Below are positions 1 to 64,000 of a stretch of DNA of 64,000 nucleotides, piece by piece; within the stretch, counting starts at the first letter, position 1; each line of letters starts with the position of its first letter. Where the stretch lies: positions 2,619,001-2,683,000 of the forward strand of contig NZ_CP011477.1 of the NCBI RefSeq assembly GCF_001010805.1, written 5' to 3'. The stretch is from Spongiibacter sp. IMCC21906. GTDB lineage: Bacteria > Pseudomonadota > Gammaproteobacteria > Pseudomonadales > Spongiibacteraceae. Both the position numbers and the translations under genes were made by a program. The notes beneath the pieces were generated by a model. That model ran no database searches and was not told the DNA's origin. It was given only the letters and a program-made list of their open reading frames with translations.

Positions 1-233
1 AACAGACCGTCTTCAGTGTAAAGCTTCTCTGACACGCTCAAGGCATCGGCCAAGTTCATGTAGCCAGTGAGCGGGGTAAAGTAACCCGCGCCCAGCATCA
101 CTGCGTTCGCAGCGGCGGCAGAGCTAATCAGGATTGAAGGCAGGGTTTCTGCCTCAGTAATCAGGGCGTGGTGTTTTTCAGTGTCATAGACGAACAAAGG
201 TTTCAGTTCGTCGGCGCCATGGGGCTTAATCAT
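1..233 (-). CDS. sat: Sulfate adenylyltransferase (ATP sulfurylase), N-terminal part
   Basis: This is the first 77 codons of a gene that runs off the left edge. The product activates sulfate with ATP to form adenylylsulfate (APS) in the cytoplasm. The visible N-terminus begins MIKPHGADELKPLFVYD and continues with AGYFTPLTGYMN, which matches the PUA-like N-terminal domain of the homo-oligomeric Sat family known from sulfur bacteria, not the CysD/CysN type. The ATG at 231-233 is preceded by GGAG at a suitable spacing. It lies 73 bp downstream of cysC on the same strand, so the two probably form a cysC-sat operon. Only the N-terminal domain can be seen, so the catalytic HxGH motifs cannot be checked. 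Confidence 0.9.
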   Translation of the reverse strand, partial: MIKPHGADELKPLFVYDTEKHHALITEAETLPSILISSAAAANAVMLGAGYFTPLTGYMNLADALSVSEKLYTEDGL

Positions 234-276
234 TTTGAGACTCCAGTTGCGTAACGCAGGTATAAAAATATCGAGC

Positions 277-297
277 GCAGCGCCAGTATGGCGCTGC
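277..297 (-). terminator. Perfect hairpin between cysC and sat
   Basis: A 9-bp perfect stem (gcagcgcca / tggcgctgc) with a 3-nt loop sits in the cysC-sat gap. Read on the minus strand, it is followed about six bases later by a T-rich stretch (TATTTTTAT). It may be a partial terminator, an attenuator or an RNA-processing site that lowers sat relative to cysC. The T-run is not immediately adjacent, so efficient termination is uncertain. Confidence 0.45.
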
Positions 298-306
298 CGA
301 ACAAAA

Positions 307-918
307 TCAGATAATGCCTTGCTCTTTCAGTGCTGCCAGCAGCACTTCGACTTCTTCGTCCAGGCTCAGTTCGTGGCTGTTCAGAACAATCTCAGGGCTT
401 TCTGGCGCTTCATAGGGATCATCAATACCGGTGAAGTTTTTGATCTCGCCAGCGCGGGCCTTTTTATACAAGCCTTTAGGGTCACGCTCTTCAGCAACTT
501 CCAGCGGTACATCCACATACACTTCAATAAAGGGCATATCGCTTTCTGCATGCAAGGCACGAACATTGTCACGATCGGCACGGTATGGGCTGACGAAGCT
601 GGACAGTACGATGACACCAGTGTCGACAAACAGCTTACCAATTTCGCCAATGCGACGAATATTCTCTGCGCGATCATCCGCACTAAAACCCAGATTTTTA
701 TTGATACCCAAACGGATATTGTCACCGTCTAAGCGATAGCAAAGGTGGCCTTTTTCCATCAATGCTTTTTCAAGTGCAACGGCAACGGTACTTTTGCCGC
801 TGCCAGACAATCCTGTAAACCACAAGGTAGCGCCTTTTTGCTTGAGCAGCGCGTTGCGATCTTCACGGCTCACTTCGCCGTCGTGCCAATGAACATTGGT
901 CGCTTTCACTTCAGTCAT
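307..918 (-). CDS. cysC: Adenylylsulfate kinase
   Basis: The enzyme phosphorylates APS at the 3'-OH to give PAPS, the second step of sulfate activation. The 203-aa length is normal for the family. Residues 36-43 form a Walker A P-loop (GLSGSGKS). The DGDNIR segment near residue 64, [20 protein letters not shown] and FTGIDDPYE are family signatures. The ATG at 916-918 is preceded by GGGGAAGTGAA, a good ribosome site. It is upstream of sat and divergent from a LysR regulator, which suggests local sulfur control. Gene order cysC then sat is less usual than the reverse. Confidence 0.95.
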
Positions 919-1069
919 TTCACTTCCCCGTTATTAGAAGCTGCGCCATCGGCAGCGGAAACTGGCGAAATATTAATGCGCCTCGCTCTACAAGTAAAAC
1001 GGGATATTGTTATACTCGCTATCGATAAATTCGATACTATAACCAACCACCATTATCGGGATAATCTTT

Positions 1070-1975
1070 GTGAAATTTAGTCTGCGCCAGTTAGAGGTTT
1101 TTTTAGCCGTTGCCCGCCACCAAAATGTGTCCAGGGCCGCTGACCAGCTTGCCATGTCCCAGTCTGCCGCCAGCGCTGCGCTGCAAACCCTTGAACGGAA
1201 TTACGGTGTCAGCCTGTTTAGCCGTAAAGGCAATAAGCTCAGCCTCAACCCGGTCGGACACACGCTTCGGCAAGAAGCTGAAACCCTGCTCGGCCACTGT
1301 CAGCAATTTGATGACGCCTTAAAACGCCACGGCGAAATCGGCCATCTTAAAGTTGGCGCCAGCTTCACCATCGGCAATCATTTGGTGGTCCGTTATCTGG
1401 CTGACTATTTAACCGAATACCCAGAAGCCGATGTACAACTGCACACAGCGAATACTCCTGAGATTGTCGCCAAGGTTCTAAACTACGAGGTCGACGTGGG
1501 CATGATTGAGCGGGAAGTCCAACACCGGGAATTGGAGATGATCCCCTGGAAAGAAGACGAACTCATTGTGTTTTGCAGCGCCAATCACCCTCTTGCCAGT
1601 AAAAATACCCTGAGCAACAAAGACATTAAAGAAGCCAAATGGATTTTGCGGGAACCCGACTCCGGTGCCCGGCATACATTTGACCGGGCCTTGGCTGGGC
1701 TACTCCCAGAAATCAATATCTACCGAGAGTTCAAACACAATGAAGCAATTAAAAGTGCTGTCACCTCGGGCCTCGGTATAGGCTGCTTGTCTCGGGTGGT
1801 GTTACAGAACGATTTCCGCAACGGCGAGCTGGTGCCGTTAAAACTGGCCAAGCGAGATATGCGCCGACGCTTTTATATTGCCCTGCCCAAAAAGCGCCAC
1901 CCCAAAGCCGCAGTAGAACACTGGATTAAACTCTGCAAAATCGCAGAGGCGGCGGATGACAACCACCCCAATTAA
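1070..1975 (+). CDS. LysR-family regulator, YeiE-like
   Basis: A transcription factor of 301 aa. Residues about 4-62 form the winged helix-turn-helix (LRQLEVFLAVARHQNVSRAA), and the rest is a periplasmic-binding-protein-like sensor domain (GASFTIGNHLV, then GLGIGCLSRVV). The sequence resembles the YeiE group, which in enterobacteria is tied to sulfite and sulfur metabolism. That fits its position divergent from cysC-sat. The start is GTG at 1070, with the upstream AT-rich region at 919-1069 as the shared promoter. It could instead be a CysB-like or general LysR regulator; the sulfur role is inferred from context. Confidence 0.85.
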   Translation: MKFSLRQLEVFLAVARHQNVSRAADQLAMSQSAASAALQTLERNYGVSLFSRKGNKLSLNPVGHTLRQEAETLLGHCQQFDDALKRHGEIGHLKVGASFTIGNHLVVRYLADYLTEYPEADVQLHTANTPEIVAKVLNYEVDVGMIEREVQHRELEMIPWKEDELIVFCSANHPLASKNTLSNKDIKEAKWILREPDSGARHTFDRALAGLLPEINIYREFKHNEAIKSAVTSGLGIGCLSRVVLQNDFRNGELVPLKLAKRDMRRRFYIALPKKRHPKAAVEHWIKLCKIAEAADDNHPN

Positions 1976-2019
1976 GCCTGTTCCTTAACTCGGCGCAGCT
2001 TGTTGAGCCAAGGTCGTTT

Positions 2020-2715
2020 TCAAGCCAAGGTCGCTTGCCCCGCTTTTACCTTGGCATTCCAGCCCGGTGCGTCTTCCAGCTCACCATCTTCACCCAAGGG
2101 TGGATACGCCAGGCCCCGTTGCTGACAAAACGCCGTTAACTGGGGGTGGGCCCATTCAAAAAACAACCGCTGATACTGCTCGGGCGATAAACGGCATTGA
2201 TCATAACAACCCGCTTGCATGCGCTGATGCTGCGCCTCAGCCAAAATAATCCCCGCCGCGACGGACACGTTAAAAGACTGGACCATACCCATCATCGGAA
2301 TAGTAATATGCGCATCGGCCATGTCAGCGGCCACTGCACTCACGCCGCGTTTCTCCGCGCCCAGCAAAATAGCGGTAGGGCCAGTGTAATCCACCTCTCG
2401 ATAGTCCACCGAGTCATCCGCCAAATGGGCCGCCAGTATCTGTACACCTTGCTGCTTTAACGGAGCGATAGCACTCTCAATGGTTTTGTGGCGGTACATT
2501 TCAACCCAGCGCTGACTGCCCATGGCGGTGCCGCGAAAAGCTCTGTACTCATTGTCATCCACCACGCAATGCATGCTGGCAATCCCAACCGCATCGGCAT
2601 TGCGCAACACCGCCGAAAGATTCCGGCCCTTGTGAACATTATCAGTCAGCAGGGTTAAATCCGGCTGTCGACGATCCAAAACCGCCCTCAGTTTTTGATA
2701 TCGCTGCGGCGTCAT
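2020..2715 (-). CDS. trmH: tRNA (guanosine(18)-2'-O)-methyltransferase
   Basis: A SpoU/TrmH-class SPOUT methyltransferase that 2'-O-methylates G18 of tRNA. The 231-aa protein contains the SPOUT motifs NLSAVLRNADAVG (motif 1, near residue 32), LLGAEKRGVS (motif 2) and IPMMGMVQSFNVSVA (motif 3). The last closely follows E. coli TrmH. Its start overlaps the end of the upstream thioesterase gene by an ATGA junction (2712-2715), so the two are likely translationally coupled. An 11-bp direct repeat (agccaaggtcg at 2006-2016 and 2023-2033) spans its stop codon. Confidence 0.92.
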   Translation of the reverse strand: MTPQRYQKLRAVLDRRQPDLTLLTDNVHKGRNLSAVLRNADAVGIASMHCVVDDNEYRAFRGTAMGSQRWVEMYRHKTIESAIAPLKQQGVQILAAHLADDSVDYREVDYTGPTAILLGAEKRGVSAVAADMADAHITIPMMGMVQSFNVSVAAGIILAEAQHQRMQAGCYDQCRLSPEQYQRLFFEWAHPQLTAFCQQRGLAYPPLGEDGELEDAPGWNAKVKAGQATLA

Positions 2716-3134
2716 GGGCGGGGAATAATTGCCATGGTAATCCGCGATACACAGGTAGTTTTACCCGCTTCATCGCAAATTTTAATGTCCCAAACTTGGG
2801 TGGTGCGACCGATGTGCGAGGGCGTCGCCGTGCCATACACCCGCCCACTTTCAACTTTACGAATATGATTGGCGTTAATCTCCAAGCCCACGCAACCAAG
2901 ACCTTCCCCACAGGTGAGCGACGCCGCAATGCTACCCAGCGTTTCTGCCAATGCGACTGACGCGCCGCCATGCAGTATGCCGTAGGGCTGATGGGTACGG
3001 CTGTCCACTACCATCGAGCCTTTTAAATAATCGTCACCCACTTCTTCACAACGTATATCCAGCGTCTCCGCCAAGGTATTACGCAACTGGGCATTCAAAG
3101 CCTCAAGGCTGATGTCCTGCTTCCAAATAGACAT
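2712..3134 (-). CDS. Hotdog-fold acyl-CoA thioesterase (YdiI/MenI-like)
   Basis: A 140-aa single-domain hotdog thioesterase of the PaaI/YdiI family, which hydrolyses acyl- or aryl-CoA thioesters in the cytoplasm. The catalytic signature is visible: HGGASVALAET with His55 and Glu64, matching the pair used by E. coli YdiI. It overlaps trmH by 4 bp downstream and diverges from an acyl-CoA dehydrogenase. The neighbour suggests a role in CoA-ester turnover. The true substrate (1,4-dihydroxy-2-naphthoyl-CoA or another acyl-CoA) cannot be told from sequence. Confidence 0.85.
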   Translation of the reverse strand: MSIWKQDISLEALNAQLRNTLAETLDIRCEEVGDDYLKGSMVVDSRTHQPYGILHGGASVALAETLGSIAASLTCGEGLGCVGLEINANHIRKVESGRVYGTATPSHIGRTTQVWDIKICDEAGKTTCVSRITMAIIPRP

Positions 3135-3262
3135 TGATAACGCTCTCCTATCTTACCAATTGCTATGCGCCCAAATCGGTCTGGCGCAAGTTTCTGACAA
3201 ATAAAGTTTACTCTGCTAACATGCTCAAATCGACGGCAAGTATAACCCTAAAGGAGTCGTTT

Positions 3263-4411
3263 ATGATCACCATGCCTCGCACCGTTTATTCTGATGAGCA
3301 CGAATTGTTTCGCAACTCTGTGCGTAAATTTTTAGAAACCGAAGCCGCGCCCTTCCATGCTCAGTGGGAAAAAGACGGCCAGGTAGATCGCAGCCTGTGG
3401 TTAAAAGCCGGCGAACAAGGGTTTCTTTGCCCCAGTATCGAAGAGGAATACGGCGGCTATGGCGCCGACTTTCGTTACCACGCCATCGTCAATGAAGAAA
3501 TCGGCCGCTCCGGTTTAACGGGTATTGGCTGGGGGCTGCATTCTGATATCGCCGTGCCCTATGTGCAACGCTACGGCAGCGAAGCTCAAAAGCAAAAATA
3601 CCTGCCCAAATGCGTCAGCGGCGAAATCGTCATGGCCATTGCCATGACCGAACCGGCCGCAGGCTCTGATCTCCAGGGAATTAAAACCAACGCGGTAAAA
3701 GACGGTGACGACTATATTATCAACGGCTCAAAAACCTTTATTACCAATGGTCAGCACGCCGACCTCGTAGTGGTCGTCGCCAAAACAGATCCTAAAGGCG
3801 GCGCAAAAGGCACCAGTTTGTTCCTGATAGAGGCCGGAATGGAGGGCTTTAGCAAGGGCTCTAATCTGGAGAAAGTGGGCATGAAAGCCCAGGACACTTC
3901 CGAGCTTTTCTTTCAGGACGTCCGGGTCTCCAAAGACCAGTTGCTAGGGGAAGAAGGCAAAGGTTTTGTCTATCTGATGCAAGACTTGCCCCAGGAGCGA
4001 CTGAACGTGGCCATGGTCGCGGTCGCCAGCGCAGAAGCCACCATTGAGCAGACGATTGATTACGTTAAAGACCGTAAAGCCTTTGGCACCACGGTAGCGA
4101 CTTTTCAAAACACCCAGTTCAAACTGGCTGAACTCGCCACCGAGGTACAAGTCGCCCGAGTCTATATTGACCGCTGTCTAGAGCTGCATTTAGAACAGAA
4201 ATTTGATTCCGTCATGGCCGCGCAAGCCAAGCTGCTGTGCACCGACCTGCAATGCAAAGTCATTGACGAATGTCTGCAGCTCTTTGGCGGCTACGGCTAT
4301 ATGTGGGAATACCCCGTCGCCCGCGCCTTTGCCGATGCCAGAGTGCAACGCATTTATGCTGGTACCAATGAAATCATGAAGCTGATTATTGGCCGCGAGC
4401 TAGTGAAGTAA
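3263..4411 (+). CDS. Acyl-CoA dehydrogenase, LCAD type
   Basis: An FAD flavoenzyme that makes the alpha,beta-double bond in acyl-CoA during fatty-acid or branched-chain oxidation. The ATG at 3263 is chosen because AAGGAG lies just upstream. An in-frame extension back to 3134 has no family match. The 382 aa contain MAIAMTEPAAGSDLQGIKT (substrate/FAD region) and QLFGGYGYMWEYP. The usual C-terminal catalytic Glu of MCAD is replaced (IYAGTNE). Glu245 in LPQERLNVAM sits where long-chain and isovaleryl-CoA dehydrogenases carry their catalytic base. Exact chain-length preference is unknown. Confidence 0.9.
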   Translation: MITMPRTVYSDEHELFRNSVRKFLETEAAPFHAQWEKDGQVDRSLWLKAGEQGFLCPSIEEEYGGYGADFRYHAIVNEEIGRSGLTGIGWGLHSDIAVPYVQRYGSEAQKQKYLPKCVSGEIVMAIAMTEPAAGSDLQGIKTNAVKDGDDYIINGSKTFITNGQHADLVVVVAKTDPKGGAKGTSLFLIEAGMEGFSKGSNLEKVGMKAQDTSELFFQDVRVSKDQLLGEEGKGFVYLMQDLPQERLNVAMVAVASAEATIEQTIDYVKDRKAFGTTVATFQNTQFKLAELATEVQVARVYIDRCLELHLEQKFDSVMAAQAKLLCTDLQCKVIDECLQLFGGYGYMWEYPVARAFADARVQRIYAGTNEIMKLIIGRELVK

Positions 4412-4421
4412 GCGGTTTTTT

Positions 4422-4454
4422 GCCGGACTTTACCACACCGTAAAGTCCGGCTTT
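4422..4454 (+). terminator. Intrinsic terminator after acyl-CoA dehydrogenase
   Basis: A perfect 12-bp stem (gccggactttac / gtaaagtccggc) with a 6-nt loop begins 10 bp after the stop codon and is followed by a short T-tract (TTTC). The stem is strong and the T-tract short. Confidence 0.75.
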
Positions 4455-4530
4455 CACCTAGATACCATCTCTCATACCCAGGCCTTCTACCCCATCTTTC
4501 TCTAGATTGGGCGAGCATACCGACTCGTGC

Positions 4531-4570
4531 CATACTCTAAGCAATCACAACATACTCTAGCCAATCACAA
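4531..4570. repeat. Tandem 20-bp direct repeat (two copies)
   Basis: Copies at 4531-4550 and 4551-4570 differ at only 2 of 20 positions (catactctaagcaatcacaa versus catactctagccaatcacaa). They abut exactly. They lie about 145 bp upstream of the hydrolase start and could be a duplicated protein-binding site or a simple slippage duplication. Confidence 0.8.
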
Positions 4571-4714
4571 TCAGCCAACATCGATTACGATCTCGATATT
4601 TGTCATCGTCAGCAGACTCTTATCCGCTATTTGCGGTCTTAAATATTGACCGTAATATAACGCCATATTTAAAAAATAACTGACGAGCATCCATATGAAG
4701 GGTTTCACATTTAC

Positions 4715-5722
4715 ATGAACAGCTACGCGCCGACAGGCTGGCTCCAAAACCCCCACGTGCAATCAGTACTGGCGTCGACCTTCCCTCGCAGGTTGCGCAT
4801 TGCGCCATTGCTCCCTGCCTTTAACAAAGCGAGTAAAACGGTGGTACTCGATTGCGGCGACGGCCAACAGCTGTTGGGAGAATACAGCCAGCAAACCGGA
4901 CGCAGCAAAGGATTAGTCACGCTCATTCACGGCTGGGAAGGCAGTTCCAAGTCCAGTTATATGTTGTCTTCAGGCGCCCAACTCTTTAATGCTGGTTACG
5001 ATATTTTTCGTTTAAACCTGAGAGACCACGGCCCCAGTCACCACCTCAACAAAGAGCTATTCCACTCCGCCCGTTTACAAGAAGTGGTTGAAGCCGTGCG
5101 CTGCATTCACCAAACCTACCCCCACGACTGGCAATTTCTTGCAGGATTTTCACTGGGAGGAAACTTTGCGTTGCGGGTCGCGGCAAAAGCCGCCCAAGAA
5201 GGATTAAGCTTGCATCAAACCGTAGCCATATGTCCGGTGCTTAACCCCGCTAAAACCATGGCGGCGCTAGAAACTGGCTGGTGGGTTTACGAGCGCTATT
5301 TTGTTAAAAAGTGGAAAGCGTCGCTGCGTAAAAAACTCGCACTTTATCCCGAACTTAACTACGGCGAAAAATTGCTCAGCTTGAAAAATCTAAGCGACAT
5401 GAATGAATATTTTGTACCCAATTTCACGCCCTACCCCTCTACTCAGGCGTATTTCAACGCTTATAGCTTGACCGGGGAAGTACTGGAAAGCCTAGACTCC
5501 CCCGCGCATATTATTGCCAGCAAAGACGATCCAATGATTTTGGCAGAGGATTTAGCGCAACTGGCAAACAATCCCAAACTGGATATAGAGCAGACTGAGT
5601 TTGGTGGCCACTGCGGTTTCTTAAAAAACTATCGCTTGGATAGCTGGCTGGATACGCGCCTAGTAGATGTGATTAACCACCGCCGCTACGCGGCGGCCGA
5701 AGCTCAGGCGTCGGCAATGTGA
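4715..5722 (+). CDS. Alpha/beta hydrolase, YheT family
   Basis: A 335-aa serine hydrolase of the YheT/ABHD1-3 group, predicted to act on esters or lipids. Visible elements are the oxyanion segment LIHGWEGSSKSSYM, nucleophile elbow GFSLGG with Ser146, an acid in SKDDPMI (Asp271/272) and His299 in FGGHCGF, giving a complete triad. It starts at ATG 4715. It is convergent with a CitE-like gene and their ends overlap by 19 bp. The substrate is not known for most members. Confidence 0.85.
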   Translation: MNSYAPTGWLQNPHVQSVLASTFPRRLRIAPLLPAFNKASKTVVLDCGDGQQLLGEYSQQTGRSKGLVTLIHGWEGSSKSSYMLSSGAQLFNAGYDIFRLNLRDHGPSHHLNKELFHSARLQEVVEAVRCIHQTYPHDWQFLAGFSLGGNFALRVAAKAAQEGLSLHQTVAICPVLNPAKTMAALETGWWVYERYFVKKWKASLRKKLALYPELNYGEKLLSLKNLSDMNEYFVPNFTPYPSTQAYFNAYSLTGEVLESLDSPAHIIASKDDPMILAEDLAQLANNPKLDIEQTEFGGHCGFLKNYRLDSWLDTRLVDVINHRRYAAAEAQASAM

Positions 5723-6567
5723 CGACTGATATCCAATATGCGCTGAGCTTCTTCGACGTGCAAAGACTCCACTAGTTTGCCATCGACCAATACCACGCCC
5801 TTGCCTTCTCGCCGAGCCAGCTCCCAGCCAGCAATAATTTTTTCGGCATGAGCCACTTGCGCAGATGACGGTGAGAAAGCTTGATTAGCCGTAGCAATTT
5901 GCTTGGGGTGAATCAAGGTTTTGCCGTCAAAACCCAGCTCAAGGCCCTGCTCGCAGGCGCTGATCAAACCCGCCTCATCATTCAAATCGAGGTGCACACC
6001 ATCAAATACATCAAGCCCCTCTGCTCTAGCCGCTGCCACACAGCGACTTAAGGAGAACAACATGCCCAACCGTGATGGGGTATGGGGCACCCGAAGATCT
6101 TTCGCCAAGTCCGAAGTCCCCAGTACAATTGCATCCATACGGGAATGAGCCGCGGCCACCTCTTCCACATTCAAGATGCCTTTTGGCGTTTCAGCCATTG
6201 CCCAAAGTTTGAGGTTTTCTGAGGCACCCGCGCCTTTAAGCACCTGCACCACGGCATGGATTTCAGCGGCACTTTCTACTTTTGGCAGACACAGGGCAAC
6301 AATATCCGTGTCGGCAAAAGCCTGAATATCGTCCCGCCCCCATGGCGTATCAAAGCCATTCACCCGCACCACCAGCTGACGATGACCGTAGCCCCCTGCC
6401 ATAACAGCGGCTTTCACTTGCTCTCTGGCCATCACTTTTTGGTCCGGCGCTACCGCATCTTCCAGGTCCAGAATCAGCACATCGGCGTCTAATGACTTGG
6501 CTTTTTCCAACGCGCGACTATTAGAGCCGGGCATATACAAAACAGAGCGGCGCGGCGTATAAGGCAT
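5704..6567 (-). CDS. CitE/HpcH-family CoA ester lyase
   Basis: A 287-aa TIM-barrel protein of the HpcH/HpaI aldolase-citrate lyase beta family. Such enzymes cleave or hydrolyse CoA esters such as malyl-, citramalyl- or beta-methylmalyl-CoA with Mg2+. The N-terminus RRSVLYMPGSN, the metal-site LDLEDAVAPDQK and VRVNGFDTPWG are typical. The ATG at 6565-6567 is chosen because AGGGA precedes it by six bases; an 11-residue longer reading exists but lacks this. Its 3' end overlaps the convergent hydrolase gene. The specific substrate cannot be assigned. Confidence 0.85.
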   Translation of the reverse strand: MPYTPRRSVLYMPGSNSRALEKAKSLDADVLILDLEDAVAPDQKVMAREQVKAAVMAGGYGHRQLVVRVNGFDTPWGRDDIQAFADTDIVALCLPKVESAAEIHAVVQVLKGAGASENLKLWAMAETPKGILNVEEVAAAHSRMDAIVLGTSDLAKDLRVPHTPSRLGMLFSLSRCVAAARAEGLDVFDGVHLDLNDEAGLISACEQGLELGFDGKTLIHPKQIATANQAFSPSSAQVAHAEKIIAGWELARREGKGVVLVDGKLVESLHVEEAQRILDISRHIADA

Positions 6568-6652
6568 AGTATTTCCCTGAGAAAAGCCAAAGTTTAACAC
6601 AGCTCAAGTCATCCTCAGCCCGACAGGCATAAGGAAAAAACCTCCGGGATTA

Positions 6653-6672
6653 ATTGCGAACAATTATCAATA
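6653..6672. promoter_or_regulatory. Fur-box-like operator
   Basis: The sequence attgcgaacaattatcaata, read on the minus strand as TTGATAATTGTTCGCAA, matches 11 of 14 informative positions of the TGATAATnATTATCA Fur core and resembles the GCGAATnATTATCA style of pseudomonad Fur boxes. It lies about 55-75 bp upstream of the imelysin start, as expected for an iron-repressed promoter of the following operon. Confidence 0.65.
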
Positions 6673-6725
6673 AAACTAGAATGGAAACCCTTATCCATAT
6701 TGCCCCATCCAGCCCGGAGATGTTC

Positions 6726-7976
6726 ATGCGCTTATCGCTTCGCAACGCCCTACTCGTTATTGTCGCCAGCTTGCCGCTTTTTGCTCAAGCAGCCACAAAA
6801 GCAGAAGACAGCGCAGTGGTTACGCATTATGCGGATATGGCGGCGGCCATTTTTGGCGACGCCCATCAACAGGCGCTAAAGCTGCAAGCCAGCATTGATA
6901 CCTTTCTCGCAGCGCCCAGCAAAGAAACACTGCAACAGGCGAAAGCAGCATGGATAGCGGCGCGGGTACCCTATATGCAAAGTGAGGTGTTTCGCTTTGG
7001 CAACCCCGTCGTCGATAACTGGGAAGGTCAAGTAAACTCTTGGCCCTTGGATGAAGGCCTTATTGATTATGTTGCAGAAGACTATGTTTCTGCGCTGGGT
7101 AATATTGGGGCCACGCTTAACATCATCGCCAACCCAAGCATTGATCTCGGCGGCACAGTATTAGATACCACCACACTATCACCTGAGGTCCTTGCTGATC
7201 TCAATGAACTAGGCGGCTCAGAAGCCAATGTAGCCACCGGTTATCATGCCATTGAGTTTTTGTTATGGGGACAAGACCTGCACGGCAATGCCCTTGGTGC
7301 TGGCGAGCGGCCCTACACTGACTATGTAAACGGCGATGACTGCAGTCACGGCCATTGCGAGAGACGCCGCGAATACCTCAGCGCTGTCACCCAATTACTC
7401 ATTAATGATCTGGCAGAAATGAAAACCCAATGGACCGCGAGCAACAAGGGTAATTACCGCGAAACCCTGCTGGAGCTGGATCCAAAACACGCCATTGCCC
7501 GCATGTTTTACGGCATGGGGTCGCTGTCTTTGGGGGAACTCGGCGGCGAACGTATTAAAGTCGCACTAGAAGCCAACTCCTCAGAAGATGAGCACGACTG
7601 TTTTAGCGACAACACCCATTGGGCCCACTACTACGATGGCCTTGGTATTCAAAACGTGTTTCTGGGCCGTTACAAAACCACTGACGGCAAGGAGATCACC
7701 GGACCGTCAGTGCGTGATTACGTCGCTGCACAAAACCCCGAGGCCGCCACCGCGACCGAGCAAGCTCTAAGCCAGTCGATGGCCGCACTAAGCACGTTAG
7801 TAAAAACAGCTGAAGCTGAAGATACCCCACAGAAGTTCGATATGCTGATTGCCGAGGGCAATACCCAGGGCCAAGAGATTCTGGCTGATATTTTGAATGC
7901 ATTGGTTCAACAGACACGTGCCCTGGAAAAAGCGGCAGCAGCCGTTAATATCGACCCCAATCAGCTCGGCTATTAA
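6726..7976 (+). CDS. Imelysin-family iron-regulated periplasmic protein (IrpA-like)
   Basis: A 416-aa secreted protein of the imelysin/peptidase-M75 family, implicated in iron or other metal acquisition in the periplasm or outer membrane. It has a cleavable signal peptide (residues 1 to about 22, ending AQAA). The family GxHxxE motif appears as GYHAIEF at 172-178. The ATG at 6726 is chosen because GGAG lies at the right distance and the signal peptide begins there; the reading frame is open further upstream but crosses the Fur-like box. It is the first of five co-directional genes. Similar imelysin-cytochrome-imelysin-DUF1513 sets exist in Pseudomonas (icmP locus). Confidence 0.85.
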   Translation: MRLSLRNALLVIVASLPLFAQAATKAEDSAVVTHYADMAAAIFGDAHQQALKLQASIDTFLAAPSKETLQQAKAAWIAARVPYMQSEVFRFGNPVVDNWEGQVNSWPLDEGLIDYVAEDYVSALGNIGATLNIIANPSIDLGGTVLDTTTLSPEVLADLNELGGSEANVATGYHAIEFLLWGQDLHGNALGAGERPYTDYVNGDDCSHGHCERRREYLSAVTQLLINDLAEMKTQWTASNKGNYRETLLELDPKHAIARMFYGMGSLSLGELGGERIKVALEANSSEDEHDCFSDNTHWAHYYDGLGIQNVFLGRYKTTDGKEITGPSVRDYVAAQNPEAATATEQALSQSMAALSTLVKTAEAEDTPQKFDMLIAEGNTQGQEILADILNALVQQTRALEKAAAAVNIDPNQLGY

Positions 7977-7990
7977 GGAGGCAGCGACTC

Positions 7991-9424
7991 TTGCCGCCTC
8001 AGCCCACTGCCGCCAGCGCTGCGGCCTCCAAACGGGTAGCACCGCTACGGACAATAGCTGCGGGGCTGACAGTTATTATTGCTCTGCTTGCCTGCGATTC
8101 CCAACCACCGCCCCCCATCCCCGCTGGCTACGGCATTGCCAGCCAAGACCAAAATCTTCTTAGCCGACCTCGCCCCGGACTTAGCCCGGAGCAGCGTTTA
8201 GAATGGAGCGTGGGCCGAAGCTTTGCCATCCAACCTTGGGTAACAGCGCCCACCACTACCACCGCAAGAGATGGCCTGGGTCCGCTGTATAACGCCAACA
8301 GTTGCGCCGCCTGCCACCGCCACAATTTAGGTGGCCAATTACCAGAACACGGCCCCGGCTTAATTTTGCGTTTAAATTCCCCCGGCCCACAACAGAATAA
8401 GAATGTTGCTGCACATAGCAAACTGGGCATTCAACTTCAGGACCGGGCACTGCCCGGAATAAAACCCGAGGGCCGTATTAACTGGCGGGAACAGCGCCAT
8501 CAGGCTGCCGAACACACTCTGCTATACCGGCAATATGGCATTACCGCACCCAGCAACAAGCATTCTGTCTCAGCACGGCTGGCTCCCGCACTGATTGGTC
8601 AGGGTTTAATAGATAGTGTCTCTGATGACGTTCTTATTGCCCTAGCCGACCCAGAAGATAATAACGGCGATGGTATTTCCGGGCGCGTGAATAAAGTTTG
8701 GGACCCCCAGCAAAACCGTTATCGTCCCGGAAAATTTGGCTGGAAGGCCGGGCAAGCCAGTTTAAAACAACAGCTCGCACTGGCCTTTTCTCAAGACCTG
8801 GGGATTCGCTCATCGCTGTTCCCCCATGCGATTTGCCCGGCAAACAGCAACTGCCTGAAAACCGATTCTGAACCACTGGAAATCAACGATAAATTACTTG
8901 AGGCAGTGTCTTTTTATATTGCCAATCTCGCGGTGCCTGCCCCGACACAAATATCTAAAAGTCTGCCTGCCCCTGCAAACCAAGCCAGCCAGACGCTCAC
9001 TTCCCGTCAATCCCAAGCCCTGACCAGCGAACAAATTACAGCCCTGCCAGGCTACCGCGTGTTTACCACACTGGGCTGCAACAGCTGCCATCGGCAGTTC
9101 ATGCAAGGCCGCAATGCCAACGGCGACACCGTTAATTTTCAAATCTTCAGCGACCTATTGCTCCACGACATGGGTGAGCCACTGGCCGACGCTGTGGAAG
9201 AGTTTTCAGCATCTGGCAAAGAATGGCGCACCGCCCCGCTCTGGGGGCTTGGCCTTAAGACCAACAAGGCAGACAATAGCCGCCTGCTACACGATGGCCG
9301 GGCAAAAAACATTCATCAGGCTATTTTATGGCATGGCGGCGAAGCCCAGCAAAGCCAAGATAGCTACCGGGCAATCAGCGCATTTCAACAACAGCAATTA
9401 CTGCAATTTTTACAGGCCCTGTAA
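7991..9424 (+). CDS. Di-heme-type DUF1111 (thiol oxidoreductase-like) lipoprotein cytochrome
   Basis: A 477-aa exported c-type cytochrome of the DUF1111 family. Two covalent heme motifs are present, CAACH at 105-109 and CNSCH at 363-367, with the family LLHDGRA near the C-terminus. A hydrophobic N-terminus ends in the lipobox LLAC (Cys35), so it is probably membrane-anchored in the periplasm. The start is TTG at 7991, supported by AAGGAGG nine bases upstream; no better ATG precedes the signal sequence. It is 14 bp after the first imelysin and overlaps the second by one base. A role in electron transfer for metal redox handling is inferred. Confidence 0.85.
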   Translation: MPPQPTAASAAASKRVAPLRTIAAGLTVIIALLACDSQPPPPIPAGYGIASQDQNLLSRPRPGLSPEQRLEWSVGRSFAIQPWVTAPTTTTARDGLGPLYNANSCAACHRHNLGGQLPEHGPGLILRLNSPGPQQNKNVAAHSKLGIQLQDRALPGIKPEGRINWREQRHQAAEHTLLYRQYGITAPSNKHSVSARLAPALIGQGLIDSVSDDVLIALADPEDNNGDGISGRVNKVWDPQQNRYRPGKFGWKAGQASLKQQLALAFSQDLGIRSSLFPHAICPANSNCLKTDSEPLEINDKLLEAVSFYIANLAVPAPTQISKSLPAPANQASQTLTSRQSQALTSEQITALPGYRVFTTLGCNSCHRQFMQGRNANGDTVNFQIFSDLLLHDMGEPLADAVEEFSASGKEWRTAPLWGLGLKTNKADNSRLLHDGRAKNIHQAILWHGGEAQQSQDSYRAISAFQQQQLLQFLQAL

Positions 9425-10533
9425 TGACACTACTTAAACCTTCACTCTTCCTTGCCACTGTACTTTCAGGCCTCACTTTACTCAGCGCCTGTAGTCCTGC
9501 GCCAGAAAACAAATTGCTCGCCGAAACCACCAGGCTAAGTATTGTGCCCGGCTACCGCGATTTTGCCGACGCCAGCCACCAACTCCGGGAAGCCAGCGAG
9601 CATTTTTGCGCGCAAACCACCGAACAAAATGCGGCCTACCAAACCCTGCGCACAACATGGCAAAACACCGCCACCACGTGGGCCGCCATTCAGCCTTTGC
9701 AATTTGGGCCGTTATTAGTAGACAACCAAGCGTGGAAAATTCAATTTTGGCCAGACCGCAAAAACCTGGTTGCCAGAAAAGTGGAAGCGTTGCTTAAAGG
9801 CGATGAGCCCCTGGATGTAGCACGCATCGAAAAAGCCAGCGTCGTGGCTCAAGGCCTGTCGGCCCTGGAGTATTTATTATTTGACGAAAAAGCCGGGCAA
9901 ATAGACCGCTACAAAACTAGCGACGGCCAGCGTCGCTGCGAGCTTCTTATCGCAACCAGCGCCCATTTGGAGGGCGTCGCCGTGCATTTACACACGGCAT
10001 GGCAAACCGATGGCGGAAACTATGCCGATACCTTTAGTCAACCCGGCAAAAACAACCGCGACTTTCCCGAAAGCAATGTCGCGATTGGCACCTTGCTAGA
10101 CAGCATCGTTTACGGCCTGGAGCTGGTAAAAAGAGACAAGCTAGAACGACCACTGGGCCTAGCCAACAACAAGCCGCAAATTTACCTGCTGGAATGGTGG
10201 CGCAGTCGTTATTCGCTTGAAGCCATTACCGCCAATCTTGCCGCCTTACAGCGGCTTTACAAAGCCGACAGCGGGTACGGTCTGGACGACTACCTTACCC
10301 AGGCCAAAGGCGAGAAAGCACTCGCTGATAAAATCGAGAGGAAATTCGTCGAGGCCCTGAAACTGGCGTCAGAAATTAAAGGGGATTTGTTTACCAGCGC
10401 AAATAATGATGACACCTTGAAAAAAGCGGCGGCCTTGAGTAAAGCGGTCACTGAGCTGGAAATGTTAACTAAAAACGAGTTGCCCGCCGCCCTTGGCGTG
10501 ACCTTAAGCTTTAATTCCAGTGACGGCGATTAA
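9424..10533 (+). CDS. Second imelysin-family lipoprotein
   Basis: A 369-aa imelysin-like protein with a lipoprotein signal (LLSAC, Cys23). It begins TAATG-coupled to the preceding cytochrome gene. The core helix carries GLSALEYLLFDE where the first paralogue has GYHAIEFLLWGQ, so the motif His is replaced by Ser while the Glu is kept. This matches the imelysin-like subfamily found next to DUF1111 proteins in other proteobacteria. The paralogue pair suggests two different periplasmic metal-binding or scaffold roles. Confidence 0.85.
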   Translation: MTLLKPSLFLATVLSGLTLLSACSPAPENKLLAETTRLSIVPGYRDFADASHQLREASEHFCAQTTEQNAAYQTLRTTWQNTATTWAAIQPLQFGPLLVDNQAWKIQFWPDRKNLVARKVEALLKGDEPLDVARIEKASVVAQGLSALEYLLFDEKAGQIDRYKTSDGQRRCELLIATSAHLEGVAVHLHTAWQTDGGNYADTFSQPGKNNRDFPESNVAIGTLLDSIVYGLELVKRDKLERPLGLANNKPQIYLLEWWRSRYSLEAITANLAALQRLYKADSGYGLDDYLTQAKGEKALADKIERKFVEALKLASEIKGDLFTSANNDDTLKKAAALSKAVTELEMLTKNELPAALGVTLSFNSSDGD

Positions 10534-10584
10534 CGCAATGTATCGAGTCACCACTCCAACCCACACAGCAATGTTGTTTTTACT

Positions 10585-11682
10585 ATGAACCGCAGACAGT
10601 TTTTACTCGCCAGCGGCCTGTTCATTACGCTACCGAAAACACTGCTGGCAGAGACGGGCGATTATTCACCGGTGATGAGTGCGAGTCGTTTAGAGAAAGG
10701 GAAATTTCGAATAGGCCAATGGCAAAAAGATGGCTGGGCCACCGCGGTTGACATCCCCCATCGTGGCCACGACAGCTGTGCTCATAGCAAAAACCAAGAG
10801 TTATTGTTTTTCTCTCGACGTCCAGATAGAGAAATTTTTATCCTGGACGCCCGCAACGGACAGCCAAAACAACAGGTGATGGCTCAAGACGGCTACCACT
10901 ACTACGGTCACGGCTGCCTCGATGCCCAGGAGCGCTTTTTATACACCACCGAAAATCATGTTGCCGGTGACGGCCAAGGGGCTATTGGTGTTTACGACAG
11001 CCAAGATAACTACCGGTTTGTAAAACACCTTTCCTGCGCCGGAATCGGACCTCATCAGCTGGCGATGATGCCAGACAACAAAACCTTGGTAGTGGCCGTA
11101 GGCGGGATAAAAACCTTGCCTCAACACGGACGCGACACCCTGAATTTTGACAGCATGGCTCCCGCACTGAATTACATCGATATCGATTCCGGCGAATTAC
11201 TAGAGAGCCAAGCCTCGCCCCATCAACACCTAAGCCTGCGTCATCTCGATGTCGGCTCCCAGGGTCTGGTCGTCGTTGGTGGCCAATATCAAGGAAGCTT
11301 ACCCGCACCATTACCCTTGGTATATCAACATCAGCGCGGTAAACCTCTACAAGCAATGGATACTGGCGATGTGCCATTACGATTAAATAAAAGCTATGTA
11401 GCCAGTATCAGCATCGACAGCCTGCAGCACTATGCCGTCAGCACCTGCCCCCGGGACAATACCGTCTGTTTGTGGAATCTTGCTAATGGACAACTGCAAC
11501 AGAGCTTTCGTCTACTCGACTGCGCGGGTGCCGTGTACGATGCGCGCTATCAACAGTTTATTCTCAGCAACGGCAGAGGCCAGTTAATGGCTTTGTCGCC
11601 GGGTAGCCCTGCACTGCGGCCATTGGCTTACGCCAGTGGTATTCACTGGGATAATCACTTACGACTTGCACAACCCTCATAG
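10585..11682 (+). CDS. DUF1513 beta-propeller-like exported protein
   Basis: A 365-aa protein of the DUF1513 family, of unknown biochemical function. The N-terminus MNRRQFLLASGLFITL carries a twin-arginine-type signal (RRQFLL), pointing to export in a folded, possibly cofactor-bound, state. Repeated GHD/GHGC-type segments and a WD40-like repeat pattern suggest a beta-propeller. It is the fourth gene of the imelysin operon, 51 bp after the second imelysin, and is followed 8 bp later by the multicopper oxidase. Confidence 0.8.
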   Translation: MNRRQFLLASGLFITLPKTLLAETGDYSPVMSASRLEKGKFRIGQWQKDGWATAVDIPHRGHDSCAHSKNQELLFFSRRPDREIFILDARNGQPKQQVMAQDGYHYYGHGCLDAQERFLYTTENHVAGDGQGAIGVYDSQDNYRFVKHLSCAGIGPHQLAMMPDNKTLVVAVGGIKTLPQHGRDTLNFDSMAPALNYIDIDSGELLESQASPHQHLSLRHLDVGSQGLVVVGGQYQGSLPAPLPLVYQHQRGKPLQAMDTGDVPLRLNKSYVASISIDSLQHYAVSTCPRDNTVCLWNLANGQLQQSFRLLDCAGAVYDARYQQFILSNGRGQLMALSPGSPALRPLAYASGIHWDNHLRLAQPS

Positions 11683-11690
11683 GACATAAT

Positions 11691-13079
11691 ATGCAACGCC
11701 GCACGCTTATGAAATCTGCCCTGCTTGCTGGTGTTAGTGCGAGCTTGCCGCGCTTCAGTCTGGCAATGGCCTCGGCCGATAAAGTCAGCAAAAATTCCTA
11801 CCACTATATTTTGACCGCCGAAGCGGCCCAGTCTGAAATTGTACCAGGCACCACATCTGATATTTTAGGCTTTGATGGCGCATTTCCGGCGCCGATAATT
11901 CGCGCCAAACAGGGCGAACCGCTACGGGTTGAATTTCACAACAAACTAGACAAGGCCACCACCATCCACTGGCACGGCATTCGTCTGCCTAATGAAATGG
12001 ATGGGGTGCCGTGGTTGACACAAAAGCCCATCCAGCCCGGTGAGCGCTTTGTTTACGAATTTACGCCGCCCGATGCTGGCACCTTCTGGTATCACCCCCA
12101 TATGCACAGCATAGAGCAACTGAGCATGGGACTGGTTGGCGCGCTGATTATTGAAGAGCGAGAACCCCAAGGCTATCACGACGTTATTTTAGGAATGAAA
12201 GATTGGCGCCTAAAACAAGACGGGAGTTACTTGCCACTGTCTCTCCCGCGAGAAGCGTTTCGCGCTGGCACCCTGGGCACCGTGGCCACCATTAATGGTC
12301 TGCAAAAACCGGTAATAGAAGTTCCCGCCGGTAAACTGCTGCGATTGCGATTTTTAAATATGGACAACACCCGAGTTTTTAATTTGAGCTTAGGTAAAAC
12401 CCAGTCGGACATTTTGGCGATTGATGGCAGCCCGCTAGCCAAAACAGAACCATTACATGTCGCCCCTACCGGCGCCGGTATGCGTTTAGATGTCGCACTG
12501 CAAGCACCACAAAAAGTAGGGGAAGAAATTCCTGTTTACGATATGAAAGGTCGCTTTGGCAGTGAAATTGCCAGACTGAAAACCGTTGCAAGCTCCAGCA
12601 GCTCTAAAAAACCCGCACCAATAAAAGCACTGCCCGCCAATCCCATTCCCAAGGCAGATTTGGCGACGGCAGAACAGCTGAATTTTGTTTTTGAGTGGCA
12701 AGGCGCGCTATCCCCCAGTAGTAAGCAGGGCAAAGTCGATCACAGTTTTTGGCTAATTAATCGCCGGGCGTGGGAAGGCGCAAGCCCCCAAGGGCTTCCC
12801 GCGCCCTTAGCCAAACTTGAGCAAGGTAAAAGCTATGTGGTGGACTTGCACAATGCCACGCCCCACCATCATCCCATCCACCTGCACGGATTAATTTTTA
12901 CGGTGATGAAGTCGGACAAACGGGAAATTACCCCCTATGAAACCGACACTATTTTGATGGAAAAAAACGAGCGTGCCCAGATCGCCTTTGTTGCCGATAA
13001 CCCCGGCAAATGGATGTTTCATTGCCATGTCATCGAGCATATGAAAACGGGCTTAATGGGCTATATCGAAATCAGCTAG
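11691..13079 (+). CDS. Tat-exported multicopper oxidase (possible ferroxidase/cuproxidase)
   Basis: A 462-aa three-domain multicopper oxidase. The Tat signal is MQRRTLMKSALLAG. All copper-site motifs are present: HWHG (93-96), WYHPHMH (133-139), HPIHLHG in the C-terminal domain, and HCHVIEHM (444-451), which holds the type-1 Cys and His and a Met axial-ligand position. It oxidises its substrate while reducing O2 to water in the periplasm. The location as last gene of a Fur-box-led imelysin operon suggests Fe(II) or Cu(I) as substrate, but laccase-like activity cannot be excluded. A long Met-rich CueO-type insert is not seen. Confidence 0.9.
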   Translation: MQRRTLMKSALLAGVSASLPRFSLAMASADKVSKNSYHYILTAEAAQSEIVPGTTSDILGFDGAFPAPIIRAKQGEPLRVEFHNKLDKATTIHWHGIRLPNEMDGVPWLTQKPIQPGERFVYEFTPPDAGTFWYHPHMHSIEQLSMGLVGALIIEEREPQGYHDVILGMKDWRLKQDGSYLPLSLPREAFRAGTLGTVATINGLQKPVIEVPAGKLLRLRFLNMDNTRVFNLSLGKTQSDILAIDGSPLAKTEPLHVAPTGAGMRLDVALQAPQKVGEEIPVYDMKGRFGSEIARLKTVASSSSSKKPAPIKALPANPIPKADLATAEQLNFVFEWQGALSPSSKQGKVDHSFWLINRRAWEGASPQGLPAPLAKLEQGKSYVVDLHNATPHHHPIHLHGLIFTVMKSDKREITPYETDTILMEKNERAQIAFVADNPGKWMFHCHVIEHMKTGLMGYIEIS

Positions 13080-13097
13080 CCCTTTGCCAGGCTAGCT
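13074..13097. terminator. Inverted repeat spanning two convergent stop codons
   Basis: An 8-bp stem (agctagcc / ggctagct) with an 8-nt loop contains the stop codon of the multicopper oxidase in one arm and that of the convergent WS/DGAT gene in the other. It may act as a bidirectional end signal, but no T-tract follows on either strand. Confidence 0.35.
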
Positions 13098-14633
13098 AGC
13101 GCTGGAATGATCTTTTAACGTCACGAGCTTGCTCGGGGCTGTAGTGTTTAGTTCGCCCTTTTTATTGCCCGTAGCTCTTGCTGCTTTTGCTGACGCGGGC
13201 TTTTGTTCTGCAGCCAAAGTCGGCTTTTTCAGCAGCGACAACAGCTCTTGATAGGCCTCTTCAAGACACTCGCGGTAAAACTCAGGATCGGGCATGGCCT
13301 CTCTGTTGGCCGATACCGTTACCGTAACCACATCTGCCGCGCTGTAAAAGAAATGAGATAAGCCCACACCGGAGCTTAATGCCCCCAAGCCGTAAAAACG
13401 TAGCAGGCTGGCCCCAGCGCAATAAAGCGGAAAACGGGGGCCAGAAACCTGAGAAACATAACTGCTAATGCCCATTGGCAGAAAACGCATAGCCCGCCGC
13501 TGTATATACGCATTTACAAGTGGCCGACTTAGCGCAGGGGAGAACACACCGCTGAGGTAACGGCTATTTGCCAGCGGAGAATATTCGGCAAACTCCGTAG
13601 CGCCATCAACACCGTCTTTAATTCGCATCAAACGCAGGGCGGGATCACTGATTTCAGAATAAATGGGCGTCAAGGCCAAACTCCGTTGGCCGCCCTCTGC
13701 TGCATTTCGACGATCACCCGCCCCACACATTAACGCCACCGCAAGACTTTCTTGGGGAAGTTCTTGATGATGTGACAAATAGCGCCGCAATGCCCCCGCA
13801 ACCAACGCGATACAGACATGCTCAGTCTTCAAACCATACAGTACTTTGAGTTTTTTCAGCTCCGTCAAAGAAAACTCCGTTGCCGCCATACTTCGACAAG
13901 AGCCAACCAGGGTATTAAATCGGGTTTTTGGTGCCCCTAATGGGGGCATGGCCAGTACATTACGCCCCAAACCCAACGCGGTTTTACCCAGACCCTTCAG
14001 CACCGAATAGCTCCCCGAAAGCAACTTAAGCGCACTACCCGTCGAGTGCCCCGCTGCCGCATAAAGCAACTCCAAACCACTTGGCGCAGGAGTGATTTGC
14101 TCTGTTCTGGGACCCGGCGTAACAGCCTCCGGATCGGCTTCAAGGTCATGTAACACCGCCATAATTGAATTATGACCAGCCCCTTCAATCAGCGCGCTGT
14201 GCATCTTGGTATAAATGGCAAAGCCATTTTTGGGTACCCCCGGAATACCATCCACGCCTTCGATGATATACGTCACCCAAAGTGGTTTGCTCATATTTAA
14301 AGGCTGGGAATGCAGCTGGGAAATCAGAATGCAGAGTTGACGCCAATCACCAGGCTTGGGCAAGGCGATATGACGAACATGAAACTCAATATCAAAGTTG
14401 CTATCCAGGGTCCAATACGGGCGGTCTACACCCGCAGGCACCCGTAACAGAGAAGAGCGAAAAATATCGTGCTTCTCCAGCCGGCGTTCGAAGTTTGATA
14501 GCACCTTGTTGAACTGTAGCTTTTTATCCGGCGATGTAATGGGATCATATATCCCCAAGCCACCAACATGTTGTGGTGTATTGGGATGCTCAAGATTAAT
14601 AAACGCACTGTCAAAAACGCCCAGCTGCTTCAT
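13092..14633 (-). CDS. Wax ester synthase/diacylglycerol acyltransferase-like protein (divergent)
   Basis: A 513-aa member of the WS/DGAT family, which normally esterifies acyl-CoA to fatty alcohol or diacylglycerol at the membrane to make storage lipid. The ATG at 14631-14633 is preferred because GGGAAAG precedes it and MKQLGVFDSAFI is the family start. PLWVTYIIEG, SGPRFPLYCAGA and a PDPEF segment near the C-terminus are recognisable. The catalytic HHxxxDG is altered to MHSALIEG (144-151): the second His is kept, the first is Met and the Asp is Glu. The usual ND motif before ALCAGALRRYL reads EHVCIALVAGALRRYL. Activity or specificity may therefore differ from AtfA-type enzymes. Confidence 0.85.
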   Translation of the reverse strand: MKQLGVFDSAFINLEHPNTPQHVGGLGIYDPITSPDKKLQFNKVLSNFERRLEKHDIFRSSLLRVPAGVDRPYWTLDSNFDIEFHVRHIALPKPGDWRQLCILISQLHSQPLNMSKPLWVTYIIEGVDGIPGVPKNGFAIYTKMHSALIEGAGHNSIMAVLHDLEADPEAVTPGPRTEQITPAPSGLELLYAAAGHSTGSALKLLSGSYSVLKGLGKTALGLGRNVLAMPPLGAPKTRFNTLVGSCRSMAATEFSLTELKKLKVLYGLKTEHVCIALVAGALRRYLSHHQELPQESLAVALMCGAGDRRNAAEGGQRSLALTPIYSEISDPALRLMRIKDGVDGATEFAEYSPLANSRYLSGVFSPALSRPLVNAYIQRRAMRFLPMGISSYVSQVSGPRFPLYCAGASLLRFYGLGALSSGVGLSHFFYSAADVVTVTVSANREAMPDPEFYRECLEEAYQELLSLLKKPTLAAEQKPASAKAARATGNKKGELNTTAPSKLVTLKDHSSAS

Positions 14634-14852
14634 GTTCTTTCCCTGCCTTTTTATCATTGGCTACAAATTCAGTAGGAAAAGACAGAATAGACCAGTTAAT
14701 GCTGCGGAGACGTTCAGAGCATCACAAAAATTTGATCCAAGCCTTAAAGTCTTATTCCCAGAGTACAGGGAATAAATGAAGCAACTTACACGCCATTTTT
14801 AAATAGTATTACGAAGGCGCAGGGGCGGCAGTAAGCGGTATCTAATAAAAGC

Positions 14853-15800
14853 TTACCTCTCTGCCTGGCGCTTGCGTTGTCGTGCGGGGGGCTCGGCGCC
14901 CACATGTTGTTCATTGCGCTGACGGGCCAATTCCACTTGTTTTTGACGATCGCGAAAACGCTGGCGCTGACTGTCAGTGACACTGTGATAACAGGCAGGA
15001 CAAGTGACACCCTCTTCAAAAAACGCACTGGCTTTATCCGCAGCATTAATAGGTTCACGGCAACCATGGCATAGATCATAGCTACCCGGCGCCAGGCCAT
15101 GCCCTACAGAAACCCGGTTATCGAACACAAAACATTCGCCTTTCCACAGGCTTTGAGCTTCCTCAACGTCTTCCAGATATTTGAGAATACCGCCTTCAAG
15201 ATGATAGACCTCGTCAAAGCCTTCCTGACGCATAAACGAAGAGGCCTTTTCGCAGCGAATGCCTCCCGTACAAAACATGGCCACTTTTTTATGCTTTTCA
15301 GGATCGTAATGCGCTCGCACGTACTCGGGAAACTCCCGAAAACTTTGGGTATCTGGATTGACCGCGCCTTGAAAACTGCCGATCTTCACTTCGTAGTCAT
15401 TGCGGGTATCAATCAGCAACACCTCGGGATCAGAAATCAAGGCATTCCAATCCTGCGGTTTGACGTATTGGCCAACCACCGCATTGGGATCAATACCACC
15501 CACCCCCATCGTCACGATTTCTTTTTTTAGCTTTACCTTCATCCGGTAAAAAGGCTGACTGTCGTCAAAAGATTCTTTATGGCTCAAGTCGAGCAAACGA
15601 GGGTCTTGGCGTAAAAAATCTAATACCGTATCAATGCCCTGCCGGGAACCCGCAATAGTGCCGTTGATACCTTCTTTTGCCAGTAGCAAGGTGCCTTTCA
15701 CACCGGCACTGACACACTGGTCCAGCAAGGGTTCTCGCAGTGCTTTGTAGTCGGGCAAGGCAACAAATTTATACAGCGCGGCCACCACAAAATCGTTCAT
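14853..15800 (-). CDS. trhO: tRNA uridine(34) hydroxylase, rhodanese-like
   Basis: A 315-aa YceA/TrhO protein that makes 5-hydroxyuridine at U34 of tRNA using O2. Domains are an N-terminal UPF0176 acylphosphatase-like part, a rhodanese domain with [10 protein letters not shown] (Cys177 and Cys183), and a C-terminal Cys-rich part (CHGC and CPAC). The start at 15798-15800 immediately follows the bolA stop codon, so it is coupled to bolA; a longer reading would overlap bolA and has no family match. Confidence 0.92.
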
Positions 15801-15801
15801 T

Positions 15802-16131
15802 TTAGTGCTCAGCCTTATCGTGCTTGCTGCCACCGAGGCAATTTGGTGAATCGGGAACTTGGCCAAATTTTTCTTGCCACTCTTCCGGTGAGTATGTGTG
15901 CAACGCCAAGGCATGTACGGGGCCTTTCAACTCGTCGGCCAGAATTTGGTACATGCGCTGATGTCTTGCCACTTTCCGCATTCCCTCAAAAGCCTCGCTG
16001 ACCACAGCCACCTTAAAGTGAGTTTCAGAATTGGCGGGAACACTGTGCATATGGCTTTCATTCACCACCTCTAAATGCTGGGGCTGAAGCTCAGACTCCA
16101 GTTTGCGCTGAATACTCTCTTGCACTGACAT
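15802..16131 (-). CDS. bolA: BolA-family protein
   Basis: A 109-aa BolA-fold protein. These bind monothiol glutaredoxins around a shared [2Fe-2S] cluster and take part in iron-sulfur trafficking and stress morphology. The family core is visible as [14 protein letters not shown] followed by RHQRMYQIL and [13 protein letters not shown]. It directly precedes trhO. It could be a BolA or an IbaG-type paralogue, but length and core fit BolA. Confidence 0.9.
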
Positions 16132-16202
16132 TGCTAACTACCACCTTAAAACACGTATTGAACAGATACAGGCCCACATTATACATCAAGCAAACACCAG
16201 CC

Positions 16203-16541
16203 TCAGCGTTTGCGGCGCCCATACAAGGCCGCCGCAAAAGCGCGATTACCCCACTCACAGAGTTCTGCTGGTTCATCAATAATGGTTTCGGGCGCCTGGT
16301 AATAACTCAAATTGATCATTTTATCACCTCTGGGGTAACTAAAAGGCGCTAAACCCTGGGCCTCAAAATCGGCTTTTGAAACCTCATCGACTTTTAAATA
16401 CAAGCAGTCATCAAAGGTAATGGCAAACATCAAACCATCTAGAAAAAAACCATGACCACCAAACATCCGCCGAGCTTCAACAGGGCCAATCAGTTGAAAC
16501 TGTTCCTGCAAGTAGTTAATAAAATCAGCCGTGGACGACAT
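16203..16541 (-). CDS. TfoX/Sxy N-terminal-domain protein
   Basis: A 112-aa protein made only of the TfoX N-terminal domain (VEARRMFGGHGFFLDGLMFA). Full-length TfoX/Sxy proteins regulate competence; short stand-alone versions have unknown roles. Its start overlaps the end of cobC by 17 bp, which implies co-expression with the cobalamin genes. No C-terminal TfoX domain is present, so a competence function should not be assumed. Confidence 0.8.
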   Translation of the reverse strand: MSSTADFINYLQEQFQLIGPVEARRMFGGHGFFLDGLMFAITFDDCLYLKVDEVSKADFEAQGLAPFSYPRGDKMINLSYYQAPETIIDEPAELCEWGNRAFAAALYGRRKR

Positions 16542-17598
16542 GGCTATCGACTCGGTCAGTCAGTGCAAACAGCTCGTCACCCAAGCTGGACAACCGGCGG
16601 TGCAATTCCGCCTCATCGGCAGCCAGTCCCCAGCGCATATAAGCCCGCCCCTGCCATTGATATACCCGCACCGACAGGCCGTGCTTATAACAAAGCTGTT
16701 GCAGCAATAGCCCCCGGTCCAGCGGTAACTCAAAACTATTAAACAAGGGCGTTGAGCTTGTGGACTCAACCCAGCCAGACAAAATATTGCCAAGCATATT
16801 GGCTTGTCGCGCTGAGGCTGCAGACAAGGTTTGTCGCATCTGATGTTGCCAAGCCCGATCGGCCAGCATGACAGCCCCGGCGCTTTGAGCCAGACTATTC
16901 ACCGCCCACGGTCCCTGCATAGCATCGAGCTTGGCCAACCACTGAGGGTCGCCAAGGGCAAACCCCAAGCGCAGCCCAGGCAAGCCAAAAAACTTGCCGG
17001 TAGAACGCAATAACATAACCTTGGGCTTGCTGAGTAAACCGGTACACAGGCTTTCAATTTGCACATCCGCATACGCCTGATCTACCAACATAAACCCGTT
17101 TTCAGGTAGTAGCTGCTGCCATTGTGAAAGCTGGGCTTCTGTATACATTTGGCCAGTGGGGTTATTCGGGCTCACCAAGACCAAGTATTCAATCCCCTGT
17201 TGCCGGATTAACTCAGCCACCTTTTCAGGCTGGTCATGGGGAAAGAAAACACACTCATGTCCGGCCTGCTGCCAACGAAAAGCATGTTCTTCGTAAGCTG
17301 GCCCAGCTAGCAATACCCGCCCGACAGCCAACATTTGTGGAATCAGCTGAATGACGGCCTGGCTACCAGAGGTTGGCAGTAACTGTTGGGGATAGACGTC
17401 ATAATACTTTGCGGCAGCCTGCTGCAGCTCCGATGAGTGATACGGCAATTTAGCGAGGCCAGCCAGGCAAGAACAAGGCACCGGCCATGGCCACGGGTTA
17501 ATCCCCGTTGCCAAATCCAGCATCTCCGTATAATACTCAGCATCGGGTAACTGTAGCGGGTTGCCACCGTGATTTGGCGCCGGGATATCAATCGTCAT
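16525..17598 (-). CDS. cobC: L-threonine-O-3-phosphate decarboxylase
   Basis: A 357-aa PLP-dependent class I/II aminotransferase-fold enzyme. It makes (R)-1-amino-2-propanol phosphate for the nucleotide loop of cobalamin. The PLP Lys is Lys202 in STGKFFGLPGLRLG. PNNPTG (144-149), the TSGSQAV phosphate-binding segment and HGGNP near the N-terminus support the CobC/CobD decarboxylase group over HisC. It lies 9 bp downstream of cbiB and overlaps the tfoX-like gene, making a three-gene unit. Confidence 0.88.
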   Translation of the reverse strand: MTIDIPAPNHGGNPLQLPDAEYYTEMLDLATGINPWPWPVPCSCLAGLAKLPYHSSELQQAAAKYYDVYPQQLLPTSGSQAVIQLIPQMLAVGRVLLAGPAYEEHAFRWQQAGHECVFFPHDQPEKVAELIRQQGIEYLVLVSPNNPTGQMYTEAQLSQWQQLLPENGFMLVDQAYADVQIESLCTGLLSKPKVMLLRSTGKFFGLPGLRLGFALGDPQWLAKLDAMQGPWAVNSLAQSAGAVMLADRAWQHQMRQTLSAASARQANMLGNILSGWVESTSSTPLFNSFELPLDRGLLLQQLCYKHGLSVRVYQWQGRAYMRWGLAADEAELHRRLSSLGDELFALTDRVDSHVVHG

Positions 17599-17607
17599 TG
17601 CAGTTCA

Positions 17608-18561
17608 TCACAAAGCTACTAACACCCCTAAAATTAATACTGCTGTCAGCCACAGAAAAAATACTTTGTTGGCCAAGTTCAGCGTTCGATTTACATCCAC
17701 CGCACTGGGAGCCTCACCCTGCCCCAGTTGCGGCCGGGATTGCAGCTGGCCATGGTAGCGCGCACTGCCGCCCAGGGTCACCCCCAGCGCCGCCGCGCCA
17801 CTGGCCATCACCGAACCGGCATTGATGCTTTTCCACCGCCAACCTTGGCCCCACCAACAGCGAAACGCAGCAGGTGAGCAAGACAGCAGCGAAAAACTCA
17901 ACGCCGTAAGTTGGGCGGGAAAGAAGTTTAATACATCGTCACACCGAGCCGCGAAACTGCCAAAATGGGAATAGCGCGAACTGCGATAGCCCCACATGGC
18001 ATCTAAGGTGTTGGCCAACCGGTGTAGCACCACCGCTGCTGGGCCCGCCACCGCATACCAGAACAACGATGCAAAGAAGGCATCACTGCTATTTTCAAGG
18101 CCGGATTCCATCGCACTGCTAAGCACTTCAGCGTCGCTTAAGTTGTCGGTATCTCTGCTGACAATCCATGACAAACACTGCCGGGCCAGTACCAAGTCGC
18201 CCTTTGCCAGCGCGCTCGCAATCGGTTGGATATGCTCACTCAAGCTACGCCACCCCATCGCCAAATATAAAATCAGTGCGTCAAAGCAAAAACCAAATAG
18301 CCAATGCAGGCGCTCCAATAGCGCTGACATTGCCAATACCAACAATACCGGTGGCAATACCACTAGACACCAAGCCAGTGCACCACGAAGACGCTCAAAG
18401 AACCGGGTTTGCTGTCGATTACAGCGTTTCTCCAGAGCACTGGCGGCATTACCAAAGCCCACCAATGGATGCCATTTTTTAGGCTCAGCTAAAAAATGGT
18501 CTAGCAGGTAGGCCAATAGCCACACAGCAACAATGACGTAATAGGGATTTTGCAGAGGCAT
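17608..18561 (-). CDS. cbiB: Adenosylcobinamide-phosphate synthase
   Basis: A 317-aa integral membrane protein of the CbiB/CobD family that attaches aminopropanol phosphate to adenosylcobyric acid. The N-terminus LLDHFLAEPKKWHPLVGFGN is the classic signature (LDxxxGDPxxxxHPV type, here AEP). The internal DTDNLSDAEVLSSAMESGLENSSDAFFA and YRSSRYSHFG segments also match. Several hydrophobic helices are evident. It is first in the cbiB-cobC-tfoX unit. No B12-box riboswitch was recognised in the 184 bp upstream. Confidence 0.9.
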   Translation of the reverse strand: MPLQNPYYVIVAVWLLAYLLDHFLAEPKKWHPLVGFGNAASALEKRCNRQQTRFFERLRGALAWCLVVLPPVLLVLAMSALLERLHWLFGFCFDALILYLAMGWRSLSEHIQPIASALAKGDLVLARQCLSWIVSRDTDNLSDAEVLSSAMESGLENSSDAFFASLFWYAVAGPAAVVLHRLANTLDAMWGYRSSRYSHFGSFAARCDDVLNFFPAQLTALSFSLLSCSPAAFRCWWGQGWRWKSINAGSVMASGAAALGVTLGGSARYHGQLQSRPQLGQGEAPSAVDVNRTLNLANKVFFLWLTAVLILGVLVAL

Positions 18562-18724
18562 AACATTCCGTAAGACCGATTATTCAAAACCAGTGGCGAT
18601 GCAAAGACCAAGCGGAATTAACGAAGAAACCGGGTACGCAGTGAAAGCCCTCTCCAGAGAGAAAGCCTTAACACCAAAACCGCAGCACCAACATATTCGA
18701 GGAGTTTTTTCGACTACATCTCAA

Positions 18725-18745
18725 GTGAAGGGCTAAGCCCCTCAC
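18725..18745 (-). terminator. Hairpin directly after the amidohydrolase stop codon
   Basis: A 9-bp stem with one mismatch (gtgaagggc / gcccctcac) and a 3-nt loop abuts the stop codon on the minus strand. No adjacent T-run follows, so termination is only possible, not clear. Confidence 0.3.
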
Positions 18746-19501
18746 CTACACCGCTAACTTGTAAAACGCGGCGGCATTATCCCATAAAACCCGCTTGGCA
18801 TTACTGTCGCCGAGGGCATTACCGATAATTTCGATATCAACGGAATGAAAAGGACGGGGGGAACGGGTTGAAGGCAGATCAGTACCAAACATAAGCGCAT
18901 CGGGGTTGATGTCATACAAGCGCTTGATCGCCTGACTCACGGCAAAATCAACCCGACCAAAACCGGTTGCCTTTACCCGAATACCGCTTTCTGCCAAGCG
19001 GTACAACATAGGTAAACCTTCTTTCGATAAACCCAGATGATCGATACTGACGGCCGGCAAAGTCCGTAGCATAGACTCTATTTCGGCCAAGCTCTTGCTG
19101 TCGGCATAGATCTCAATATGCCAGCCCAGCAAATCAAAAATTCGCCAGGCAAAATCGGCCATATAATCTACACAATCAAAACCACCCCGGCGCAGATTAA
19201 AACGCACGGCACGTACGCCACCGTCAGAGAGTTGAAACAGTTCTTTATCGCTAATAGTAGGTTTCACTTGGGTAACGCCGACAAAGCCCGGCCCCAGGTC
19301 GCGAAGCGCAGTAAGCAAATATTGCTGATCGTAGCTCTGGAACGAACCTGCTACCACGGCCCCACCAGCAATGCCTAAATCAGCCGTGCGGCCCACGTAA
19401 TCATCGACGGTGAAAGGATCTGGCAAATAGCCGTTATTGGATTCGACTGGAAAATCCTGATCGACAATATGCAAATGTGCATCAAAAATCATGTGTTTCA
19501 T
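18746..19501 (-). CDS. Amidohydrolase-family (TIM-barrel) metal-dependent hydrolase
   Basis: A 251-aa protein of the amidohydrolase-2 superfamily, a class that includes decarboxylases, lactonases and hydrolases. The metal-binding HxH is seen at DAHLHIV (His9, His11). SIDHLGL and the terminal MFGTDLPSTRSP match the His and Asp ligands of the barrel. The ATG at 19501 has GGGAGG nine bases upstream. It stands alone between cbiB and a glycosyltransferase, so the substrate cannot be guessed from context. Confidence 0.8.
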   Translation of the reverse strand: MKHMIFDAHLHIVDQDFPVESNNGYLPDPFTVDDYVGRTADLGIAGGAVVAGSFQSYDQQYLLTALRDLGPGFVGVTQVKPTISDKELFQLSDGGVRAVRFNLRRGGFDCVDYMADFAWRIFDLLGWHIEIYADSKSLAEIESMLRTLPAVSIDHLGLSKEGLPMLYRLAESGIRVKATGFGRVDFAVSQAIKRLYDINPDALMFGTDLPSTRSPRPFHSVDIEIIGNALGDSNAKRVLWDNAAAFYKLAV

Positions 19502-19668
19502 GTTGAACCACCTCCCGGTTATTTTGGGTGGTGGGTTGACCGAGGCATACTACCGCCAAACAAAAATGGCGAAATCGAGGGCAACCCTACGTTTTTATTG
19601 TTTTCTTGCTGAAACCTGAACAACCAAAATCGCAGATTTACCAAAGGAATGCAAACCCTAATTCACGA

Positions 19669-20934
19669 TTAACTTTCGCTCGTATCTTCATCACTATGTC
19701 GTAGTGAGGCATTTTTGGCTTCTATCCACTGTGACATATACTGATGACTGCGTAACGATTGTTGGCGAATCATCATGCCATTAAAAAATTGCCGGCGATG
19801 AGCCTCAGGGGCAATCAGTAACTCATTGATAATATTGAAAAAATTATTTTCAAAACCCGATTTGTTAAAATTACTGTCTAACAGTGGTAAACATTGCTGA
19901 GCAGCAGCATGCCACTGCTTTTCGTTGGTATATAAATCAGCGGCAGTGGCAACAAAATCACTTGCCGTATTCGCCACGCCACCCGGCCACTGCGCCGTTG
20001 ACGCCATGCCTTCAATGCCGATATTGCTTGTAACCGACGGCGTGCCGCACTCCATAGCCTCCAGTAACTTGCCCTTTTGACCCGCACCAAAACGCAAAGG
20101 TGCCAACACCAATCTTGCCTGACTTACTATTACACACGCATTTTCAGCCCAGCCTTTTAGTAAAAATCCTTCTTTTTCACTGTGCAATTGCTGAGCTTTA
20201 GGCGGCTGATAAGCCCCATAAACGTGGCATTGCACGTTCTTTCCCAGCCTGCGCCGCAACTCTGGCCAAATATCGCGCCGCAAATATTGCACGGCATCCC
20301 AATTAGGCGCATGTCTAAAATTACCCACCACCACACAGTGTTGACGCTGACTGAACTCGGGCTGTTTCTGTCGAGCAAAAGCCAAATTGGCAAAAAGAGG
20401 TAAATGAAATAGCAATCTGGGATCAACCCCAAATTGCTCGACAAGAAGATCAACCTCAAAGGGCGAGATCATCAAACTGAGATCACATCGCCAAATCGAG
20501 GCGATTTCTCGAAAGGCTAAATCACTAAATAAATCAGCAGACAGCATTTCACGCCCTGCCTTCAGGGCTTTATGACGGGCATCCCGCAAGCAATGCAAAT
20601 CTTCGGTATCCAAAATGCGCAATGCCTTTGGGCAGGCTCGTTCCACCCGCCAGCCAAACTGCTCCTCACACACAAAGCGATCAAACACCACTATGTCAGG
20701 GTTGAGCCGCTGAACCTGTTCGTCAAAGCTGCTGCAATTCAGTTGAATACTAAAGGTGGCGACACCCAGACTAGAGAGGTCTGCCGGGTTTTGGCCAAAC
20801 TCGGCGGCACAAGCAAAGCTCACCGCAGCTCCCTGTGCTTGAAACAAGCTAATTACATCAAGGATACGACGACCAGCCGCAGAGGAGCGGGGCTCCGGCC
20901 AGACATAGCCAATAAACAAAACCTTGTTCGCCAC
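19669..20934 (-). CDS. GT4-type glycosyltransferase
   Basis: A 421-aa protein of the GT-B fold. The C-terminal half shows the GT4 donor-binding pattern, with LAPLRFGAGQKGKLLEAMEC followed by GTPSVTSNIGIEGM. The N-terminal half starts VLFIGYVWPEPRSSAAGRR, typical of the acceptor domain. It probably transfers a sugar from a nucleotide-sugar donor to a surface glycan or small molecule. No polysaccharide cluster flanks it, so it may be an orphan. Confidence 0.82.
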   Translation of the reverse strand: MANKVLFIGYVWPEPRSSAAGRRILDVISLFQAQGAAVSFACAAEFGQNPADLSSLGVATFSIQLNCSSFDEQVQRLNPDIVVFDRFVCEEQFGWRVERACPKALRILDTEDLHCLRDARHKALKAGREMLSADLFSDLAFREIASIWRCDLSLMISPFEVDLLVEQFGVDPRLLFHLPLFANLAFARQKQPEFSQRQHCVVVGNFRHAPNWDAVQYLRRDIWPELRRRLGKNVQCHVYGAYQPPKAQQLHSEKEGFLLKGWAENACVIVSQARLVLAPLRFGAGQKGKLLEAMECGTPSVTSNIGIEGMASTAQWPGGVANTASDFVATAADLYTNEKQWHAAAQQCLPLLDSNFNKSGFENNFFNIINELLIAPEAHRRQFFNGMMIRQQSLRSHQYMSQWIEAKNASLRHSDEDTSES

Positions 20935-21084
20935 CGCTTACACTGCCTTATAAAAAACAACGATTATCCCTGCTGGACGCAGTCAGTCAAAATTATTATC
21001 GAGAATCAACGGTGTAGAAAAATTGTTCGTCGATCAGCAAGCGCGCAATTGCTGCCCGCACAGTCAATTAGGCCCGTCACTATA

Positions 21085-21480
21085 TCATCCGAAAAGTTTT
21101 GAATTTCGATCATTAAGCTGTGAATTTAAGGTCCAATAATCGTAAATAATGCCCAGCAAAAATACGCCACCAGTCAGCAGATAAATAATGCCAGTCAGCC
21201 ACTTGCCCATATAAAACCGATGTAAACCGAAAACGCCCAAAAACGTCAGTAACACCCATGCGGCAGTATAACTACAATTGCCCGGTGTCCAGCGTTTGTC
21301 TGCCTGAGCATCCATTCCTGGAATTAAAAACAGGTCTATAATCCAGCCAATTAAAAACAGGCCTAGGGTGAAAAAATAGATTGTGCCTGAAATTGGCTTG
21401 CCAAAATAAAATCGGTGGGCGCCCATAAAACCGAATATCCAAAGTAGATAGCCCACTGCCATGCTATGTGTGTTTCCCAT
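21085..21480 (-). CDS. Double TM2-domain membrane protein
   Basis: A 131-aa inner-membrane protein made of two successive TM2 domains. Each has a Gly/His-Arg-Phe-Tyr turn between two helices (GAHRFYFGK near residue 20 and GLHRFYMGK near residue 86) and ends in an Asp-containing segment (WIIDLFL, IIYDYW). The arrangement looks like an internal duplication. The function is unknown. Its start overlaps the methyltransferase stop codon by one base, so the two genes are coupled. Confidence 0.8.
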   Translation of the reverse strand: MGNTHSMAVGYLLWIFGFMGAHRFYFGKPISGTIYFFTLGLFLIGWIIDLFLIPGMDAQADKRWTPGNCSYTAAWVLLTFLGVFGLHRFYMGKWLTGIIYLLTGGVFLLGIIYDYWTLNSQLNDRNSKLFG

Positions 21481-22151
21481 TACGGTCGCCTCGGTATAAG
21501 TTCAAAAATAATAGAAGCAGGTTTGGCGGATGCTTTAGCACGGGGTTCTTTGACAGAGATCACCCATAAGCCACATGCAGAAAACAAAGTAAACCAATCA
21601 CTTAAACTGCGAAAATACCAAGGATGGGCTTCTTTAAATTCATCCCCAAAACCGGCCCAGCTGCCATCACGCCACCCCGCTTCGTAATTTTCGCCATAAT
21701 CAATAAATGCTGGATGCAAGGTCTGAACCAAGCAACATCCGCCAGGCTTAATTAAGCTAGCCGCTGCAGATAACACGGTTTGGCTGTCCTCTTCTCCTAG
21801 TAACGAGAAGTTAAACACCAACATATCCACTAAGCTGGGCCAATCACCATTAGCAAACGCCTGATAACTGAGGGTGCTAAACTCACCACCACCCAATTCC
21901 GCTGCTTTTTCAATCAGTGTTGCTACGCCATCGATACCATAGCGTTCAGCCACATGCCCCTGTAAAGCCCTTAATAACCAACCTTCGCCGCAACCTACAT
22001 CAAGTATGCTATCAGGCTTTCTGGCTAATATTGCATTGACGATGGCATCGTTAGTCACCTCTACTCGACTCGCAATACGCTGCTGCCGAATCGCATTGCT
22101 CCATGCCTCGGCATTTTGCTGCCACACCGGCAATATTAATGAATCACTCAT
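21480..22151 (-). CDS. SAM-dependent class I methyltransferase
   Basis: A 223-aa Rossmann-fold methyltransferase with motif I ILDVGCGEGWLLRAL near residue 50 and a later MLVFNFSLLGEED region in the place of motif IV. It is of the small-molecule type (Methyltransf_11/12-like). It is upstream of and overlapping the double-TM2 gene. The target is unknown. Confidence 0.8.
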   Translation of the reverse strand: MSDSLILPVWQQNAEAWSNAIRQQRIASRVEVTNDAIVNAILARKPDSILDVGCGEGWLLRALQGHVAERYGIDGVATLIEKAAELGGGEFSTLSYQAFANGDWPSLVDMLVFNFSLLGEEDSQTVLSAAASLIKPGGCCLVQTLHPAFIDYGENYEAGWRDGSWAGFGDEFKEAHPWYFRSLSDWFTLFSACGLWVISVKEPRAKASAKPASIIFELIPRRP

Positions 22152-22260
22152 ATCTCATCCGCCGAGAAAATGTTGAAGCTGTTTAACGGGTATTTGCCAT
22201 TATCTGCGTAACAACCGATGATTCGCTGTAAACCAATAGGGAGAGTTACACAAACACGCT

Positions 22261-23223
22261 ATGCCACGTATTGTCTTTGAAGAAAACCGTTTACATTGTG
22301 AACCAGGAGAAAATCTGCTGGACTGTTTGTTACGGCATGGCCACAGCATTCCCTACGGCTGTAGAGCAGGCGCGTGTCAATCTTGTCTTGTGCAATTAGA
22401 ACAAGGACAGCCGCCCAGCCAAGCTCAAGCAAGTCTAACACCTAGCCAACGGCAAGATGGCCTACTACTCAGTTGCCAATGCCAGCCCGACACAGCGTTA
22501 ACCATAAGCCGATATTCGCTAAAAAACAAAATCATCACCAGCTCAGTGTTAGAAAAAACACAATTAAGCGAGACCGTTTTACGCTTGCGACTGCGACCCC
22601 AAGGCCCTTGGCGAGCCGGGCAATACATCAATTTGTGGCTGAATGAAAAATCACAAAGCCGATGTTACTCCATCGCCAGCGTCGCCAGTGAAGACCCCTT
22701 TCTGGAACTACACATTGGCTTACACCCCCATGGCTATCTCAGCCCAACACTATTTTATGACTGTATGGTTGGCGACAACATCGCTTGGCAAGGACCAATA
22801 GGAGAGTTTGTCTATCGAGACGATTTGCCCCAGGACAACATATTACTGCTAGCAGAGGGTACCGGGCTCGCACCGCTGTTGGGAATTTGCAGAGAAGCAC
22901 TACTTACAAACCCAAGCACAAATATTGAACTTTTGTGTACCGACAGCAAACCCTCAGAATATTATGGCACTGACTTATTAATGCAGCTTAAAAAGCAATA
23001 TCCACAACTAGCGTTCGGGGTGATTGAGAAGACAAAAAATGCCGAACCATACCGGGCCACAACCACCAGCCTTAAAGCGCGATTTTCGTCACTACGTGAT
23101 TACAGTGTGTATATTTGTGGCGGACCAAAATATGTGGAAACCCTACAGCGCCAATGCTTTATGGCCGGAGCAACGAGAAGTAATATTCTGATCGAGAAAT
23201 TTTTAGACTTCAGCTCGGCATAA
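22261..23223 (+). CDS. [2Fe-2S] ferredoxin-NAD(P)H reductase fusion
   Basis: A 320-aa iron-sulfur flavoprotein reductase. It has an N-terminal plant-type ferredoxin domain with Cys34, Cys39, Cys42 and Cys72 (CRAGACQSC plus a later C), then an FAD domain (RCYSIAS), then an NAD(P) domain (AEGTGLAPLLG and CGGPKYVETL). This order matches electron-transfer components of oxygenases and the ascorbate/CDP-6-deoxy reductase group. No oxygenase partner is adjacent. It diverges from the methyltransferase and converges with the GGCT-fold gene. Confidence 0.88.
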   Translation: MPRIVFEENRLHCEPGENLLDCLLRHGHSIPYGCRAGACQSCLVQLEQGQPPSQAQASLTPSQRQDGLLLSCQCQPDTALTISRYSLKNKIITSSVLEKTQLSETVLRLRLRPQGPWRAGQYINLWLNEKSQSRCYSIASVASEDPFLELHIGLHPHGYLSPTLFYDCMVGDNIAWQGPIGEFVYRDDLPQDNILLLAEGTGLAPLLGICREALLTNPSTNIELLCTDSKPSEYYGTDLLMQLKKQYPQLAFGVIEKTKNAEPYRATTTSLKARFSSLRDYSVYICGGPKYVETLQRQCFMAGATRSNILIEKFLDFSSA

Positions 23224-23238
23224 AATATTGTTCAATGT

Positions 23239-23649
23239 TTAAATTTTTATATAACCAACGTACTCTTTCATGAATTTGGCTTTTCCTCGTTGTAGAAAAA
23301 TCTCGTAATCCCAATCTTTATCACTCAAGACACTTCTATAACGTGGCCGAATAACATAGGCCTCTGCTGCACGTAAACCTTGATCGGTACTCACTTCCAC
23401 CGGAAAACGACGGTACCAACTTCCTTCAAAGGCATCCAAACGCCGCAGCGCTTCGACAGAAACATCCTCGTAAATCAAGCCTTCAACGCTTGCCCCATCT
23501 TCCTTAACTATACCTGGATACTCTTGCCCATGAACAAGATAGCGGCGATACCCTTTTAAGGTGGCTGCACAAGCCAAAAGAGGTTCCCCTGCGACCCAAG
23601 TCATAATGTCAGCGCACATCAAGCTACCATATGTAAATATCATCGCCAT
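23239..23649 (-). CDS. Gamma-glutamylcyclotransferase/AIG2-like protein
   Basis: A 136-aa GGCT-fold protein. The substrate loop FTYGSLM near the N-terminus and the candidate catalytic Glu in DAFEGSWYRRFPV are present. Members cyclise gamma-glutamyl amines or degrade glutathione derivatives, and many bacterial ones are uncharacterised. Its start lies 26 bp inside the 3' end of the upstream EAL gene, with GGAGG nine bases before the ATG, so translation is coupled. Confidence 0.82.
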   Translation of the reverse strand: MAMIFTYGSLMCADIMTWVAGEPLLACAATLKGYRRYLVHGQEYPGIVKEDGASVEGLIYEDVSVEALRRLDAFEGSWYRRFPVEVSTDQGLRAAEAYVIRPRYRSVLSDKDWDYEIFLQRGKAKFMKEYVGYIKI

Positions 23650-24823
23650 CGATATTCACCTCCTCTGAGCAAGCTATGTCGGCTAATAACACCCTATTAT
23701 TTTCCAACAAGATACCCATCGTCTGACAAAGTTTACCGGTTCGTAGATCACGATAGGGAGTGGATATAGAGTGGCGACGATGCTCCTGCTCGCCCACGGC
23801 TAGAATTTGATGAAAGTACGGCCGCATGGCCCAATTCATTCCCAGGTTTTCAAAAGTGGCACTCCAGTACCCGTCCTCAACACGACAACTTTCATAGTTA
23901 GGTGAAATTTGCTCGCCGCTGCGATGGCAGAAATAAACACGCAAAAAGCCTACCGGAGCCTCTGGTAATGCCATGACATCCACGGGGTCAGCTAATAATT
24001 GAGGCTCAATTTTCTGAAAAAACTCGGTGATATCCTGATGGAAACGAAGCTGTAATTTTTGCTGACTAATTTTCAGGGAAAGGTATTTTTCCAGCAATTC
24101 ATCCAACATTACTTTGGGGTGCTCAGGAGGAACCAGCTCCGCGGCGGGAGGGTAAAAGAAATAACCTTGAACATAACGTGCGCCACAATCCAACGCGAAA
24201 TAAAACTCTTCCCTGGTTTCCACACCTTCACACAGCAACAAACTACCCGTTCGTCTGGCCAACGCCCCCAAACTTCTCACTACATCCTTAGAAATACCGC
24301 TCATCATTCCACGTTTAAAAAATGCCATATCCATTTTAATAATGTCTGGTTCAAGGGCCACCAAACGATCAACATGGGAATGCCCTGCACCAAAATCATC
24401 AATCGCTATTTTCATTCCAGCCTGACGATAACGCTTTAATAGCATTTGCATTTTTAGCGTTTCACCAACCCCTTCGACAAACTCAATCAAAACCCGCTCG
24501 GGCGCCAAGCCACAGTGACGTGCCATTTCAATACTGGGAACCACTTGATCATCAGGAACGTGGTTCATCCATTCAGGTGAGATATTCAGTGAAAGAAATG
24601 TGTTGCCCGGATTTTTCGCCAAGTGGCGCATTGCACGCTCACGAACAGTGCGGTCTATTTGTAGCAATAAGCTTCGATCAAAGTTTGGGTCATTAAACAA
24701 AGGGCCGAGCGACTCCACCCTGGCTGACGTGTTCCGGGTTCTACCAAGCGCTTCGTAGCCAACAATCGCCTTTTTTCCCACATCGATAATGGGCTGAAAA
24801 TACGGAAAATAGTTATCTAACAT
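23624..24823 (-). CDS. EAL-domain c-di-GMP phosphodiesterase with YkuI-type sensor domain
   Basis: A 399-aa cytoplasmic protein with no transmembrane segment and no GGDEF domain. The EAL domain (about 5-235) keeps all catalytic positions: Glu24 (EAL), Asn80, Glu114, Asp142/Asp143 (DDFG), Lys163, Glu199 and Gln219. An active phosphodiesterase that lowers c-di-GMP is therefore predicted. The C-terminal part (about 260-390) resembles the PAS-like YkuI_C domain (YFCHRSGEQISPNY, HRRHSISTPYRDL). It overlaps the GGCT gene downstream by 26 bp. Confidence 0.88.
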   Translation of the reverse strand: MLDNYFPYFQPIIDVGKKAIVGYEALGRTRNTSARVESLGPLFNDPNFDRSLLLQIDRTVRERAMRHLAKNPGNTFLSLNISPEWMNHVPDDQVVPSIEMARHCGLAPERVLIEFVEGVGETLKMQMLLKRYRQAGMKIAIDDFGAGHSHVDRLVALEPDIIKMDMAFFKRGMMSGISKDVVRSLGALARRTGSLLLCEGVETREEFYFALDCGARYVQGYFFYPPAAELVPPEHPKVMLDELLEKYLSLKISQQKLQLRFHQDITEFFQKIEPQLLADPVDVMALPEAPVGFLRVYFCHRSGEQISPNYESCRVEDGYWSATFENLGMNWAMRPYFHQILAVGEQEHRRHSISTPYRDLRTGKLCQTMGILLENNRVLLADIACSEEVNIDGDDIYIW

Positions 24824-25029
24824 CTTATTTTTGTAGCCACATTAAATTTTCAAGCTGCAAAACCATTGATAAGCTATAAGACTAGCAGTGAATATAGGAC
24901 TTGTCTGTAAGTGTTTATCTTGTCAATTTGTCAATGGTATCGCCAGCTCTGTAGCTTGACCTGCCGGGAATTATTACGGATGCTACTTAGCTTTGACCTA
25001 CAGAAATAATCGAACGGAGAAATAGATCT

Positions 25030-25644
25030 ATGGCTGATCAAGCATTATTCGATCTATACCTCAGTGGCAAGCTTCAAGAAGGCTATAGCTCAGAACAGGT
25101 CTTGGAACCATTATCACGATTATTTAAACAGCCGGAGGAAAAGCTTCGTCCACTTTTATCCGGTAGACCTTATTGTATAAAACGAGGGCTAAATTCAGCA
25201 GAGCTCGGCCGTTACCAACGGGCCTTAAGCAATATCGGCTTAATTACCGCTTACCGTGACAGCAACACCCCCATAGGGAATTCATCCCAAGCGGTAAGCT
25301 CAAGCCTGTCACTTTGCCCAAGTGGAAGCCTGGTGCTTAGCGAGGCAGAACGGCAACGGCTGCCCGGACCCGACATTGACGTTAGCGATATTGTCCTCGC
25401 GCCAACAGGGAGCAGACTTCAACAAAATAGCGATGAGATTCCTGTTGAGCCACCAACAACTGCACACTTAAGTCTCGATCAACCCGGAGCGACACTTGCG
25501 GAAGCCGGATTACCTCTAGTCGAGCTAAATATCGACGATATGATTGCAGGTATGAGTTTAGCCGAGCCCGGTAGCCTGTTATCTGAACCAAAAACCCCAC
25601 CGGCCGCACCGCCAAATACAGATCACATTAAGCTGCAGGAATAA
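25030..25644 (+). CDS. Hypothetical protein with N-terminal regulatory-like repeat domain
   Basis: A 204-aa protein not confidently assigned. Residues about 1-75 (LYLSGKLQEGYSSEQVLEPL, then KRGLNSAELGRYQRAL) look like the small helical N-terminal module seen before DUF805 or RDD domains in other gammaproteobacteria. The rest is Ser/Pro/Gly-rich and low in predicted structure, with several LxEPG-type repeats (SLAEPGSLLSEP). No signal peptide or membrane helix is seen. The start ATG 25030 has CGGAG upstream. Confidence 0.6.
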   Translation: MADQALFDLYLSGKLQEGYSSEQVLEPLSRLFKQPEEKLRPLLSGRPYCIKRGLNSAELGRYQRALSNIGLITAYRDSNTPIGNSSQAVSSSLSLCPSGSLVLSEAERQRLPGPDIDVSDIVLAPTGSRLQQNSDEIPVEPPTTAHLSLDQPGATLAEAGLPLVELNIDDMIAGMSLAEPGSLLSEPKTPPAAPPNTDHIKLQE

Positions 25645-25678
25645 GTCCTTATTTTGGACCCCGTCCTGAAATGACTAT

Positions 25679-27070
25679 TTAAGCCGTTTCTTTGTCGAGT
25701 GATGGCAAACGGACAATAACTCGTAAGCCCGGCTGATTATCTTCTAAAACAATGCTCCCGGCATGAAGCGTCGTCACCGCTTTCACCAAACTTAAACCCA
25801 GACCGTTGCCGGGATGCCGACTACGACTATCTTCTATTCGGTAAAATCGTTGAAACACTTTGTCTCTATCCCTTATTGGAATTCCTACACCAGAGTCAGC
25901 CACTTCAATACAGATATCTTCAACATCAAGCGATAAGGCAATATCCAATACGCCAAACTCCGGAGTGTATTTAATGGCGTTATCCATTAAATTGGCAAAA
26001 GCCTGAAAGAGTAAATTGCGATCACCCCGAACCGTTAATGCCGACGTCATATTAATATTAAGTTGTTGTTGTTTTTCTAGGGCCAGCGGTTCGTAAAGCT
26101 CGATCACATCCGAGATCAAGGTGCACAAATCAACGTCAGCAAAACCAGAACGGCGATTTCCCGATTCCACCTGCGCTATACGCAGCAAAGCATTAAACGT
26201 GCCCAGCAAGCCATCAGCTTCATCGATCAAGCTTTGCATTTTCTCCTTGGATTCATCGCCATCGCATTCATCTTGCAAGTCACTGAGACCTCCCCGTAGC
26301 CGGGTTAAAGGGGTACGCAAATCATGGGCAATATTATCTGAGACTTGGCGAACACCATTCATTAACACTTCGATTCTATCTAACATCTGATTGAGGTTTT
26401 TTGCCAAGCGACGATAATCTCCAGCGCTGTCTTTAATATTAAAGCGCTCACCAAAGTCACCCGACATAATTCGTCGCAAGCTGGTATTAATATGTTCAAT
26501 TCTACGGAGGGCTAACGCTGACACCACAGCACTACCCAAGGTACCCAACACAATCGTCGCCAACATGCTGCGAGTAAGCGCACCGACAACCAATTTAGTA
26601 CTGCTGATAACATCGGCATAATGCCTGGCCACTAATACATATTCACCACTAGGCAACTGTCGCGAGTGGGCAATAAACTCGGTGCCTACCGGCTTTAAAA
26701 AATCCATTAACGCCTCAGGCTTAAAACCAGACCAACCATCTCTGCCTTCTGCAATATTTGGCCAAGCATCAAGATTACCTGCAATTTTTTGCCGCTGAGC
26801 ATCACTTACATAATAGAAAAACCGAATCAAGCTATCTGGGCCACTGTGGCTTTTGATAAGCGCATCGATGCCCTCTGCACCACTACGCTGATATTCAGCT
26901 GCAAGCGCGTTGACTTCATCTTTTAACGATTGCTGCACATCATCAAAAAAACCATAGGCGATAAAGGCGTATATCACCGCCAATACCAAAAACACCGACA
27001 CCCCAAGCCATGCCACATAGCCGACAAAAAACCGGAAGGTAAAACTGCTGAAAATTTTACTCAGTATCAT
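25679..27070 (-). CDS. Sensor histidine kinase
   Basis: A 463-aa membrane kinase. It has an N-terminal transmembrane helix (about 13-40), a periplasmic sensor (about 45-160), a second helix (about 163-188), a HAMP region, and a dimerisation/phosphoacceptor domain with His249 in NIAHDLRTPLTRLRG. The ATP-binding domain has DSGVGIP and GNGLGLSLVKAV. It overlaps the response-regulator gene upstream by 14 bp. The stimulus cannot be inferred from sequence. Confidence 0.92.
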   Translation of the reverse strand: MILSKIFSSFTFRFFVGYVAWLGVSVFLVLAVIYAFIAYGFFDDVQQSLKDEVNALAAEYQRSGAEGIDALIKSHSGPDSLIRFFYYVSDAQRQKIAGNLDAWPNIAEGRDGWSGFKPEALMDFLKPVGTEFIAHSRQLPSGEYVLVARHYADVISSTKLVVGALTRSMLATIVLGTLGSAVVSALALRRIEHINTSLRRIMSGDFGERFNIKDSAGDYRRLAKNLNQMLDRIEVLMNGVRQVSDNIAHDLRTPLTRLRGGLSDLQDECDGDESKEKMQSLIDEADGLLGTFNALLRIAQVESGNRRSGFADVDLCTLISDVIELYEPLALEKQQQLNINMTSALTVRGDRNLLFQAFANLMDNAIKYTPEFGVLDIALSLDVEDICIEVADSGVGIPIRDRDKVFQRFYRIEDSRSRHPGNGLGLSLVKAVTTLHAGSIVLEDNQPGLRVIVRLPSLDKETA

Positions 27071-27734
27071 CTAAGGTATACCCAGCGCCTCTCACCGTAT
27101 TCAGTAGCTGTTGATCAAAGCCCTTATCAATTTTTTGTCTTAAGCGACTAATATGCACATCTATGACATTGGTCTGGGGGTCAAAATGATAATCCCAAAC
27201 ATTTTCAAGCAGCATGGTTCGAGTCACAACCTGTCCTGCATTACGCATCAAATATTCTAATAACTTGTATTCTCTGGGTTGTAGGGTCAGGGGTTGTCCG
27301 CCACGGTTCACCTTGTGCGAAATAAGGTCCATCTCTAAATCGGCCACCCGCAAGCGGGTGACTTCCCCACTGGATTCCCGGCGGCGCATAATCACCTCAA
27401 TACGCGCCTGCAGTTCAGCAAAGGCAAAGGGTTTGACCAGGTAATCATCTCCTCCCGCCTTTAAGCCTTTGACCCGGTCATCGACCTCACCCAAGGCACT
27501 GAGAATAAGTGCTGGCGTCATATTATTGGCCGCTCTCAGGGTTTGGATAATGGTAAGGCCATCAACGTTGGGCAGCATTCGGTCTACAATCAATGCATCG
27601 TAGTTTTCGGTAGTGGCCTTTATCAGCCCCGCTTTGCCATCGGCAGCGTGTTCTACCTCGTAACCACACTCTTTAAAGCCTTTAACAATGTACTGCGCCA
27701 CACTGCTGTCGTCTTCAATAAGTAATACCCGCAT
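27057..27734 (-). CDS. OmpR/PhoB-family response regulator
   Basis: A 225-aa receiver plus winged-helix DNA-binding protein. The phospho-acceptor is Asp51 (IVDRMLPNVDG), with EDD acidic residues near the N-terminus and the conserved Lys in VKPFA. The C-terminal domain (about 125-225) has LQPREYKLLEYL and VIDVHISRLRQKID. It is the first gene of the two-component pair and is divergent from a small secreted protein, which may be a target. Confidence 0.92.
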   Translation of the reverse strand: MRVLLIEDDSSVAQYIVKGFKECGYEVEHAADGKAGLIKATTENYDALIVDRMLPNVDGLTIIQTLRAANNMTPALILSALGEVDDRVKGLKAGGDDYLVKPFAFAELQARIEVIMRRRESSGEVTRLRVADLEMDLISHKVNRGGQPLTLQPREYKLLEYLMRNAGQVVTRTMLLENVWDYHFDPQTNVIDVHISRLRQKIDKGFDQQLLNTVRGAGYTLDDTE

Positions 27735-27892
27735 GGAGTCTATCCTGTTTAGTTATTTCTATTATTGAAAGCAATCCGCTATCTCCCCTGCGGAAACTCA
27801 CCATCGCCGCGGGTACATTTACTTATTTTGCTCTGTACCGTGTATCGCTAATCTTTAATCATTGTCAAGCCACTCTTTAGAGCGGAAATAAA

Positions 27893-28381
27893 ATGCTAGC
27901 AACAAAGATAATAAATAGCGTAGCGATCATTGCAGCTCAATTCTGTAAACCCGTTTTGGCTCTCATCCTGACAGCAATTGGCGTACCTGGGTTAGCGGCC
28001 TCTATAAGCGAAGATGCAAATTATATTGGTCACACATTGCCACAAGAAAAATACCAAGGCTACCAACCTAGTATGACCGTGTTTGTTGAGCAAGACGCCA
28101 ACGGCCAGTTTCATGCCATCAATACCGAACAAGCTCGATTTAATCGCGTTTGGATGAATCAAGACAGCGCAAGAACCGGCAACGATGCAATCAAAGCCTT
28201 ATTCAAGATGGCCGTGAAACATCTCTACCGTAGCGTTTACCGGCAAGCTGGGGGCAGCAAATACTATGTTCCTGATGAAGAAGGCCGCATTCACTTAAGC
28301 GGACGCCAAAAAACGGAATTGGACTACCGCCTGCGAATGAGCAGCAGCAATGTTGAAGTCAGCATGAAATACAGTTTCTAG
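27893..28381 (+). CDS. Hypothetical exported protein
   Basis: A 162-aa protein of unknown family. A long hydrophobic N-terminus (residues 1 to about 35, ending GLAAS) looks like a signal peptide. The mature part has no Cys and is rich in polar residues, ending in VEVSMKYSF, whose terminal Phe is reminiscent of outer-membrane proteins. It is divergent from the response regulator with a 158-bp shared intergenic region, so it may be controlled by that system. Confidence 0.55.
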   Translation: MLATKIINSVAIIAAQFCKPVLALILTAIGVPGLAASISEDANYIGHTLPQEKYQGYQPSMTVFVEQDANGQFHAINTEQARFNRVWMNQDSARTGNDAIKALFKMAVKHLYRSVYRQAGGSKYYVPDEEGRIHLSGRQKTELDYRLRMSSSNVEVSMKYSF

Positions 28382-28465
28382 GCTACCACCTGCTCGCTCT
28401 CGGCTTCAAAAGGCCTTCAGCTCTGCTACAATTCGCCCATTATTTGCAATTGAGTTTTCGCTTAG

Positions 28466-28969
28466 ATGGCCGAGCCCACCTCCACCGCTACTTCAACACC
28501 AGCAACCGACCACCCAAATGCAGGGGTCATCAGACGACTTATGGCCATGGTATACGACGGGTTTCTGTTGTTTGCCGTACTGTTTATTGCCGGTGCCATT
28601 CCGACTTTAATTCTCAGCCCCGAACATATCAAAGACTCCCCGCAAACAGGTACCGTTGTTCACGAGCTAAGTAGTGGCGCTGGCGGCTGGCTCTATCAAC
28701 TGTATCTACTGAGCATTATTGTTATGTTCAACAGCATTTTTTGGCGCAAGCAAGGCCAGACCTTGGGCATGCAAGCTTGGCGTTTAAAACTCGTTAGTTT
28801 AAATGGCGACAAACCCAGCTGGGGACAATGCATTATTCGCGTCTTTGCCAGTTTTTTGTCGCTACTGCCCTGCGGCTTGGGATATTTATGGTTAGTCGTC
28901 GATAAACAGCAACTCGCCTGGCATGATCGCTTGTCTAAAACCAAGGTATTACTGCTACCTAAACGCTAA
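28466..28969 (+). CDS. RDD-family membrane protein
   Basis: A 167-aa inner-membrane protein with an RDD domain. The first helix carries IRRLMAMVYDGFLLFAVLFI (Arg and Asp), two more helices follow (LYLLSIIVMFNSIFW and an aromatic segment after IIRVFASF), and it ends in HDRLSKTKVLLL, a typical RDD tail. The function is unknown; some members have been linked to Na+/H+ transport. It is convergent with the HlyD-like gene. Confidence 0.82.
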   Translation: MAEPTSTATSTPATDHPNAGVIRRLMAMVYDGFLLFAVLFIAGAIPTLILSPEHIKDSPQTGTVVHELSSGAGGWLYQLYLLSIIVMFNSIFWRKQGQTLGMQAWRLKLVSLNGDKPSWGQCIIRVFASFLSLLPCGLGYLWLVVDKQQLAWHDRLSKTKVLLLPKR

Positions 28970-28989
28970 CGATGCTGTCTGTTTCAGGC

Positions 28990-29907
28990 TTAAGGTTGAC
29001 TCGATACTTGCGCTGATGAGGCGTCAGCGACTTGATCGCTGTGCAATGTCACCGAAACCGTACGTCCGGCAATTAGCGCCACCTCTTTTGGCACCTCATC
29101 AATGGCAATGCGTACCGGGATGCGCTGGGCAAGACGAATCCAGCTAAACGTCGGATTCACATTGGCCAACAGGGTATCGGCTGACGTGCTGCGCTCTCGG
29201 TCTTCAATTCCAACCGACCAGCCCTGCACGTGTCCTTGGAGCTTTTTGCTTTCTCCCATCACCCGAATCTCGGCCAACGCGCCAACGCGAATATTGGCGA
29301 GCTTCGTCTCTTCAAAATACCCCGTCACATAAAATGAATCCGAATCGACCAAGGTCATCATTGCCTCGCCTTCAGACGCATAGGCACCCGGGCGCAGGGA
29401 CAAATTGGTGACAATGCCATTAACGGGTGCCGTTACCGTTGCCAGACCCAGATTAATATTCGCTAAATCAAGCTCAGTTTGGGCCTGGTGATAATTTGCC
29501 CTCGCTGACTCCAAGTCAGATATGTGCTCATCTTTCTGTTGCTGACTGGCAACGGTATCAAGGCGTTGATAGCGCTTATTTTCCCGATCAGCCTCATTTA
29601 AATCGGCCTTGGCTACCTCAAGGCGGGCACGGGCTCTTTCCACCGCGTTTTCTAAGCGCTTGTGGGCAATGGTATATAACAAATCACCCTTTTTAACTTC
29701 CTGATTATCCGTCACATAAACTGTTTCAATACGCCCGGACAAATCCCCTGCAATAGGAACCACATCCGCGCGAATTTTGCCGTCGCGGGTTTGCGGTGCG
29801 TAGGTGTAGTAATTAAACAGTTTCCACAACATAGTCGCCGCCACCGCAACCACACAGAAGGTTACCGTCACTTTGAGTACTTTTGTAAAGCCGTTGTAAG
29901 TAGACAT
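28990..29907 (-). CDS. HlyD/AaeA-type membrane fusion protein
   Basis: A 305-aa periplasmic adaptor with one N-terminal transmembrane helix (about 12-30). It has a biotinyl-lipoyl-like hairpin (GDLSGRIETVYVTDNQEVKKGD), coiled-coil helices (about 80-145) and the barrel segment ATVTAPVNGIVTNL. It is the last gene of a MarR-FUSC-DUF1656-HlyD operon typical of AaeAB-like aromatic acid or toxic-compound exporters. Confidence 0.88.
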   Translation of the reverse strand: MSTYNGFTKVLKVTVTFCVVAVAATMLWKLFNYYTYAPQTRDGKIRADVVPIAGDLSGRIETVYVTDNQEVKKGDLLYTIAHKRLENAVERARARLEVAKADLNEADRENKRYQRLDTVASQQQKDEHISDLESARANYHQAQTELDLANINLGLATVTAPVNGIVTNLSLRPGAYASEGEAMMTLVDSDSFYVTGYFEETKLANIRVGALAEIRVMGESKKLQGHVQGWSVGIEDRERSTSADTLLANVNPTFSWIRLAQRIPVRIAIDEVPKEVALIAGRTVSVTLHSDQVADASSAQVSSQP

Positions 29908-29929
29908 AATAAAAACGCTTTCTCTATCT

Positions 29930-30127
29930 CTAAACCGACGTAAGAAAAAACAAGACGCCAGTCATGATTAAAAAAATCGACGTGTCAAAAATCGGCCGAT
30001 GCCAGATAAACCGATAAGCATTGCTCGCCTCTAATAGACACGAAAGCACAATCCGCCCCGCAAAACCCAGTAACATGCACAGAAGAAATGGCGGTAAAAA
30101 TACCCCGCCTATATCCAGCTCAGCCAT
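29930..30127 (-). CDS. DUF1656 small membrane protein
   Basis: A 65-aa protein with two hydrophobic helices (about 9-30 and 45-64). The DUF1656 family is nearly always found between FUSC permeases and HlyD adaptors, as here, and probably is a small subunit of the exporter. The start overlaps the FUSC stop codon by one base. Confidence 0.85.
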   Translation of the reverse strand: MAELDIGGVFLPPFLLCMLLGFAGRIVLSCLLEASNAYRFIWHRPIFDTSIFLIMTGVLFFLTSV

Positions 30128-32085
30128 TACTCCTCCACGCCTAGTGGCACTTGATGGAACATCGCCAATCGCAACCCAGATAGCGCCCGTACCACTCGGT
30201 CTGAATGGCCGCTATTTACCCGCAAGCTCATTGCCAATGCCGCGTCGATATCTGCCAAGAGGCTTGCAGGCGGATTGAGCACGTTCAGCTCTCGACCAAA
30301 GTGACTAAGCAGCGCCTCGATCCTCAAACGTGACTCACCCTCACACTGGTTAATATGTATGCGTAGCGTCGCAACGTTAGCCCCCACTCTTAACACGGAC
30401 AGCACGCTGACATTCGATTTCTGCCAGGCACTTGTTAAGCGCGCAGCTGTCATGGCGACTCGGTCCAAGGAATGATTAATATAGATATCTCTAGCCCGGG
30501 GGCTTGCGCGACGGCTTAAGCCTACAATGTCTTTCATTTCTCGTTTGAGTGTACGCTGCAATGCTTTTTCAGCCCCCCAAGGCCGAAACAAGCTGGCACA
30601 TAAAAATGCCGCGTAAATTCCCATCAAACTCGCTACTGCCGCTTCCAAATAAACATTAAAAGCAAAGGGCGAATAATGTCCCTGTAAATTGATATTGCTC
30701 AAGCCCAGCGCCATCACCAATGTGGCTAAAGGATTAGTCGCAGCCCAAGCGCCAATCGGTAACATAAACACAGCCATCACCATTACAAAGCTGACAAAGT
30801 CTTCCGCCATCGGCAATAAGCCATAACAAAGTAATGCACTTAAGAATAGCGCCAAACAGGCAAAGCGCCCAAAGGTGGCAATGGCAACCCCTGGCTCATC
30901 CACACCGCCAAAGAAAGCAATGGCCACAGTACCTAAAATCGCCATATTGGCGCCCTGATTCCAGCCCGTAAAATACCAAACCACACAGATAATACTGTAA
31001 GTGCACAATACCCCTGCAGCCATACGCATGGCGTGATCAATATCGATAGGTAGTGGGAATGGCCTCGCTCGATTAAGCTCTTCGTTGAGTTGCCTATCAA
31101 GCTTGTCACCCCGCTTGAGTGACTGGTCTATCACATTGACACCGTGCCAATAATCCAGCATTTCCTCCAACATATCGGCGAGGGTTTCAAAGATCATTTT
31201 CTGCCAAAGACTATTAGCTTGGCTTTCGGCCAATCCATGCAAGCGCGACCCATAGTCCGCCGCTGCAGCTTGTCCATGATGCAAGCCATGTCGCGCTTCT
31301 TCTAAAAAGGGTTCAAGCAAAGCGCGGCCATGTTCATCTAAACTCGCTACTCGACTACTGATGCCAGACAATAAGGGCACCATCGCCAACAGTCGCCGCT
31401 GAATGGCCACGGCCTTTTTAAGATCTCGTTTATCGAGCATGGGGTCATAACGAAGTTGCGCGTTGAGCTGGGATAAAGCAGCGATATCCGCCAAGGTTTT
31501 TATCCGCTCATGCTCTACCGCGCCCTGCTGAAGTTCGCCATCCAGCACGGCCTCAGCCCAATGCCGCATATCCGGCAACCACCGCGCCAAACTCGCCTGC
31601 AGCTGTTTGGCATGAGACATGGGGAATAAACCATCAATCAAGGTCGTGGCCAAAATACCAAGGCCAACTTCAGTCAACCGCGATATGACGACAGAAAACA
31701 TGGATTCTGGGTGATCCACCCCCGCCACCGCAACCAACATAAGGGTGAGGGAAAAGAGCTGAAAGCCGTAGGCTCTAGGCGTTCTATCCAGTGCTGCCAA
31801 GGCAAAACTAAGCGTGGCAAACAAACCGGCAAAAATAATAAGCAGCAGCGGAGTGCTACCAAACAACGCAGCAATTAGCAGGCTGACCAGACCAGCACAT
31901 AATGTTCCCGCAAAGCGAAATACAGCCTTTGAGCGAATGGCGCCAGAAAACGGGTTCATCAGCACGCAGCAGGTGACCAATGCCCAATAGGGTTGCTCCA
32001 AACCCAATGAAGCTGCGGTGGCAAATGCCGACATACCAGCGACAAAAAGTTTTAGTGAAAAAATCCAATCCTTTAAGGCAAACAT
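30127..32085 (-). CDS. FUSC/AaeB-type efflux permease
   Basis: A 652-aa inner-membrane protein of the FUSC family. There are two membrane blocks of about five to six helices each (residues 10-150 and about 345-490) and cytoplasmic parts between and after them. It has the N-terminal family pattern SLGLEQPYWALVTCCVLM. It likely exports aromatic carboxylates or other small organic compounds together with the HlyD and DUF1656 proteins. It lies 6 bp downstream of marR, suggesting repression by it. Confidence 0.88.
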   Translation of the reverse strand: MFALKDWIFSLKLFVAGMSAFATAASLGLEQPYWALVTCCVLMNPFSGAIRSKAVFRFAGTLCAGLVSLLIAALFGSTPLLLIIFAGLFATLSFALAALDRTPRAYGFQLFSLTLMLVAVAGVDHPESMFSVVISRLTEVGLGILATTLIDGLFPMSHAKQLQASLARWLPDMRHWAEAVLDGELQQGAVEHERIKTLADIAALSQLNAQLRYDPMLDKRDLKKAVAIQRRLLAMVPLLSGISSRVASLDEHGRALLEPFLEEARHGLHHGQAAAADYGSRLHGLAESQANSLWQKMIFETLADMLEEMLDYWHGVNVIDQSLKRGDKLDRQLNEELNRARPFPLPIDIDHAMRMAAGVLCTYSIICVVWYFTGWNQGANMAILGTVAIAFFGGVDEPGVAIATFGRFACLALFLSALLCYGLLPMAEDFVSFVMVMAVFMLPIGAWAATNPLATLVMALGLSNINLQGHYSPFAFNVYLEAAVASLMGIYAAFLCASLFRPWGAEKALQRTLKREMKDIVGLSRRASPRARDIYINHSLDRVAMTAARLTSAWQKSNVSVLSVLRVGANVATLRIHINQCEGESRLRIEALLSHFGRELNVLNPPASLLADIDAALAMSLRVNSGHSDRVVRALSGLRLAMFHQVPLGVEE

Positions 32086-32091
32086 GGGCGA

Positions 32092-32562
32092 TTAGCGTTG
32101 CGCTGGTTTTTTCTGTAGAAACTGAACCGTTCTTTTCTCAAAAAGCCGCATCAAGCGCGTTGCCGACTCAATCTCTTCCACCGACAGGTCTCCCAGTATT
32201 TCTGCCCTCAACTCCGCAATGGCGACCTCCATATTAGCAGCCAATGTTTTGCCAGCGGGCAGCACAAAAATCATTTTGCTTCTGCGGTTATTAGGTATAC
32301 TTCGGCGAGCCAGCAACCCCGCTTCCTCGGCCTGATCCAGAATACGCACCATAGCCCCCGGGTTAACCCCCACATCCTCGGCCAGTACAGATTGACGGAT
32401 GCCTTCATCACCTCGCCTGGCCGCTAAAATCACCGCCGAAGCCATAGAGGTCGACAAGCCGGAATCCGCAAGCACTTGGCTAACCGCTTGTAACCAGATG
32501 CGTCGAACGGGCTGCAGGCTGTTAGTAAAATCAAAAAGAGACTGAGCATGATGTTTTTTCAT
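32092..32562 (-). CDS. MarR-family transcriptional regulator
   Basis: A 156-aa winged-helix repressor. The HTH region is QSVLAEDVGVNPGAMVRILD and the wing is RRSIPNNRRSKMIFVLPAG. As first gene of the FUSC exporter operon, it very likely autorepresses it and is released by the exported compound or a related ligand. Putative operator palindromes lie 30-75 bp upstream. Confidence 0.85.
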   Translation of the reverse strand: MKKHHAQSLFDFTNSLQPVRRIWLQAVSQVLADSGLSTSMASAVILAARRGDEGIRQSVLAEDVGVNPGAMVRILDQAEEAGLLARRSIPNNRRSKMIFVLPAGKTLAANMEVAIAELRAEILGDLSVEEIESATRLMRLFEKRTVQFLQKKPAQR

Positions 32563-32591
32563 TCCCTCACGCTAGCAGTAAATACACTATC

Positions 32592-32638
32592 ATTAAATAA
32601 GCAACCATTGCTTTTGCAACACTATTTAATAAGCAAAC
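32592..32638. promoter_or_regulatory. Candidate MarR operator region
   Basis: Two near-identical direct repeats (attaaataagcaacc at 32592-32606 and atttaataagcaaac at 32624-32638) are spaced 32 bp, about three helical turns. Between them are two overlapping palindromes, AGCAAccaTTGCT (32600-32612) and TTGCttttGCAA (32608-32619). The position upstream of marR fits an operator. Confidence 0.5.
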
Positions 32639-32806
32639 CCCGTGACCGTAATCACAAGAAATCACTGCCGCAAGATAAAGTCAAAAAGTGCTTTTTATAC
32701 CGCATCCAAAAGACACAATGGAAACTTCAATGAAAAGCGAGATAAGGGATCAGAAAAAACAAAATGAAAAGCCCAGTAAACTCCTTAGCCTAAATTCAGC
32801 AATCGT

Positions 32807-34330
32807 TTAGTAAACGTCCCGTAGATAGCGGCCTTGGTCGGCAAGACGATCCACCGCATCTTCGCCCATCACCTGACGAAGCGCATCATCAACACCCTCC
32901 CCCATGCCCAAACGACTGCCACACACCATCACCGTGGCGCCGTCGGCAAGCCACTCCTGCAAAACCGCAGCCGACTCAAGAAGCCGGTGCTGAACATAGC
33001 TCGGCCGCTCCGAACCACGTGAAAACACCAAGTCCAGCCGAGGCAAAAACCCATCGCGTTGCAGTTCAGCAATTTGCTGCTGGTATATTCTATCGGTGAC
33101 AGGGCTGCGCTCGCCAAAGATCAACCAGTTGCGAGTAATGCCGTGCTGACGCCTAGCCTGTAAATGCCCCCATAAACCCGCAAGGCCAGAGCCACTGCCA
33201 ATTAAAATGAGAGGCTTGGTGTTAGGCGGGCTATTAAATAAAGGATTAGGCCTTAACCTTAGCCACTGCTGTTGCCCGATACCCAAACCCTGGCTTAGCC
33301 AAGCAGAGGCTAGCCCGAGCTTGCCAGCTTCGTCACAACGCTGGCGCATCAGCAGCTCCAGAACGCCATCGGTTGGGATTGAGGCAATGGAATACTCACG
33401 TTTATTATGCAGCGGTAAAGTCTGGATCCATTGTCGCAGTTGCAGCGATGTCGAAAACAGCTCGCCACCCGCATCGAGGAGCTTACGATCTTGCAGCAAC
33501 GCAACTAACTCAGGGTCGCTTAGGGGCTTGCCATCAACCGTATTGATCGTCGCCAGAAAAGCCCGACAAATATCGACACTATTCCGTGGCACCAGCTCAG
33601 CAATATCACCGGCCTGCCAATTCAGCTGCTCAGGATTCAGCGCCGAAAAACGCAAGCGAATCAGCGCCTCACTAGCACTTTTGGGGTTGAGTGTTTGCCT
33701 CTCAAGCAAGGTCCAAGGCTGAAATTTTTCTGTTAATGCTTGGCTCACCTCAAAGCGATCGGCATTATTCCCCGTGGCTTGCTGCAACCACATTTGCGCT
33801 GCTTTAAAATCAGGGTCTTGGCTAGAGTCCAGTTCAAGCCGCTCAAACAAGCTTCGGGCACCAAGCTTTTTTAAGCCGCTATCCAATCTGCGACCAAAGG
33901 CGCAGAAGTCAGGATAATGACTATCCCCCAGGGCCAGCACCGCGTATTCAAGGTGAGCCAAGTCGGTTGGTTTGATTTGTTTCAGTAGCTGTTTTTCAAA
34001 ACGAACTCCGTTGTCCGGAGCCTCGCCATCACCATAGGTGCTAACCACAAATAAAGCTCTGCTGGCCCCGCTCAGCGTTTTATTATTAACGCGATTTAAG
34101 GGCAATAAACTGGCGTTGCTGTCTAAGCCCCCACAGGCAGCTTCGGCCAAGCGCAACGCATTTCCAGACTGACTGGCGTAAGCCACAATCACACCATTAT
34201 CAACAAGCTCAGCTTGACCAAAAGTGGTTTTTGGATGATGCCGCAAGTAATGGCGATAACAGCACACGCACAGCACAATATAGCCTGCAACGGATAGCAG
34301 GCTATAAAGTAGTTTTTCCCATTCTTGCAT
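32807..34330 (-). CDS. Membrane-anchored diflavin reductase (CysJ-like)
   Basis: A 507-aa flavoprotein with one N-terminal transmembrane helix (about 8-27). A flavodoxin FMN domain follows (YASQSGNALRLAE, STYGDGEAPDN, ALGDSHYPDF), then an FAD domain (REYSIAS) and an NADPH domain (IGSGSGLAGLWGHL), ending in RYLRDVY. Such proteins carry electrons from NADPH through FAD and FMN. Next to PepSY genes and siderophore receptors, they are thought to feed electrons to the inner membrane for ferric-siderophore reduction. It is last in the PepSY-DUF2271-DUF4198-flavoprotein operon. Confidence 0.85.
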   Translation of the reverse strand: MQEWEKLLYSLLSVAGYIVLCVCCYRHYLRHHPKTTFGQAELVDNGVIVAYASQSGNALRLAEAACGGLDSNASLLPLNRVNNKTLSGASRALFVVSTYGDGEAPDNGVRFEKQLLKQIKPTDLAHLEYAVLALGDSHYPDFCAFGRRLDSGLKKLGARSLFERLELDSSQDPDFKAAQMWLQQATGNNADRFEVSQALTEKFQPWTLLERQTLNPKSASEALIRLRFSALNPEQLNWQAGDIAELVPRNSVDICRAFLATINTVDGKPLSDPELVALLQDRKLLDAGGELFSTSLQLRQWIQTLPLHNKREYSIASIPTDGVLELLMRQRCDEAGKLGLASAWLSQGLGIGQQQWLRLRPNPLFNSPPNTKPLILIGSGSGLAGLWGHLQARRQHGITRNWLIFGERSPVTDRIYQQQIAELQRDGFLPRLDLVFSRGSERPSYVQHRLLESAAVLQEWLADGATVMVCGSRLGMGEGVDDALRQVMGEDAVDRLADQGRYLRDVY

Positions 34331-34348
34331 GGCGGCAGAGTGCCTTAT

Positions 34349-35170
34349 TTACTGTGGCAAAACCTCGAGGGTGGCAACATAACCACCTTGGCGCTTTTTA
34401 GCAGGCGCCTTGGCCTTAGCGTCTTCATACTCAGCTTCAAGCCAATACATGCCAGCTGCAGGCCACGTTAAGCTCACTACGCCGTCTTTATCCGCTGTCA
34501 GTTTGATCTCATCCTGGCTATTCCGGTAGCGCATTGCCCCAGGAACCACCATCACACTGGTACCCGCTGCGGGTTCACCATCGATCAAAAACCGAAACTT
34601 GGCCTGCTCACCGGCAAATAAATCATTGGGGTGAGTAATGGGCTGCATCTCTAAGCCTTCGTTACTCAGTGCCAAAGCTGTTTTGCTAGGCTGGCCAGAA
34701 GTCACAAAGGTTTCCATGCGCCGAGAGCTGTAGCTCACTTGCAGGTTTTTAGCATCTTTAGGCACTGATTTTTCAAAATCACCTGGCTTAACGGCCTGAC
34801 CTCGTCCCGGCCAGCGGCCACGCTTGCCATCTTCGGTTTCCCAGCTGGCACGCAGACCACTGCTAGCGCTAAAAATTTTATAGGTCCCTTCTTGCTTCAG
34901 CTCAACATCAAAAGTGCTACGGTATTTACCGGTGTTGGCATTTTGCGCTTCAACGTTACCGCCATCGGGTCCCATCACTTGCAGTGAATTTAAACGCATG
35001 GGGGCATGATCCGCGTAAAACAAATCGTTGGACACTGCCGCATCAACGGTGACCCAAGGGGCATCGCCAGACAAAACCGTTGCCGCAGGCAAAAACCAGG
35101 CGCGATGCGCGCTGGCAACAGCAGGCACACACAAAGCGACTGCGATTAACACCGTTTTCAAATTTTTCAT
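34349..35170 (-). CDS. DUF4198 periplasmic protein
   Basis: A 273-aa exported protein of the DUF4198 family, sometimes annotated as a nickel/cobalt-uptake accessory. A signal peptide ends at AVASA, leaving a mature N-terminus beginning HRAW, where a free N-terminal His could bind metal. Beta-sandwich segments follow (FRFLIDGEPAAGTSVMVVPG, MYWLEAEYE). It sits between DUF2271 and the diflavin reductase, so a periplasmic metal-handling role in iron uptake is plausible but unproven. Confidence 0.8.
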   Translation of the reverse strand: MKNLKTVLIAVALCVPAVASAHRAWFLPAATVLSGDAPWVTVDAAVSNDLFYADHAPMRLNSLQVMGPDGGNVEAQNANTGKYRSTFDVELKQEGTYKIFSASSGLRASWETEDGKRGRWPGRGQAVKPGDFEKSVPKDAKNLQVSYSSRRMETFVTSGQPSKTALALSNEGLEMQPITHPNDLFAGEQAKFRFLIDGEPAAGTSVMVVPGAMRYRNSQDEIKLTADKDGVVSLTWPAAGMYWLEAEYEDAKAKAPAKKRQGGYVATLEVLPQ

Positions 35171-35221
35171 GACATCTCCTTTAGCAAGACCGGCATGGCC
35201 TGGCAGATCAATAAATAAGAC

Positions 35222-35731
35222 TTAGCGAGCCAAGTGAAACTGGATTTTTCCCAGCTCTTTTTTACCTTCGGCGCTGAGGGTTTCATCGTTTGCCAGCGGC
35301 AAACTAAATGGGATTTTTAATAATTCTCGCCCACCCACTTCTCGGGCGGCCTCGACGTAAAGCTGGTAATTTCCGACTGACAAAGAATCAAGCAAATCAC
35401 TAACATCAAGCTTGTAAACACCGGGAACACGGGTTGCACCGCTCACGCCATCTAATGGCATATCTGCACTGCGGCCACTGCGCCGCCACCATTGCCGCAT
35501 ATCTTTAAGCCACTGCTCGCCTTTATCCTCACCATTCCGATCTTGCTGATACCACACGGCAATATTATGAATATCACCACTGTCTAAGTTGTGTAGCCAA
35601 ATTGCCACATAAGGACGATGGTATTCGGCGACGTTGATTGTCGGTAACTCTACACTCACCCAGCTTTCTTCGGCTTGAGCCGCAGCCATAGAACACAGAA
35701 CAAAAAACAACAGGGCTATTCGTTTAATCAT
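35222..35731 (-). CDS. DUF2271 periplasmic protein
   Basis: A 169-aa exported protein. The start MIKRIALLFFVLC is chosen because it opens a normal signal peptide (cleavage near AAAQA) and follows the PepSY stop codon by 8 bp. A longer in-frame reading would lie within the PepSY gene. DUF2271 proteins are small beta-rich domains (IWLHN, NIAVWYQQDRN, GVYKLDV) that regularly co-occur with PepSY and DUF4198 genes. The function is unknown. Confidence 0.8.
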   Translation of the reverse strand: MIKRIALLFFVLCSMAAAQAEESWVSVELPTINVAEYHRPYVAIWLHNLDSGDIHNIAVWYQQDRNGEDKGEQWLKDMRQWWRRSGRSADMPLDGVSGATRVPGVYKLDVSDLLDSLSVGNYQLYVEAAREVGGRELLKIPFSLPLANDETLSAEGKKELGKIQFHLAR

Positions 35732-35739
35732 TTCTACAC

Positions 35740-36354
35740 CTAATGGATAAACAACAAAATTAATAACAAGGGAATCAACACACCCAAACCCACCATAGGC
35801 CAAGTACTGGGGCGACGAAGCGCCTGCTTTTGCAGCAGTAATAAACCCGTCATAGAAAACACCACACAGGCAACAGCAAACACATCCAAAAACCATCGCC
35901 ATGCCGTGCCGGTGTCACGACCTTTATGAAGATCATTAAAATAGGCGACCCACCCCCTATCGGTTTTTTCATAAATCAGTTCGCCTGAAGCCAAATCCAA
36001 ACTCAGCCAGGCATCTGCACCGGGTTGCGGCATAGCCAAATAAATTTCTTCCTCACTCCACTCGATTTGCTTAGTGGGTGGCAGATAAATCCGCTGCTCA
36101 CTGGCAAGCCAGCTGCGCAATGTTCTAGGAACCCGGCTGCTAACGTCTTCTTCTTCAGACAGCTGCGCTAACAAATCAGCTGGTACCGTGGTTTCCACAC
36201 TGGTAACTTGCGGCACAGCCGGAATAACCCCTGCGTGATTCAAGGTAATACCGGTAATGGCGAAGCCCAGCATGCCAATCAAGCACAGCGCTGAACTAAT
36301 CCAATGCCACTGTCTGAGCGAACCTGGTATTAATCGAGCCAGACTAAGGGTCAT
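35740..36354 (-). CDS. PepSY-associated membrane protein
   Basis: A 204-aa protein of the PepSY_TM family. It has an N-terminal transmembrane helix (about 20-40, with HWISSALCLIGM), a periplasmic PepSY-like loop (about 45-130), a second helix region (about 140-160) preceded by FNDLHKGRDTGTAWRWFLD, and a last C-terminal helix. His residues in the helices (HW, NH, LHKGRD) could ligate heme as in PepSY ferric reductases. The ATG at 36354 is preferred over a GTG two codons upstream because AGGAG then has proper spacing. First gene of the operon divergent from the TonB receptor. Confidence 0.82.
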   Translation of the reverse strand: MTLSLARLIPGSLRQWHWISSALCLIGMLGFAITGITLNHAGVIPAVPQVTSVETTVPADLLAQLSEEEDVSSRVPRTLRSWLASEQRIYLPPTKQIEWSEEEIYLAMPQPGADAWLSLDLASGELIYEKTDRGWVAYFNDLHKGRDTGTAWRWFLDVFAVACVVFSMTGLLLLQKQALRRPSTWPMVGLGVLIPLLLILLFIH

Positions 36355-36360
36355 TGCCAC

Positions 36361-36762
36361 TTTCTCCTGCTTGGCTTCAAGATTGAATACCTACGCAGGA
36401 AGCTCGGCAACATAGCGTTGTTAGACTGCGCCACTAAAAAAATAGATCTCATCACAAACCTCTGCTCTAACACTATCAGCAGAGCTGCTATAGCTTCACA
36501 GCCAATTTCTATTCTGCTTTTCATTAATCGTCTCGTTCTCAGCCCGGCGCTGATCAGAACCTATTTTATATAGCTGAGTGCGTATTAATTGCAAATGATA
36601 TCAAATATTGATTGCTATTGAGAATAGTTATTATTTATATTGTCGTCCGCCGACGCAATTCCCGGCCCAAATTAGCCATCAATTTTCAGTCAATACACAT
36701 TCCACAAGACCGGATGGGGTTATTTACCCGATATATAACCGGCTACCAAGGAGGCCCAAGCC
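36361..36762. promoter_or_regulatory. Divergent iron-regulated promoter region
   Basis: This gene-free stretch of about 400 bp separates the PepSY operon from the TonB receptor. It is AT-rich around 36570-36650, where a Fur-like site lies (see that entry). No small gene was seen. Confidence 0.6.
36619..36633. promoter_or_regulatory. Fur-box-like operator upstream of the TonB receptor
   Basis: TGAGAATAGTTATTA matches 11 of 14 informative positions of TGATAATnATTATCA. It lies about 130 bp before the receptor start and about 265 bp before the PepSY start, and may repress both. A weaker match overlaps 36588-36602. Confidence 0.6.
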
Positions 36763-38931
36763 ATGAACGAAATGCAGCACACCACGTCCCTAAACAACCC
36801 ACGAACGCGTAAAACCGCTATGTCCCAGGCCATTGCCATTGCGCTAGCAACTGGCAGTCTCAGCATGACCGCGCTGGCACAGCAGCCCCAAGAGACAAAA
36901 ACACTGCCAAAAGTGAATGTTGAAGCCGACGCGATCACGCCATACAAAGCAAAGAAAGCATCATCACCGATTTACACTCAGCCTTTAGCAGAAACGCCTA
37001 AAACTATTACCGTGGTGACTGAGGCGGTTTTACAAGATCAAGCCGTAACCAGTTTGCGTGATGCACTGCGTAATGTGTCTGGCATTACCATGCAGGCCGG
37101 TGAAGGCGGCGCAGCTGCGGGCGATAACCTCAGCATTCGCGGTTTTGACGCCACTAACGACCTGTATGTTGACGGCGTAAGAGATATCGGTGCTTACAGC
37201 CGCGATACCTTCAATCTAGAAACTGTTGAAGTGACCAAAGGCCCTTCTTCTACAGCAAGTGGCCGTGGCTCAGCTGGCGGTTCGGTTAACGTCGTGAGCA
37301 AAACCGCTAAATTTGAAGACTTTAAACGCGGCAGCGTAATGGTTGGCAACGACAGCCAATTGCGTGCAGCCATTGATGTGAACAGCCAACTGAGCAACAC
37401 CGTTGCCGGTCGCTTAAACGTCATGACGGAAGACAGTGGTGTGCCAGGCCGGGATGTCACCGAACGTGAATCCAGCGGGATTGCCGGTGCCCTAACGTTC
37501 AAAGCCAGCGAAAAAACCACGCTAACCGCAGGCCTGACCTGGCTGGATCAAGACAATCTGCCCGATGGCGGCGTGCCCTTGCTAACCGATGCCAATGGCC
37601 AGCGTTACCTGGATGAAAAAACCGCCGAAAACTACTACGGCGTTGAAGGTCGCGACTACGACGAAAACGAAGTGCTAAGCCTCAAGCTCGCGGTGGACCA
37701 CCAGTTCAATGATAACTTGAGCCTGCGCAACCAAACCTTTATCGGCCAAACCGAAACCCGCGCGGCCTTTACCCGGCCCTCGTTTAACAGTGATACCGGC
37801 ATGGTAAGACGCGGCGGCGTTAAAGCCCGTGACGAAGATCGGGATATCATCTCTAACCAAACAACCCTGCGCGCCATGTTTGCCAGCGGCAATGTAAAAC
37901 ATGATTTGGTTAGCGGCATTGATTTAACCAAAGAAGAATACACTCGTTATGAGCTAGTCACCGCCAACGACGACCCGGCAGAAGTCGATCTCTATAACCC
38001 ACAAACTGACGCCCCCTATGCCGGTAACATTAGCCGTGGCGGCGGCGAAAACTCTGGCCAATACGACTCTATCGCCCTGTTCTTTAGCGACACTCTTACC
38101 TTTACACCGCAGTGGAGCGCCACCGTCGGTGTGCGAGCAGAACAGTACGATCAAGAATATTCACAAAACTACACCTCTTCGGGTCGTGGCGGCGTATTAA
38201 CACCACCATTTCAATATGAAACCGACGATACCTTGGTGAGCTGGAATGCCTCTGTAAGCTACAAGCCCGCAGAAAATGGCACCATTTACTTTGGACTGGC
38301 TAACGCGCAAACCCCATTGGGCAGCAACCTGACATTGTCTGCAGATCAACAAGATATTGACGCCGAAGAAGATGAACTGATCGAACTGGGCACCAAGTGG
38401 GAACTGTTTGGCGACCGTTTGTTGGCAACAGCAGCGATATTTCAGTCCACCAAAACCAACGCCCAAACCACTGATGAAAACGATCTGCTAGTGTTAGATG
38501 GCGAGCAAGAAGTGAGTGGTTTTGAGCTAGGCCTAAACGGCGCGATAAATGATAAGTGGTCACTGATTGCCAACTACAGCTACACCGATACCGAAATTAC
38601 GGAATCTGGCGACCCAACGGAAGAAGGCACAGACCTGTTCAATATTCCCGAGCATTCAGCCAACCTGTGGAGCACTTATCAGCTTTCCCAAGACTGGCAA
38701 GTGGGCGGCGGTCTGCAGTATATCGGTGAATATGACAATGGCACCACCACAGAGTTAGATGCCGTGACTCTAATCAATGCAGTGGCCTCCTGGCAGGCAA
38801 CGGACAATCTGAACCTGCAATTAAACGTGAACAACCTGACTGATGAGAAATACCTTCTCAAGCCCCGTGGTAGTCGAGGTGTTCCCGGTACAGGCCGAAG
38901 CATCACCCTCACGGCTAGCGTCGAATTCTAA
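36763..38931 (+). CDS. TonB-dependent catecholate siderophore receptor, Fiu-like
   Basis: A 722-aa outer-membrane receptor with a signal peptide (cleavage after TALAQ), a plug domain (about 60-180, with [36 protein letters not shown] and [14 protein letters not shown]) and a 22-strand barrel ending in aromatic Phe (ASVEF). AAGGAGG eight bases upstream supports the ATG at 36763. The YbiX/PiuC-like hydroxylase gene directly downstream is the hallmark partner of Fiu/PiuA receptors. TonB-ExbB-ExbD encoded at 54-56 kb may energise it. Ligand identity is inferred, not shown. Confidence 0.9.
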
Positions 38932-38948
38932 AACCGTGCTTATCGTCC

Positions 38949-38973
38949 AAGCCCCGCCTTTGCGGGGCTTTTT
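38949..38973 (+). terminator. Intrinsic terminator after the TonB receptor
   Basis: A perfect 9-bp GC-rich stem (aagccccgc / gcggggctt) with a 4-nt loop is followed by a T-tract, 18 bp past the stop codon. This is a classic Rho-independent terminator, so the downstream hydroxylase probably depends on read-through or its own promoter. Confidence 0.9.
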
Positions 38974-39094
38974 CGTATCTGGCCGTGGCTCAACATCTTC
39001 ACACTCCCCAGGTTCTTGCCAAACTGCGTATGCCCGCAATAAGCTAGAGCAGCAGTTATCATTCATCTCACCCAATAACGGACACCCCAACAAC

Positions 39095-39775
39095 ATGCTG
39101 ATTCAAGTCCCCAAGCTGCTAAGCAAAGACCAAGTTGCTCACTGTCGGCACATTTTGGAGTCGGCTGAATGGATAGATGGCAAAGTTACCGCTGGCTATC
39201 AATCCGCCAGAGCCAAAAACAATATCCAACTTCCCGAAAACTCCGAAGCCGCAAAAGTGCTTGGCGATATCGTTCTAGCCGCCTTGGCGAAAAGCAATAT
39301 TTTTATGTCCGCCGCGTTACCCTTAAAAATATTCCCCCCTTTATTCAACTGTTACCAAGGTGGGCACGCCTTTGGGGTTCACGTTGACAATGCTATCCGC
39401 CAAGTACCCGGCACGGCAGTGAAAGTCAGAACGGATCTATCCATGACCTTGTTTTTCTCGGAGCCAGAAGAATACCAAGGTGGAGAGCTGGTGATCGAAG
39501 ATACCTACGGCACCCATAGCGTTAAGCTCCCGGCGGGAGATATGGTGATATATCCCTCTAGCAGCCTTCATCGCGTTACCCCCGTAACAGATGGCCAACG
39601 ATTAGCCTCCTTCTTTTGGTTGCAAAGTATGGTTGCCAGTGATGAAAAACGAACCTTGCTTTACGATATGGACATGGCTATTCAAAATTTAAGTCAGGGC
39701 CAAGAAGACAACCCCGCCATCGTGCAACTAACCGGTGTCTATCACAATTTATTACGACAATGGGCGCAAACCTAA
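39095..39775 (+). CDS. piuC: Fe(II)/2-oxoglutarate PKHD-type hydroxylase, YbiX/PiuC-like
   Basis: A 226-aa Fe(II)- and 2-oxoglutarate-dependent dioxygenase. The iron triad is His96, Asp98 (HVDNAI) and His159, and Arg169 binds 2-oxoglutarate, at the same positions as in E. coli YbiX. Family members sit next to Fiu/PiuA receptors and are linked to catechol siderophore use, but the substrate is not established. The start MLIQVP at 39095 is fixed by family alignment; the ribosome site is weak, and the frame is open further upstream across the terminator. Confidence 0.9.
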
Positions 39776-39880
39776 TATTCTTGTTAAGCGGCGGGCAAGA
39801 ATTGATAAGCTAATCTAGACTCAGAATTACCAGCCTATAAGCAAACTAAGCTGATATAGATACGATACCGGGAGACAAAA

Positions 39881-40294
39881 ATGAATATTTTAAAATATGC
39901 CGCACTGACATTCAGCATCGCTACCGCCAGCCTGGCCTTGGCAGACAAAGTTGAACCTAACCCAAATATCCAGCTTGCTACTGGCGAAACTGAACATTGC
40001 GTTGGCATTACCCGTATCGATGAAATTGAGGTTTTGGATAAACGCAATATTCTTTTTTACATGAAAGGTAAAAAGGTTTATCTCAACGATCTTCCTCGTC
40101 CCTGCCCCGGCTTTAGCAGCCGCGACACCATTACCTACAGCACCTCACTCCATAAGTTGTGTAACTCAGATATCGTTACCGAGCTTAACGATGTAGGCTC
40201 AGATTATATGCGCGGCGCATCCTGCGGCCTGGGTAAGTTTTACCCCATCAGCAAAGAAGACGCGGACAAACTACGCACAGAAAGTCACAAGTAA
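39881..40294 (+). CDS. Small exported protein, DUF6491-like
   Basis: A 137-aa protein with a signal peptide (ends SLALA). The mature part has four Cys (HCVGI, PCPG, LCNSD, SCGLG), probably forming two disulfides, and resembles the DUF6491 family of small exported proteins of unknown function. GGGAG precedes the ATG. It stands alone between the hydroxylase and a convergent RND exporter. Confidence 0.65.
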   Translation: MNILKYAALTFSIATASLALADKVEPNPNIQLATGETEHCVGITRIDEIEVLDKRNILFYMKGKKVYLNDLPRPCPGFSSRDTITYSTSLHKLCNSDIVTELNDVGSDYMRGASCGLGKFYPISKEDADKLRTESHK

Positions 40295-40428
40295 CTCTTC
40301 CAGAAAACCGCTATAGCTACTAGCTCAAGATAAATTTCAGGGAGTGAACCGAGCAACAGGGCTAGCAAAACAATGAGCCAAAAAGCCGGGGCGCGGCCAC
40401 ATAAAGCCCGCCCCGTTCTAAACTGAAT

Positions 40429-42840
40429 TTATTTATCCTCAGGGGTAAATTCTGGCCCAAAAGGCTTCAACAACAAAAGCATCGCTGGCATAAACAGTAA
40501 ATCAGCCAGCAGTGCCACGCTAATTGCCACCCCAAGCAGCAAACCAAAATGGGCAATAACCAACATATTGGATAACAGATAACAAGAAAATGCGCCAATC
40601 AAAATCAGCGTTGTAATGATCAATGCTGGACCCACATCTCGTAAGGATTGCTCAACGGCCAAAGCATAATTACCACTCTCAAAAAACCGGCGACGAAAGC
40701 GCGTTACTAAATGAATACTGTCATCTACCGCGATACCGATGGCAATAGTTGCAAGCAACAGCTTCATATAGTCCAGGTGCATATCTATCCACCCCATCAA
40801 ACCCAATATCGCCAATACCGGCGTCACATTGGGGATCATCGTCAACAGACCCACTTTAATCGAACCAAACGCGATACACAGAAATACGGCAATGCCAATA
40901 AAAATCAGGCTATAACCGTAAAACTGAGTATCGGCAATATAATCTGCAACTTTAATCCACATTAGACCGATACCGGTCTTACGCACCTCTGCACCAGGCA
41001 AAGGATGCTGTTCAAGGTACGCATCCACACTGTTCATAACTTTTCGAACTTCGGATGACTCCATCAGCTCAACCCGCAGCTCCAATACTGCTCGGGAATA
41101 ATCACGAGTGACAAAATCATCTAATTCGTCACCACCAGAAATCTCATAAACCAGAAAATATTGACCGATTAAATTTCGATCATCCGGCACGGTATACCAA
41201 GCCTTGTCATCACCGTGAAAGCTGCGATTTATATCTTTTTGAATATCCACCACCGAATAGGTTTTCTTTACGTGTGGGAGTGATTCTGCATACTGTTGCA
41301 GTTTATCCAATGCCTGCAGCAAGGCAGGGTCTTTAATACCATCCGCTTCGCCGGTGTCCACAATATAGGCAAAACTGAGTATTCCCCCCATCACCTCCTC
41401 GGCTTTTTCGGTATGTTGTCGCCACTCCACACTGGGCTTGAATTCAGTCAAAAAGTTAAAATCAATTTTCAGCATAGATACGCCAACAAGGCTGACCAAA
41501 ATAACCATCAAGCCTGTTCCCAGTAGTTTTTTGGGGTGCTGAAGGTTTAACTTTATGCATGCCTCAACTGCAGATAACACATATCGATTAACACCTTTGC
41601 GATTTTTTGTCTGCTTTGGTTTTGCCTTGCCTCCCGCCAAAAACACCACTAACAAAGTTAAGGACAATATAAGGGTAAACATCACCCCGGCCGCCGCATA
41701 CATTGCCATTTCACTGAGCACTTTAAGATGGGAAACCGTCATCACCAAAAAGCCAAAAGCGGTGGTCATAGCCGCCAGCAAACAAGCACCACCCACCTTG
41801 CCAATAGCCATTTGTACAGAAAGCTTTCGGTCGCCTGTTTCGGCAAACACCCGCTGAAACTCAAGAATGATATGCACTGATTGCGCCACGCCAACAGCGC
41901 AGAGCAGCGTTGGTACAATGCCAAAAAACAACCCCAGTACCCAGCCAAACGCGCCCATGACCCCCAGCACCAAGATAATGCTCAGCACCACCACCGCCAG
42001 CGGGCCCACCAAACCCAACCAGCTAACACGAAACAACAAAAACGACAGCAACGCCAACAACCCCAATGTCATTAGGGTCCCCTTGGCAGAATCACTCATA
42101 AACAGATTGTTATAAGTGGCATTCATCGGCACATCGCCGGTGAGAAAAAATTCAATGCCCTGATACTCATCCCGAGCCAGAATTTCTCTAACCTTGTTAT
42201 CACTCACTTGAGGATAAAGGTTATTAATATCACTACTGCCCTTGGCAGGATCAAAAATAATATCCTTCAGCAAATCGACACTGCTGAGCTCCATTTCTAA
42301 AATTACCGCGCCGTAAGTCGCCTCTTCATTAACCAGATAATTTACATACAACGGCCGATCCAGCACCCTCTCACGCAACTCCAGCAGCGCTTGTTGTGAG
42401 TCGGGAAAATCAATCATCAGTTCATCGATATGAATGGAATCACCGTCTGCGCGGATAAATTCCACATTAGTCAGGCTGGTCACCTCACGAACAAAAGGCA
42501 CTTCATTCTCTAGTGCTTCCGTCAGGCTTGCGACCTGCTGCATTGCCTCGTAATTGAATGGTCCATGAGGTCGATTGGGAACCCGGTAAAGGATGTACGT
42601 CACTTCATCAGAGAGGAACTCGTCCAGATATTCTGAATAGGCAACATAGGCAGGATCTGACTTATCGAAGTAAGCATCAAGACTGTTATCACTCTGCACT
42701 TTACTTGCAAAGTAAAGGCCAACGCCCAGCAGCAACAGAGAAAACAGCACCACCCACCAACGGTGGGAAACCGCCCAAGCGGCCAATCTGAAAAAAGCAT
42801 TATCGATAAGATCTACAAACTTGGAGTCTCTACCCGCCAT
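40429..42840 (-). CDS. MMPL/RND-superfamily exporter
   Basis: An 803-aa inner-membrane transporter with two repeats of the RND fold. A first helix (about 17-35) precedes each large periplasmic loop, followed by blocks of five helices (about 255-400 and 660-790). The proton-relay pattern AIGIAVDDSIHLVTRF is in the second block. It resembles MmpL/HpnN-type lipid or hydrophobic-compound exporters. It is divergent from a LolA-like protein and a barrel protein, which could be its periplasmic and outer-membrane partners. Confidence 0.85.
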   Translation of the reverse strand: MAGRDSKFVDLIDNAFFRLAAWAVSHRWWVVLFSLLLLGVGLYFASKVQSDNSLDAYFDKSDPAYVAYSEYLDEFLSDEVTYILYRVPNRPHGPFNYEAMQQVASLTEALENEVPFVREVTSLTNVEFIRADGDSIHIDELMIDFPDSQQALLELRERVLDRPLYVNYLVNEEATYGAVILEMELSSVDLLKDIIFDPAKGSSDINNLYPQVSDNKVREILARDEYQGIEFFLTGDVPMNATYNNLFMSDSAKGTLMTLGLLALLSFLLFRVSWLGLVGPLAVVVLSIILVLGVMGAFGWVLGLFFGIVPTLLCAVGVAQSVHIILEFQRVFAETGDRKLSVQMAIGKVGGACLLAAMTTAFGFLVMTVSHLKVLSEMAMYAAAGVMFTLILSLTLLVVFLAGGKAKPKQTKNRKGVNRYVLSAVEACIKLNLQHPKKLLGTGLMVILVSLVGVSMLKIDFNFLTEFKPSVEWRQHTEKAEEVMGGILSFAYIVDTGEADGIKDPALLQALDKLQQYAESLPHVKKTYSVVDIQKDINRSFHGDDKAWYTVPDDRNLIGQYFLVYEISGGDELDDFVTRDYSRAVLELRVELMESSEVRKVMNSVDAYLEQHPLPGAEVRKTGIGLMWIKVADYIADTQFYGYSLIFIGIAVFLCIAFGSIKVGLLTMIPNVTPVLAILGLMGWIDMHLDYMKLLLATIAIGIAVDDSIHLVTRFRRRFFESGNYALAVEQSLRDVGPALIITTLILIGAFSCYLLSNMLVIAHFGLLLGVAISVALLADLLFMPAMLLLLKPFGPEFTPEDK

Positions 42841-42866
42841 AAAAAAAGTACTCGATTAGTATAAAA

Positions 42867-42898
42867 TTATTGTTATTAACTCTGTGACAATAACACAG
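42867..42898. promoter_or_regulatory. Nested palindromes in the MMPL/LolA-like divergent region
   Basis: Within 32 bp are ttattgt ... acaataa arms (42867-42873 and 42887-42893), the perfect GTTATTAAC (42872-42880) and CTGTG ... CACAG arms (42882-42898). They lie in the 167-bp divergent region between the exporter and the LolA-like gene, where a shared operator would be expected. No regulator gene is adjacent. Confidence 0.4.
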
Positions 42899-43007
42899 CA
42901 CCACAGGAGAAATATTATACAACTAATGATAATGTTCCAGACTGGGTTAGGGTAGGCAAGCCAAAAAATAAAATCGCTGCCATCGACACACAAAAGAGGA
43001 CAATAAT

Positions 43008-43808
43008 ATGCTGATCAATTATCGAGGCTGCTGGTTGGCCATCGCCGCAACCATACTGCTCAATAGCAGCGTTTTTGCTGAGACAAAATCTCCCGAAGCC
43101 AAAGGCTTGGTCATCGCCAAAGAAATGAAAGCCCGTGATACGGGCTGGACAGACTCCACCGCCACCATGGAAATGCAATTATTCAGTCGCGGCGACATGC
43201 TGGCCACCCGGGAAATGCGAATTAAAAGCCTGGAAAAACAGGATGACGGCGATAAATCACTCACTATTTTTGATACTCCAAGAGATGTTCAGGGCACCGC
43301 TTTTCTCAGCTTCACTCATATTCTTGAGCCCGATGATCAGTGGCTATATTTACCCGCTCTGAAGCGCGTCAAACAAATTTCATCTAAGAATAAAACCAGC
43401 CCCTTTATGGGCAGCGAATTCTCCTACGAAGACCTCAACTCCTTTGAGGTTGCCCGCTATGATTATAAGTGGCTGCGCAACGAAACCTTTAATGGCATGG
43501 AGTGCTATGTCATTGAGGCTTATCCCAAAGACCCTTATTCTGGATACAGCAAAGAAGTCGTCTGGGTGGATCATGCCGAATTAAGGCCACTTAAAGCTGA
43601 CTATTACGATAAACGCGGCAAATTGTTAAAAACGCTGATTTACAGTGACTATCAACAATATCTGGATACCTTCTGGCGGCCCGCTACTCAAACCATGGTT
43701 AATCACCAAAACAATAAAAAAACCATCGTTTTAATGAAGAATTATCAATTTAAAACAGGGCTAGACGAAAGTGACTTCACCCGAAACAGCTTGCAACGTG
43801 CCCGCTAG
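43008..43808 (+). CDS. LolA-like outer-membrane lipoprotein-sorting family protein
   Basis: A 266-aa exported protein with a signal peptide (ends SVFAE) and the LolA-like half-barrel pattern (DTPRDVQGTAFLSF, DDQWLYLPALKRVKQI, YVIEAYPKDPYSGYSK). Stand-alone members next to MMPL exporters are thought to shuttle lipids across the periplasm. GAGGAC sits six bases before the ATG. The barrel-protein gene begins inside its last codons (38-bp overlap), so the two are coupled. Confidence 0.82.
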   Translation: MLINYRGCWLAIAATILLNSSVFAETKSPEAKGLVIAKEMKARDTGWTDSTATMEMQLFSRGDMLATREMRIKSLEKQDDGDKSLTIFDTPRDVQGTAFLSFTHILEPDDQWLYLPALKRVKQISSKNKTSPFMGSEFSYEDLNSFEVARYDYKWLRNETFNGMECYVIEAYPKDPYSGYSKEVVWVDHAELRPLKADYYDKRGKLLKTLIYSDYQQYLDTFWRPATQTMVNHQNNKKTIVLMKNYQFKTGLDESDFTRNSLQRAR

Positions 43809-45012
43809 GCAGGCGGCCACAAGGGTAATATCTGGCTGCTGCAGAATTTTACTTTGCTGCTTCAGTGTCAGTGGCAACGCAGAGATATTAGGTTATGCCG
43901 GGCTTCAAACCCGCTGGTTTCCAGACACAGCATTAGAGCCACAACAAAAAGACACCGCCTATTCTATGGTCGTGGCACCCGAGTGGTATCAGCGCTTTAA
44001 CAATAACGACGATAGCGTGAATGTAAAACTGTTCTACCGCCACGACAGTGCTGATGACAAGCGGAGTCACGGTGATATTCGCGAGGCCTATTGGCAGCAT
44101 GTGGGCCAAGACTATGAGTTTAGCCTTGGTATCAACAAACTCTTTTGGGGCGTTACCGAGTCCCAGCACTTGGTGGACATTGTTAATCAAACTGACCTTG
44201 TCGAGGCCCCAGATGGAGAAGAAAAACTTGGCCAGACCATGGCGCATTTGGCCTTGCTACAGGACTGGGGAGTTGTTGATATCATTCTGCTGCCCGGTTT
44301 CAGAGAACGAAGCTTTGCCGGAGAAAATGGTCGCCTCCGCAGCATTCCCCTCACCATAGAAGACGGGCGCTTCGATAGCGGTGCTGGAGATAAGCACAGC
44401 GATGCAGCCTTACGCTGGAGTCACTACCTCGGCGATGTGAGTCTAGGCATTTCCAGCTTTTGGGGAACATCCCGAGAGCCGCTGCTTGAGGTGGCTACGA
44501 ACAACGGCAATGTGGTTCTGCAGCCGTTTTACCCACAAATTTTTCAAAATGGCCTTACCGCACAATATATTGTTGGCGACTGGATTTGGAAGCTGGAAAC
44601 AATTTACAGGGAATACCTTGGCGATACCCAAGGAATCGATTTTTTTGCCAGCACCAGCGGTGTCGAAAAAGCAATTGTCGGCATCTGGAATAACTGGGAT
44701 CTGGGGGTACTCGCTGAGTATTCACAAGACAGCCGCGGAAATGAAGCGACATCGCTATATCAAAATGATTTATTTATAGGTGGGCGTTTAAGTTTTAATG
44801 ATATTGCTGGCAGCGAAATTCTTGCTGGCGTCGTCCAAGACTTGAGCAAAGCGGGGTCGCAACTTGCCTTTGTAGAAGCCAGTACCCGGCTTGGTAGTTC
44901 AACTCGACTTAGCCTTGAGTTTTACTATTTCAGTGCCGAAGATAATAGCGCGCCGTTATTTTTGCTACGTCGCGACAGTTTTGTAGAACTGGCCATTGAC
45001 TATTATTTTTAG
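43771..45012 (+). CDS. Putative outer-membrane beta-barrel partner protein
   Basis: An exported protein of up to 413 aa whose start is uncertain: GTG 43771 or GTG 43798 both lack a good ribosome site. A hydrophobic stretch (ISGCCRILLCCFSVSG) followed by NAEILGYAGLQTRWF looks like a signal peptide end. Alternating aromatic/polar strands and the C-terminal ELAIDYYF with terminal Phe indicate an outer-membrane barrel. It is coupled to the LolA-like gene, as in MMPL-LolA-barrel export loci. The end overlaps the convergent efflux gene by 4 bp. Confidence 0.72.
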   Translation: MTSPETACNVPARQAATRVISGCCRILLCCFSVSGNAEILGYAGLQTRWFPDTALEPQQKDTAYSMVVAPEWYQRFNNNDDSVNVKLFYRHDSADDKRSHGDIREAYWQHVGQDYEFSLGINKLFWGVTESQHLVDIVNQTDLVEAPDGEEKLGQTMAHLALLQDWGVVDIILLPGFRERSFAGENGRLRSIPLTIEDGRFDSGAGDKHSDAALRWSHYLGDVSLGISSFWGTSREPLLEVATNNGNVVLQPFYPQIFQNGLTAQYIVGDWIWKLETIYREYLGDTQGIDFFASTSGVEKAIVGIWNNWDLGVLAEYSQDSRGNEATSLYQNDLFIGGRLSFNDIAGSEILAGVVQDLSKAGSQLAFVEASTRLGSSTRLSLEFYYFSAEDNSAPLFLLRRDSFVELAIDYYF

Positions 45013-46445
45013 TCTTTTGGCTCAACCGTCACCGTCTGCACCACCGGATCATCCAGCTCCCAACCGCCGCCGATAACTGCCGCCAACTGCAAGGCGGCTT
45101 GTAGTCTATCGGCGGTGTTACTTAACCGCGACCGCTTTGCATTTAAGGTCAAATTTTGCGCCGTTGCCACCTCAAGAAAACTGACGATCCCGGCTTTGTA
45201 ACGGTTAGTAATAATGCGTTCGTTTTCTTCAGCCAGTTCAACTAAGCGATCTTGCTGCTCGGCTTTATCTCCTAACAGCGCAATACTGGCCAGTGCATTT
45301 TCTACTTCTGCCAAGCCATCCAATACGGTTTGCCGATAAAACGCCAGCTGTTCATCGTACTGCGCTTTGGCGATGTTATATGCAGCTTGGCGCGCCCCAC
45401 CATCAAACAGAGTTTGAGCAAGGCTGGGCCCCACCGACCAGATCATATTGGGCGCATCCAATAATTCACTAAAGCGACTGGCCTGCAGCCCCTGACTGGC
45501 GCTGATACCAAAGCTGGGCAACCACGCCGTTTTAGCGACACCAATTTGAGCATTGGCAGCAGCAAGCTGTCGTTCTGCCGACACCACATCGGGGCGACGA
45601 GAAATTAAGGTAGAGGGCAAGGTTTCTGGCAACGCGGGCACATCGGGAATGCGATTAAGCGCCGCCAGCGAAAATTGCACCGGCGCTTTGCCAAGCAATA
45701 CCGCAATATTGTTTTCTTCTAAAGCGCGTTGGTTTTGCAGATCAATCAAATCGGCTTTCAGCGATTGACGCTGAGTTTCTGCCTGAATCACATCTGAGCG
45801 CGCCACAATTCCCGCTTTATATTGGTTATTAGTGAGGGTATAGGAGCGATCATAAGCAATCATGGTTTGCTCAAGAATCTCGCGCTGCAAGTCAAAGGCG
45901 CGCAGGCGAATATAGCTCTGCGCCACGGCCAGCTGAATAGTTAACTGCGCCGCCACCAAATCGGCAGCGCTGCCTTCAAGATTCGCTTGCTGGCTCTCGA
46001 CCTGACGCCGCACCCTGCCCCACACATCCGGAGCCCAACTCAAACTGATGCCAGCACTGTAGCTTTCGTCTACATTGCGGCTATCGCCACCGCTGCGGGT
46101 GCCTGAAAGGCTGCCGTTCAACTGGGGGAAGTAGTCACTTCGCGCCCCGCGAAGCTGGGCTTGTGAAGCGCGATACCGAGCCTCACTTTGGGCAAGGGTC
46201 TGGTTGGCTTGCATGGCCTGATTAATCAGGCTATTTAATTTCGGATCATTAAATGCCTGCCACCATTTACCCTGTGCGGCCCAGCTTTGCGAACTCACCG
46301 TTTGCCAACCGGCTTCGTATTTAAAGCTGACCGGGATATTTACCGTTGGCTTAACATAATCCGGTCCAGCCGAGCAGGCCGTTAAGCCAGTAACTAGCGT
46401 CGTTGTCAGCAATAAGCACTGAATAATTGTTCGTTTTTTCATCAT
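45009..46445 (-). CDS. RND efflux outer-membrane factor lipoprotein (NodT family)
   Basis: A 478-aa TolC-like outer-membrane factor. A lipobox (TACSAGPDYVKP, Cys24) and two repeats of the OEP domain (SEARYRASQAQLRGARSDYF and ANAQIGVAKTAWLPSFG) are clear. It is last in the adaptor-permease-permease-OMF operon and starts in an ATGA overlap with the second permease. It forms the exit duct of the pump. Confidence 0.92.
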   Translation of the reverse strand: MMKKRTIIQCLLLTTTLVTGLTACSAGPDYVKPTVNIPVSFKYEAGWQTVSSQSWAAQGKWWQAFNDPKLNSLINQAMQANQTLAQSEARYRASQAQLRGARSDYFPQLNGSLSGTRSGGDSRNVDESYSAGISLSWAPDVWGRVRRQVESQQANLEGSAADLVAAQLTIQLAVAQSYIRLRAFDLQREILEQTMIAYDRSYTLTNNQYKAGIVARSDVIQAETQRQSLKADLIDLQNQRALEENNIAVLLGKAPVQFSLAALNRIPDVPALPETLPSTLISRRPDVVSAERQLAAANAQIGVAKTAWLPSFGISASQGLQASRFSELLDAPNMIWSVGPSLAQTLFDGGARQAAYNIAKAQYDEQLAFYRQTVLDGLAEVENALASIALLGDKAEQQDRLVELAEENERIITNRYKAGIVSFLEVATAQNLTLNAKRSRLSNTADRLQAALQLAAVIGGGWELDDPVVQTVTVEPKD

Positions 46446-49400
46446 GGGGATTTCATCAAATCAGAGTCGGTTTCAGCGGGCAGTGCGTCATGTCGAATAC
46501 ATTTTTGGCGCAGCTTTTCTAAATATAAATACACAACCGGTGTGGTATACAAAGTCAGAAACTGGCTAACCAGCAAACCACCAATAATGGTAATGCCCAG
46601 CGGCCGGCGCAGCTCGGCACCTTCTCCAAAGCCCATCGCTAACGGTACCGCGCCCAATAAGGCTGCCAAATTCGTCATCAAGATTGCCCGCAATCGCAAC
46701 ACCGAAGCTTCACGAATTGCCGCAATAGGTGTTAAGCCATTGCGGCGCTGGGCTTGCAAAGCAAAATCAATCATTAAGATGGCATTTTTCATCACAATGC
46801 CGATCAACAAAAACAAACCTAACAAAGCAATTAAGCTTAAATAGGTATTAGAAATTTTAAGGGCAATCAGTGCACCAATGCCCGCCGAGGGCAGGGTCGA
46901 CAAAATCGTCAGCGGATGTAATGTGCTTTCATACAAGACTCCTAACACCAAATAGACCGCCAGCAATACCCACAAAATTAACCAGGGCTGACTAAGATCA
47001 GCACCAAAATCTCTACCGGTGTCGTCGTCTTCGGCCACATGCACTTTGGTAGGCAATTTGATTTTATTCACCATTTCCGCCAATGCCGCTTCGGCCTGCA
47101 ATGCAGTCACACCGGGTGCCAAGGCATAGCCAATACCCTCCGAGGCAAACTGCCCCTCATGGCGAATACGGTCTTCTCCCATACCGTAATCCCAGCTGGT
47201 AAAGGTTGATAAAGGCACCTTATTGCCGTCATCCGTTAGTACTTCCAACTGGCGTAATACCGACGGACTGGAGGTATAGCCCGGTGTCAACTCCATTACC
47301 ACCCGGTATTGGTTCATTTCATCGTAAAGGGTCGCCACCTGACGCTGAGAAAAAGAATTGTTGAGCATAGAGGCGATAGTGCTCATATCCACCCCATATT
47401 GGCGGGCTTTTTCTCTATCTATATTTAGCACCACCTGCTGGGTTTCTTCGCCGCCCGGCGAGTCCACATCCACCAGCTCAGGTAATTCCTGCATGGCCAC
47501 AGCGGCGTTGTAGGCCCACTCCCGCAGGTCTTCTAAGGAATCAGAACGCAGCAATAATTCATATTCGCTGCGTCTAAACGGCGACGACAAGCGAATATCC
47601 TGATCGACCATCAACATTAATCGCCCACCAGAAACCAGCGGCGCATTTTCGCGTAAGCGATCAACTACCTCTTGGGCAGAGGCATCACGTTCAGTCACGG
47701 GTTTGAGATTGACCGTGAGCTGGGCATTGGTCAAACCGCCATTGCCGCCACTGGTGCCGGTGACATCAGCCACGGCCGGGTCTTGCAGAATGTACTGACG
47801 AAAGGCTTCAATTTTCGGCTGCATAATTTGAAAAGAAAACCCGTCGTCTCCCCGCACAAAGCCCCTGATCTGCCCGGTATCTTGATTCGGCAAGGTGGTT
47901 TTAGGGATGGCCATATACAGATAAATATTGCTGGCCAGCACCCCCAACAACAAAACCATCACCAGTACGCCGTGACGCAATACCCAGTCCAGACTGTGAC
48001 CATAAGCCGTTTGCAGCGATTCAAAAAGCTCCGCACTGTTGCGCGCAAAACGCCCCGGACGGCGCTGTTCTTTAGCCTGCAACCAGCGGGCACAAAGACT
48101 GGGGGTCAGCGTGATAGACACCAGCAGAGAAATTAGCATGGCCCCAGCCAGGGTAATCGAAAACTCCCGAAACAGACGTTCGACAACCCCGCCCATAAAC
48201 AGAATTGAAACAAACACCACCACCAAGGCCAAATTCATTGCCAGTAGCGTAAAACCCACTTCGTTGGCACCTTTTAAGGAGGCGTGTAATGGCGACAAGC
48301 CAGCCTCCAGGTGACGCTCGATATTCTCCAGTACCACGATGGCATCATCCACCACCAAACCACAGGCCACCACCAAGGCCATCAACGACAGGTTGTTGAG
48401 CGAGAAGCCGTAGAAATACATCACCACAAACGCGCCAATTAATGACACCGGAATGGCCAAGGTGGGGATTAATGCCGTACGGAAGCTTCCCAAAAATGCC
48501 CACACTACCAATATCACCAACACCACTGAAATCAGCAGCGTCAGCTCGGCTTCAGACAATGTAGAACGGATTCCCGGCGAGCGATCCATTATCACTGACA
48601 ACTCACTATCGGCGGGCATCAAGGCTTTTAACCTTGGCAGCTCGGCATATATCGCATCGATGGTTTCAACAATATTAGCGCCGCTCTGGCGACTGATCAT
48701 TAACATCACCGCGGGCCGATCATTGTGAAAACCGCTGCTATAACGGTTTTCTACCGAGTTAGTCACCTCCGCCACATCCCCCAGCCGCACCACCGCGCCA
48801 TCGGTTTGGCTAATAACCAGATCGCGATACTCACTGGCCTTACGCAAGGGGTCACTGGTGGTAACCCGCCAGCGATAGTTCGCATCTTCGATGACACCCA
48901 GAGGGCGCAGAGCATTGGCGGTGCTAATGGCATTGCGCACTTCATCCAAAGCCAAGCCTCTGTGCAGCAACGCGCCAGGGTTAAGTTGCACCCGCACTGC
49001 AGGCAACGATGCCCCGCTGACTTCCACTTCACCCACCCCCACAATTTGAGCAAGTCGTTGGGCTAAAATGGTCGAGGCCGCGTCGTAAAGCTGGGCCGAC
49101 ATTAAATTGGGCGAACTCAATGCCAAGCCCATAATAGGCGCTTGAGAAGGGTCTACTTTTCTAAATTCAGGGTTACCGGGCATGCCCGACGGTAACTGGC
49201 TGCGGACACTATTAATGGCCGCCTGTACATCTCTGGCCGCCTCGTTAATATTTCTATCCAGTTCAAAGGTCAACACAACCTGAGACGAGCCCTGATTGCT
49301 GGAGGAAGAAATCGCGGTGACGCCAGAAATTGCCCCCAGCGCCCTTTCTAAAGGTGTCGCCACCGTGGTGGCCATGCTCTCTGGACTGGCACCGGGCAAA

Positions 49401-49549
49401 CTGGCGGAGACACTAATTACCGGAAAATCAATCTGGGGCAGCGGCGACACCGGTAGCATTCGCCAAGCCAGCAGCCCCACCAACACAATGGCCAGTGACA
49501 GCAGCCCGGTTCCCACAGGCCGTTGAATAAAAGGCCGGGATAAATTCAT
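46442..49549 (-). CDS. RND multidrug efflux permease, MdtC-like
   Basis: A 1035-aa HAE1-family inner-membrane pump with twelve transmembrane helices and two large periplasmic loops. The N-terminus is [16 protein letters not shown]. The proton-relay pair is in [21 protein letters not shown], and the late [18 protein letters not shown] segment is typical. As the second of two permeases, it would pair with the upstream MdtB-like protein in a heterotrimer. ATGA overlaps join it to both neighbours. Confidence 0.93.
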
Positions 49550-52500
49550 TGCAGGGCCTCAGCCGCATCAAGATCAAGCGGATCTTGCCGAAACCGATCA
49601 AAGAATAAATACACCACAGGGGTCGTAAACAAGGTGAGCACCTGACTCACTAATAAACCGCCCACCATGACCAGCCCCAGCGGCTGGCGAAGTTCAGCAC
49701 CCGAACCCGACGCCAACATCAATGGCAAGGCGCCAAAGAGTGCGGCAAGGGTCGTCATTAAAATCGGCCGAAAACGCAACATGGCGGCGCGGTGAATCGC
49801 CTCACGAGGGGCCATACCCTGAGTACGCTGCGCGTCTAGGGCAAAGTCCACCATCATAATGCCGTTCTTTTTAACCAGACCAATAAGCAAGACCACGCCG
49901 ATAACCGCCACTAAATCCAGCGGTCTGCCGGTCAACAACAATGCCAACAGCGCGCCAACCGTGGCCGAAGGCAGAGTAGATAAAATGGTAATAGGATGAA
50001 TAGTGCTTTCATACAAGATCCCCAGCACCACATACATGGTCGCGACAGCGGCAAGTATTAGCCAGAGAGTATTCGACAAAGAAGCCTGAAAAGCTTCGGC
50101 AGCGCCTTGAAAACGCCGTTCAATTCCCAGCGGCAAACCAATTTCTTTTTCTACGGTTTCAATGGCATTAATTGCTTCACCCAGTGAGGCATCCGCAGCT
50201 AAATTAAACGACAAGGTTGCCGAGGGAAACTGTCCTTGATGATTGATCAGCAGCGCCGCCGCACGTTGCTTCACCGTGGCAACACTGCTCAACGGTGCAG
50301 GACTACCCGAGGCAGTTGGCACATACAGACTTTGTAAGGCCTCCAAGCCCCGAGCCTGATGTTGATCCACCTCCAACACCACCCGATATTGGTTGGCCTG
50401 AGTAAACAGAGTCGCAATTTGCCGCTGGCCATAAGCGTTTTGCAAGGTATCGGCAATATCCGACACACTTACGCCAAGCCTTGCTGCAGCGTCCCGATCA
50501 ATATCGATATAGGCTTCCCGACCCTGTTGCTGTAAATCACTGGCAACATCGACCAGTTCTGGACGCTGGTCCAACGCCTCAATAAAACGAGGCACCCAAT
50601 CGGCTAAATCTTTGGTGCTGGCTGCCGTCAACGTAAAGCGGTATTGGGTACGACTAACCCGGTCTTCAATACTCAGTTCTTGCACTGGCTGAAACCAGGC
50701 TTCTATCCCCGGCACGTCTGCAGCTCGGGCGCGAAGTTTTTCGATTAACTCAAATACCGATTCACTGCGCTGGTCGTGGGGCGGCAAATTAATAAACATG
50801 CGGCCGCTATTCAACGTGGTATTGCTGCCATCCACACCAATAAACGAAGACAGACTTTCTACACCGGGCTCTTCTAATAATGCCGCAGCCAAACTTTGTT
50901 GACGCTTGGCCATATTGGCAAAAGAACTGGTCTGGGGCGCCTCGGTCACCACTTGAATCACGCCGCTGTCTTGCACCGGAAAAAAGTCTTTATCCACCGC
51001 AAAGTACAGCACCACCGTTAACGCGATGGTGCCCAGCATGACCAACATCGCTGGACCTCGTCGTTCTAAAACCCAATCCAGGCCGTGACCATAACGACGA
51101 ATCAAACCGTCCATAAAATCCTGAGAGCTGTTTTGATGATTCAACGGCTGCTTCAACATTTTTGAACACATCATCGGCGTCAGCGTCAGCGAGATCAGTA
51201 AAGAAATACCGATAGCCACCGCCAGTGTCACCGCAAATTCATGAAACATTCGCCCCACCACATCCGCCATAAACAGCAAGGGGATTAATACCGCAATCAA
51301 GGAAACGGTAAGGGAAATCAACGTAAAGCCAATTTCTTTGGCACCTTTTAAAGCGGCGGCCAGCGGCGAGTCTCCCTCTTCCCGATGGCGGGCAATGTTT
51401 TCTAGCATCACAATGGCATCGTCCACCACAAACCCAGTGGCGATGGTTAAGGCCATCAGGCTGAGATTGTTAATGGAGTATTCTGCCAAATACATAAAGG
51501 CAAAGGTGCCCACCAGCGACAGCGGTACTGCAATGCTAGGAATAATCGTGGCGGGAATACTGCGCAAAAATGCAAAGGTCACCAGCACCACAAGGCCGAT
51601 GGCAAAGAACAATTCTTTTTGTACATCCCGCACCGACGCGCGGATGCTATCGGTGCGATCACTTAATACCGTCACATCTACCGAGTCAGGCAGAGTTGCA
51701 GCCAATTGTGGTAACAGCGCCTGTACCCGATCAGCCACATCGATGACGTTTGCACCCGGTTGTTTTTGAATATTCAACAACACTGCCGCTTGAGTGTTGG
51801 CCCAGGCACCCATAAAACGATTTTCTGCACCATTAACTATATTGGCAACATCACCCAAGCGCAGCGGTGCGCCGTTTTGCCAGGCAATGATCAGTTTTTC
51901 GTAATCAGCCACCGAGGTAATCTGATCATTGGCGTCTAGCATAGTGCTGCGATTAGGGCCGTCAAAACTGCCCTTGGGCTGATTAACATTGGTCGCCGCA
52001 ATGGCACTGCGAATTTGATTCAAACTCAAACCATAGGCCGCCACCGCCGTGGGGTTAACCTGAATGCGCAGAGCCGGGCGCTGCCCCCCAGCCAAACTGA
52101 CTAAACCAACACCCGATAATTGCGCCAGTTTTTGCGCCATGCGTGTGTCAACAAGGTCGTAAACCTCCGGCAAAGGCAGGCTGGCAGAGCTAATCGCCAG
52201 CGTCAGTATGGGCGCATCGGCCGGATTCACCTTGCGGTAAATTGGCGGTGTAGGCAGATCGTTGGGCAGCAGATTATCGGCGGCATTTAAGGCGGCCTGT
52301 ACCTCCTGCTCGGCTACGCCCAAATCGACTTCCAGCGCAAACTGCAGGGTAATTACCGATGCGCCACCAGAACTGGTGGAAGACATCTGCTTCAACCCTG
52401 GAATTTTCCCCAGTTGTTTTTCCAGCGGCGCGGTAATGGTTCTGGCGGTCACATCGGGACCCGCGCCGGGATGAAAGGTGAATATCTGAATAATGGGATA

Positions 52501-52626
52501 TTCCACCTGCGGCAGTGCTGCCACCGGCAACAGGCGCCAGGCCAATATCCCCATTGCCAACAGCGCGGTCATCAGCAGCGACGTTGCCACTGGTCGAAGA
52601 ATAAAAGGACGCGACAGGCTATTCAT
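49546..52626 (-). CDS. RND multidrug efflux permease, MdtB-like
   Basis: A 1026-aa HAE1-family pump. It starts [19 protein letters not shown], has the relay pair in [17 protein letters not shown], and [18 protein letters not shown] late in the sequence. Together with the next gene this gives the two-permease MdtB/MdtC arrangement. It begins 8 bp after the adaptor gene and overlaps the second permease by ATGA. Confidence 0.93.
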
Positions 52627-52634
52627 ATCTGCAA

Positions 52635-53948
52635 TCAGCCTTGGGGGGCAGCGCGTGCTGGTCTGTTACCGTCTCGGGGCCGTCCACCCTCAGGGCGATT
52701 AGCTGCCTGACCTGCGGGCCTGTTGCGAGCACCCGGCTCAGTGGCACCGCCTTTGGCATGGCTGTTTGACTCCGTTGCGGGCTGGGGCTGAGTCTCTTGC
52801 CCTTCGACAAGCACTTCACGACCATCACGCAGACGATCTAAACCTTCCAGCACGACTTGCGCACCTTCACTTAACCCCGCAGTGATGGTCACTCGCTCAT
52901 CATCTGCCGCACCCAGCTCCACCGAGCGAATATAAGCCCGGCCCTCTTCAACCACATAAACGTAGTTACCCTGGGAACCATGCTGAACTGCATCGGCAGC
53001 AATGGTGAGAACATCCTTCACCTCTGCCAGACGCAGCCTGACGTTAACAAATTGATTGGGAAACAAGGCTTCATCTTCGTTGGCAAACTCAGCTTTAACC
53101 CGCAAGGTACCCGTATTGACATCAATCTGATTATCCAAGGTCACCAGCTTACCCGTGGCAATCACCTCCTGTTCATTACGGCTAAGCACCTCTACGCGCA
53201 AATTGTCATCGACACTCATGGCCTTACGCAGCGCCGTCACCTGCACTTCGGGAATCGTAAAAAACACCGCGATGGGCTTGGTTTGGGTAATGGTAATCAA
53301 GCCTTCTTCTTCATTGGCGGTAATCAAATTACCAGCATCAACCCGACGCAAACCAAGGCGGCCCGCTATCGGCGCCGTAATCGTGGTCCACGACAGTTGT
53401 AAACGGGCATCATCCACTTCTGCCTGACTGCTTTTGTTGGCCCCCTGAAGCTGTCTTACCAGCGCGGCCTGACTGTCCAGCTGCTGCCGGGCAATGGAAT
53501 CTTCTTTATAAAGACCTTGGTACAGCTCTAAATCAACCTTGGCATTTTCCAACTGGGCGCGGTTTTGCTGTAACTGACCTTCAGCCTGAGCGAGCTGAGC
53601 TTGATACGGGGCGGGATCAATCTGCGCCAATGGCGCCCCGGCTTTTACCTCTGCACCCTCATCAAATAAAATCTCATCCAACACGCCACCAACCCGGCTA
53701 CGCACGATCACCGTATTCATAGCCGTCACGGTGCCGATAGAATGCACCTGCACATCGAGACTGCCTTTCTGCGCGGTCACCACGCTGACCGACGTTGCCA
53801 TATTGCCCCAGCCTCTTCGCCGTGGCTCTGGGGCAGTATCGCCGCCGCTCGCGCTTAGCAAATACCAGGTCCCACCCACCAGGGTCAGCAAAATCAGCAC
53901 GCAAATAACAATATTGCGTCGTTGCCGACGTTTTATTCCGTCTGTCAT
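52635..53948 (-). CDS. RND efflux membrane fusion protein, MdtA-like
   Basis: A 437-aa periplasmic adaptor with one N-terminal transmembrane helix (about 12-30, no lipobox). It has the lipoyl hairpin split around a coiled coil (about 105-170), [21 protein letters not shown], and beta-barrel and membrane-proximal domains. The last 50 residues are a low-complexity tail rich in Gly, Arg, Asn and Pro ([12 protein letters not shown] onward, with [16 protein letters not shown]). It heads the mdtA-mdtB-mdtC-OMF operon. No local regulator gene is present. Confidence 0.9.
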
Positions 53949-54040
53949 CGTTGGTTTTTCTCTCTGTCAATCGGGCGAACACTTGGCATCGTTAACACAC
54001 TGGCAATACCCAAGGTTCAAAACGGAAGAGGCTAACAGCA

Positions 54041-54066
54041 CAACGCCACGACTAAGCGTGGCGTTG
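54041..54066. terminator. Perfect hairpin between exbD and the mdt-like operon
   Basis: A 10-bp perfect stem (caacgccacg / cgtggcgttg) with a 6-nt loop lies about 93 bp upstream of the adaptor start and about 130 bp downstream of the exbD stop. No T-tract follows on the minus strand, so it could be a weak terminator or an operator of the efflux operon. Confidence 0.45.
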
Positions 54067-54198
54067 GCTACAGTATTTCACATTACCGGCGACACTGGCT
54101 GAATGCAGCTCGCTGGTTTGACCCTCGCATACGGTTTAAACACAAGACCGGCATAAATCCTTCGCCAGTTTAAGCCTTGTTTACAGATTTTTTTGCCG

Positions 54199-54612
54199 CT
54201 AAGACTGAGGCTCGGTCACAAAACCCAACTTTAATATACCTGCCCGCTGTACCGCCGCCATCACCTTTAACACCTCTTCGTAATTGGCCTTGCGATCACC
54301 GCGTATATGAATTTCAGGCTGAGGCTCTTTTTGGGCTGCAACGACCAAACGCTGATCCAACTCGCCGCTACTCACCACCGACTTATTCCAGTGCAATGTG
54401 CCATCGGCATCCACCGCCAGATTCACCGTATCGGGTTTAATAAGATTGGGCGTGTTATCTGCTCGCGGCAAATCCACTTTCACCGAATGAGTAATAACCG
54501 GCACGGTAATAATAAAAATAATTAACAGCACCAACATAACATCCACCAACGGCGTCATATTGATTTCGCTCATTACCTCGCCTTCTTCATCAAAGCCGCC
54601 GCCAAAGGACAT
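54199..54612 (-). CDS. exbD: ExbD/TolR-family energy-transducing protein
   Basis: A 137-aa inner-membrane protein with one transmembrane helix (about 22-42) that carries the essential Asp24 (PLVDVMLVLLIIF), and a periplasmic C-terminal domain (EIHIRGDRKANYEEV). With ExbB it uses the proton gradient to energise TonB. It starts one base inside the exbB stop codon, with AGGAGG upstream. It is third in the tonB-exbB-exbD operon. Confidence 0.93.
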   Translation of the reverse strand: MSFGGGFDEEGEVMSEINMTPLVDVMLVLLIIFIITVPVITHSVKVDLPRADNTPNLIKPDTVNLAVDADGTLHWNKSVVSSGELDQRLVVAAQKEPQPEIHIRGDRKANYEEVLKVMAAVQRAGILKLGFVTEPQS

Positions 54613-55358
54613 TATCTAGCCTCCTGCTGCCGCTGTTTGCGGCCACTGATCTTGGCGACCACATCAGGATTACTGGACTTTTTTGGCGCGGGAGGTGCCC
54701 CTGTCAGCAAGTAAGCATGAAGCTGATGCGCAAAGCGATTGAGCTTGCCGATAACACCTTTATTCGAGCGCGCCAAGGCGTTGTAACCCAACACCGCTGG
54801 AATCGCCACTGCCAAACCAAAGGCGGTCATAATCAAGGCCTCACCCACAGGGCCGGCAACCTTGTCGATACTCGCTTGACCAGACATACCAATGCCCACC
54901 AAAGCATGATAAATACCCCACACCGTGCCAAACAAACCAATAAACGGCGCAGTAGATCCAACAGAAGCCAAAATAGCCAAGCCCCGCTGCAGGCGTTCCG
55001 CGCTCTCATCAATAGAGCCCTTCATGCAGGCAGTGACCCAGTCGGCCAGTGGCATATGGCCGTGCAAATCGTCTTTGTGATTAACATGGTGGACGACGGC
55101 CGCTTCACCGGTTTCGGCCAGTTCCCGAAAGGGATTGTCCTTACCATCGCCCAGCAGTTCCACCGCCTCACTAAAACTGTGCTCATGCCAAAAATCCTGC
55201 AACGCCGCCTCGGCACTACGAAGACGGTTAAGACGCCATGAGCGCACGACAATGACATACCAAGACGCAACAGACATTATTAGCAAAGCAATTGCCACCA
55301 CCTTGATGATGGCATCGCCCTGGGACCACATCGCCTCGACGCCATAGGGGTTATTCAT
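54612..55358 (-). CDS. exbB: ExbB/TolQ/MotA-family proton channel protein
   Basis: A 248-aa membrane protein with three transmembrane helices (about 17-37, 130-152 and 177-197) and the MotA/TolQ/ExbB core GLAILASVGSTAPFIGLFGT followed by VGPVGEALIMTAFGLAVAIP-type sequence. The ATG at 55356-55358 has AGAGGAAA upstream; an 11-residue longer reading lacks this. It forms the stator ring around ExbD for TonB. The polar tail is rich in Lys and Gln. Confidence 0.93.
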   Translation of the reverse strand: MNNPYGVEAMWSQGDAIIKVVAIALLIMSVASWYVIVVRSWRLNRLRSAEAALQDFWHEHSFSEAVELLGDGKDNPFRELAETGEAAVVHHVNHKDDLHGHMPLADWVTACMKGSIDESAERLQRGLAILASVGSTAPFIGLFGTVWGIYHALVGIGMSGQASIDKVAGPVGEALIMTAFGLAVAIPAVLGYNALARSNKGVIGKLNRFAHQLHAYLLTGAPPAPKKSSNPDVVAKISGRKQRQQEAR

Positions 55359-55406
55359 AACTGTTTCCTCTTTCTCAATAAGCCGGATCAATAATCCCGC
55401 TGATGA

Positions 55407-56111
55407 TTAGTTCAATGAAAATTCCAGAGGCTGGAGATACCAATATTCGATAGGGGTATCGCCCCGCATCGCCGGTATATATTTCCAACGCTTTACCGCT
55501 TTAATCGCGGTTTTATCCAACCGCTCAAAGCCGCTGGACGTTTTAATAACAACTTCACCCACACTGCCATCGGGCAAAATCAACAGCTTCAACACCACAA
55601 TACCCTCCTCCTTCAAACGACGAGAGATACTCGGGTAAGCGGGTGCCGGATTATTCAGCGGATTGGCATCATGCTTCGGAGGCGTAACTGGCGCCCCCAG
55701 TGCTTTATTGTCTTTATCTGTCACCGCTGACGGCTTTTGGGTTTGGGGTGGCGGCGGCTCACTCTCCGCTTCCTCTGGCTTTTGCTGATTAATGGCCTTT
55801 TCCAACGGCGGTGCTTCAACGGGTGGCGGCGCCTTTGGTTTAGGCTTGGGTTTTGGTTTGGGCTTCGGTTTTGGCTTGGGTTTGGGCTTCGGTGTTTCAA
55901 CCGGCTTTTTCACCGGCGGTGTTGTAGGCTTGGCACTGGGTAACTGTACCTGCTCTGCGGGTGGTGCAGGCACAATCACGCCTTGAATGGTTGGCATCAC
56001 CAGCGTGTTTTGCTTGGACTCAGGCGCCAACACCACCGCCGCCACAAAACCAGCGTGTAGCGCCAATACCAGAAACAGCCCCAGCCAAGAATCATCGCCG
56101 TGCTTTTTCAA
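55407..56111 (-). CDS. tonB: TonB energy transducer
   Basis: A 234-aa protein with an N-terminal transmembrane helix (about 9-28), a long Pro-rich periplasmic spacer with an uninterrupted Lys-Pro repeat (about 75-95), and the C-terminal TonB domain (about 150-234, with YPSISRRLKEEGIVVLKLLI and RWKYIPAMRGDTPIEYW). It carries ExbB/ExbD energy to outer-membrane receptors such as the Fiu-like one at 36.8 kb. It is the first gene of the operon; twin Fur-like sites lie about 230-265 bp upstream. Confidence 0.93.
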   Translation of the reverse strand: MKKHGDDSWLGLFLVLALHAGFVAAVVLAPESKQNTLVMPTIQGVIVPAPPAEQVQLPSAKPTTPPVKKPVETPKPKPKPKPKPKPKPKPKPKAPPPVEAPPLEKAINQQKPEEAESEPPPPQTQKPSAVTDKDNKALGAPVTPPKHDANPLNNPAPAYPSISRRLKEEGIVVLKLLILPDGSVGEVVIKTSSGFERLDKTAIKAVKRWKYIPAMRGDTPIEYWYLQPLEFSLN

Positions 56112-56897
56112 CCCTTAACCTCCAAGGTATAACGCAATACGCCGTGTAACCTCCCGCGGAATAGCGCAGCCCTGAGCAACATCATTAACCTCACGTCCTG
56201 TTCATTCCTCCACTACCCCACGAGCACCAAAGCCATCAGCCACAGCGCCAAACGACCAGTGTTTTCTCAGAAGATGAAAACCGCTATTGCGAAGGGCCAG
56301 CTATAATCCGTTGACCAAGGCAAAAGCCCTGCCAATATAGAATTGATAATTAAGTGCATTTGAGAATCAATTCTAACTCAAGAGCTTATACTCCACCAGT
56401 AGCCAGCTATAAGGGAGGTAAATTATCTGTCCGCCCCCGCAGCCTTCGTAGCCCGCAACACTACAAACCGTAACGAATGGGCCGCAAAGCACGATGGCAA
56501 GAATCTAAATTTCAGAATAAATCCGGGAGGACGTAGCGCAATAAAACCGAGTTCAAATCAGGGTTGCGCAAAAAGGGAAGGTCTTCAACAAGGTTGAATT
56601 AGTGGATAAACAGGGCTTTATGCGAAGGAATCGTCATTGCAAAATTAGTAACAGCCCGTAGCCAGGCTGCTCAAGTCTTCAATACATCTGCGAAAGTTAT
56701 GGCCTGTTTTAAAGTGCTAAGCCTAATTTAGCGCACTCTGCCGACAGACAAAGATGCTGTTCTAAATACCATTATGATCAGGCCTGCACGCCCTCCCCTT
56801 TAAAATTTATAACAGAGAGAAAAAGCCAGGCCTGGTCCCAATCATTTTGGACAACAAGCATTCGTCTTCGATGAAATTAATAAGTGATTCTTAGAGG
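56112..56897. other. 786-bp gene-free interval between tonB and lptG
   Basis: No convincing coding frame of useful length with a ribosome site was seen on either strand. Twin Fur-box-like sites lie at 56344-56375, followed on the plus strand by TATACT (56387-56392). An imperfect hairpin, AGTGC..TAA / TTA..GCGCACT, near 56715-56740 could be the terminator of lptG on the minus strand. The region may be a long leader, hold a non-coding RNA, or be remnant DNA. Confidence 0.5.
56344..56375. promoter_or_regulatory. Twin Fur-box-like sites upstream of tonB
   Basis: TGATAATTAAGTGCA (56344-56358, 10 of 14 informative Fur-core positions) is followed at two bases' distance by TGAGAATCAATTCTA (56361-56375), whose left half and GAATcaATTC palindrome are Fur-like. 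The tandem arrangement supports iron control of tonB-exbB-exbD, although the distance to the tonB start is long. Confidence 0.5.
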
Positions 56898-57959
56898 TCA
56901 AGTCCGCCGCATTAACAACGCAATACCCGCAACAAAGCAGATGGCGATGGGCATAATGCTGGCGTATATCGGGTCGAAGCCATACACCAAACTGGAGGGG
57001 CCGAGAATATCCTGCAGGGTGCGAAACACCACACCCACCATGACACCAATAAACACCCGAAAACCCATGGTGACACTGCGCAACGGCCCAAAAATAAAAG
57101 AAATTGCGACCAATACCATACCGACAATGGTCAGGGGTTGGAGGACTTTATTCCAAAAGGCGAGGCGGTATTCTCCAGCATTTAAACCTTGTCGCTGCAG
57201 ATAGTCAGCGTATTGCCATAAACCGCTGATTGATAAATCACTGGGTTCCAGCACCAGAATATTCAGCAGGGTTGGGGTTAGATCAGACGCCCATGAAGAG
57301 CTTGAGTGAAACTCTTGTAAGGCCCCTTCGTCGGTCAGGGTGACTTTGCGTGTATCTTCCAGCAACCAGCTACCGCCCAGATAACTGGCCCGCTCGGCAA
57401 AGGTACTACTGCGCAGACGGCGCTGATCATCAAACTCATAAATACTGACGCCATACAACACGCCATTGGCTTGCACCGCGTTAAAGTGCATAAAAGCATC
57501 GCCTTCCCGGTGCCACATGCCGTATTTGGAATGCAGGGATGAAGACTTTTGCAACGCCACCGCCCGCTGGCTTTCAGCAATTTGCTGGGCGGCAGGAGCA
57601 ACAAATTGCGCAATTAATAAACCCGCAAAAGTAATCAATAACGTTGGTCGCATTATCGCCCAAATCAGGCGATTGGTTGACACCCCGGCAGCGCGCATGG
57701 CGACCAGCTCACTACTGCTCGCCAACATACCCAGCCCAGCCAAGCAGCCTACCAAGGCGGCAAAAGGCAAATATTCGTAAAGACTTCTGGGCACGTTGAG
57801 CAACACATAGCTCACCACCGATAAAAACTGGTAATCACCCCGAATCTCTTTGATCTCTTCAATCAAGGCTGACAAAACGTCAATGCCAACAATCACCGCG
57901 AGCACCAAGAAGATGGCCGAGGCAACGGTGGTACCAATATAGCGATTAATTTTATGCAT
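56898..57959 (-). CDS. lptG: LPS export ABC transporter permease LptG
   Basis: A 353-aa inner-membrane permease that, with LptF and LptB, extracts lipopolysaccharide. It has three N-terminal helices (about 10-115), a periplasmic beta-jellyroll (about 125-260) and three C-terminal helices (about 270-350, with ISFIFGPLRSVTMGFRVFIG). The start overlaps lptF by 8 bp. Order lptF-lptG is universal in the group. Confidence 0.93.
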   Translation of the reverse strand: MHKINRYIGTTVASAIFLVLAVIVGIDVLSALIEEIKEIRGDYQFLSVVSYVLLNVPRSLYEYLPFAALVGCLAGLGMLASSSELVAMRAAGVSTNRLIWAIMRPTLLITFAGLLIAQFVAPAAQQIAESQRAVALQKSSSLHSKYGMWHREGDAFMHFNAVQANGVLYGVSIYEFDDQRRLRSSTFAERASYLGGSWLLEDTRKVTLTDEGALQEFHSSSSWASDLTPTLLNILVLEPSDLSISGLWQYADYLQRQGLNAGEYRLAFWNKVLQPLTIVGMVLVAISFIFGPLRSVTMGFRVFIGVMVGVVFRTLQDILGPSSLVYGFDPIYASIMPIAICFVAGIALLMRRT

Positions 57960-59064
57960 TATTGCGTCTCCACCCCAGCCACCAATGTCGGGTCATGCTG
58001 TCCCAATACAGCAATACCAAGCCCAACAATAAAAACACCAGATGGATGACCCACATTCCGGGCATAGCCGGCCAATGACCTTTTGCAATGGCGTCACGGG
58101 CGGCGTTTAGGCTGACGAGGTAAATCATATACAGAACGAAGGCGGGAAACATTTTGCTATAGCGCCCACGTCGGTGATTGGTTTTACTGAGAGACACGGC
58201 AATTAACGCGGCAATAGGCACCAGTATCGCCAATGAAACCCGCCACTGTAAGGCGGCGATATCTTCTGGGTCGCTGGAACCCAGCAGTTCAACCGTATCC
58301 ATGCCATCTAGCTCTTGGCGATAGGTTTTTTCTTCGGGATCGGTCAGTAATTGACGGAGCAAATCAAAACGGGTGACTTGATAATCCATAAAACCCGGTT
58401 CACCGATATACCGCACCCCGTTATCTAACACCAAATAACGCTGACCGGTTTTAGAGTCTACCTGAAAGCGGCCACTATCGGCGGTCATTAATGACACCAG
58501 ACTGCGACCATCTTTCGCAAGCGGCTCTGGTTGAGCAACAAAAACGCCGCGCATGGATTGATCATCCCGGTTGGCACTTTCAATATAGGTGACCCGGCCG
58601 GTAGATTTATCGACCCGAAAGCGTCCTTCTACCGCAGCCTTCACACCGATATCGGCCTTACTTTTGGCCAATAAGTCCATATACGCCTGAATACCATTGG
58701 GCGTTATCGACAAACTGATCCACGCTACTATCGCAGCAACAAAGCCGGCGGGAATAAGAGTGTAGGCCAACAAGCGGCGGCGACTTATGCCACAAGTGCT
58801 CATCACGGTCATTTCACTATCGACGTATAAACGGCCGTAGGACAGCAAAATGCCTATAAATAAACCAAGGGGTAATACCACTTCCAAAAAATTGGGTAAG
58901 CGATACACCATCACCATAAACAAAACATCAGGAGCAAAATCGCCAGAGGCAACCTGGGCCAAATATTTTACAAAGCGACCGCTCATAATAATCAACAGTA
59001 GGGTAATGGTTACCGCCACCACCGATTTGAGCATCTCAACGGCCAGGTATCTGAAAAGAATCAA
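57952..59064 (-). CDS. lptF: LPS export ABC transporter permease LptF
   Basis: A 370-aa inner-membrane permease, the partner of LptG. It starts MILFRYLAVEMLKSVVAVT and contains the conserved STCGISRRRLLAYTL coupling region. A periplasmic jellyroll (about 130-255) is followed by C-terminal helices (LVPIAALIAVSLSKTNHRRG). It is divergent from pepA with a 215-bp intergenic region, the classic arrangement in gammaproteobacteria. Confidence 0.93.
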   Translation of the reverse strand: MILFRYLAVEMLKSVVAVTITLLLIIMSGRFVKYLAQVASGDFAPDVLFMVMVYRLPNFLEVVLPLGLFIGILLSYGRLYVDSEMTVMSTCGISRRRLLAYTLIPAGFVAAIVAWISLSITPNGIQAYMDLLAKSKADIGVKAAVEGRFRVDKSTGRVTYIESANRDDQSMRGVFVAQPEPLAKDGRSLVSLMTADSGRFQVDSKTGQRYLVLDNGVRYIGEPGFMDYQVTRFDLLRQLLTDPEEKTYRQELDGMDTVELLGSSDPEDIAALQWRVSLAILVPIAALIAVSLSKTNHRRGRYSKMFPAFVLYMIYLVSLNAARDAIAKGHWPAMPGMWVIHLVFLLLGLVLLYWDSMTRHWWLGWRRNNA

Positions 59065-59279
59065 AAAGTGCCTCTCTCGGTCGGCTGTAGGCTTACAGTT
59101 TCACGGGCGAATAATACCCTTTACACTAGGAACTGTTAACAGGCTTAGATTCACGCCACCTATTAAGACAACCGTAGCATTGCTTCAATTGTCGAGGTGG
59201 TTAAGAATCACATGGCCGGTGTGGCTCAAAGAAACGTGCCGCATTATTACTAATGCATCTTCAGTCTGCGAGAGTCTCA

Positions 59280-60758
59280 ATGCAAATAAGCCTTAAATCC
59301 TATAAAGATGTTGCTGCTATCCGTAGCGACTGCCTGATATTGACCACCGACGCCAAATTAAGTGACAGCGCAGCTAAAAAAATAGATGACGCCTGTGGCG
59401 GCGCACTGAGCAAAATTATTAAACGGGGTGAGTTTGCTGCCAAACTTGGTGACACCGCCTACTTACCCGTTTGCGACGGTATCAAAGCCGACCGCATTCT
59501 ATTGATCGGCACTGGCGAAGCAGCAACGCTTAGCCCCGCTGATTTTGACAAAATGGTTACCGCGGGTATTCGCGCTTTAAACCAAAGCCGTTGCCAGGAT
59601 GCCTGTTGGGTCAGCGAAGGCCTTGATGTTGCCGACAAAGAAGATCGCTGGCAGTGGCAACGCCTTGCCCAGTTACTCGAGCTGGCGTCTTATCGCTACA
59701 CCAAAACTCTGAGCAAACCCAAGCCACCCATGACGCTCAAGCGATTGAGCATTGCTGCCAGTAATAATGCCGCTAACAAAGCCGCCGTTGCCCATGGCAG
59801 CGCCATTGCCAAAGGCACCAACGTTGCAAAAGAACTGGGCAACCTCCCCGCCAACATCTGCACACCCAGTTACTTAGCCACTCAAGCCAGAGCCTTGGGC
59901 CGACGTTTTGAAAACACCAGTGTGACCGTGTTGGATGAGAAAAAAATGCAGCAACTGGGCATGGGATCGTTACTTTCTGTTTCGGCTGGTAGCGATCAAC
60001 CGGCTAAATTGATTGTGATCGAATACAACGGCGGCAAAAAAGGCGACGCGCCTCACGCCCTTGTCGGAAAAGGCATCACCTTTGATACCGGTGGCATCAG
60101 CCTTAAACCCGGTGCAAAAATGGACGAAATGAAATATGACATGTGTGGCGCAGCCAGCGTGATTGGCACCATGGAAGCTATTTGCCAAATTGCCCCTAAA
60201 GTTAATGTGGTGGCCGTGGTGGCCGCCGCAGAAAATATGCCCAGCGGCCGCGCCACCAAACCTGGTGATGTTGTCACCAGCATGTCTGGCCAAACCATTG
60301 AAGTGTTAAACACAGACGCCGAAGGTCGACTGGTATTGTGCGACGCGCTTACCTATGTCGGCAAATACAAACCCGCTTCTACCATTGATATCGCAACATT
60401 AACCGGTGCTTGCGTCGTGGCACTGGGCAAGCATGCTGCAGGTTTATTCAGCAATGACGACAGCTTTGCCGCAGAACTGCTGGCAGCCGGGCAGACCGCT
60501 CAAGATCGGGCTTGGCATATGCCACTATGGGACGATTACCAGCCCCAACTGGACAGCAACTTTGCCGACATCGCTAACATTGGTGGCCCTGAAGCAGGCA
60601 GTGTCACCGCGGCGTGCTTCTTGTCTCGCTTTACCAAAGATCAACGCTGGGCGCACTTGGATATTGCCGGTGCAGCGTGGAATGGCGGCGCCAACAAAGG
60701 CGCAACCGGCCGCCCCGTTGCCCTGCTCTGCCAGTATCTACTGAGCAAAGCGAGCTAA
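59280..60758 (+). CDS. pepA: Cytosol (leucyl) aminopeptidase A
   Basis: A 492-aa M17 metallopeptidase. The two-metal site is shown by GKGITFDTGGISLKPGAKMD, KYDMCGAA and NTDAEGRLVLCDALTY, with an N-terminal regulatory/DNA-binding domain (1-160). It removes N-terminal residues and in E. coli also acts in DNA recombination and transcription. The ATG at 59280 is chosen over an upstream in-frame ATG because the family starts with MQxSLKS and GAGAG lies before it. Confidence 0.95.
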   Translation: MQISLKSYKDVAAIRSDCLILTTDAKLSDSAAKKIDDACGGALSKIIKRGEFAAKLGDTAYLPVCDGIKADRILLIGTGEAATLSPADFDKMVTAGIRALNQSRCQDACWVSEGLDVADKEDRWQWQRLAQLLELASYRYTKTLSKPKPPMTLKRLSIAASNNAANKAAVAHGSAIAKGTNVAKELGNLPANICTPSYLATQARALGRRFENTSVTVLDEKKMQQLGMGSLLSVSAGSDQPAKLIVIEYNGGKKGDAPHALVGKGITFDTGGISLKPGAKMDEMKYDMCGAASVIGTMEAICQIAPKVNVVAVVAAAENMPSGRATKPGDVVTSMSGQTIEVLNTDAEGRLVLCDALTYVGKYKPASTIDIATLTGACVVALGKHAAGLFSNDDSFAAELLAAGQTAQDRAWHMPLWDDYQPQLDSNFADIANIGGPEAGSVTAACFLSRFTKDQRWAHLDIAGAAWNGGANKGATGRPVALLCQYLLSKAS

Positions 60759-60763
60759 GGCAA

Positions 60764-61183
60764 ATGACCAGGGTAGATTTTTATATCCTTGATAGCGCAG
60801 AGCCAGAAGACGCTCTGCGCTATGCCTGTCGTCTTACCGAAAAAGCCTACAAAAACGGCCATCAACTTTGCTTGCAAACCAGTGACGCAAATCAGAGCAA
60901 CGTGTTAGATACACTCTTGTGGGGGCACCGGCCAGAATCCTTTATTCCCCATAGCCAGAGCGATAATGACGAATCTGTACTGATTCAACACAATGGCGAA
61001 GTGGGCGCACACCATGACGTTATGGTAAATCTTGGCCGCGAAGTCCCCGCTGCATTCAGCCGTTTTAAACGACTGGCAGAAATTGTTTGCCAGGAGCCAA
61101 GCTTACTGACAGCCTCACGAGAACGTTATGCCTTTTATCAGCAACGAGGCTACCCCCTACACACCCACCGCATAAAGGTCTAA
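60764..61183 (+). CDS. holC: DNA polymerase III chi subunit
   Basis: A 139-aa HolC protein that links the clamp loader to single-strand binding protein. The start MTRVDFYILDSAEPEDALRY, CRLTEKAYKNGHQLCL and TLLWGHRPESFIPH are the family core. The ATG at 60764 lies 5 bp past the pepA stop. Order pepA-holC-valS is the usual one. Confidence 0.93.
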   Translation: MTRVDFYILDSAEPEDALRYACRLTEKAYKNGHQLCLQTSDANQSNVLDTLLWGHRPESFIPHSQSDNDESVLIQHNGEVGAHHDVMVNLGREVPAAFSRFKRLAEIVCQEPSLLTASRERYAFYQQRGYPLHTHRIKV

Positions 61184-61186
61184 CTC

Positions 61187-61603
61187 TTGTTTAAGCGCTC
61201 CCACCACAAAGAAGATCAAATAAAACGGGACGAGCTGCTGAACGAGCTGCAATCCCTAAAGTCGCTGCTGCGTGAGAAAACCAGCATCGACTCCAGCATG
61301 ATTCCGGTGCTGAACGACATCATCGACGAAGCTGAAACTGGGGCCGAAACTGAAGAAAGGCATGAGCTAGACACCCTGGCCCCCAAAGCTTCGTCACCCG
61401 ATCCCGATAACATTGACCGGGAAATTTTTATTCAAGAAGTGATAGACAGCATGATCCCGCAGGTAGAGGCCGAGCTACGTCGCCGGATGTTAAATCTCGA
61501 CGACCAGACCCTTGCCAACTGGTACCAGCACACGCCAAACCCCAATCTCAGCGACCCAAACCAAGCGATTAATGACATCGACCCTCCCTCCAGCAAGGAA
61601 TAA
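61187..61603 (+). CDS. Small conserved protein between holC and valS
   Basis: A 138-aa acidic protein that is probably soluble and alpha-helical. It starts with TTG at 61187, preceded by AAAGG at 8-9 bases. A coiled-coil-like helix (QIKRDELLNELQSLKSLLR, about residues 10-28) and a second helical region (FIQEVIDSMIPQVEAELRRR) are visible. Proteins of this type occur at the same place in related bacteria, but no function is known. A link to replication is possible only by neighbourhood. Confidence 0.7.
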   Translation: MFKRSHHKEDQIKRDELLNELQSLKSLLREKTSIDSSMIPVLNDIIDEAETGAETEERHELDTLAPKASSPDPDNIDREIFIQEVIDSMIPQVEAELRRRMLNLDDQTLANWYQHTPNPNLSDPNQAINDIDPPSSKE

Positions 61604-61738
61604 CGCCTCGCCTTTGCCCTGCCCCGGCAAAAATCAGTATACTTGACGGCTTTTTTCGACCACACAGTACGCCGCCTGCGGGTTATACTGCCCGACGCAC
61701 TGCTGCCAGACCGACACAAATTAATTATTTGGATTTCC

Positions 61739-64000
61739 ATGGACAAAACCTATCAGCCCGCCGATTTAGAACAAAAGTGGTACAAACATTGGGAAGAGAG
61801 TGGATTTTTCTCGCCCCAAGGCGAAAAAGCGCCTTATAGCATTATGATTCCGCCTCCCAATGTCACCGGCAGCCTGCACATGGGCCATGCATTCCAAGAC
61901 TCCATCATGGACGCCCTCACCCGCTACCAGCGTATGAAGGGCCACAAAACCCTCTGGCAAGTCGGCACCGATCACGCCGGTATCGCGACTCAAATGGTAG
62001 TAGAACGTAAACTGGCTGCCGAAACCCAACAGACACGTCACGACCTTGGCAGAGAAACCTTTCTGGATAAAGTCTGGGAATGGAAAGAGCAATCTGGCGG
62101 CACCATTACCAGCCAACTTCGCCGCTTGGGCGCGTCGGTAGACTGGAATCATGAACGCTTCACCATGGACGATGGCTTTTACAAAGCCGTGCAAGAAGTC
62201 TTTGTTCGTCTTTACGATGACAAGCTGATCTATCGTGGCAAACGTTTAGTAAACTGGGATCCCAAGCTGCACACCGCCATCTCAGATCTGGAAGTTGAAA
62301 ACACCGACGAACAGGGCAGCATGTGGCATTTCCGCTACCCGCTGGCCGATGGTGCCACCACCGCCGACGGCAAAAACTACTTGGTTGTGGCCACCACTCG
62401 CCCCGAAACCATGCTGGGTGATACCGCCGTTGCCGTAAACCCCAAAGACGAGCGTTATGCGTCACTGGTGGGGAAATCGATTTCGTTACCCATTGTTGGC
62501 CGCCGCATTCCCATCGTTGCCGACGATTATGTAGATAGAGAATTTGGCACCGGCTGCGTCAAAATCACCCCGGCCCACGACTTTAACGACTACGCGGTGG
62601 GCCAGCGCCATAAGCTGCCAATGATTAACGTCATGGACCAGAACGCCGCCATTAGGGACATTGCTGAGGTTTTTAATAGCGACAGCAGCGTCAACAACGA
62701 TATTGATGCCGCCATGCCCAGCGCGCTGGCAGGACTGGACCGCTACCAAGCCCGCGAAGCGATCGTGGCAGATTTTAAATCTCAAGGGCTGTTGGAAAAA
62801 ATAGACCCCCATGCATTAAAGGTCCCTCGCGGTGATCGTTCGGGCCTGGTAATCGAGCCCTTGCTGACGGATCAATGGTTTGTGTCTACCGCCACCCTCG
62901 CCAAACCCGCTATCGAAGCGGTGGAAGATGGCCGAATTCAGTTTGTGCCCAAGCAATACGAGAATATGTACTTCAGCTGGATGCGAGATATCCAAGACTG
63001 GTGTATTTCTCGCCAGCTTTGGTGGGGCCACCGCATACCCGCTTGGTACGACGCCGACGGCAACATCTACGTTGCCAGAAATGAAGCTGAAGCCCGGCAA
63101 AAATATGCCCTGGCAGCCGACTTGGCACTGCATCAAGATGAAGACGTGTTGGACACCTGGTTCAGCTCAGCACTCTGGACCTTTGGCACCTTGGGCTGGC
63201 CAGAACAGACCGAGCGCCTCAAAACCTTCCACCCCACCGATGTACTGGTGACCGGTTTCGACATTATCTTTTTCTGGGTTGCCCGCATGATCATGATGAC
63301 CATGCACCTGATAAAAGACGACGAAGGCAAGCCTCACGTGCCCTTTAAAACCGTCTACGTCACTGGCCTGATCCGCGATGAACAAGGCCAAAAAATGTCC
63401 AAGTCCAAGGGCAATGTCTTGGACCCATTAGACATGATTGATGGCATTGAGCTGGATTCCCTGTTGGAAAAACGCACCGGCAATTTGATGCAGCCCCAAC
63501 TGGCAGAAAAAATTGGCAAAGCCACCGCCAAAGCGTTTCCCGACGGCATCAATGCCCACGGCACCGATGCCCTGCGTTTTACCCTTTACTCCCTGGCTTC
63601 CACGGGTCGCGATATCAACTGGGATATGAAGCGCCTGGAAGGCTATCGTAATTTCTGTAACAAGCTCTGGAACGCCGCCCGTTATGTGTTGATGAACACC
63701 GAAGACGAAGATTGCGGCAATAACGGCGAAGCCGTCAGCCTCAGTTTGGCGGATCGTTGGATACGCTCGCGACTAGACGAAACCATTGCCAGTGTCGACA
63801 AAGCGATGAGCGCCTACCGCTTTGACCACGCCTCGCAGGCGATTTATGAATTTATCTGGAATGAATACTGCGACTGGTATCTGGAGTTATCTAAACCCGT
63901 ACTCTGGGATGACAATGCCAGCGCCGAAGCTAAGCGCGGCACGAGGCAAACCCTGATTCAGGTTTTGGAAGCCACCCTCCGCCTGGCCCACCCATTTATG
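61739..64000 (+). CDS. valS: Valyl-tRNA synthetase, N-terminal and central part
   Basis: The first 754 residues are visible; the gene runs off the right edge. It is a class I synthetase that charges tRNA-Val. The HIGH-type motif is in [17 protein letters not shown], the KMSKS loop is in [13 protein letters not shown], and the editing domain (about 200-345) includes [16 protein letters not shown]. The anticodon-binding domain has begun ([13 protein letters not shown]). The ATG at 61739 follows a 135-bp gap that may hold its own promoter. Confidence 0.96.

Follow-up and report, generated by a model that had tools for sequence, protein, structure and literature searches.

Imelysins have been reclassified from peptidases to iron-uptake proteins. 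A known set that contains them and deals with iron beyond the inner membrane is the four-gene locus PA4370-PA4373 of P. aeruginosa, which like its V. cholerae equivalent is Fur-regulated (PMC3143127), and VC1264, VC1265 and VC1266-7 are among the differentially expressed iron-related genes of the IurV study (PMC7600106). The locus described here, from Spongiibacter sp. IMCC21906 (family Spongiibacteraceae), has the same two imelysin subfamilies, di-heme DUF1111 protein and DUF1513 protein in the same order as PA4370-PA4373 and VC1264-VC1267, but unlike these operons it includes a gene for an oxidase. The oxidase falls in one three-domain, Tat-exported subfamily with Pseudomonas PA3768 and the P. 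thermotolerans laccase 6vow, at about 45-50% identity. These two, however, are unlinked to imelysin genes and are described only as laccase or metallo-oxidoreductase; PMC6085387 lists PA3768, a metallo-oxidoreductase, among the Tat substrates.

Two kinds of known iron systems offer partial parallels. EfeUOB and EfeM likewise pair an imelysin-domain iron protein of the periplasm with a redox partner that carries heme, whereas the operon here has no Ftr1-type permease and its heme protein is a di-heme DHOR rather than the DyP-type peroxidase EfeB. An imelysin-domain search of the genome ruled out identity with EfeUOB: the only two imelysin-domain proteins are both encoded in the operon and a cupredoxin domain was found in neither, so that EfeO is absent, and the contrast with EfeUOB drawn in the preliminary description of this DNA holds. 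Fet3p-Ftr1p and P. aeruginosa PcoA resemble the present case in that a multicopper oxidase is proposed for iron uptake; PcoA is a ferroxidase needed in iron acquisition according to the citation of Huston 2002 in PMC7922089. Both are nevertheless of other oxidase subfamilies, and an Ftr1-type permease gene is not part of the operon here.

Results

Anatomy of the locus

All positions refer to the window, the whole stretch of 64,000 nucleotides that was analysed. Five plus-strand genes, imeA, dhor, imeB, DUF1513 and mco in that order, form one co-directional run (6726-13079). Neighbouring genes are spaced by -1 to 51 bp, with an overlap between dhor and imeB and a gap of 8 bp between DUF1513 and mco. 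Open reading frames and Pfam matches agree with the five-gene set, order and strand first reported, and the imelysin motifs, DUF1111, DUF1513 and gene order all match the icmP-type locus that had been recognized in the first four genes. Judged from the sequence, we regard the five-gene anatomy and the membership of the oxidase in the operon as nearly certain. A promoter and terminator scan gave similar numbers of sites for the region and for shuffled sequence, and is thus neutral on a single transcript. On the minus strand a wax ester synthase/diacylglycerol acyltransferase gene (13092-14657) lies convergent with mco.

The first gene, imeA (6726-7976, plus strand; PF09375, 1.7e-85), encodes an imelysin with a Sec signal that matches the ICMP structure 7xrx at 1.7e-134 and whose GxHxxE motif (G172, H174, E177) is invariant in an alignment of relatives. 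The second imelysin, imeB (9424-10533, plus strand; PF09375, 1e-48), is a lipoprotein with the lipobox LSAC and has IPPA (3pf0, 9.4e-17) as its best structure match; it carries the variant GxxxxE, lacking the His, with G144 and E149 invariant among its aligned relatives. The two motifs match those of the ICMP (PA4370-type) and PA4372/IPPA subfamilies to which the proteins are respectively assigned.

Between them dhor (7991-9424, plus strand; PF06537, 7.5e-50) starts with a TTG preceded by AAGGAGG and encodes a di-heme DHOR/DUF1111 lipoprotein (lipobox LLAC) with two CxxCH motifs, CAACH at residues 105-109 and CNSCH at 363-367, both invariant in the alignment. Its predicted structure has a mean pLDDT of 73.5 and gave weak fold matches only, to bacterial di-heme cytochrome c peroxidases. 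The DUF1513 protein (10585-11682, plus strand; PF07433, 1.2e-84) has an N-terminal twin-arginine signal, MNRRQFLL, and is confidently predicted to fold as a seven-bladed beta-propeller (AlphaFold pLDDT 93, propeller matches with Z of about 28-31). Its many structural matches, among them the propeller part of nitrous oxide reductase and hydrazine synthase, carry little functional information, and a literature search found no paper naming DUF1513.

The fifth gene, mco (11691-13079, plus strand; Cu-oxidase_3 1.9e-43, Cu-oxidase_2 8.5e-32), encodes a multicopper oxidase of 462 aa with the N-terminal twin-arginine signal MQRRTLMK and three cupredoxin domains. All T1/T2/T3 copper motifs are present and complete (HWHG, WYHPH, HPIHLHG, HCHVIEH), and the motif columns are invariant in 14 aligned relatives. 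A profile search matched 6vow/6vox at about 1e-150, and the nearest solved relatives, 6vow and 4f7k, are described as laccases. The residue at C445+10, which we take to be the type-1 axial ligand position of CueO-type enzymes, is Leu, and Phe in one aligned relative. Leu or Phe at the axial position is typical of high-potential laccases, and the Leu suggests that the type-1 copper site is of high potential. An acidic iron site like that of Fet3 was not identified in mco. Assignment to CueO (151 bits against a curated cut-off of 525) or to CopA (168 against 479) was rejected. Three other oxidases are present in the same genome, in open frames of 616-641 aa.

A conserved Fur-like box precedes the operon

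A Fur-like box, TGCGAACAATTATCA, lies upstream of imeA at 6655-6669 on the plus strand. Since it occupies this position the TTG at 6654 is implausible as a start, and the beginning of gene 1, formerly put at 6653, was corrected to the ATG at 6726 (or 6720). The box itself was borne out: 18 relatives keep it in front of imeA, as TGCGAATCATTATCA or near variants, and in the Spongiibacteraceae genomes examined it sits 62 to 125 bp 5' of the imelysin start. In 18/19 genomes, counting the window, no 7-1-7 match within 10 kb scores above it. Across the 3.48-Mb genome a degenerate pattern of the box matches just four sites, against one for the same pattern reversed as a control.

A perfect Fur-type palindrome in the same genome (G000:C1:837125; L064:1626) stands just upstream of a gene for an FbpA-type protein, followed by an ABC permease. 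The best solved relatives of the FbpA-type protein are Fe(3+)-binding proteins (7li0, 3.9e-109), and the pair is a candidate inner-membrane partner of the operon. That another site of the pattern fronts such genes supports the reading of the boxes as Fur sites, and the operon is putatively Fur-controlled. Two further perfect palindromes of this type in the genome (L065:1796-2398 and L066:1867-3473) lie upstream of frames of 158 aa and 461 aa without a Pfam or NCBIfam match.

The oxidase across genomes

The five genes were found in order in 16/18 genomes of the genus (its own included) and in 3/3 of the sister genus. All five also stand in order in two genomes of another family (G049 and G087, family f30), and all are present in a genome of family f46 (G072) where imeA is cut at the contig end. 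In a genome of family f18 (G078) the run is dhor-imeB-DUF1513-mco and the upstream gene reads as gshA, not imeA. Four genomes of family f28 (L150, L151, L152, L153) have mco on the opposite strand, overlapping DUF1513 tail-to-tail. A reduced locus was seen in G004, of the same genus (L154:5239-9033), which retains imeA, imeB and mco together with the box and the neighbouring gene upstream, but has neither dhor nor DUF1513 at the locus; other DHOR and DUF1513 genes occur elsewhere in that genome, the DHOR being a different one. A further genome (G010) has imelysin and DHOR together and neither an mco-type oxidase nor DUF1513. G004 has lost dhor and DUF1513 from the locus and G078 has no imeA there, so that by gene content imeB and mco are the pair that the whole linked group has in common as its core.

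Outside the imelysin locus, oxidases 45-51% identical occur in Pseudomonas, Vibrio, Salinivibrio and Oceanospirillum. A Fur box in front of the unlinked oxidases would have tied them to iron as well, but a clear one is generally lacking and none was found consistently. In a class-wide genome sample the number of oxidases was too low to inform.

Co-occurrence was counted in 244 genomes of the order, with the oxidase called at E <= 1e-100. DUF1513 was present in all 36 genomes with the oxidase (36/36), compared with 91/244 overall (Fisher p 1.8e-18 by genome and 6.5e-6 by genus, both uncorrected for phylogeny). In 13 of the 36 the oxidase is in tandem with DUF1513 and in 4 convergent with it; in 1 (G004) it lies in the imelysin operon, and in 18 it is unlinked. 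The oxidase tree gathers every tandem case in one clade (support 100/100), and a tree of the four other genes, with the oxidase left out, gives the same linked group beside f28, with a support of 90 for the tandem cases. From this agreement of the two trees it is most likely that the oxidase was acquired a single time and has been passed on with the operon since.

Discussion

The comparison of genomes bears directly on whether mco is part of the set at all. The preliminary description had allowed that a survey might show the oxidase to be next to the other four genes by chance. A relative of mco does lie elsewhere in Pseudomonas, Vibrio and Oceanospirillum, yet tandem linkage in four families and convergent linkage in a fifth, the complete co-occurrence with DUF1513 and the congruent trees leave adjacency by chance alone extremely improbable. 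Several bacterial families have kept the oxidase together with the set, so that it is not a chance neighbour, and on this comparative evidence it is a genuine and stable fifth member of the operon. The best explanation of the gene orders and trees is that one lineage recruited a multicopper oxidase into a known four-gene imelysin locus. A literature search found no paper on imelysin together with laccase, and titles and abstracts of the literature with both imelysin and multicopper oxidase mentioned no such locus.

Taking P. aeruginosa PcoA as a model, we propose that mco is a periplasmic ferroxidase working for the imelysins and for an ABC importer of ferric iron, a reading to which we give a probability of roughly 45%. 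Under iron starvation the five proteins would be made and exported, and mco would use O2 to convert periplasmic Fe(II) to Fe(III). The imelysins would bind and hold the iron, dhor and the DUF1513 propeller would assist in redox chemistry or docking, and Fe(III) would be handed to a ferric ABC importer such as the FbpA-type protein and permease behind the Fur palindrome. The scheme would resemble Fet3-Ftr1 with an ABC importer in place of the permease partner. Several observations speak against a ferroxidase: the description of 6vow and 4f7k as laccases, the axial Leu as in high-potential laccases, the lack of an identified Fet3-like acidic iron site, and the general lack of a clear Fur box in front of the unlinked oxidases.

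The metal could instead be copper. If iron scarcity raised metal import, mco might oxidise toxic periplasmic Cu(I) and so spare the imelysins from mismetallation, as the multicopper oxidases CueO and PcoA act on Cu(I) and the imelysin-fold protein Algp7 was crystallised with Cu2+ (PMC9174327). We consider this unlikely given that mco scores far under the CopA and CueO cut-offs, that it does not reach the length of CueO and has no Met-rich insert when aligned, that the three other oxidases of the genome could serve copper, and that the promoter box is Fur-like. The laccase descriptions of the nearest solved structures and the axial Leu or Phe would fit a laccase-type enzyme whose substrate is an organic ligand of iron, a catechol or another siderophore-like compound, and whose action leaves the freed iron to be caught by the imelysins; the operon, however, has no gene for siderophore biosynthesis or a siderophore receptor, and we judge this reading unlikely. 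The shared operon and the weak likeness of the dhor model to di-heme cytochrome c peroxidases would also allow mco to act as electron or oxygen partner of dhor in a relay aimed at a cofactor or protein, in the manner of MauG, and not at free metal. That G004 keeps mco with the imelysins after dhor has left the locus makes such a relay quite improbable, even though that genome has a different DHOR elsewhere.

Within the ferroxidase reading, the oxidase fixed in the operon and co-occurring when unlinked would give imelysin function a concrete chemical step, the oxidation of Fe(II), and would predict a place in this pathway for PA3768 and its relatives in Pseudomonas. A further proposal, which we regard as rather doubtful, is that the core of the iron route consists of the multicopper oxidase and the imelysin pair, with dhor and the propeller dispensable and Fe(III) passed to the ABC importer. 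If this were true the operon would represent a bacterial counterpart to yeast oxidative iron uptake, minus Ftr1, and the unlinked PA3768-type oxidases of Pseudomonas together with the related ones of Vibrio would belong to this system without having been recognised as such. At many Pseudomonas loci the oxidase adjoins a gene reading as tadA, and from the tadA neighbourhood on the PAO1 map we presume that the Pseudomonas oxidase is PA3768.
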